Virus record (IMG/VR): IMGVR_UViG_3300025671_000325
Location: 1-30,610 of that record
Source of the DNA: a virus
DNA length: 30,610 nt
Reading direction: 5' to 3' (one strand)
Position numbers and translations under genes: made by a program. Positions 1-30,610 of this stretch are shown piece by piece. Positions within the stretch are counted from its first letter, which is position 1. Every line of letters begins with the position of its first letter. The notes below the pieces were generated by a model, which was not told the DNA's origin, did no database searches, and saw nothing but the letters and a program-made list of their open reading frames with translations.

Positions 1-708
1 CTCTTCCCAAACCTCTTTGCTTGTAGCAACGAGTTCTCCATCTGGAGAAAAATACTCACTAGCAGCTACATTGACATTATAGCCTTCTTGTAGTGCTAGG
101 TAAGTGTAATGTATATTGCCATTGCTAAGCATCCACTCTGCTAAGGGATCATATCCGTACGGTTCGGATAACCTTTGAGCAAGCCCAGCGTTGAAAGACA
201 ATTTGTCATTAACTTTATATCTGTATCTTTGAGACGTTTCAAAGTATTTAATATCGGCAAAACCATCTTCTAAGTATTCACCTTTTAATATATACTTATC
301 ATCTACGTATCTAACAAAATGATGTTGATCTAAATACTCATCACCTTGTTGTCTTTTGTAATCTATTTCAAATAAAAATTCTAAGCCACGTACTTTACCT
401 ACATTAGCACCGTCTGACCATGATTCCTCTGTACCATCATAAAATGTACTAGCTCTGTTTTCATAACCAAATCTAGCTATTTTACGTATACCTAAAGCTA
501 AGTTATAATCGTATGGCGTTTTTACCGTTACAGTTTCTAAACCATTAGTTACAGAAAATACATCTACATCTGATATGGAGTTACCACCATTGGCTGCAGC
601 GTAAAATGTAGCAAATTTAAAATACTTTTTAAAGTTTTGTGAACAACACTCTTTAGGTGCCGCGCAAGCAACTAATGTTATACACATTATTATTATTAGT
701 TTTTTCAT
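1..708 (-). CDS. Lipoprotein-like exported protein, C-terminus beyond the window
   Basis: The frame is open from an ATG at 706-708 to the left edge (236 codons visible), so the gene is partial. The N-terminus has two Lys, a hydrophobic stretch and a lipobox-like L-V-A-C ending at Cys15, as in a lipoprotein signal peptide. Two more Cys follow at residues 21-22. The mature part is rich in Tyr, Phe and alternating polar/hydrophobic residues, for example RYRYKVNDKLSFNAG, which recalls strands of Bacteroidota outer-membrane barrel proteins. The ATG overlaps the TGA of the upstream 2378-residue gene as ATGA, which suggests coupled translation and late expression. I do not recognise the family. Roles in superinfection exclusion, lysis or the virion are all possible. 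The reading frame and signal are clear; the function is open. Confidence 0.75.
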   Translation of the reverse strand, partial: MKKLIIIMCITLVACAAPKECCSQNFKKYFKFATFYAAANGGNSISDVDVFSVTNGLETVTVKTPYDYNLALGIRKIARFGYENRASTFYDGTEESWSDGANVGKVRGLEFLFEIDYKRQQGDEYLDQHHFVRYVDDKYILKGEYLEDGFADIKYFETSQRYRYKVNDKLSFNAGLAQRLSEPYGYDPLAEWMLSNGNIHYTYLALQEGYNVNVAASEYFSPDGELVATSKEVWEE

Positions 709-3700
709 ATACCTTTTAAATTAAATTTTGGTTTTTTTGTTTTTACTTTTTTTGTTTTAGATTTTGCTTTTGCTTTTGCTTTCTTTTTATCAGATTTTAT
801 TTTTTCTTTTATATCTTTCATTTTTTTAGTATCGCCAAGATTTAAACTCCAAGTTGTATAACCACTTAAAAACATTAATCTTTGTAAAGCCGTGTAATCG
901 TTATCAGCAGCGTTTCTAAGATTTATAGTTTTTTGATATATTTTGTTTGTAGGCGCTGTAGTTATAGTCTGAGTATAATTTGTAACAGCAGACCACATAG
1001 GATTATCTATATCAAATGTTTCCATTTCTTCAATTACTTTTTTGTTATAATTCAAAGTTTTTTCTGCATTAACAATTCTTCTAGCTTTAATACCTACTAC
1101 AGGTGAAAAGTTTAGCATTTCCATTATAACAGCACTTTCATCTTTGTTGTAACCTGCTTCTCTTTGTTCCATAAACTTAATTGCCATGTTTTTCAAAGTA
1201 GACACTGCAACTCCATATATACCAGAACCTCTTAATATAGTGTCTATACTACCCTGTATAACTCTTTGTTTTTTAGTTAAATAAGCTTCAACTCTTTTGT
1301 CTTCATCTTCATCATCAGAACCAAACATAACGGCAAACAAAGCTGTTTGTAAACTATAAAATATTAAGTTTTGTGCAGCACCATAATATAATATTCTAGA
1401 CATGTTAGACATATTACTTTGCATCAGTGACGTGTTAGGTGGAGTTATTCTTCCATTAAGAATATCAGAACCTGCTTTTTTAATTATTCTATTGTACTGA
1501 GATGGTGTGTTTAAAAAATTTAATACCAACTTGCCTATCCAGCTTGCTTGTTGTTTAGATGTCATATCAGGTCTTGCAGATTGCTGAGTTGACTGTGTTA
1601 TGTCTTGAAAATCAGTAAAAGCTTTTGTTTCAGCTTCTTTTTTACTTAAACCATCTTTAATATATTTATTAACTCTATTTCTATAAAAAGCAGCACCACC
1701 AGTTGCAATTGCAATGTTATCACCGATTTGTGTAGGTAAAAAACCAAGTCTAAGAGCTTTACCAGTTATAATAGCTACTTGGTCAAATAAGTTTCCTGGT
1801 CTAGCTTTTTTAATAGCTTCTGCAAGTTCAGCACCATTAATATCTGTCTGTAAACCGCCACGTCTTTGCTTTAGCATATCTGAATTAAATATCATTGCAA
1901 AGTCTTTCCAGTATTGTGGTTGATTTGCAAAAGCTTTACCAGCTGCTAGTATATTATTGTCAGCAAAATTTAAATAGTTAACGTTAGACATTTGCTGTAG
2001 CAAAGAAGATCTTACATTTAAAAACATGACACCTGCAACAGAAGCATTTAACCAATTCATAAACATGTTTGGTTTTGAACTTGATCCTTTTGGTCTGTTA
2101 ACACCTGTTTTAATTCTGTGCAACATATCTTCTAAAGCCTCTCTAAAAGCAGGGCCGTAAGCAGCTTCAATTTTATTTAAGTTTTCTTCAGAAAACATTA
2201 TATCTGCATTTTCTTGAAACTCTGCAAAGTAACTAGCTCTACCAACCCTACCAGTTGCATCTACCAAGTCTATTCTTATGTTACCACTTTCCCAGCTTGG
2301 GCCTGGGTCTACATATGTTTCTTGTTTAGATATTATATTTAATGTATTTGCATAAGACTGTAGATTACCATCAGATTTTACTAGCTCAACTAACTTAGCT
2401 TGATCAACTTCGCTCAAACCAGGTATTTTGTAACCATGCTTATCCCATAGATATACTCTTATCGCGTCTTGATATGTAAAATCACCATCTGGTGTTTTTT
2501 TAGAAAGCATTTTGTTAACCTCAGGCATTTGTTTATTTAAAGCTTTATAGTCGTTTGCTACAGCTTGTTTAGCGGTGTCTACCTCTTTATATGCCCTGTT
2601 TAATGGTCTAACTAAAGCTTGTTCAAAAAAGTTTCTATGCGCGTCGCCTTTTTTTCCTTTACCCATAAAGTTGTAAAGTAAACCTACAAAATCCTCGTGA
2701 GATGGTGGTATAAATAATCTAAACTTACCCTTGTCAGCGCCACGTTTTCTTGCTTTAGTTCTTTCAAAACGTTTAAAAGATTCGATACCTGTAACTTCTT
2801 CTAGTATATTGTTAAAATCATCACTCATTGTTTTACTAAACTTAACTTTAGCTTGTTGAACTTTTGACTTAACATCAAATTGATCTAACATGTTTTTAAC
2901 AGCTTGCACGTTTTGCAAAGCATCATCAGCAAAGTAAAAGTCGTTAAATCCTTCACCAACTTTATCAGCAACCCAAAGTGCTTTTGCCTCTGCTGTAGAA
3001 TTACCTAGACCAGTTATATTTTTTAAAGGTATATTTAAACCATTAGCTTTTAAAAAGTCAAATATAGCTTTTTGTGCTTGTGGTGGTCTTGCTGTTAATA
3101 CAAACATGTTTTCAGGACCAAACTTACCCTGTAGTTTTATCGCCTTATTAAATAGTGGTGCTAACTTACCTTTTACAACTTTGTTAAAGTCAGAAAAATC
3201 AAATACATAACCAAGGTCTAATAAGTCTTCGTATGTTTTAGCATACTCTTCAGCGTTTAAAGTACCAGTAGTACCTTCAGGTGTTGTGTATTTAACTAGC
3301 GATTTAGTTGTGGCTAGTGTGTCGTCAAAATCTAAAACAGTAATACCTTTAGGTTCACTAACTGTTCTTGAAGCTCTAATAGCTTTGTTTATTTTTTTAG
3401 TCTTACTTATATTTTCTTTTATAGGTAGTGCTTTACCATTTTTATTTGTATTAAAAATTTCTTTAAAAGTTCTACCGTCTAAACCTATTATTGAGCTAGG
3501 ATCTATAGAAGCAACTTCTTCGTTAAAATATCTTTCCCACCAAGAATTACTTATAACGCTCCAGTCTTTAGGCATTTTTGTTCTAAGTCCAGCTGCTATT
3601 AATTTTTCGTCCATAGCTTTGTCTAAGTATATTAACTTGTAATTATCTATAACTAAATCATAAGAAGCTTTAAAACTAGATGATTTTGACAACGAAGAGT

Positions 3701-6700
3701 CTATTAAATATAAATAAGCGGCTGTTGCTGGCATAGCGTGTTCATACTCTACTTTTAAACTACCAGATTTTGTAGGTGTTAATTTTTTAGAATAACCAAC
3801 AAACTGAGCGCCCATTTTATGCCAATGCTTAGTATCGTTACCTGTTATTTTTAAATAATTACCAATAACTCTAGCTGCGTTTTTATCAATTTTACCATTT
3901 TTATTTATTGCTTTATCAAAACGTTTCCACATTTCTTTATGTATTAAAGCAACTTTTTTATTCCACTTTTCTATTTCACCGTTATCAATATTTTTTTGTA
4001 TTGTTTTTTGGTTTTTAAATATTGTACTATAAGAAGATATTGAAAAATCAATATCATTACCGTTAGCATCTTTTATAGGTTTTCCAAATACAACTCCTTC
4101 TTTATCACGCAGCTTTTTTATTGCAGGAACATACAAGTTATTGTATAAGTTTTTATACTTTTCTTTTAAAAATTTATTATCACTTTTTCCAACAACGTAA
4201 TAACTTGGTGTAAATACAGTTCCACCACCTTTACCAAACCAAAAATCTTTAGGCATTAAAGGTAACAAGTCTTTTTCTATAACTTCTACAAGTTGTTTTA
4301 TACCTTCTTCTGTTTTTAAATCGTAAGTAGCTTCTATACCGTGAAATTTAAAAAGCTTGTCAATAACTTTGCCTTCTTCCATTTCAAACTGATCTCTAAC
4401 GCTAATTATATCTTCAACAGTTTTACTAAAAGCAGCTTTGCCCTGTGCGGCTGTAATATCAGCTGTTTGTTGTTTTAAAGCTTTTTGCTCTTGTGCTGGT
4501 GCTACTTTAGTTTTAGCCTCTAAAAACCTTTGAGCTCCAGATATAGCCGCGTTTATAGAGTGAACCTTAGCAACGCCTTTAAGTAGCTGTCCGATGTCCC
4601 TGCTATACACACTCGCCTCGTTTTTCGGCGTAATACCTAAGTCTTTTTTAAACTGCTCTACAATTTCAGGTGTTGGATTTACAAACTGCGGTTTTAGTTT
4701 TTTTACTTGTGTTTGGCTTGTTAGCCCTTTACTTCTACCTTTTGGCGATGTAATCTCACCAGTTGGGTCTGTGTAATTTTCGTAGAAATAATCTAGTGGC
4801 AAACCTTTCAAGCCAATAGCATACCCATATGTATCTCTTGACACATCTAAGTTTTCACCTATTTTATTTATATCAGCAGTTTTATCAGTTACATTATAAA
4901 GAGGTAGTGTTTTGATAAACTTATCCGCATTATTTGGCGCATTAAAAAATCTTTGTATATTCTGAGCTTCAGCTGGTACTGGCATACCTTCAGTATACTT
5001 TGTAACAGCGGCTAGGTTAGCTCCTCCTTCCATAATTTTTTTAGCAGGAACTTCAAATATTAACTCTCCTACTTTACCAGCATACTTAGATATTATGCTT
5101 TTAAAGTTATCACCTTTAACGACTTTAACTAAAGATTTTATTTTATCAGCTACTCTGTTTGCTATAGCAAAGTCTTGTAGTATATTTATTTTTTGTACAA
5201 ATGTATCTTCAAGATTTGTTGTAGTACCAACGTCACCTTCTATTTGTTTAGCTTCTTTTGTGTCAATGCTAGTTGTTTTGCCATAAGTTAAAGGTTTAAC
5301 TTTTTCGTATATAACCTGCCGTTTAGGTTTCATGTTAGCAATAACAAATGTTGAAAAAGCACCGTCCTTTTTGTTATATCTTTTTATAATACCAGGTAGA
5401 TATGTCATTGCTTCAGCAACAACATCTTCTCTAGCTATATCACCTGTTCTAGTATCGTAATTTAAAGCTTCTTTCGATAAAGCTAATAATTCAAACTGAG
5501 GTGCTAAAGCTTCGTTAGCCTCTTTAACTCTTTGTGGGTTTTGGCCTCTTTGTATTATTTTAACTAATTCTTCAGGAGTTTTTTTAGAAAGTGTTTTAGA
5601 TAAACGTTCACCACCACCTGGATCTTCAGTTGCAAAAGTTTTTGCTCTATCACTAATTTTGTTTTTCTTTATATTAGTAGAGTAGTCTTTTATAAAGTTA
5701 AAAGCTTGTCTTGCGTTACCAAATTCTTTTCTATATAAAAAGTCTCCTTCTACAAAATAACCAGCTTCGCTTAGTTTTCTTAATACATCTTCTAATACGT
5801 TTTTAATTTTTCCAAACACACCTTCGTTAAACTTGTAACCATCTTGTATTTCATCTGATAAAGAAGTAAATAATTCTTCTGTTTCAAAAACAGCATCACC
5901 ATCTATTTGATAAGAAAGTTTAAGTCTTTTTAAAACTCTCTGTTTACCATCTTCATCTAAAACGTCTAGCAAATCTTTGTTAAGTTTTATTTTAGCTTCT
6001 TTATCAAGTTTGTTGTAAGAGTTACCTATAATACCATGTAAAAGCTCATGTGATCCAACGCCAATAGCTCCAGTTTCTCTAGCAACCTCAGTGTTTATGT
6101 AATAAGTTTTACCGTCTTCACTAATAGCACCATCAGATTCTTCTTCACCAGGGAATATTTTTCCAAACTCTTCTTTAGAAACTTCTTTCTGCTCAATACC
6201 TATTTCTTCTGCAGCTTCTTTAGTTCCTTCTAATCTTGTAGTTAGTAATTGCTCTTTAGCAGTTTCGTTTATTAATTCTATTCTTTCACTTAAAACTTTG
6301 TCTTTATCTGTTAAACTTTTTAAAGCAAATCCTCTTTCTTGTTTAGTAAGATCTCCATTTTGATATTGATCTTGTATTTTTTGTATTTTATCTTTTATAT
6401 TGTCTTTTTCTTGCAGTATATTTTCTAAAGAAGTTTTTTGCTCATCTGTAAGTATTTCTTTTATTTTTCTTTTTTCATTTATATACTTTTTAAGATCTTC
6501 TTTTGATTGTTCTAATTTAGCATCAACTTGATCTTTATACTCTTGAGGCTTATTTTTATAGTTATATTTTAAATTGTTAAGCGTAGCATAGTCGTTTATT
6601 TTTTTATTTAACTCTTTAACGCTAGCATTGTCACTTCTTAATGCTCTACCTATAAACTTACTACCAGCACCAACACCTGCAGAACCTACAAATCCCATTA

Positions 6701-7841
6701 AATAGCTTTCTAAACCTTCCTCGCTAGTCATAGTGTCCCACATAGCAGCAATAGCTTCACCAGTGCTTTTTTGCTCTGCATAAGCTCGGCTCATAGCCTC
6801 TATACCGCTTTGCCCCCACTCTGTTAAACCTTCTCTATTACTTGATAGCAATAGTTTAGCTGCTAAAGTAGATTTACCTGCATTACTAAATATATACTTA
6901 GTAACACCTTTAAGCCCAATGTACTCTAAGCCAGTAGCAAATACACCTAAAGCGGTTGGTAAAGCTAAATCTACTTCGTCGTTATCTATTAACTTATCCA
7001 TAGCTTCATCATTATCGCCGTATAAAGTTCTAGCTTTAGCCTCATTGTAATCAGTAAACATAGGCGCTATAATTTGAAAAGGCAAAGAAACACCACCTGT
7101 TGCTAAAGCTGGAAGCGCAGTTTCTATCATAGCTGTATTAGCTCTAAAAATACCACCAACAAAATCAGACAAATCACCTTGTTTAAAACCTTTTACAATA
7201 CCTTCACCAGTATCTTTAATAAGATATTTGTCAACAGCTTTCATTTCTTTGTACTGTCTTTTCAAAAACTCGTTAGTTTGTTGTTTTGATTGAGCAACAC
7301 CAGAAGAGTCGTAATTTTCAAGAAATTTTATTCTATCAGCATTGGTTTTAAAACCAGTAGGGTCTGCCGTAGGACTTTCGTAAGAGGCTGTTGGGTCTAA
7401 AGTTTTTAAATAATTTAGCTCTTCAGGATCATAATCAACATCAGTTTGCATTCTTTTAAAAAACTCACCACCAAAAGCAGGTATCTTATTTACTAAAAAA
7501 CTTTTAAATCTAGTTGGAATATTTTTAGTTTCATTTATTAAAACTTCAACAGTTTCTTTTATTTCTTCTTTGTCGGTAAAAGCATCTTTAACCATTTTAA
7601 AAGTATTGTCTATACCCACAAAAGCTTTAGCTTTAAAACCAGGTATCAAATCTTGGCCAAGAACATTGGGAGAAACAACGTTTTTAAAAGCTTTTTCTCT
7701 TTTAACATCTTCTGGATCTGGCGCTTTAGCCAAGCCCTTACCTTTCATGTCAGACATAAAAGTGTTAAAATCAAGATCTTGCTTTTTAGCAAATCCTTGA
7801 AGCTCTTTTAATGTATACTGCTCTTCTCCTAATTGATACAT
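705..7841 (-). CDS. Giant polyvalent, probably ejected virion protein (2378 aa)
   Basis: This multidomain protein is likely packaged and ejected with the DNA. In order it shows: hydrophobic segments near residues 234-266, 289-317 and 378-400; a charged coiled-coil region at about 400-537; an HELLH zinc-metallopeptidase motif (H598, E599, H602) with candidate third ligands E655/E656; a sigma-70 region-2-like stretch at about 780-850 (EDVVAEAM at 805-812, then FSTF from F829); an unassigned middle; a HAD phosphatase-like domain with DFDDT at 1504-1508, T1583 in VLTARPP and D1639-D1640 in FADDA; a region at about 1920-2135 resembling the large-polyvalent-protein-associated domains of phages; a hydrophobic segment near 2148-2172; and a Lys/Ala-rich tail at 2340-2378. 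SKT motifs recur at 748, 1139 and 1669, between modules. It lies 3 bases after the 520-residue gene and ends in TGA within an ATGA overlap. The polyvalent architecture is family knowledge (Iyer and colleagues); ejection is inferred. Confidence 0.75.
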   Translation of the reverse strand: MYQLGEEQYTLKELQGFAKKQDLDFNTFMSDMKGKGLAKAPDPEDVKREKAFKNVVSPNVLGQDLIPGFKAKAFVGIDNTFKMVKDAFTDKEEIKETVEVLINETKNIPTRFKSFLVNKIPAFGGEFFKRMQTDVDYDPEELNYLKTLDPTASYESPTADPTGFKTNADRIKFLENYDSSGVAQSKQQTNEFLKRQYKEMKAVDKYLIKDTGEGIVKGFKQGDLSDFVGGIFRANTAMIETALPALATGGVSLPFQIIAPMFTDYNEAKARTLYGDNDEAMDKLIDNDEVDLALPTALGVFATGLEYIGLKGVTKYIFSNAGKSTLAAKLLLSSNREGLTEWGQSGIEAMSRAYAEQKSTGEAIAAMWDTMTSEEGLESYLMGFVGSAGVGAGSKFIGRALRSDNASVKELNKKINDYATLNNLKYNYKNKPQEYKDQVDAKLEQSKEDLKKYINEKRKIKEILTDEQKTSLENILQEKDNIKDKIQKIQDQYQNGDLTKQERGFALKSLTDKDKVLSERIELINETAKEQLLTTRLEGTKEAAEEIGIEQKEVSKEEFGKIFPGEEESDGAISEDGKTYYINTEVARETGAIGVGSHELLHGIIGNSYNKLDKEAKIKLNKDLLDVLDEDGKQRVLKRLKLSYQIDGDAVFETEELFTSLSDEIQDGYKFNEGVFGKIKNVLEDVLRKLSEAGYFVEGDFLYRKEFGNARQAFNFIKDYSTNIKKNKISDRAKTFATEDPGGGERLSKTLSKKTPEELVKIIQRGQNPQRVKEANEALAPQFELLALSKEALNYDTRTGDIAREDVVAEAMTYLPGIIKRYNKKDGAFSTFVIANMKPKRQVIYEKVKPLTYGKTTSIDTKEAKQIEGDVGTTTNLEDTFVQKINILQDFAIANRVADKIKSLVKVVKGDNFKSIISKYAGKVGELIFEVPAKKIMEGGANLAAVTKYTEGMPVPAEAQNIQRFFNAPNNADKFIKTLPLYNVTDKTADINKIGENLDVSRDTYGYAIGLKGLPLDYFYENYTDPTGEITSPKGRSKGLTSQTQVKKLKPQFVNPTPEIVEQFKKDLGITPKNEASVYSRDIGQLLKGVAKVHSINAAISGAQRFLEAKTKVAPAQEQKALKQQTADITAAQGKAAFSKTVEDIISVRDQFEMEEGKVIDKLFKFHGIEATYDLKTEEGIKQLVEVIEKDLLPLMPKDFWFGKGGGTVFTPSYYVVGKSDNKFLKEKYKNLYNNLYVPAIKKLRDKEGVVFGKPIKDANGNDIDFSISSYSTIFKNQKTIQKNIDNGEIEKWNKKVALIHKEMWKRFDKAINKNGKIDKNAARVIGNYLKITGNDTKHWHKMGAQFVGYSKKLTPTKSGSLKVEYEHAMPATAAYLYLIDSSLSKSSSFKASYDLVIDNYKLIYLDKAMDEKLIAAGLRTKMPKDWSVISNSWWERYFNEEVASIDPSSIIGLDGRTFKEIFNTNKNGKALPIKENISKTKKINKAIRASRTVSEPKGITVLDFDDTLATTKSLVKYTTPEGTTGTLNAEEYAKTYEDLLDLGYVFDFSDFNKVVKGKLAPLFNKAIKLQGKFGPENMFVLTARPPQAQKAIFDFLKANGLNIPLKNITGLGNSTAEAKALWVADKVGEGFNDFYFADDALQNVQAVKNMLDQFDVKSKVQQAKVKFSKTMSDDFNNILEEVTGIESFKRFERTKARKRGADKGKFRLFIPPSHEDFVGLLYNFMGKGKKGDAHRNFFEQALVRPLNRAYKEVDTAKQAVANDYKALNKQMPEVNKMLSKKTPDGDFTYQDAIRVYLWDKHGYKIPGLSEVDQAKLVELVKSDGNLQSYANTLNIISKQETYVDPGPSWESGNIRIDLVDATGRVGRASYFAEFQENADIMFSEENLNKIEAAYGPAFREALEDMLHRIKTGVNRPKGSSSKPNMFMNWLNASVAGVMFLNVRSSLLQQMSNVNYLNFADNNILAAGKAFANQPQYWKDFAMIFNSDMLKQRRGGLQTDINGAELAEAIKKARPGNLFDQVAIITGKALRLGFLPTQIGDNIAIATGGAAFYRNRVNKYIKDGLSKKEAETKAFTDFQDITQSTQQSARPDMTSKQQASWIGKLVLNFLNTPSQYNRIIKKAGSDILNGRITPPNTSLMQSNMSNMSRILYYGAAQNLIFYSLQTALFAVMFGSDDEDEDKRVEAYLTKKQRVIQGSIDTILRGSGIYGVAVSTLKNMAIKFMEQREAGYNKDESAVIMEMLNFSPVVGIKARRIVNAEKTLNYNKKVIEEMETFDIDNPMWSAVTNYTQTITTAPTNKIYQKTINLRNAADNDYTALQRLMFLSGYTTWSLNLGDTKKMKDIKEKIKSDKKKAKAKAKSKTKKVKTKKPKFNLKGI

Positions 7842-7844
7842 GTA

Positions 7845-9407
7845 TTAATTTTTAAAATCTACAGGTTTGCTTTTTGTACTTGGCCCAAAATAAGTTTCAT
7901 AAAGAGTTTTATCTTTATCAGACTCATCGTTAACAAATTGTGTTCTAAAACCTTCAGGTTCTTTAGTTTCAAAATTTAAACCAGTAAAGTTAGAACCAAC
8001 ACCTCTTAGAGATAAAGCTTGGTTAACAGGTATTTTTTCGGCAACAAAATATTTTCCATAACCATCTGATTTTCTATCTGTGTCAAGATAACTTAACTCC
8101 ACCATGCCGTCACCTACATTTTCAAATTTTCTAGCATTGTTTTTAGAATAACTAATATCACCTTCTTGACTCATTTTATTTGCAGTTGATCTAGCTTGAG
8201 CAATAGTTAAATACTGTTGGCCGTCTAAAAGAACTTGACCTTCTTTTTGTGGTTTAGTTACTTTTTCAGGTCTATTATTAAAACCTTTTTGAAAAGCATC
8301 TTTAGCACTAGGCATTATTTCATTATCTACAAGCCAAGACACTTTTTCATGACTAGTCCAGTCTTCGTTTTTTAACTTCTCCATTGTTCCTGTAGCTATA
8401 TACTCTCTATATTGTAACTCTGAAGAATCTAGTCCTTCTTCTTTTGGATCTAGTATTGGTGGATGTTTTTGGCCGTCAAGCATAAAGCCACCTGGCTGTG
8501 TAATATATTTTAATACTGGCGCAGAAATTTCATCACCACTAGGGCTATACCAAAAGCTACTTAATTGATTAGGTGTCATTTCATTAACATTGTTAAATGT
8601 TGAGTTTCTAAAACCTTCTTCATCAAACACACCTTCTTTACTTCTTTGACCAGCTTTTTGAAGATCAACACTATTATTATCAATATAATCAAGCAATACT
8701 TTTTTTTCATTTAACTCTGGTAATTCAAGTTCAGATAAAGGCGTGTAAGTTATTTCTGTTTTTTTCTTAGGTGAGCCAGTTATATTTGTTGTAGGTGAAA
8801 ATTTATCTAAATCTATATTACTATTCTCACCAATTAAAACCCATTGTTTTTTACCATCATACTCCATAAAATCAAAACTTTGATGTATTGATCCATCAGC
8901 AAATGAAGCGCCGTGTTGTTGAGACATGGCAGAAGAAGCTGGGTTTATAGCAACTTTCATATCACCTTTACTTGTAGTAAAAGTTCCTTTTTCATATATT
9001 TGTTTAAATATACCATCTTTAGATTTTATAAGATCAGCACCTTGTTTTAATCTTTTTAATTCGCTGTCAACTTGGTTTCTTATTTCAACAGCTCTTTGCA
9101 CTTGACCTATAGCTTCTAAATTAGCGGCTTTCATTAACATTTTTTTATGGCTATTTACTTCGTCAGTTGCAATATTTTGAATATGCATATCATAATCTGA
9201 GTCTTTTATTTCGTTCTTAGCATTAGTCATGGTTTGTGCACCTTTTTTTCTACCATTTTGCCTAGTTACAAAAGCATTACCTATTAAACTAAGAGCTTTA
9301 ACACCAACAAAAGCCATAGCAGCATCTCTAGCTCTATTATCTCTAATGTCACCCGATGTAGATCTACCTATGTTGTAAAGTGCGTTTGAATCAATTATTT
9401 TACCCAT
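7845..9407 (-). CDS. Probable internal virion protein, family not recognised (520 aa)
   Basis: The ATG at 9407 follows the stop of the S74 gene by 3 bases, and the stop lies 3 bases before the giant polyvalent gene, so this gene sits inside a tight structural cluster. The N-terminal third holds a short Ala/Val/Leu-rich segment (residues about 28-46) and then a highly charged helical region to about residue 125. The rest is polar with no repeats, signal peptide or catalytic motif that I can identify. In many short-tailed phages the genes between tail and ejection proteins encode internal core or cargo proteins, and position is the only support for that role here. It could equally be a minor tail component. 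The coding call is secure; the function is tentative. Confidence 0.6.
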   Translation of the reverse strand: MGKIIDSNALYNIGRSTSGDIRDNRARDAAMAFVGVKALSLIGNAFVTRQNGRKKGAQTMTNAKNEIKDSDYDMHIQNIATDEVNSHKKMLMKAANLEAIGQVQRAVEIRNQVDSELKRLKQGADLIKSKDGIFKQIYEKGTFTTSKGDMKVAINPASSAMSQQHGASFADGSIHQSFDFMEYDGKKQWVLIGENSNIDLDKFSPTTNITGSPKKKTEITYTPLSELELPELNEKKVLLDYIDNNSVDLQKAGQRSKEGVFDEEGFRNSTFNNVNEMTPNQLSSFWYSPSGDEISAPVLKYITQPGGFMLDGQKHPPILDPKEEGLDSSELQYREYIATGTMEKLKNEDWTSHEKVSWLVDNEIMPSAKDAFQKGFNNRPEKVTKPQKEGQVLLDGQQYLTIAQARSTANKMSQEGDISYSKNNARKFENVGDGMVELSYLDTDRKSDGYGKYFVAEKIPVNQALSLRGVGSNFTGLNFETKEPEGFRTQFVNDESDKDKTLYETYFGPSTKSKPVDFKN

Positions 9408-9410
9408 GTT

Positions 9411-10394
9411 TTATATTTTTATAAAATCAACGTCTAACTTGCTGTAATCTACCATGTCATAACCATCAGGACGTTTTACAACCGCTTCTTGATTAACTTC
9501 ATCTGACATAACACCTTGGTAAACGCCATTACCTATTGACTTGTCTTTATATTCAAATTTATATATATTTATTCCACTAGGAGACTTACCTATTAAAGAT
9601 ATATTTTCTTTTAATCTTCTATCACTTTGGAAAAACTTAGAAATAGTACTTCTTCTGCTATCTTCAGCCTCTCTTGCCCCTTGCAACATACCAGCTTCTA
9701 GTGACATTAAACCTTGTAATCTTTCAAAGTCTAATTGTCTTTGCGCTTGTGCACCTGCTATTTTAGCATCTTGTTGTCTTGCGGCTCCTTCTAATTGCAT
9801 TTGTTGTTGTGCGGCAGCACCACCCAATATCATTTGTTGTTGTTGTGCAGCACCTTGCATCCTAGCCATTTCAGCTGATTGAGCTCCTTGCGCAGCAGCC
9901 ATTTGATTTTGTGCAGCACCTTGAGCGGCAGCCATTTGATTTTGAGACTCTTGTTGTCCTATTGAAGCAGAACTTTGTCTTGCTTGGTTCATGCCAGCAT
10001 TAGCTAAAGATTGTGCTAGACCACCAACTCCACTACCACCAGCAGCACCGCCTAAGTTTTCAAGTAAATTAGCTTGGCTTTGTCGAAACTGGTCTCTTTC
10101 AAATTCTGCTTGTTGTGTGTTTACGGTTAAATCTTCAAAAGTATTTTCTAAATTTCCAAATTGATTTTGCGCGCCAGCAAATACATTTTGAGCTCCCTCA
10201 AAAACATTGTCAGCACCTGCAAAAACATTTTTATAGTTTGCAGCTAAATTGTTTATATCTCTGTCTTCAAACTCACCTCTTAACGTATTTAAATTGTCTA
10301 ACGCATCGATTTGTTGTTGTCGAGCTAATTCCCTAGCTTCTCTATTTCTATTTTTTAAAGGACTATATGGTTTTATTTTTCTTCCTACTGCCAT
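9411..10394 (-). CDS. Ala/Gln-rich structural protein with C-terminal S74 self-cleaving chaperone
   Basis: The C-terminus carries the intramolecular chaperone motif SDRRLKENI beginning at S257, followed by a short SGINIYKFEYK segment. In the S74 family (endosialidase-type tailspikes and relatives) this domain helps a trimeric fibre fold and then cuts itself off just before the Ser, which would release about 71 residues here. The N-terminal half contains near repeats of N-V-F-A-G-A-x-N at residues 55-89. Residues about 145-232 are Ala/Gln/Met-rich with recurring QMAAAQGA and AAQQQ units that predict long helices. There is no obvious receptor-binding beta domain, which is unusual for an S74 protein. 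It lies 3 bases upstream of the 520-residue gene. It may be a trimeric coiled-coil fibre, a needle or an internal rod. The domain call is firm; the particle location is inferred. Confidence 0.8.
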   Translation of the reverse strand: MAVGRKIKPYSPLKNRNREARELARQQQIDALDNLNTLRGEFEDRDINNLAANYKNVFAGADNVFEGAQNVFAGAQNQFGNLENTFEDLTVNTQQAEFERDQFRQSQANLLENLGGAAGGSGVGGLAQSLANAGMNQARQSSASIGQQESQNQMAAAQGAAQNQMAAAQGAQSAEMARMQGAAQQQQMILGGAAAQQQMQLEGAARQQDAKIAGAQAQRQLDFERLQGLMSLEAGMLQGAREAEDSRRSTISKFFQSDRRLKENISLIGKSPSGINIYKFEYKDKSIGNGVYQGVMSDEVNQEAVVKRPDGYDMVDYSKLDVDFIKI

Positions 10395-10435
10395 GTTTTA
10401 TTGTTTTATTTATTTATAATTACACTTTTTATGTG

Positions 10436-10786
10436 TTATTTACTACTTTGAACTGTTTCTGAGCCAACAGCAAATAATTCTATTTTGTCTGTCCTACCAT
10501 TTACCATTTTAATCTTAGCGTAATAACCTAGTAAATCACCTTTGTTTACCTCATCATTTTTAGAAAACATTATAAAAAAACCTTGCAAAGGAGGATTAAC
10601 AACATTAGTAACAGATATTGTGTAAGTTGTAACTTGATCTATCACGCCAATTTCCATAGCATCGTCCATGTTTGCAGTGTTGTATGTATTACCAGGAACA
10701 CCTACATTAGATGTTATAGGTAAATACCAAGCTATATCGCCAACTTGTACAGAGACATTAAGTGGTTCTTGAAAGTTTATTATCAT
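10436..10786 (-). CDS. Small phage structural protein, unknown function (116 aa)
   Basis: This short beta-rich protein contains a central FFIMFSKND segment, then GYYAKIKMVN and a C-terminal SETVQSSK. I recall comparable FIMFSK...GYYA proteins from other marine phage structural regions, but from memory only. It starts one base after the stop of the 419-residue gene, so the two are probably translated together. A 41-base AT-rich gap then separates it from the S74 gene. There is no signal peptide, coiled coil or catalytic motif. Its position after the tail genes suggests a minor virion component, for example a tail-tip or decoration protein. Coding is supported by the tight packing and continuous frame; function is unknown. 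Confidence 0.6.
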   Translation of the reverse strand: MIINFQEPLNVSVQVGDIAWYLPITSNVGVPGNTYNTANMDDAMEIGVIDQVTTYTISVTNVVNPPLQGFFIMFSKNDEVNKGDLLGYYAKIKMVNGRTDKIELFAVGSETVQSSK

Positions 10787-10787
10787 A

Positions 10788-12047
10788 TTATTCTACTGTT
10801 AAAATATTATCTAAATTTAGTTTAAAAGTTAAATCAGAAGTTCCATAGCTTTTAATCAAAACATCACAAGTTACAGTTGCAGCTCTACTACTACCTGTAA
10901 ACGTAACTGTTTGGCCATTTTCTATTGTTTGTGCTGAGCTTACAGTAACACTAACACCGTCACTCACAGAGTCTACGTGTGGTGATGAAGCTGTAACGCC
11001 TATACCAGTCATCAAAACCGTTTCAGCTGCTTTAATACCGTTTGTACTAGTTACTGGAATTGTTGTGCTACTACTAACAGCTGCGTCAGTTGTTGTTACT
11101 ACAGGATCTATTGCTAAAGCAAAGTTTGAAATAGTTAAATCCGCTCCGTTAAATTTTTGTAAATGATCAGTTCCTTTGCCAGTAAAAGTTAAAGTTCTAT
11201 CTGCAACAAAAGTAGAACTTTTGCTAATAACAACAGTACCTCCCTTATCACTAACTACAAAAGATTTTCCGTTTACAATTTCTACTACTGAAGGTGTAAT
11301 GTAAATAGATTTTTTTGATGTAGAATTGTTTGTATCATAATATCCAGCATGTACTTGAGTAATAACAGAGTTACTAGCTATGCCAGTACCAGAAACTCCC
11401 ATACCTACAGAAATACCTTCTATATTTTTTAATTCAAGTGAAGTTCCTGAACCAGCAGTTCTAGTATCTTTTGTTGTAGTAAACTCAAAATCAGAAGCAA
11501 CTGGTTGCCTAGCTATTACAAAATTACTACTACTTAAAGTTATAGGAAAATTTAAAGATAAGTTTGCAGCAACTTTTTGATTAACAGAGCTGTTTAAGCC
11601 TGTAGATGTAACATCGCTAGGTTCTACAACAGCAGCGTTTGAGTGTAATAAGCTAAAAGTAATTACTGGATCATCGTATTGGTATATATAAGGAGACGTG
11701 TATATTGTTTCTTTTGAAAATGATTTTGCTAAAACAGTTTCTTTTATAGGAGTAATAATTATTTGATACCGGTCATCATCTGAAATTGATGGAAAAACAA
11801 TTGTATTGCTATACACACCGCTTTGTCCAATAGTAATAGGATCTGACTGCGTAGGAGTTGCTGAAAATGCAGGCGCTACAACTGTTGAGTAAGAAATATT
11901 TTGTGGAAAATTATAAAAATGATCGTCTTCATTTTTTACAATTAAACTAAAACAAGCACCAGTATCTCCAAAAACTTCGTACTTTTTAGCAGTTTGAGCT
12001 TTTGGCATTGCAGCTGCGTTTATTGATAATTCTTTTATTTCTTTCAT
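10788..12047 (-). CDS. Beta-rich structural protein with repeated modules (419 aa)
   Basis: The protein is dominated by Ser, Thr, Val and Gly in short alternating stretches typical of beta sandwiches. A module containing GISVGMGVSGTGIASNSV lies at about residues 202-240 and ends in a TLTFTGKG strand. A diverged second copy at about 318-390 has NGIKAAETVLMTGIGV and ends in TVTFTGSS. A similar G-M-x-V-x-G-x-G-I motif appears in the neighbouring 455-residue adaptor at 20291-21658. There is no transmembrane or enzymatic motif. The gene lies 5 bases after the giant nozzle gene and 1 base before the 116-residue gene. A role as a tail accessory or fibre protein fits the composition and location but is inferred; the family is not recognised with certainty. 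Confidence 0.6.
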   Translation of the reverse strand: MKEIKELSINAAAMPKAQTAKKYEVFGDTGACFSLIVKNEDDHFYNFPQNISYSTVVAPAFSATPTQSDPITIGQSGVYSNTIVFPSISDDDRYQIIITPIKETVLAKSFSKETIYTSPYIYQYDDPVITFSLLHSNAAVVEPSDVTSTGLNSSVNQKVAANLSLNFPITLSSSNFVIARQPVASDFEFTTTKDTRTAGSGTSLELKNIEGISVGMGVSGTGIASNSVITQVHAGYYDTNNSTSKKSIYITPSVVEIVNGKSFVVSDKGGTVVISKSSTFVADRTLTFTGKGTDHLQKFNGADLTISNFALAIDPVVTTTDAAVSSSTTIPVTSTNGIKAAETVLMTGIGVTASSPHVDSVSDGVSVTVSSAQTIENGQTVTFTGSSRAATVTCDVLIKSYGTSDLTFKLNLDNILTVE

Positions 12048-12052
12048 ATTAT

Positions 12053-15000
12053 TTATATTACAAATTCAACGTCTGAGCTAAAATAACCTAAGAAAAAAGC
12101 TTCACCTTGTGAAGACCAATATGGACTATTTGTATCATTAGTTCCATAAGCTTGTTGAAACTCATTTACCCTACTTTGGCTACCTAAGTGTATTTTAACA
12201 CCGTTACCATTACCACAACCTTTAACATATAACGCCGCGCGACCTGTGTATGGAGCTGTGGTTCCAAACGCTATTGGATTAGCAAAATTTTGCGCAAACT
12301 CAAGCCGCCAATTTGGACCAATATAAACATGTTCAATATCATCAAGGTTTATTAAAATAAGTCTAGTATTACAATAACGAGTTAGACCTGGCGGGTTGTT
12401 GTAATAAGCATTTCCAGATCCTGGTGCGCTTCCATCCCAATAAAAAATAGTATTCTCACCTAATCTAGCCATAGTATAATTACTACTGCTCCAAGAATTA
12501 CCACCACCACCACCGTAATTAGGATCAAAATATCTTGGATTAGTTGGAGTGCCACTAAGTCCACCCATTCCTTGTATATTATCTGGAACATAAATACCAT
12601 CAGACCACGACGTAGCGTGTGGTGGGAAATGTTGTGTAGAGCCAGTGCTATAGCTTTTTGGTCTAGTCACGTTACCACTTCCATCATCAAAAAGACCATT
12701 TACTTGAGCAATTAAATCCCAGTCTAGATAAGAATAACCATTACCATGATCTCCATAACCACCCTGCGTTGTTGTTGGAATAAATGTTTGAGCACTTGCA
12801 TATCCATTACTTCCACCACCACCAATATTAGTGGTACCTACTCCAGCAAAACTTGAATAACTGTGGATATTTTCATTTGTAATTATAACAGAGTGCATGT
12901 AAGGATTGTTGTCTCTATCTACTTTTACAGTACCTACACCACAGTCAGTCACCTCTATAGTTTCTCCTAAGTTCCAGTTTAACAAATCTAAAGTGTTGTT
13001 TGTTAGATTATTTAAAGGCAATGTTTTAAAAGATATTTGATACATCATTGTGTTTTGCCAAAATAATGGTAGCATATCTAAATTGTAGTAAGTGCTTGTG
13101 TTATCTGTTTCGCTATGTATAAAATCAGATATATTTTGGTTGTGAATAACAAGTCTTTCAAAAAGTGGTTGTAATGCAAAATCTTGCATACCTGTTAAAT
13201 CAGAAATATAATCACCATCTTGCCTTGTCTGCGTGCATAAGTGTACGTCGTCGCCAAAACCAAGTATTCCACCACTATACGTCATGTTAGCTTGAGAACC
13301 AATATACAAGCCTATTGCCAAGCCATACGGGTTTGTTAAGGTTGAAAAAGCTTCAGAGCAGCAACTGGTATTATCGTCCCAACGAGTAACTCCTAGTGTT
13401 AATAAATTACCATCTTGAGTTGAAAAAACAATGCCAGGCGCAGTAAAACTCGCGGCTTGCATTCCACTTACATTTTCTTCTAAACACTCCTCAAAAACAC
13501 CATCAGGAACGTAAGTTTCTATAATACTGTTTCCATTCCAAGGTAAGTTTGCTAAAGCAGGAGTTGAAGCTACTGTCAGGGTTCCAGCTCCATTACCAGT
13601 CAAACCGCAAAAAGATACAAGGGCAGTATTACAATTATTACCATCATCACAAGTTGGACAACAAGGTAAAAGACCAGGCACACCTGGATCTGTACCTATC
13701 CAACAATCACCTGTAGTGCCGTCCCAAGGCACATAAGCCCCGCCAGCAGTGTCATAGCAATCAACGTTAGGCACTAAATAATTATTAGCTGTAGTGTCTA
13801 AACACCCATCAATACAACACATGCTAATATCATCATCAGTTGCCCAGGGCATGTAATTTGAATTAGTACTGTCCATACAGCCTTTGTATATACAACCACA
13901 ACCTTGAGCAGCATTACCAGCCCAATTAGCGTTTAATGTTGCATTATCAGCAGCAACGGTAATTGTATTACCATAATTTGAGTTATAAAGTGGATCCGTA
14001 GGGTTATTACTACCTGTCACATCTGTGTAAGTATAAGAGTTAAAAGGAGTATAACTACTAACAGTGCAAGGAAGTATTTCAAGTGGATCTAATTGTGAGT
14101 TTGAACCGTTGTAACTTGGCCAAACGCTATAACCCGATGCGTTCATTGTAGTTGTTGCTAACGTACCATCATCTAAACATGTTTGACTTATAATATTTCC
14201 ATTAAGGTCGTATCTAGTTCCATAGTAATAGTATGGTAAACAACTACCATCGTCACAATCTACTGTAGGATCGTAATTCATTGCGTAAACATCGCTCTTA
14301 CAGCCAAAAGTACCTACACATGCTGGGCAAGCAGCCTGAGCAGCAGCTAGCGTTGTATATGCACCACTACCAGAAGTGTTTACTTGTGTTCCACCACTAA
14401 CAGTGTTACAGTCCCAAGAGTCTACCCAAAGACAAGTACCCGGTATTGTTGCGTTAACGTTGTAATTTGAAGATGCTATTCCGCTTGGTGAAAACTCGTC
14501 CATACAACCTTGATACTGACATGAACCATCATCTGTAGTTGCAGCATACACTGTTCCGTTAGGATGTGTAATATAAGTTATACCGTAATAAGAATTTGCA
14601 TCAGTACAACCGTCATACGTGCAACTACCATCATCAAAGTTAATTGTAAGTCCACCGTAATTATTTGCATTTGGATCCATACAACCAGCAACTATAGGTG
14701 GCAAGCCAACAGCCACACCTAGACCCTGTATGTGAAAATCACTAGCGTTTAAAGTTTGTTTTGTTAAGTATTCTTCTTTACCTTTTATGTAATTAAACCA
14801 TTTACCTTCTTTTTTTACAAAATCAGTTACTCTACCTTTTTCAAGATCTGTTGATATAGCTGTAAGATTCCAGCCTTTTACTTGTTCTAAATTATAAAAA
14901 CCTACATTTGCATTTGATTGTACATCTGGATCTGCAACTTCTTTAACTATTCTAGCTTGACTACCTTCGTAGTTTATAGTTTTAAAAGATTTTACAGTAT

Positions 15001-18000
15001 CAGGAGCATCGTTTAATAAAAACTCTACAGTAGAATTAACATGGGCACCGTAAAAAGTATTTCTAGGTACAGTTTTATCGTGGTGCTTCCAAGGTATTGA
15101 ATTGTAAAAAGTATAATATTTGTTTTCTACACTACCGCCTTGCTCTAAAATAAAAGACTTAAAACTAGTCCAACCAGTAACAGATTCATTAAAAGATAAT
15201 GTTTCTCCACTACTCTTAAAACACAAGGTGTCTCGCAGGGTTAAATTATAATCTTTTTTATTAGCGTCAAAAGAACCAATAAGAAGTTCGTAAACTGGCA
15301 TAGCTTCTTGAAAATAGTTAGACATGCCATACTCAGATATTGGTGTTAAACCATCTTTAGAAAGTCTAAGCACAGCGCCTCTTTGTTTATCTGTAAAATA
15401 AGCTCTATAGTTATCTACAGCAAAGCTTTCTGGGTTTTGTGATATACCAAAATCACCAGCAAAAGGCATTGTTTGGCCAAGAACATTTTCTGTTGCAATT
15501 AAATTAGGATTTCCATCAGCGTTAAAGACAGCATCTTTATTAGCTTGTATTCTTATAACTCTATCTTCACAAAAAGTAACTAAATCAGTATTTCTGCTAA
15601 ACAACTTTTGTATACTACCGTAGGTTGGATTTAAATCTTTAGTTATTTTTTCTGCTTGAATAAATTGATTTAAACTGTTAATACCACTTGTTGAATTATA
15701 TAAGCCAGAGTATATCAACCCACTTGATCTTCTTTCTTGTTCATAATGCTCATCTGTCGTTGTTGAAACTTTAACACCTTTGTCTATAATAACCTGGTTA
15801 AAGTCATCTCTTAATCTATTAGACTCTACACCGTTACCAAAAGAATAACAGTTAAACCAAGAAAGACCAACAACACCAGTAGTACCAAACACAAAATACG
15901 CTACTTCATTTGGAAATAAAGGTACGTTTGAAAAGTTTAAAGTAGGTGTGGTTGAAAGTGGAGTGTACCAATTACCGTTTAACGTTGTAAAAGTTCCATT
16001 TGGCCTTGTAAATACAAGCTCCGAAGCTCCGGAAGGTTGAGCACGTAAAGGAGTGTTAAATTTTATTAAAACATTACCGTCTTGGTCTTGAGTAAATCCA
16101 GTTACTATAGTTCTTGTGTTAAAATCTAAAAGTAGTGGGTGTGTTTTACACGTTACTACAGATCCTAGCGGTACTAACTGCTCTGCAGTTTTAATATTAA
16201 ATTTTGTCGGAAATATACTACCTGTAGAATAAAACAAATCTAAATCAATACTTTCTTTAGGCTCTGTTTCAAATATAGCTGGATTAGAACTTCTTACAGC
16301 GTCATTATCATCATCAGTTCTTTGCTCTAAAAATTGTATTGTTATGGGGTTTTCATTTGCACCAACCGCGCAAGCGTTTTGATGTGGCGCTGTAACGGGT
16401 ACTGAAGAAATAGTAGATCCAATTGCACTCTCAACATTTATATCTTTATCTATTGGTATTTTATAAGTTACCCTTCTATTAGTTGGATAGCAAAATTGAA
16501 AATAAAGATTATTGTATTTACCTCTTAAACCAGCATCACCTTCTAAACCTGGAGATCCAGGTACTGTAGCAGACCAACTGTCAAAAGCGGCTTCAACTAT
16601 AGACCAATCAGTGTGGTTATATTTTCTTTGCTTAGTTATATTTACTGTACTAGATATTGTGTAAATAACCTCGTTGACATCACCAACAAATTTAAATTTA
16701 GCACCAGGAGTAATACTGTTTACAACATTGTTTTGATCAACGTGATCTGGGTTTGTGCTAGATCCTACTGCCCATATATAGTTTTCATTAATATCGTTAT
16801 AATTAATCTCACGCTGCAAAGTTCCATAATTACTAATAGGTTCGCCAAGACCAGCTCCTCCAACAAAAGGAAGTATTATAGAGAAAGCTAAATCTATATA
16901 GTTTTGCCCATTTTCTTCGTATATACCTCTTCCATAATTAAAACTACTATTAGAATTTGTAACGTGCCCTGGATCTGAAATGTTATTACTACTTGAGCTA
17001 GGATGCGTTCCAGCGTAATAAGTTTGGTCTATAAACCAATTACTAACATAGTTAGTTGAATTACCAGGTGCAAAATCCATTAAATTACTCCAGTCTCTAG
17101 GCCCATCAGCAGATTCAAAACCTGAATTTGAGTCACCAGCGCTGTAGATAGTGCCAGGACCAACGTTAGGTAATACGTGTGGATTAACGTTTGAAGAAGT
17201 GTACTGTTCCCATTCTGCTGGTGCTGTGGAAGCAACAGAGTGTGTTGTACCTTGAACTATATCTGGGGCACCTGTGTCAGAAAGATAAAAAGTTGATATT
17301 GACTCTACAACTTCGTATTCTTCTACAGACGAAGCACTCGTGTTTAAAAAAGTATCTGCTATAGAATCACTATTAATTTTTACAAAAAATTTACCATCAA
17401 ACTCTGGTTTTACTCTTGTTATAGCTTTGTAAAAACGAATTTTAAGACCTGTAACAAAACTTGTTGTACCGGTGGAATACATCCAGTCTTCTGTTGATAA
17501 TATAGGAGTTTCTAAAACAATAGAAAAAATTGATGTATCATTAGAAATATTTACAACATTGTATTTTTTAGAATATCTACCAGTAGTGTCTTTAAAATCA
17601 AACTGCATGTTTTCTTTTATATCTGATAAATCAACGCTAGATTGCGTAGACCATGAAAGTATATCTATTTCAAAAGTCTTAACACCTGGGGCCAAAGCAT
17701 TACTAACACCGTTAAAAACAGCGCTATCACTTTGTGCTAATAATCTTTTTTTAGTCTTTAAAAATTCAGGAGCTTCATTTTCTATTGCAATTATTTTATA
17801 TTTAGCATTATTTTTTACTAAAATATCTGAATCTGCTCCTTTTTTTAATATTAAAAAAGTTTCTTCATCAACTTTGTTTCTTTCAGATGAGGGAAATGAC
17901 AACCATAAATTACCGTCTTCTGCTTTGTAAACTCTATCTAAAGCTAAGTTATAGTATTCGTTGGCAGTTTCTTTAACATATATTTTGTAATTTTTAGCCC

Positions 18001-20287
18001 AAGCAGGTGGTGAAGTAACTAATTTCGCTGTTAATTGCGTTGAGTTGTCTGCTTCGTTTTTACCTAAAACAACAGTTGACTTGCTACTTGAAAAAACAGG
18101 TGTTTCTCTATTATACTCGTCTAAATAAGTAAATCCTAACTGATAACTTCTTATACTTTTTAAAGACTTTGCTGGTCTTAGATTTTCTATTAAATTTTCT
18201 TTTATTCTAGGGAAGTTAAAACCATCGAAAGCAAGTCCAATGTCATCAAAATAAGTGGAGTTAAACAAAACTTTTTTTGCATAATTATTATTTTCAATAC
18301 CTCTAGTCCATCTATCTGTATAGTCTGCTACTAATTCAGGTTTTTCATACGCACCAGTTTCTTCGTTGATTATATTGTAGTTTTGAACGTAATTACCATA
18401 TACAATTCTATTACCAGTAACTTCTTGTGCTAAAGCTTTTCTAGGTACGTTATCCCACTGTCTTAGTGTTTGATTTTCTGGAACAGCATTAAATATTATA
18501 TCAGACTTTACCATGTATTGATTAGCGTGCCAATTATTAAAACCTTCTACTGAGCTAGATATAAAAACTGTTTTTAAATCATTATACCTTAACTTATCTA
18601 CAATGTAAACTATAGGTGAATTTGACTCAGAATATAAAATATCAACTTGAACAACGTCATTAGGTATATTTTTAGAAACAATATTTCTTAAATTTATAGT
18701 TGTTAAATTGTTTTGCATAGCTTTGTTATAAGCTAATAAAGAGTCATATTCAAAATAAGAAGGTTCAAACACAACGTTAGTAAATGGTGAAAAAGTAGAA
18801 TATTCACCATCTTGATATTTCCATCTATAACCAAATCTAACAAACTTTTTTTCAAACAAGCTGTCTGTGTCTAATAACCTAACAACGTTAAACTCGTTTA
18901 TAGTAGAGTTGTAAGGCCCAGAGCTAATGTCAATAGGTGTTGTTGAAGAAATACTTAATATTTCTATTTTATAAGTGTTAACTGGCCAGTTAGCACTTGT
19001 ATTTCCAACTTGCTGCCCACTTAAATTTTCTAACACTTTACATCTAACATCAAAGTTATTAGGTAAACTTAATAAAGAGTTTATATTTAAAAATCTTAAC
19101 TCTTCATTTTCTAAAAAACTACTACCATTAGAAAATTGTGTAAACTTTACAACAATTTGTGTCCCAGGAGAAGCTAATTGATAGCCACCAGACCCATCAT
19201 CTTCTGTAAAGTTATGATCAGAAACAGCTGAAGTTAATTCTTCAGACTGTTGTTCTATATCAATTTTTTCAACAGGAGATTTTTTTATTACTGTGATGTT
19301 TTCTTCTTCAACTAATATATCACTACTTAAATCTATATCTCTATCAGGGACAATAAGCTTTGTAGCTGTGTTACCACCTGAATCAGTACCAGCAATACTT
19401 CTTGTAATATTTATTTTTTTAGGTTCTGAATTATTATCAGTAAAAAGAAGTAGATTGTCAATAATATTAATACCAGTTATTATATTGTCACAATTAAAAT
19501 TTAAAAGTCTTGGTTTTACAAAAACTAAATAATTATAATCTTCAAGGTCTGATCTAACCCACTCAGCACCAGGACTATTTGGATATGAAAGATCTTCTAG
19601 GTCAGTTAAATTTTTATCAAATCTTACTGTAGAGTTAGCGTGATCAACATAAGTTACTTTTCTTGAAATTATTTTTTGCCCAGCAACCATTTCGTTAATA
19701 GCTATATTTCCAATAGTCACACCACTATGACCAGCTGCCGCAAAGAAATAACAATCCATACCTTCGTACACCCCTACTGTGCTTTTTACAGCGTAGTCAT
19801 AATTACCTAAATTTAAACCATTACCTCCAATTGTATTTCTTGTAAAATCAAAATAAGTTTTAGTTCTAAAATTATCAACAAACACAGGTGTTACAGTATC
19901 GTTTTGTATTTTGTATATTCTATCAGTCCACGTGTAGCTTTCAGGCGCGTCATATAAGTAGTTAACGTCTCTCCAGCCTATAACAGTGTTACCGCTAGCA
20001 TCATAAATTAAATCACCTGATTTTTGACTAGAAGCAAAGTAGTATAAAGAATTATCTTTTTCATTAGAAATAGTACCAACACAAACAGAGTCTGGAGCAA
20101 CACTGTTTGTTAGATCAATAGAAACTTCGATATTACCTAATACGTTTTCAACTGCTCCAACATCAGAGCTTTCTGATGTAGAAACTTGTATGTTTAACGC
20201 ATCTCTATATTGACCTACAGGCACTAATCTTTCATCAAGATCTTTATTCATTTTACCAGCAGTGAAATTATTTTTAATCTCCGGCAT
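12053..20287 (-). CDS. Giant tail nozzle fused to Cys-rich adhesin-like region (2744 aa)
   Basis: The N-terminus (residues 6-51) has NNFTAGKMNKDLDERL and then GQYRDALNIQVSTSE, a start I associate with nozzle-type tail proteins of marine and crAss-like podoviruses. The body is beta-rich. Residues about 1590-1830 contain VIRIQANKDAVFNADGN, NPESFAVDNYRAYFTD and DGLTPISEYGM, which look like the conserved end of that nozzle. Residues 1868-2227 then hold a run of Cys modules (GCMDPNANNY, DDGSC). Beyond about 2300 the chain is Gly/Ser/Tyr-rich and ends in a compact beta region, probably the distal host-contacting part. T7 gp12, the classic nozzle, is only about 790 residues, so this protein is greatly enlarged. 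It follows the adaptor gene by 3 bases. Nozzle identity is probable; receptor binding is inferred. Confidence 0.7.
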   Translation of the reverse strand: MPEIKNNFTAGKMNKDLDERLVPVGQYRDALNIQVSTSESSDVGAVENVLGNIEVSIDLTNSVAPDSVCVGTISNEKDNSLYYFASSQKSGDLIYDASGNTVIGWRDVNYLYDAPESYTWTDRIYKIQNDTVTPVFVDNFRTKTYFDFTRNTIGGNGLNLGNYDYAVKSTVGVYEGMDCYFFAAAGHSGVTIGNIAINEMVAGQKIISRKVTYVDHANSTVRFDKNLTDLEDLSYPNSPGAEWVRSDLEDYNYLVFVKPRLLNFNCDNIITGINIIDNLLLFTDNNSEPKKINITRSIAGTDSGGNTATKLIVPDRDIDLSSDILVEEENITVIKKSPVEKIDIEQQSEELTSAVSDHNFTEDDGSGGYQLASPGTQIVVKFTQFSNGSSFLENEELRFLNINSLLSLPNNFDVRCKVLENLSGQQVGNTSANWPVNTYKIEILSISSTTPIDISSGPYNSTINEFNVVRLLDTDSLFEKKFVRFGYRWKYQDGEYSTFSPFTNVVFEPSYFEYDSLLAYNKAMQNNLTTINLRNIVSKNIPNDVVQVDILYSESNSPIVYIVDKLRYNDLKTVFISSSVEGFNNWHANQYMVKSDIIFNAVPENQTLRQWDNVPRKALAQEVTGNRIVYGNYVQNYNIINEETGAYEKPELVADYTDRWTRGIENNNYAKKVLFNSTYFDDIGLAFDGFNFPRIKENLIENLRPAKSLKSIRSYQLGFTYLDEYNRETPVFSSSKSTVVLGKNEADNSTQLTAKLVTSPPAWAKNYKIYVKETANEYYNLALDRVYKAEDGNLWLSFPSSERNKVDEETFLILKKGADSDILVKNNAKYKIIAIENEAPEFLKTKKRLLAQSDSAVFNGVSNALAPGVKTFEIDILSWSTQSSVDLSDIKENMQFDFKDTTGRYSKKYNVVNISNDTSIFSIVLETPILSTEDWMYSTGTTSFVTGLKIRFYKAITRVKPEFDGKFFVKINSDSIADTFLNTSASSVEEYEVVESISTFYLSDTGAPDIVQGTTHSVASTAPAEWEQYTSSNVNPHVLPNVGPGTIYSAGDSNSGFESADGPRDWSNLMDFAPGNSTNYVSNWFIDQTYYAGTHPSSSSNNISDPGHVTNSNSSFNYGRGIYEENGQNYIDLAFSIILPFVGGAGLGEPISNYGTLQREINYNDINENYIWAVGSSTNPDHVDQNNVVNSITPGAKFKFVGDVNEVIYTISSTVNITKQRKYNHTDWSIVEAAFDSWSATVPGSPGLEGDAGLRGKYNNLYFQFCYPTNRRVTYKIPIDKDINVESAIGSTISSVPVTAPHQNACAVGANENPITIQFLEQRTDDDNDAVRSSNPAIFETEPKESIDLDLFYSTGSIFPTKFNIKTAEQLVPLGSVVTCKTHPLLLDFNTRTIVTGFTQDQDGNVLIKFNTPLRAQPSGASELVFTRPNGTFTTLNGNWYTPLSTTPTLNFSNVPLFPNEVAYFVFGTTGVVGLSWFNCYSFGNGVESNRLRDDFNQVIIDKGVKVSTTTDEHYEQERRSSGLIYSGLYNSTSGINSLNQFIQAEKITKDLNPTYGSIQKLFSRNTDLVTFCEDRVIRIQANKDAVFNADGNPNLIATENVLGQTMPFAGDFGISQNPESFAVDNYRAYFTDKQRGAVLRLSKDGLTPISEYGMSNYFQEAMPVYELLIGSFDANKKDYNLTLRDTLCFKSSGETLSFNESVTGWTSFKSFILEQGGSVENKYYTFYNSIPWKHHDKTVPRNTFYGAHVNSTVEFLLNDAPDTVKSFKTINYEGSQARIVKEVADPDVQSNANVGFYNLEQVKGWNLTAISTDLEKGRVTDFVKKEGKWFNYIKGKEEYLTKQTLNASDFHIQGLGVAVGLPPIVAGCMDPNANNYGGLTINFDDGSCTYDGCTDANSYYGITYITHPNGTVYAATTDDGSCQYQGCMDEFSPSGIASSNYNVNATIPGTCLWVDSWDCNTVSGGTQVNTSGSGAYTTLAAAQAACPACVGTFGCKSDVYAMNYDPTVDCDDGSCLPYYYYGTRYDLNGNIISQTCLDDGTLATTTMNASGYSVWPSYNGSNSQLDPLEILPCTVSSYTPFNSYTYTDVTGSNNPTDPLYNSNYGNTITVAADNATLNANWAGNAAQGCGCIYKGCMDSTNSNYMPWATDDDISMCCIDGCLDTTANNYLVPNVDCYDTAGGAYVPWDGTTGDCWIGTDPGVPGLLPCCPTCDDGNNCNTALVSFCGLTGNGAGTLTVASTPALANLPWNGNSIIETYVPDGVFEECLEENVSGMQAASFTAPGIVFSTQDGNLLTLGVTRWDDNTSCCSEAFSTLTNPYGLAIGLYIGSQANMTYSGGILGFGDDVHLCTQTRQDGDYISDLTGMQDFALQPLFERLVIHNQNISDFIHSETDNTSTYYNLDMLPLFWQNTMMYQISFKTLPLNNLTNNTLDLLNWNLGETIEVTDCGVGTVKVDRDNNPYMHSVIITNENIHSYSSFAGVGTTNIGGGGSNGYASAQTFIPTTTQGGYGDHGNGYSYLDWDLIAQVNGLFDDGSGNVTRPKSYSTGSTQHFPPHATSWSDGIYVPDNIQGMGGLSGTPTNPRYFDPNYGGGGGNSWSSSNYTMARLGENTIFYWDGSAPGSGNAYYNNPPGLTRYCNTRLILINLDDIEHVYIGPNWRLEFAQNFANPIAFGTTAPYTGRAALYVKGCGNGNGVKIHLGSQSRVNEFQQAYGTNDTNSPYWSSQGEAFFLGYFSSDVEFVI
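13607..14686 (-). repeat. Protein-level array of about six DDGSC/GC-D Cys modules
   Basis: Within the nozzle protein, residues 1868-2227 contain about six diverged units. They begin with GCMDPNANNY (C1869), GCTDANS, GCMDEFS, GCKSDVYAMNY, GCMDSTNSNY (C2137) and GCLDTTANNY (C2162), and several end in DDGSC. Similar CTDPxAxNYxPxAxxDDGSC modules are common in Bacteroidota secreted and surface proteins. The units are too diverged to form a DNA repeat and no unit is identical at the base level. Confidence 0.8.
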
Positions 20288-20290
20288 ATA

Positions 20291-21658
20291 CTAGTGTTTT
20301 ATTTGTTTAGATTTACCTCTAAGTATTTGAGTTAATTCTTCTATTTTTAAATTTGACAATCTTAATTTTGCTTTTCTTGTAGCTGCAAATTTTTCTTTTC
20401 TAAATCTATTGACCATGTACTCTTGTACATTTGCTCTTGTAGACATTATAGCGTATGCTATACACTTATACATTGCCTCTTCAGCAAACTTATGTACACG
20501 CATTTCTCTGTCAGTTCCTAAGCTATCGCTTATGTAATCAAGTATTACAGTTTTACCGCTTATTGAAGATCCAAAATATATAACACCTTCATTGCAATCA
20601 ATAAAATAAGATCCGTTTATTTGAGCATGCTGAGGATCTATTCCAAATCTTTGTCCTTGAGCTATGTCAAAAGGATTTGTGTCATACGAGTAATCATTAA
20701 CATCTTTTTCATTTGCTTTATTAGATTTAAATTTACTCCAAGTGTCTGATTCTCTTTTTAAATCAACAAAGATAAGTTCTTCAGTTTTGTAATAAAGAGG
20801 ATTTGTAGATCCTAAAGTTGGTGCTCCTGGATTTGTACCTAAAGGACCGTCTAAAAGCCATTTTTCATATTGAGGGTTTGTAAGCAAAATACCCATACCA
20901 GGAAAATTAGAGTTAGTAGTATCACCAACGCTTTTTACAGTTGTGTTTGGTTGTATTCCAGGGCCATAAACTCTCATGCCAACTTCTATGTCATGATTAG
21001 CTGTAAAAAAATTTATAAGCATGTGGTCAAGTCCAGCTCCTGACGTAGGGCCGTAATTAGCCTCATATTTACTTTGAAAACCACTAGTGTTTTCTAAAGC
21101 TATACGAGTTTCTTTTTTAAATTGTGGTAAAGGATTTTTTGATTTTATATTACCATCACCATCAAGAGACGATGTTTGGCCTGTAGATGTTACACCATAT
21201 TCTTGAAAAGGCAAAGTGTTGTCAGCTTGAAAACTATTGTCTTCAAATTTAAATGTACCATCTGCGTTTTGTTGAAAAGCCAAAGGATTAGATGTTTTTG
21301 AGGCTGGTTGTAAAACTCTTTTAATACCATTATCATCACTCCAAGAAACTTTAACATAGTTAACGTAATCTTGTGGTAATGGCATTGCTAGTGAAGGTGG
21401 AACTTCAAACTCAAGCGCTTTGCAAGATTTTAAAGTATCAAAACTTAATTCTTGTAATGATCTCTGTGCATGAAAAGCAACATCACTTTTTTTAATTTTA
21501 GGTATTAACTTATCTTCACCAACATAAGCAATAATAAATTGGTTTATAATGTTTTCTAAAGAAGTAAATTGATAGCTACCATAAAACTCATCACCTGTGT
21601 TTTGAATACCATCATTACTACTGTAGTAACCTCTTGCTGATTGATTTAGTAATCCCAT
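20291..21658 (-). CDS. Head-tail adaptor/gatekeeper-like structural protein (455 aa)
   Basis: The N-terminal part includes SLENIINQFIIAYVGEDKL, a helical segment with HAQRSLQELSFDTLKS, and PLPQDYVNYVKVSW. The C-terminus has YISDSLGTDREMRVHKFAEE followed by a helix-rich basic tail. This pattern, helical ends around a beta insert and a closing segment with HKFAEEAMYK, resembles adaptor or gatekeeper proteins of podoviruses (T7 gp11-like in role). A beta module with VGMRVYGPGI lies at about 219-247 and echoes the 419-residue protein. The gene ends in TAG, which shows that TAG is read as stop in this phage. It sits 4 bases after the 235-residue gene and 3 bases before the giant nozzle, exactly where an adaptor linking portal to nozzle would be made. 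The role is a good inference; the exact family was not checked. Confidence 0.65.
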   Translation of the reverse strand: MGLLNQSARGYYSSNDGIQNTGDEFYGSYQFTSLENIINQFIIAYVGEDKLIPKIKKSDVAFHAQRSLQELSFDTLKSCKALEFEVPPSLAMPLPQDYVNYVKVSWSDDNGIKRVLQPASKTSNPLAFQQNADGTFKFEDNSFQADNTLPFQEYGVTSTGQTSSLDGDGNIKSKNPLPQFKKETRIALENTSGFQSKYEANYGPTSGAGLDHMLINFFTANHDIEVGMRVYGPGIQPNTTVKSVGDTTNSNFPGMGILLTNPQYEKWLLDGPLGTNPGAPTLGSTNPLYYKTEELIFVDLKRESDTWSKFKSNKANEKDVNDYSYDTNPFDIAQGQRFGIDPQHAQINGSYFIDCNEGVIYFGSSISGKTVILDYISDSLGTDREMRVHKFAEEAMYKCIAYAIMSTRANVQEYMVNRFRKEKFAATRKAKLRLSNLKIEELTQILRGKSKQIKH

Positions 21659-21662
21659 TTAT

Positions 21663-22370
21663 TTATGATTTTTTTTGATTTGTATCTTTTTGTTCTTCCG
21701 CGTTTGCCATTTGATAAAGATTTGGATCTTTTAAATTTATACCAGCAAGCGATAATATTTTATAAACAAGCTTGCTTTCTTCTGATACATGTAACTCAAA
21801 ATTAACTGAAGTTGAAGAATTATATAATGCGTTACCATTAACAACAACGTAACCCCAAGTTACTCTTGATGGTTTTTTTGTATAGTTATATGTAAGTTGT
21901 GAAGTTATTGAGGTAGGATATACTTGTATTACCTGGTCAATTGTAAAGTTATTAGCAAATCTTGAATACACAGGTCTTGTTCTGTTAGGAATAGTTAAAG
22001 GACTACTATTTATACGTATTAACTCATCTTCTTGAACCTCTTCAACAACGTATCTTTCTTGATATTTTACAGTACCTAGTTTGTAAACATCATCTCGCAC
22101 TTCAAATAAACCTTGACCAAGACTTACTGGTGCGTTTTCTTTCTTTTTAAATGCGGCTAACTTGTCATCAGTTATATCCTCACGGTTAGAATATTCTGTT
22201 GTATTTTCTGGAGCTCTATTGTATAGATCTATATCGTAAAAATATTCTTCAAAAATATCCATTTGAACTTGATTAGCATATAAATTAAACTCTTGAGGCG
22301 TTATGTAACCTCTTTGTTCTTTATTTGCTAAAGCTAAAACTCTTTGATAAACCGTGTCTATTCTTACCAT
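21663..22370 (-). CDS. Head-tail connector candidate (235 aa)
   Basis: The N-terminus, RIDTVYQRVLALANKEQRGY followed by ITPQEFNLYANQ, is a helical start that I associate with connector or ring proteins in marine Bacteroidota phages. It continues with MDIFEEYFYDI, then a beta-rich middle containing RPVYSRFANN and QVYPTSITSQLTYNY, and a C-terminal helix. The length fits a portal-binding adaptor. There is no enzymatic motif or membrane segment. The gene begins 2 bases after the small Cys-motif gene and ends 4 bases before the larger adaptor gene. Position between capsid and nozzle genes supports a connector that docks beneath the portal. It could instead be a head-completion protein. The assignment rests on order and N-terminal pattern only. 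Confidence 0.6.
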   Translation of the reverse strand: MVRIDTVYQRVLALANKEQRGYITPQEFNLYANQVQMDIFEEYFYDIDLYNRAPENTTEYSNREDITDDKLAAFKKKENAPVSLGQGLFEVRDDVYKLGTVKYQERYVVEEVQEDELIRINSSPLTIPNRTRPVYSRFANNFTIDQVIQVYPTSITSQLTYNYTKKPSRVTWGYVVVNGNALYNSSTSVNFELHVSEESKLVYKILSLAGINLKDPNLYQMANAEEQKDTNQKKS

Positions 22371-22372
22371 TA

Positions 22373-22540
22373 TTATTTGTTTTTATATGGAAACGCTTTG
22401 TTTAACGCGTCTTTTCTTTTATTACAGTTACAACCTTTTTTTCCAAAAACACCTTGCTTGTTTAAGTATTGCGTAAATGATTTTATGCCAGTCGCTTTTG
22501 TAAATTTTTCTACTGTATCTCCTAGTCCTTGTGATTTCAT
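22373..22540 (-). CDS. Small Cys-motif phage protein (55 aa)
   Basis: An ATG at 22538-22540 opens a 55-codon frame ending in TAA at 22373-22375. The product begins MKSQGLGDTVEKFTKATGIK and ends with GCNCNKRKDALNKAFPYKNK. The combination of a GLGDT...FTKATGI start and a CxC-x-KR-x5-N-x-x-FPY end is one I recognise from small uncharacterised proteins encoded beside capsid and connector genes in many marine phages. It starts 56 bases after the preceding gene and stops 2 bases before the 235-residue connector gene, so it fills what would otherwise be a gap. The C-N-C pair plus basic residues could bind a metal or nucleic acid, but no function is known to me. The motif match makes it a real gene. 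Confidence 0.8.
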   Translation of the reverse strand: MKSQGLGDTVEKFTKATGIKSFTQYLNKQGVFGKKGCNCNKRKDALNKAFPYKNK

Positions 22541-22562
22541 ATTTAATTGTTTAGTAGTTGCA

Positions 22563-22580
22563 GTCGCCCCGTAGAGCGAC
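22563..22580 (-). other. Intergenic RNA hairpin with UACG tetraloop
   Basis: Read on the minus strand, GTCGCTC-TACG-GGGCGAC forms a 7-base-pair stem (one T-G wobble) closed by a UNCG-class tetraloop. It is GC-rich in an AT-rich setting, and lies between the 276-residue gene and the 55-residue gene. No U-run follows it, so it is not a standard intrinsic terminator. A weaker competing stem, GTAGA with TCTAC (plus-strand 22571-22575 and 22585-22589), overlaps it. Confidence 0.6.
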
Positions 22581-22596
22581 CGCTTCTACAGTTTGA

Positions 22597-23427
22597 TTAG
22601 CTTAATTGTTTTTCTATGTTTGCATATATTTCCATACCTTCGTCAGTTTTAAACCAAGCTGCTAAAGCTGAGTATGGGTGTTCATCAAAAGGTACATTCA
22701 TTAGTTTTCTACCGTTAGAACCCCAAGTAAATGTTCTTTGATCTGAAGATAGTTTTAATATACTTAATTCTGTTGCTTTGATACCAAAGTTTCTAAGAAT
22801 AACATTTTCATCATTAACTAACTCTAAGAATAACTGAGGATTTCTTTTAGCATATAATAACAAATCTCTTTTAAGCTCCTTAGAACTCATCTCTGTTACT
22901 TTAGAACCAATTTCAACTCGCATGATAGCTTCAGCCATATCAATGTCAATATTTTTAGCTGCGTTTAAAGCTTCTATTTCCATTTCTAACCAACTGATTT
23001 CATCTATTGCGTCTGCAACTGGTTTTTCTTCATAAAACAATTTATCTCTGTCAGGGTGATATAAAGAAAGTAGTTTTTGTAAAATTGTTTTTTCTCTTTC
23101 AACTATTAACATACCGTTTCTAAAAACCACGTGTTGTAGTCTTTGATCTCCTGACATCTCGTCAACAAAAACTGTTTTTTGATTTTGACAATATTTAAGC
23201 TCTCTTTCATAACCTTTTTCTTCGTCAAACCAATGTATGTTTGCAGATTTTATAGATCTTGATAAAGGTTTTTTACCACCTTTAAGCCTATATATCCTGT
23301 CTTTAATTTCCCAACCATCTTCTAGTTTTTTATAAGTTGGTTCTGTTCTTTTTCTTTTTGGTTTTGCTGTTTCAACAACTGGTGTTTCAACAACAGGTAC
23401 CTCTACCTTTTCTTGTTTTTTTGCCAT
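22597..23427 (-). CDS. Head-associated protein of unknown function (276 aa)
   Basis: The N-terminus has a Pro/Val/Glu-rich linker with a repeated PVVET and a basic KPKRKR patch. A compact domain follows, with DGWEIKDRIYRLKGGKKPLS, NIHWFDEEKGYER, and then VFRNGMLIVEREKTILQKLL. The second half is helical (about 150-230) and a short C-terminal region contains GRKLMNVPFDEHPYS. There is no catalytic motif that I can name. The gene follows the terminator downstream of the capsid gene and precedes the small Cys-motif gene and the connectors, so a head-completion, decoration or connector role is plausible. Its AT-rich leader ends almost like that of the scaffold gene. Coding is certain; function is not recognised. 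Confidence 0.55.
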   Translation of the reverse strand: MAKKQEKVEVPVVETPVVETAKPKRKRTEPTYKKLEDGWEIKDRIYRLKGGKKPLSRSIKSANIHWFDEEKGYERELKYCQNQKTVFVDEMSGDQRLQHVVFRNGMLIVEREKTILQKLLSLYHPDRDKLFYEEKPVADAIDEISWLEMEIEALNAAKNIDIDMAEAIMRVEIGSKVTEMSSKELKRDLLLYAKRNPQLFLELVNDENVILRNFGIKATELSILKLSSDQRTFTWGSNGRKLMNVPFDEHPYSALAAWFKTDEGMEIYANIEKQLS

Positions 23428-23448
23428 AATATAATATATAATAAAATT

Positions 23449-23484
23449 AATAAAATAAAGGGTCGAGGCCGAAGCCTCGATCCC
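23449..23484 (-). terminator. Intrinsic terminator after the major capsid gene
   Basis: On the minus strand GGG-A-TCGAGGC, loop TTCG, GCCTCGA-CCC forms a 10-base-pair stem with one bulged A and an exceptionally stable cUUCGg tetraloop. It is followed directly by TTTATTTTATT. It begins 16 bases after the capsid stop codon, so it would cap or reduce transcription beyond the capsid gene. Confidence 0.85.
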
Positions 23485-23499
23485 TTAAATAAACAGTGC

Positions 23500-24984
23500 T
23501 TATTTCATTAACATGAAATTGTTAGCACCTTGTGTAATTAAACATCTTTCAGTTAACATGTGTATTTGCATTGCATCAAGTGCAGATGTAGCAGCACCAA
23601 CAGAACCAGTAACCCAAGACTTCATTCTTCGGTCATCAGTTTGTGAAGCCCTATATCTTACATGTAAGAAAGGTCTTTTTAGATTCTTTCCTAAGTTTTG
23701 ATCGTATACAGAAGATACACCAGCTGGAATAATAACCCCACGGATAGCTGCGCTACCTGCTCTGTCATTAATACCACCTCTTGTAGCTTTGTCATTTAAG
23801 TATCTAAAGTCAGACTTGTAGAAATCGTAAGATCCACGTCTGAAACCAGAGAAACCTAAGTTTAATGCCATATCTTCAGAGTTGTTGAATACACCGTAAG
23901 ATGTACCACCAGCACCGTAAGAATTCATTGAAGCTAACATGTCGTCCATTGCTAAACTAGTAGCTCTGTTTACGAATAACATATTTTCTTCAATAGCACC
24001 TTGCTTATCAAACTCAGCTAAGATAGCGTCAAATTCAGCTAAATCAGTAGCAGGGTTAACACCAGTAACACCAGAAGTAATATTACCTCTATCTTCGATA
24101 GCAGCAAATAATCCTTCAGTACCGTTTCCACCAGCACCAGAATCAGCAGCACCTCTAATTTGCTTATCAGCAAAACCGATAGCAGAGCTAGCAGTTGTTA
24201 ACTCAGATTCTAGCATAGCCATTTCTAAGTAATCAGTAAATCTAGCTCTAGTATCACCTTCAGCTTTTAAGTACCATAGGTAACCGTTTTGTCCTTCTTC
24301 GCCAGATATTTCTACCCAACCTACTTGAGAAGCGTCAGATCCAGAAATCTCGTAGTAATCTTTCATAATAATTGGCTTATTAGTAAAAGATTTAAATTGA
24401 GGTTCTAAAGCTGTTCTTCTTTCAGAGTTGTGAGTACCAGTAACATCAGAATAAGATTGACCTTTTCCATACTCAGAACCAATAACTAATAAAGTAGCTG
24501 TACCATCAGATAAAGTTGATAAAGCAGCTGTAGCATAAGGCTCAACTGAAACAACAGCAGATGATGGAGTTTCAACAACTAAAGCTTTAACAACAACACC
24601 AGCTTGTGCTATTAAAACCATATCGTTTACTCTAATACCATGATTAGTAGTTAATGCGTTACCGTCAATGTCAGTTTGTACTGTAAAAGTACCGTTAACA
24701 TCTCCGTCAGCATCAACTGTTCCAACGTAAGATAAATGTAGTCTTGACTGCTCAGACCAAACTACTTGGTCAGCTGTCATAGCCTCTTCAGCACCTACTT
24801 GAGCTAAGAAACCTGAAATAGTTCTTTGTCCGAACACTTCAGCCTCTTTCTCCATTAGGTCTGGTAAATATTGTTGTGCCCACCCTGCGGTGTCAGCACT
24901 TGTAAAATCGATGTAATTTGAAGCTAGCGTTTGTTGCACTGATGCAGCTACACTGTTCAAATTAGTTCCATTTGTAATTGCCAT
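23500..24984 (-). CDS. Major capsid protein (494 aa)
   Basis: The position after portal and scaffold genes, the length and the sequence all fit a major capsid protein, probably HK97-fold. The N-terminal arm contains TSADTAGWAQQYLPDLMEKE and a following segment with QVVWSEQSRLHL. A beta-rich insertion lies at about 85-180. The core shows GYLWYLKAEGDTRARFTDYL, and the end is a polar segment with a Met-rich tail. Base composition is visibly less AT-heavy than in neighbouring genes, with more Ala and Gly codons, as expected for a highly expressed gene. A strong terminator 16 bases downstream fits a need for abundant capsid message. I saw no internal frameshift or alternative start. The capsid call is strong from context; the fold is inferred. 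Confidence 0.85.
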   Translation of the reverse strand: MAITNGTNLNSVAASVQQTLASNYIDFTSADTAGWAQQYLPDLMEKEAEVFGQRTISGFLAQVGAEEAMTADQVVWSEQSRLHLSYVGTVDADGDVNGTFTVQTDIDGNALTTNHGIRVNDMVLIAQAGVVVKALVVETPSSAVVSVEPYATAALSTLSDGTATLLVIGSEYGKGQSYSDVTGTHNSERRTALEPQFKSFTNKPIIMKDYYEISGSDASQVGWVEISGEEGQNGYLWYLKAEGDTRARFTDYLEMAMLESELTTASSAIGFADKQIRGAADSGAGGNGTEGLFAAIEDRGNITSGVTGVNPATDLAEFDAILAEFDKQGAIEENMLFVNRATSLAMDDMLASMNSYGAGGTSYGVFNNSEDMALNLGFSGFRRGSYDFYKSDFRYLNDKATRGGINDRAGSAAIRGVIIPAGVSSVYDQNLGKNLKRPFLHVRYRASQTDDRRMKSWVTGSVGAATSALDAMQIHMLTERCLITQGANNFMLMK

Positions 24985-25005
24985 AATTTTGTAATTTTAA
25001 ATTTA

Positions 25006-26211
25006 TTATTTATTTTTAATTTTAAACTTAAAGTTAGGAGAATCATTACCAAGCACTCTTACCTTAGGACCACTTGTGTTATCGTTAGAAAATGATTGCC
25101 TTGGATCCATACTTACGTTTTTAGCCTTAGCAACACTATCTTTAATAGCATCAGCTTTTCCTTGTTCGTAAAAGTGATTAGCAATAGCATCGGGATTCAT
25201 TGCTGTAAACAGAGATTTGTGATAACCTTTAGCATCTGACATTTCATTATTTTCATTCAAGAACTTCTTGACAAAATTATTAATATCACCTTGGGTTTCT
25301 TTTACCTCATTAGCATTTTTCACATTAAACCTATATCTCTTATCTCCGACGTTATATTCAAAACCTTTGAATTTATCGTTAAAAACTTGTTGTGTTTTTA
25401 ATTTAAAAGTGTTAGTTTGTTTTTCTGCTATTTTTTTAGTCTCTTCCGACTCTTTGTTGTATCTATTAAAAAAGTTTACAGCTTTTTGTTGTTCAGGTGT
25501 TAGCCTAGAACCAGCTTTAACTTCTTCATAGTATTTAGACTTTTGCCCGTCTAAGTGGCTTTTAGCGTTGGCAACTTGCTCTTTTAACGCTATTTTTTTC
25601 TTTTTAATCTCTCTTACTTCATCTTCTTCTTCATCATATGAAAACGAGTCTTCTATTAAAAAACTAATTTCATCATCTGTTAAGTGAGATTTTGTTTGTC
25701 TGTAGTATTCTCTAAGAACAGTCATGTCATCATAACTAGAAAAGTCTTGATTAAGCCTCACATAATCTTCTAGTGTACCACCAGTTTCCTCCATAAAATC
25801 TACAACTTTTTGTAAATTTTCAGGTATTGCTTGTCCAGTTTCTTGAGCTTCTGCAACAGCTTCTTCAACTTGCTCAGTTAATTCTTCTGTTTGTTCTTGA
25901 ACTTCTTCTTCAGTAATTTCTTCTAATACTGGAGTTTCTTGTGTTTGTTCTTCCGGCTGTACTTCTTCTTGTTTTTCTGTGGTAGTGGTGTCTGCATCGA
26001 CTGGAGCCACTCCCTCGTTGTCAGCGTTATTTTCTGCAACTTCTGTTTTTTCTTCGGTTTCATTTTTTATTTCTTCTTTTGGTGTTGGGGGTTTGTTTAA
26101 ATCTACTTTAATAACACTGTTATCATCAGCGCTGTTGAACTTTGTTTCTTCAACTGTTTCTACAGTTTCAGGTGTAGTTTCTTCAACTACGTTTTCTACG
26201 TTTTCTTCCAT
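25006..26211 (-). CDS. Acidic scaffold-like protein (401 aa)
   Basis: Residues 1-145 are extremely acidic and low in complexity (Glu, Val, Thr, Gln), and the sequence then becomes helical and Lys-rich. A compact segment at about 255-340 (FNDKFKGFEYNVGDKRYRFN, then NNFVKKFLNEN) and a basic C-terminal end (FKFKIKNK) follow. An acidic, helical protein with a small basic C-terminus, encoded directly between portal and capsid, is the usual layout of a phage scaffolding protein; the basic end typically contacts the capsid protein. No protease signature is visible, so scaffold removal would need another enzyme or exit of the intact protein. Gaps of 28 and 21 bases flank it, larger than most here. 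The role is a context call with good compositional support. Confidence 0.75.
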   Translation of the reverse strand: MEENVENVVEETTPETVETVEETKFNSADDNSVIKVDLNKPPTPKEEIKNETEEKTEVAENNADNEGVAPVDADTTTTEKQEEVQPEEQTQETPVLEEITEEEVQEQTEELTEQVEEAVAEAQETGQAIPENLQKVVDFMEETGGTLEDYVRLNQDFSSYDDMTVLREYYRQTKSHLTDDEISFLIEDSFSYDEEEDEVREIKKKKIALKEQVANAKSHLDGQKSKYYEEVKAGSRLTPEQQKAVNFFNRYNKESEETKKIAEKQTNTFKLKTQQVFNDKFKGFEYNVGDKRYRFNVKNANEVKETQGDINNFVKKFLNENNEMSDAKGYHKSLFTAMNPDAIANHFYEQGKADAIKDSVAKAKNVSMDPRQSFSNDNTSGPKVRVLGNDSPNFKFKIKNK

Positions 26212-26239
26212 AATATAATATAATAATAATTAATAATTG

Positions 26240-28657
26240 TTATCTAGGATCAAAAGAACCTAAATCAAATCCGCCTCCTATAGTATCATTACCTGCAGAC
26301 TCAAAGTTTTTAGGTGCTTTTTCCTTTTTTCTTTGATCTATAAGTTCACTTTGTTGTGAGGCTTGTATTCTTGTTCTTTCGTCTTTACGATCTTCTTTTT
26401 GTTTTTCTTTACTTTTTGTATTTTCTACTTCCATTTGTTTCAACTGCATGTTCATCTGAAACTCTAATTGCATTAGTTCTTTTTTATACATTACTTCCTG
26501 AGCTTGTTGCTGAGCTTCAAGCTGAGCTTTAACTTGCTCTAGCTGTGCTTGTGACTGGCTAAGCGCTTGTTGTTTTTGTAATTCCATTTGAGCAGAAGCT
26601 TGTTGAGCTTGTATGTTAGCTTGAGACTGTGCTTGGATATTTTGTTGTTGGATTTTTTGATCTTTAGCAAGCTTTTTTTCTCTTCTAATTTTTAATAATT
26701 GATTAGCTAGTTTTATATTTTTTATCTCTCTAATATCAATAGCATCAGCAAGTTCTATTATTTGTTGTTGCAAAGCCATTTGTATATTATTTTCAAGCAT
26801 TGCTTTTTCTTCTTCATCAGGTTGTAGTTCTATAAATATACCAAAATCATATAAATGCAAGTTAGACATTTCTTCAAGTGTAGCAACATTATGAGCGCCT
26901 ATTTGTTGTATAAAAGCGTCTTTAGTTGGTGAATACTCTATAATGTCAGATATTCTAAGCGATAAACACTGTGCAACTTCTGATGTTAAAAACAAACCAG
27001 CTTGCAATATATGTCTTGTTGCAGTATTAGAATTAGCAGCTGCTAGCTTTTGTACACCAACCAAAGCATACTTATCAGGAGTACTACCATCTCTTGATTC
27101 ATTAAGACCAGTTGTATCTCTTATCATTTGTAAATAATAGTTGTATGTGCCAATTAAACTTTGCATTTTAGCACCACCGCTACCTGATTGTATTTCTTGA
27201 ATAGGTACTTTACCTGGATTCATATCACCTTCAGAAGTAAATGACCTACCAATAACAGATCCTGTTTGGAAGAACATGTTTAAAGCTTCTTGCGGATTGT
27301 AATTTGTACCATTACCTAAATCTATTTCAGCCAAACCATCAGCATCTAAATAAACACCATCTGGCACCATACGCGATAACACTTGTTGTAGCTTTAAATG
27401 CGTAAGCTGTATCATATCAGCAAAACCAGTGATACGACTAACTAGGCTTTCTATTCTACCTTTGTACAACCTAGGAGCTACAATAGAGTAGTTCATTTTA
27501 ACTTTAGTAAAATCACTTTTTGGCCTTACCATGTTTTTAGCCATTTCCCATTTAAGTAATTTTTTAGTACCTAATACTAAAGCACCGTCATACAAACACT
27601 CTATTGATCTTTGTAGTTTGCTAAAGTTTTCAGCGTCTTCAGGTGGGTTAAAGCTATCATTTTTTTCTATAACTTTTTCAGCACCACTACCAGTTTCTTT
27701 TACTTTATAAACTTCGTTCATATAAGTTTTATAATTAAAATATAAAACTTGAATTTTATTATTATCCTCTTCTTTTGAATTATAACTAGTGCTGTTGTTT
27801 GATCGAGTATACGTTTTATTTTTTTGAATTTCCTCTAAGTCTTCTTGTGTTAAGTGTGGGAATTGTTTAGCAAGCTCGTTTACAGGTACATTTTTAACCT
27901 CGCCAATATAATAAATGTCATCAAAATAAGGAGATTCAGTGTAAGAGTAAACTAAATCAGCTGGATCTACATAATCAATTACAACACCCTCAGATGTATT
28001 AAAACTAGTTTTTACAGCGCCTATACCTAAAACAGTTAGATCGTAGTAATATTGTTTTTTAATTAACTCGTAATTATTACCTTTCATCAAAGTGTTAAGA
28101 GCTTGTTCTTCAGCAATTTCTACGGCTTGTTTATAATCTAATTGCATGTGTAAATTAAGCTCTTCTTTAGTATCAGGTAATTTTTCTTTATCATTGTTAT
28201 AAGCTGATATACCTAGCATTTGCTCTGCAGCATCGCTATAGTCTCTACTATTCATATCTATAAGTATAGACTCCATGTACTCTGTTCTTTTGCTAACGCC
28301 AAAAGGATCTTGAGAATAAGCTTTTATATCATACATTCTTTCTGCAATACCATTTACAACTATATCAACAAACTTAGGTATAATAGGTACTGGTTTCCAG
28401 TCTAAATTTAAATAAGACAAATCACCATTTATAGATAACTCGTCCTTATACTTTTGTATTGATTGCTCACCTCTGGCATACAACCTTAATTTGTGAAAAT
28501 TATCTTGAGTTGCTCTATACCTACTAACCCCTCGGTCAGGATGTAACCACTCGGTTTCAATAGCTTGAGCTACTTTTAAACCATACTCATAGCTCATTTT
28601 TTCCAAATCACTTACAACTTGGCTGGGAAAATAACTTTTTATAACAGACTCTGCCAT
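26240..28657 (-). CDS. Portal protein (805 aa)
   Basis: Encoded 2 bases after the terminase gene, this protein has the length and pattern of large portals from crAss-like and marine Bacteroidota podoviruses. Near the N-terminus are YARGEQSIQKYKDEL, LNLDWKPVPIIPKFVDIVVN and GIAERMYDI. The middle contains YYDLTVLGIGAVKTSFN and VIDYVDPADLVYSY, then RLYKGRIESLVSRITGFADM and IRDTTGLNESRDGS. Residues from about 670 to 770 are a Gln/Ala-rich coiled coil, and the chain ends with GGGFDLGSFDPR. Portals form the dodecameric ring through which DNA enters and leaves the head, and dock with terminase during packaging and with the adaptors afterwards. The long Gln-rich end may form the barrel inside the head. 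I am confident in the portal call. Confidence 0.85.
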   Translation of the reverse strand: MAESVIKSYFPSQVVSDLEKMSYEYGLKVAQAIETEWLHPDRGVSRYRATQDNFHKLRLYARGEQSIQKYKDELSINGDLSYLNLDWKPVPIIPKFVDIVVNGIAERMYDIKAYSQDPFGVSKRTEYMESILIDMNSRDYSDAAEQMLGISAYNNDKEKLPDTKEELNLHMQLDYKQAVEIAEEQALNTLMKGNNYELIKKQYYYDLTVLGIGAVKTSFNTSEGVVIDYVDPADLVYSYTESPYFDDIYYIGEVKNVPVNELAKQFPHLTQEDLEEIQKNKTYTRSNNSTSYNSKEEDNNKIQVLYFNYKTYMNEVYKVKETGSGAEKVIEKNDSFNPPEDAENFSKLQRSIECLYDGALVLGTKKLLKWEMAKNMVRPKSDFTKVKMNYSIVAPRLYKGRIESLVSRITGFADMIQLTHLKLQQVLSRMVPDGVYLDADGLAEIDLGNGTNYNPQEALNMFFQTGSVIGRSFTSEGDMNPGKVPIQEIQSGSGGAKMQSLIGTYNYYLQMIRDTTGLNESRDGSTPDKYALVGVQKLAAANSNTATRHILQAGLFLTSEVAQCLSLRISDIIEYSPTKDAFIQQIGAHNVATLEEMSNLHLYDFGIFIELQPDEEEKAMLENNIQMALQQQIIELADAIDIREIKNIKLANQLLKIRREKKLAKDQKIQQQNIQAQSQANIQAQQASAQMELQKQQALSQSQAQLEQVKAQLEAQQQAQEVMYKKELMQLEFQMNMQLKQMEVENTKSKEKQKEDRKDERTRIQASQQSELIDQRKKEKAPKNFESAGNDTIGGGFDLGSFDPR

Positions 28658-28659
28658 AT

Positions 28660-30610
28660 TTATTTTTTAATTAATTTAGATGTACTGCCTTTATTTGTGT
28701 ACTTAGCAATACTTAAGTTTAGTTTAGGTTTTTGTATCGGTGCGTTTGGCCTATATAAATGCCTGTTGTTTGCCATTATAGCTAATCCAGAACTTATAGA
28801 TGCATCATGCTTTGTTCTTTTGTTAATATCAAACTTCGCCCAGTCATTTAGTAATTCATTGAAGTAACAATTACCAAAAGTACCGTCTTGTGCCATACCT
28901 ACGTGGTTCTGAATATACATTTCAATAGCGGCAGCGTGAGCTTGTTTTATATCTTCACTTGAGTTAGGTATACCTCCTATTTCTTTTTCTGCTACAGATA
29001 ATTTATTCCATATTTTATCTGGCCTATTCATGCTAAAACCTCTGTAACCACGCCTTCGCAAATAATATAATAAACGAGGTTTGTTGTTCTCTGCTAGTAT
29101 TGGCATCCCGTAAAATACTAACGCCATTAGAACGTCTTCAAAGAACATCTCTGCAGTTTGTGGTCTAGCTAAATACTCTAAGAAAAATGTATTAGCTGGT
29201 GCGTCTTCCATGCTAAACTTAGTTAGTCCGTGTAAAGCACCTTTAGAACCTACACCATCTACAGTTCCTGATATATCGTAGCTATCACAACCAAAAGCAC
29301 CCATGTGCTCATTACCAGGCCATTTAACACCATTTTTAATTACAACTTTGTTTTGTATGTTTGTTGGTGGTACCCAGCTTATTTTAAACCTACCTTTAGG
29401 GTCTGGGTAAAATATCACTGTTGAATCTTTAACTCCGTTAACCCATTGAAAATTACCTTTAGTAATACCTAGTGTTCTAGACATCTCTTCGTTGTAATCT
29501 ATTTGTTCGTATAGTTTGACTAAGTTAAATATACTATTTTTTGTTTCATCTCTAAACGCGTGTTCAGTAGTTCTTGGAAACTGTCTGTAAAATTCATTTA
29601 ACGCATCTTGATCACCTTTTAAACCGTCAGCTTCGTTTTGCCAACTGTCTATAACACCTATATCTATTAATTCCCCATGTGGATCGAAGACTTCATGATC
29701 CGGAGTATTGAAGACTGGGCTTCCGTGCTCATCAATAAATCCTTCGTAGTTCCACTCCATTGGGATAAAAAGAGAATATAAGCCAGACGCTGTCTGTCCA
29801 TTTCTGTTTCGCTTAGTAACGTCTGATGCTCCATATAATTTTTTAAAGTTTTCCCCACCTTTGTCTAGTGAATTTGATGTTGAGCCCATCATACATTTAC
29901 CTATTATCCTACTACCTAATCGTAAACATGTTTTTGTAACTCTCCAGTTATTTAATATATTATCGGGTCTTTCCCACTTACCACTTTCATCGTGCACTAA
30001 AAGCTTTAATTTTTCACCGTCATAGCTATTGTCACCTGTATTTTTCCAGTCTATAGTTGTATCTAATCCCTCTAAGTCTTCTAGCTTTTCGTTTGTTGTA
30101 ATCTTCTTTCTAGTGAACTTAGAAGCTGGAACTCTATATGCAAGCTCGGATTTTGGCCTATCCATACCGTCTTGAATAGGACTAAAAAAGAAAGGATAAT
30201 TAATCGATATAGGTACAACTTTGTCAGTAAACATTTTCTTAGCATCAGCCCCTGTTTTAGATAATATACCAAACCTAGCATCACTTGATATTGTAGCTTG
30301 GTTAACTGTTTCAGCTGATGACATAAAAGAAAAACCAGATCGTCTGTTTTTAAGGTAACACATACCATAACATCTTTTATCTGCCTTGCATGCTTCCCAG
30401 AATATATAGAATATTCTATTGGCTTCTCTAAAGTCTGGCGCACCTACATCAATTTTACTCCATTGTAAGTACATGTAATGTGTGCCTGTTATATATGTTG
30501 CTTTTCCTTTGTTGTTAAACCAGAAACCTTCATCTCTACGTTTAAACTCTTCATCTATGTAATCAAACCAGTCAGCTTTCTTTTCTTCTGCGTAAGCTCT
30601 CCAGTCAAAT
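28660..30610 (-). CDS. terL: Terminase large subunit, N-terminus beyond the window
   Basis: The frame is open to the right edge. An internal Met lies at 30474, but 45 more in-frame codons precede it, including DEGFWFNNKGKATYITGTHY, so the true start is outside. Counted from that Met, a deviant Walker A (KNRRSGFS, 42-49) and Walker B (LKLLVHDE, D162-E163) form the packaging ATPase, followed by a coupling-type GSTSNSLDKGG. The C-terminal nuclease, RNase H-like, shows candidate acidic residues D397 (FGCDSYD), E462 (LAENNKPR) and D557 (KHDASIS). The enzyme cuts concatemeric DNA and pumps it through the portal. The G-x-W/F-x...YITG-x-HY start resembles crAss-like and Bacteroidota podovirus terminases. 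It heads the visible operon, 2 bases before the portal. No small terminase is visible in the window. Confidence 0.9.
   Translation of the reverse strand, partial: FDWRAYAEEKKADWFDYIDEEFKRRDEGFWFNNKGKATYITGTHYMYLQWSKIDVGAPDFREANRIFYIFWEACKADKRCYGMCYLKNRRSGFSFMSSAETVNQATISSDARFGILSKTGADAKKMFTDKVVPISINYPFFFSPIQDGMDRPKSELAYRVPASKFTRKKITTNEKLEDLEGLDTTIDWKNTGDNSYDGEKLKLLVHDESGKWERPDNILNNWRVTKTCLRLGSRIIGKCMMGSTSNSLDKGGENFKKLYGASDVTKRNRNGQTASGLYSLFIPMEWNYEGFIDEHGSPVFNTPDHEVFDPHGELIDIGVIDSWQNEADGLKGDQDALNEFYRQFPRTTEHAFRDETKNSIFNLVKLYEQIDYNEEMSRTLGITKGNFQWVNGVKDSTVIFYPDPKGRFKISWVPPTNIQNKVVIKNGVKWPGNEHMGAFGCDSYDISGTVDGVGSKGALHGLTKFSMEDAPANTFFLEYLARPQTAEMFFEDVLMALVFYGMPILAENNKPRLLYYLRRRGYRGFSMNRPDKIWNKLSVAEKEIGGIPNSSEDIKQAHAAAIEMYIQNHVGMAQDGTFGNCYFNELLNDWAKFDINKRTKHDASISSGLAIMANNRHLYRPNAPIQKPKLNLSIAKYTNKGSTSKLIKK

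Follow-up and report, generated by a model that had tools for sequence, protein, structure and literature searches.

How do phages that carry no RNA polymerase take over the host enzyme during the opening minutes of infection, and could one very large protein contribute to it? Answers exist for few models: a polymerase is brought in by N4, crAss-like and phiKZ-like phages, and the modifying enzyme Alt by T4. The question is raised here by P0001, a giant open reading frame in a 30,610-nucleotide viral sequence of IMG/VR (IMGVR_UViG_3300025671_000325, analysed over its whole length and called the window below). A reading of the sequence alone had described P0001 as one phage protein combining several unrelated domains. 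Judged by its sequence and those of its relatives, P0001 belongs to a large family whose members combine exchangeable parts.

Results

P0001 occupies 705..7841 on the minus strand as a single ORF of 2378 codons with an ATG start and no internal stop, whereas the plus strand of the same interval is riddled with stops; the uninterrupted frame of 2378 residues that had been reported is thus real. The next gene (1..708, minus strand), incomplete at the window end and signal-peptide- or lipoprotein-like by eye, is conserved together with the C-terminal core of the giant. Four genes separate P0001 from a muzzle-like tail protein of 2744 aa (12053..20287, minus strand; PF25729 crAss_MUZ_C, 31.8 bits, cut-off 27). 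Portal and terminase genes also lie near the giant, a setting used to recognise polyvalent proteins, and the description of unrelated domains in one frame within a virion gene cluster holds. Relatives of both the large terminase subunit (TerL) and the major capsid protein (MCP) were found in Flavobacterium, Cellulophaga and Maribacter phages and in one environmental record, and a Tenacibaculum phage was among the relatives for TerL but not for MCP. The phage is best read as a podovirus with a crAss-type muzzle that infects marine Bacteroidota, a probable host drawn from these relatives.

Database searches with P0001 gave little. The whole protein had sub-cut-off matches only in Pfam, no match in PHROG and none by tblastn among 50,697 phage records; tblastn with parts of the relatives L041 and L088 also gave none. 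Searches of PDB with P0001 (phmmer) and with a six-member profile, A1 (hmmsearch), returned nothing useful. IMG/VR, in contrast, holds hundreds of relatives, at least 448 of which were confirmed among 598 stretches examined. Architecture was counted in the 81 proteins with an uncut N-terminus, the window protein included. HExxH is present in 78 of them and HDxxH in the other 3, and a sigma-region-2-like module lies between the zincin motif and a HAD domain in 79/81. The order zincin, sigma-like, HAD holds in 79/79, and in the same proteins the module is followed by the HAD phosphatase and a helical C-terminus of roughly 680 residues. The mix, which the earlier reading could not match to a described protein, is no one-off: a large family keeps this architecture. 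When the zincin-to-HAD model was compared with a viral structure library, the sole matches at E <1e-3 were A0A218MLT5 and A0A218MMX7 (5.8e-9 and 1.8e-4), so probable family members are already in UniProt; both are 'uncultured virus' proteins, one named UDP-N-acetylglucosamine kinase and the other uncharacterized.

The N-terminal domain (residues 257-475; 6417..7073, minus strand) is a probable ejection or virion domain common to proteins at the same position in isolate phages. By round 6 an iterated profile had found it in four of five such giants: elemoF gp18 (9.6e-36), phi13:2 gp127 (4.6e-25), Panino CDS0069 (1.2e-15) and phi38:1 gp101 (9.1e-7), the last being the weakest of the four and appearing in round 6 only. 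None of 540 reversed or shuffled control sequences matched in any round. Three of the isolate homologues count as structural by annotation, one of them by way of a near-identical protein that MS/MS detected. The gene of phi38:1 gp101 is 99.7% identical to that of phi40:1 gp101, a virion protein whose annotation is based on 'experimental MS/MS proteomics analysis'. By computed sequence homology, the N-terminal domain of P0001 is thus related to phi38:1 gp101, of which virions have yielded a near-identical counterpart. The accessible text of PMC13288928, on phi38:1 infection and virion proteomics, uses another gene numbering and does not contain 'gp101', and the portions of PMC7077304 and PMC8776804 at hand hold no virion proteomics of the giant. 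The sigma-like and HAD parts were undetected in all five isolate giants examined; the suggestion that isolates, too, possess the HAD-containing core was rejected accordingly (0/5). Among the IMG/VR relatives, L027 carries an N-terminal lysozyme and 1/17 has a transglycosylase match in the Pfam scan, features that suit proteins crossing the cell wall.

A zincin-like metallopeptidase domain follows (residues 556-700; 5742..6176, minus strand). Its HELLH motif (residues 598-602; 6036..6050, minus strand) reads H598-E599-L-L-H602, and a Glu in a later helix, E656, completes the pattern by which zincin MPTases are recognised. Both His residues and the downstream Glu are invariant in 55/55 relatives in two alignments, while the first Glu of HExxH is Asp in 3/55. 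The HExxH signature that had been noticed is confirmed.

The sigma70 region-2-like module covers residues 753-849 (5295..5585, minus strand). An iterated profile of the module finds 79/83 variable regions and, at three rounds of iteration, 0/830 shuffled, 0/83 reversed and 0/85 core sequences. When two alignments with overlapping members were searched against 177,635 PDB sequences, a sigma factor ranked first for each (E 0.42 and 0.18, neither significant alone). Profile-profile comparison with six E. coli sigma factors gave a probability of 80 for the segment of alignment A6 that covers P0001 719-854, with a score of 32.1 over the module vs 15.2 for the best module-free segment and 0.6 for reversed sigma. 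The corresponding probability was 48 for A4, and A5 had no module segment above background; the 79-member alignment reached 59, and whole alignments gave low values (28, 15, 8 and 0.1 for A2, A6, A4 and A5). In the profile alignment, a YxPxxGxxLxxY pattern falls in register with RpoD around FSTYA. In the structure comparison of the module model, 50/50 VIA rows were sigma factors, as judged from titles and chain convention, the best being SigB (8x6g_H, rmsd 3.0, 89 residues) at Z 8.3, a range in which small helical bundles may match by arrangement alone.

Several searches with the module were negative. Foldseek against PDB gave no match at E <1e-3, and Pfam Sigma70_r2 matched neither the window nor any of 44 modules searched singly; a sub-cut-off match (12.7 bits) was found in a 3229-aa frame of a relative, taken as the L089 giant. 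No sigma region 4 was found in P0001 by Pfam. At the columns of the promoter-melting tryptophans W433/W434 (region 2.3), Trp occurs at either position in 0/79 modules; Phe fills the second column in 7 of them and Tyr in 1. Derivation of the module from the phages' own sigma is not supported either, with no region 2 alignment between the two (probability 1.4). PDB-profile, profile-profile and fold comparisons, none significant alone, together point at sigma factors, and the sigma region-2-like assignment made earlier is upheld within these limits, without a Sigma70_r2 match, region 4 or melting Trp.

Between this module and the HAD domain lie the module mid1 (residues 930-1140; 4422..5054, minus strand), seen in 17 other relatives, and an exchangeable slot (residues 1140-1490; 3372..4424, minus strand). 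The slot holds an EHxxP motif here (E1367); elsewhere in the family it is occupied by a kinase-like domain with a P-loop or bears a nuclease-like signature. In L050, L057 and L066 a P-loop motif lies about 190 residues before the HAD core, with kinase-type Pfam matches for L057 and L066, and the PHROG 'polynucleotide kinase' was matched in 3/17 relatives (matched stretch not displayed). P0001 has no P-loop motif before its HAD domain.

The HAD phosphatase domain itself (residues 1495-1652; 2886..3359, minus strand) has the DxDxT, T/S, K and DD motif residues (D1504, D1506, T1508, T1583, K1620, D1639, D1640). T1583, R1585, K1620, D1639 and D1640 are conserved in 73/73, and D1504 and D1506 in 70/73 (2 gaps, 1 change). 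Judged by titles, 50/50 structure rows were HAD folds, the nearest being T4 polynucleotide kinase/phosphatase (Z 7.9, rmsd 3.2, 120 residues); PF11019 (DUF2608) matched at its cut-off (22.6 bits). The HAD domain predicted from the letters is therefore confirmed by catalytic residues and fold, and the structure searches on slices, in which an absence of enzymatic folds would have counted against the earlier proposal, recovered both the HAD and the sigma region 2 folds. An RNA ligase (PF09414) was found in none of 16 contigs of relatives, which may be fragments, and RNA repair is therefore not favoured.

The conserved, nearly all-helical C-terminal domain (residues 1666-2345; 807..2846, minus strand) had no significant structure match, and its core profile, A7, gave nothing useful against PDB. 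A large-polyvalent-type domain (LPD38) had been placed here, a label that finds no support. At a threshold as loose as E 10, PF18857 matched nowhere in the window, but its control gave no signal either, so this null carries little weight; Pfam scans of P0001 and its relatives found no LPD families. The protein ends in a Lys-rich tail (708..809, minus strand), half of whose 34 residues (17) are Lys, as had been noticed, and K+R reach at least 35% of the tail in 33/78 complete relatives.

Polymerase usage was surveyed in the same 16 long contigs. RNA polymerase beta' (PF04997) was found in 0/16, a model that crAss-type polymerases may escape, and in 8/16 a separate ORF matched Sigma70_r2. With no beta' match in 16/16 and a sigma match in 8/16, the phages seem to rely on the polymerase of the host. 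No single-subunit, T7-type RNA polymerase was found in P0001 by Pfam, and PF00940 gave none in the contigs, a search that had no working control.

Discussion

Building on the domain identities, order, conservation and exchange and on the N-terminal homology computed here, we propose, with slightly better than even confidence, that the giant is an ejected virion cargo protein built for self-processing by its zincin, clamp docking by its sigma-like module and end healing by its HAD domain. The particle would carry P0001 and drive it into the cell together with the DNA or before it, and the N-terminal domain would form part of the ejection apparatus. The zincin would cut the chain, most likely by self-cleavage, and the parts would separate in the cytoplasm. 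The sigma-like module may then dock on the beta' clamp helices of the host RNA polymerase, the normal site of sigma region 2. Lacking the promoter-melting residues, it would be unable to start transcription alone and would displace or hold back the host sigma, or else keep RNA polymerase attached to the entering DNA. The HAD domain would strip nicked DNA or RNA of 3' phosphates, mending damage by host nucleases, and the slot before it is swapped between phages, an EHxxP module here and P-loop kinase-like or nuclease-like parts elsewhere. The protein may act before any phage gene is expressed. A wider reading can be offered only tentatively: a family of marine phages may deliver in the virion a stripped sigma region 2, which keeps the polymerase-binding part without the melting residues, in an exchangeable multi-enzyme protein with a protease and an end-healing phosphatase, seizing the host polymerase before phage genes are read and later yielding to their own full sigma.

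The protein might also be ejected with zincin and HAD at work while the sigma-like module is merely a helical bundle for folding, packing or unfolding in passage. The small size and helical make-up of the module, the blindness of single-sequence Pfam searches to it, the one alignment of three without sigma signal, the missing melting residues and the failure of the phages' own sigma to align with it all speak for this explanation. We nevertheless consider it somewhat unlikely, given the first rank of sigma in two PDB profile searches, the uniformly sigma structure rows and the pattern in register with RpoD near FSTYA. It is improbable that P0001 is instead a structural virion protein, an internal core or tail component with the zincin as maturation protease and the HAD domain as a scaffold in assembly. 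Its homologues are annotated 'structural protein', and P1 DdrB is processed before packaging according to the accessible part of PMC5512222; yet the HAD catalytic set is complete, some relatives carry muralytic or kinase-like domains, and the strong module exchange is unlike a scaffold.

The ORF might, moreover, not give rise to a single product, or not enter the virion as one; the HAD-helical block would then amount to a gene of its own, joined to a variable virion protein at a recombination point. In L003 and L004 the core (93% and 87%) and the next gene (92% and 90%) are conserved, whereas the best aligned stretch of giant residues 1-1480 reaches 29% and 22% and the upstream virion genes lie at 28-57% or go undetected, which fits such a join. 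This explanation is nonetheless very doubtful, since the zincin half and the HAD-helical half share one open frame in 80/80 relatives not cut upstream and the fusion is therefore maintained, though the family search was seeded from a fused alignment and unfused cores may have escaped it.

If the ejected-cargo reading is true, a pre-made virion protein with a sigma2-like clamp binder would be another route of takeover, and binding to beta' is predicted. The family is large, and with modules exchanged at a fixed slot its members would serve as an inventory of what marine phages do early in infection.

Among known systems, polyvalent proteins are described in the accessible part of PMC5512222 as many unrelated domains per polypeptide with a zincin hub, encoded near packaging genes and predicted to be injected. 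P0001 resembles them in its many unrelated domains, its zincin and its nearby packaging genes, and it combines at least two disparate activities (zincin, sigma2-like, HAD) in one polypeptide; its sigma-like content is a difference, the word 'sigma' being absent from the main text of that paper as far as accessible. N4 gp50, by the accessible text of PMC12633501, is likewise a giant with a membrane-type N-terminal domain, an HExxH domain and a large helical C-terminus without structural relatives, and it is ejected; gp50 is a whole RNA polymerase, whereas P0001 has a sigma2-like module and a HAD domain and no polymerase domain in Pfam. The cargo proteins gp45-gp50 of crAss001, which the part of PMC10172136 at hand describes as housed in capsid and tail and presumably extruded when the phage infects, are also large helical proteins from the genes of a muzzle-bearing Bacteroidota phage; that cargo includes RNA-polymerase-associated proteins, whereas the relatives' contigs showed no PF04997 match, with the caveat for crAss-type enzymes given above.

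Closer to the window, phi40:1 and phi38:1 gp101 of Cellulophaga phages and gp18 of the Flavobacterium phage elemoF share with P0001 the end of the virion cluster and the N-terminal domain, and elemoF gp18 also the zincin, but have no detected sigma-like module or HAD domain. T4 polynucleotide kinase/phosphatase shares the HAD fold and catalytic residues, and three relatives of P0001 have a P-loop before HAD; the T4 enzyme differs from P0001 in joining a P-loop kinase to its HAD domain. Sigma70 region 2 is similar to the module in fold and profile over about 60-95 residues, whereas W433/W434 are replaced in 79/79 modules and the module sits in a giant protein without a region 4 match.

Genomic setting of the giant protein

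The giant protein P0001 is encoded on the minus strand at 705-7841 and runs for 2378 aa without a stop, confirming the single uninterrupted frame described in the sequence-only reading. In the ORF map every large gene of the window shares its direction, in the order TerL (30474-28660, minus strand, from similarity search), portal, scaffold-like acidic protein, MCP, three more proteins, a 2744-aa muzzle-domain protein, four genes and the giant, beyond which the gene for a signal-peptide-like protein is cut at the window end. The MCP was assigned by similarity, and the portal and the acidic protein from their position relative to the relatives' annotation and by eye. TerL and MCP matched 87 and 85 records, respectively, all from Flavobacterium, Cellulophaga, Maribacter and (for TerL) Tenacibaculum phages with the sole exception of one environmental genome. 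The muzzle-like protein (12053-20287, minus strand) scores 31.8 bits against PF25729, the C-terminal domain of crassvirus muzzles (cut-off 27), and aligns with phi38:1 gp97 (2e-48) and elemoF gp22 (1e-47); its C-terminal half is Cys-rich by eye. The protein at 9411-10394 matches PHROG 6121, 'virion structural protein' (9.4e-9), and had no match in a Pfam scan at E 0.01; the SDRRLKENI near its end is reminiscent of S74 intramolecular chaperone domains. The gene after the giant (1-708) encodes a secreted or lipoprotein-like protein of ~350 aa that is conserved together with the giant's core (the HAD and helical C-terminal domains), and in some relatives a different 182-aa lipoprotein-like protein takes its place. 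Superinfection exclusion or a like role for this gene is only a guess.

A family of giants with exchangeable N-terminal parts

P0001 matched neither a Pfam family over cut-off nor a PHROG, and tblastn found nothing for it among 50,697 phage records. IMG/VR yielded 6 close relatives, and an alignment of these used as query returned at least 448 confirmed stretches among 598 examined, of which the best 80 were kept for analysis. The C-terminal core was found in 84 ORFs, giving 85 proteins with P0001 (81 not cut N-terminally, 78 complete C-terminally, 2032-3448 aa); near-duplicates occur among them (e.g. L041, L044, L046, L048 and L051), and counts refer to sequences rather than independent lineages. 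Four of 17 members scanned match phrog_32588 (function unknown; best 1.1e-53). The initial alignment of six proteins shows strong conservation over residues 1495-2344 and wide divergence over residues 1-1490. Two relatives, L003 and L004, share 93% and 87% identity with the window's phage in the core, and the gene that follows is 92% and 90% identical; over giant residues 1-1480, identity even in the best aligned stretch is only 29% and 22%. The upstream virion genes compared are 28-57% identical or undetectable. Sequence comparison thereby places the break between exchanged and kept DNA within the giant ORF, just ahead of the HAD domain.

Zincin and sigma-like module

H598, E599 and H602 are invariant in the six-protein alignment, and an HExxH motif lies upstream of the core in 78/81 non-truncated proteins, the other three (L023, L043, L045) having HDxxH. 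A Glu ~50 residues further on is invariant in 55/55 aligned variable regions (the giant upstream of the core). The account of polyvalent proteins in PMC5512222 gives this combination, HExxH plus a later Glu, as a zincin signature. The HExxH noted in the sequence-only reading is confirmed.

A profile seeded with 5 related sequences expanded to 79/83 variable regions (E-values for a database of 85). Profiles of three rounds matched 0/830 shuffled, 0/83 reversed and 0/85 core sequences, and in the loci's remaining 328 ORFs they gave two matches, one being the cut relative L002 and the other L045 4567-6231 (1.1e-4, seed profile only). The module was undetected in the non-truncated L058 and L075; the remaining two misses are cut proteins. 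It starts 128-359 residues beyond HExxH in relatives and lies past the zincin and ahead of the HAD domain in 79/79. The domain mix, which the sequence-only reading could not match to a described protein, recurs throughout a large family.

In an AlphaFold2 model of residues 555-1500 (mean pLDDT 80.7), VIA returned sigma factors in 50/50 rows (chain identity by title and convention). The top row was SigB (rmsd 3.0, 89 residues; model 199-295, corresponding to residues 753-849) with Z 8.3, a Z near 8 being modest for helical bundles; from UniProt-type mnemonics we take three rows to be SigH, SigB and SigD. Foldseek, a check proposed with the sequence-only reading, gave sigma factors, or the sigma subunit within initiation complexes, in 39/50 rows, albeit none with E below 1e-3, and no significant match for the core model. 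A viral structure library yielded two hits below E 1e-3 for the zincin-to-HAD model, both 'uncultured virus' proteins, one bearing the name UDP-N-acetylglucosamine kinase; several phage sigma factors are also listed. Among PDB sequences, the top match of a 44-module profile was the sigma factor 8x6g_H (E 0.42), with RpoE in fourth place (E 2.4). For the whole zincin-to-HAD profile, aligned separately from overlapping members, it was the sigma factor 8b3z_A (E 0.18), with RpoS in fourth place (E 0.93). None of these matches is significant singly, and unrelated chains rank in between. Profile-profile search was also used to compare family alignments (A2 and A4-A7) with region 2 of E. coli RpoD, RpoS, RpoH, RpoE, FecI and FliA. 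Probabilities against whole alignments were 28 (A2), 15 (A6), 8 (A4) and 0.1 (A5 and A7), and 59 against the 79-member alignment. Among 61 sliding windows, the three best fall on the module (A6 32.1, A4 26.6, A6 25.1; best probability 80) and the best not touching it scores 15.2; all module-covering windows of A5 are at background (<=13.1). With the 79-member alignment, reversed sigma gives 0.6.

Against these matches, Pfam Sigma70_r2 matched neither the module in the window nor any of 44 single modules, and RpoD W433/W434 are replaced in 79/79 modules (second position 7 Phe, 1 Tyr). No alignment at region 2 was obtained between the module and the standalone sigma factors that related contigs encode. 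The module therefore probably has a sigma2 fold without being a complete sigma factor; the region-2-like part noticed earlier is upheld within these limits.

HAD domain and other cargo

Among 73 aligned cores, T1583, R1585, K1620, D1639 and D1640 are present in 73/73, D1504 and D1506 in 70/73, and T1508 in 71/73 (two rows gapped there). VIA on the core model (mean pLDDT 74.9) found a HAD fold in 50/50 rows, judged from titles, with T4 polynucleotide kinase/phosphatase on top (Z 7.9, rmsd 3.2, 120 residues) and others within 1 of it. With the full motif set in most cores, the HAD assignment made from the sequence is borne out. A P0001 slice reaches PF11019 (DUF2608) at its cut-off, and phrog_415, 'polynucleotide kinase', matched 3/17 members, the matched stretch not being given.

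A P-loop motif lies ~190 residues ahead of the core in L050, L057 and L066, backed by Pfam AAA_33/Zeta_toxin in L066 (2.8e-14) and L057 (1.4e-8) and by the motif alone in L050. The slot of L005, L006, L007 and L039 has a PD-(D/E)xK-like signature (pattern alone); those of L006 and L007 gave no Pfam match over cut-off. An EHxxP motif in the slot ahead of the HAD domain, found in 44/85 proteins including P0001 (window 3729-3743), may mark an unrecognised enzyme. L066 and L076 carry 445 extra residues between the HAD and helical domains (1895-2339 and 1846-2290), with no Pfam match over cut-off. A Pfam cargo scan of 72/85 proteins (17 whole, and variable regions of 29 and 26) found lysozyme in one (L027 residues 20-149, 2e-14), transglycosylase SLT in one, Zeta_toxin/AAA_33 in two and DUF5763 in three, and one weaker match each to PT, Spectrin_SYNE1, DUF1885, EFF-AFF and tape measure TMP_3. 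Muralytic domains would suit proteins needing passage across the wall.

Possible virion packaging

An iterative profile of residues 181-485 reached 42/90 proteins in six rounds and matched 0/540 controls in any round. It included 4/5 giants at the same position in cultured phages: elemoF gp18 (9.6e-36, from round 4), phi13:2 gp127 (4.6e-25) and Panino CDS0069 (1.2e-15), both from round 5, and phi38:1 gp101 (9.1e-7, round 6 only). The stretch common to the isolates corresponds to P0001 residues 257-475. The zincin profile extends to elemoF and MW202828, and the HAD profile matches 85/85 giants and 0/5 isolates. The gp101 genes of phi38:1 and phi40:1 are 99.7% identical, and the annotation of phi40:1 gp101 cites 'experimental MS/MS proteomics analysis'. 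These data support packaging of an N-terminal-domain protein in a distant relative, not of P0001 itself. Non-structural annotations also occur, the Panino protein being called a tRNA methyltransferase and that of MW202828 a reticulocyte binding/rhoptry protein.

Transcription in related phages

The beta' model PF04997 matched 0/16 long contigs from related phages (51-72 kb, perhaps incomplete; control 14/14 genomes), and PF04542 (sigma region 2) matched separate ORFs in 8/16 with E no higher than 0.01, 6 of them above cut-off. Because beta' was not found in these contigs while sigma region 2 was, the phages seem to rely on host RNA polymerase with a sigma of their own, or perhaps on a T7-type polymerase. 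An injected binder of the sigma2-like kind would fit reliance on the host enzyme and a phage sigma. The eight standalone sigma factors (L101-L108) have 243-254 aa; four were scanned singly, and each has matches to both region 2 and region 4, with one protein exceeding the region 2 cut-off and one that of region 4. In several of the eight the C-terminus reads HSQVLDYL or HSQVIDYL, a tail that may resemble the one with which T4 gp55 binds the clamp. A weaker PF04542 match (E 0.007) falls in a 3229-aa frame at the expected site of the L089 module (positioned by hand).

Comparison with known systems

Iyer et al. 2017 (PMC5512222) do not use the word 'sigma' in their main text, and among the titles and abstract openings listed in literature searches, with few subscription papers, none reports an ejected virion protein that contains a sigma-like domain. 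Passages of a jumbo-phage survey (PMC7824862) treat sigma factors encoded by phages, and also kinase-HAD repair enzymes, but none carried in virions. N4 gp50 is described with a membrane-type N-terminal domain, an HExxH domain and a large helical C-terminal domain (PMC12633501). Viewed alongside this protein and the crAss001 cargo (PMC10172136), the features observed in the family (domain identities, order, conservation, exchange and N-terminal homology to a virion protein) make an ejected multi-tool protein the likeliest reading. The steps that we infer, namely delivery, cleavage, polymerase binding and substrate, would have an end-healing phosphatase injected along with a polymerase handle, and the zincin would release both. 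Where N4 injects a polymerase, this family would inject a handle for the host's polymerase together with a phosphatase.
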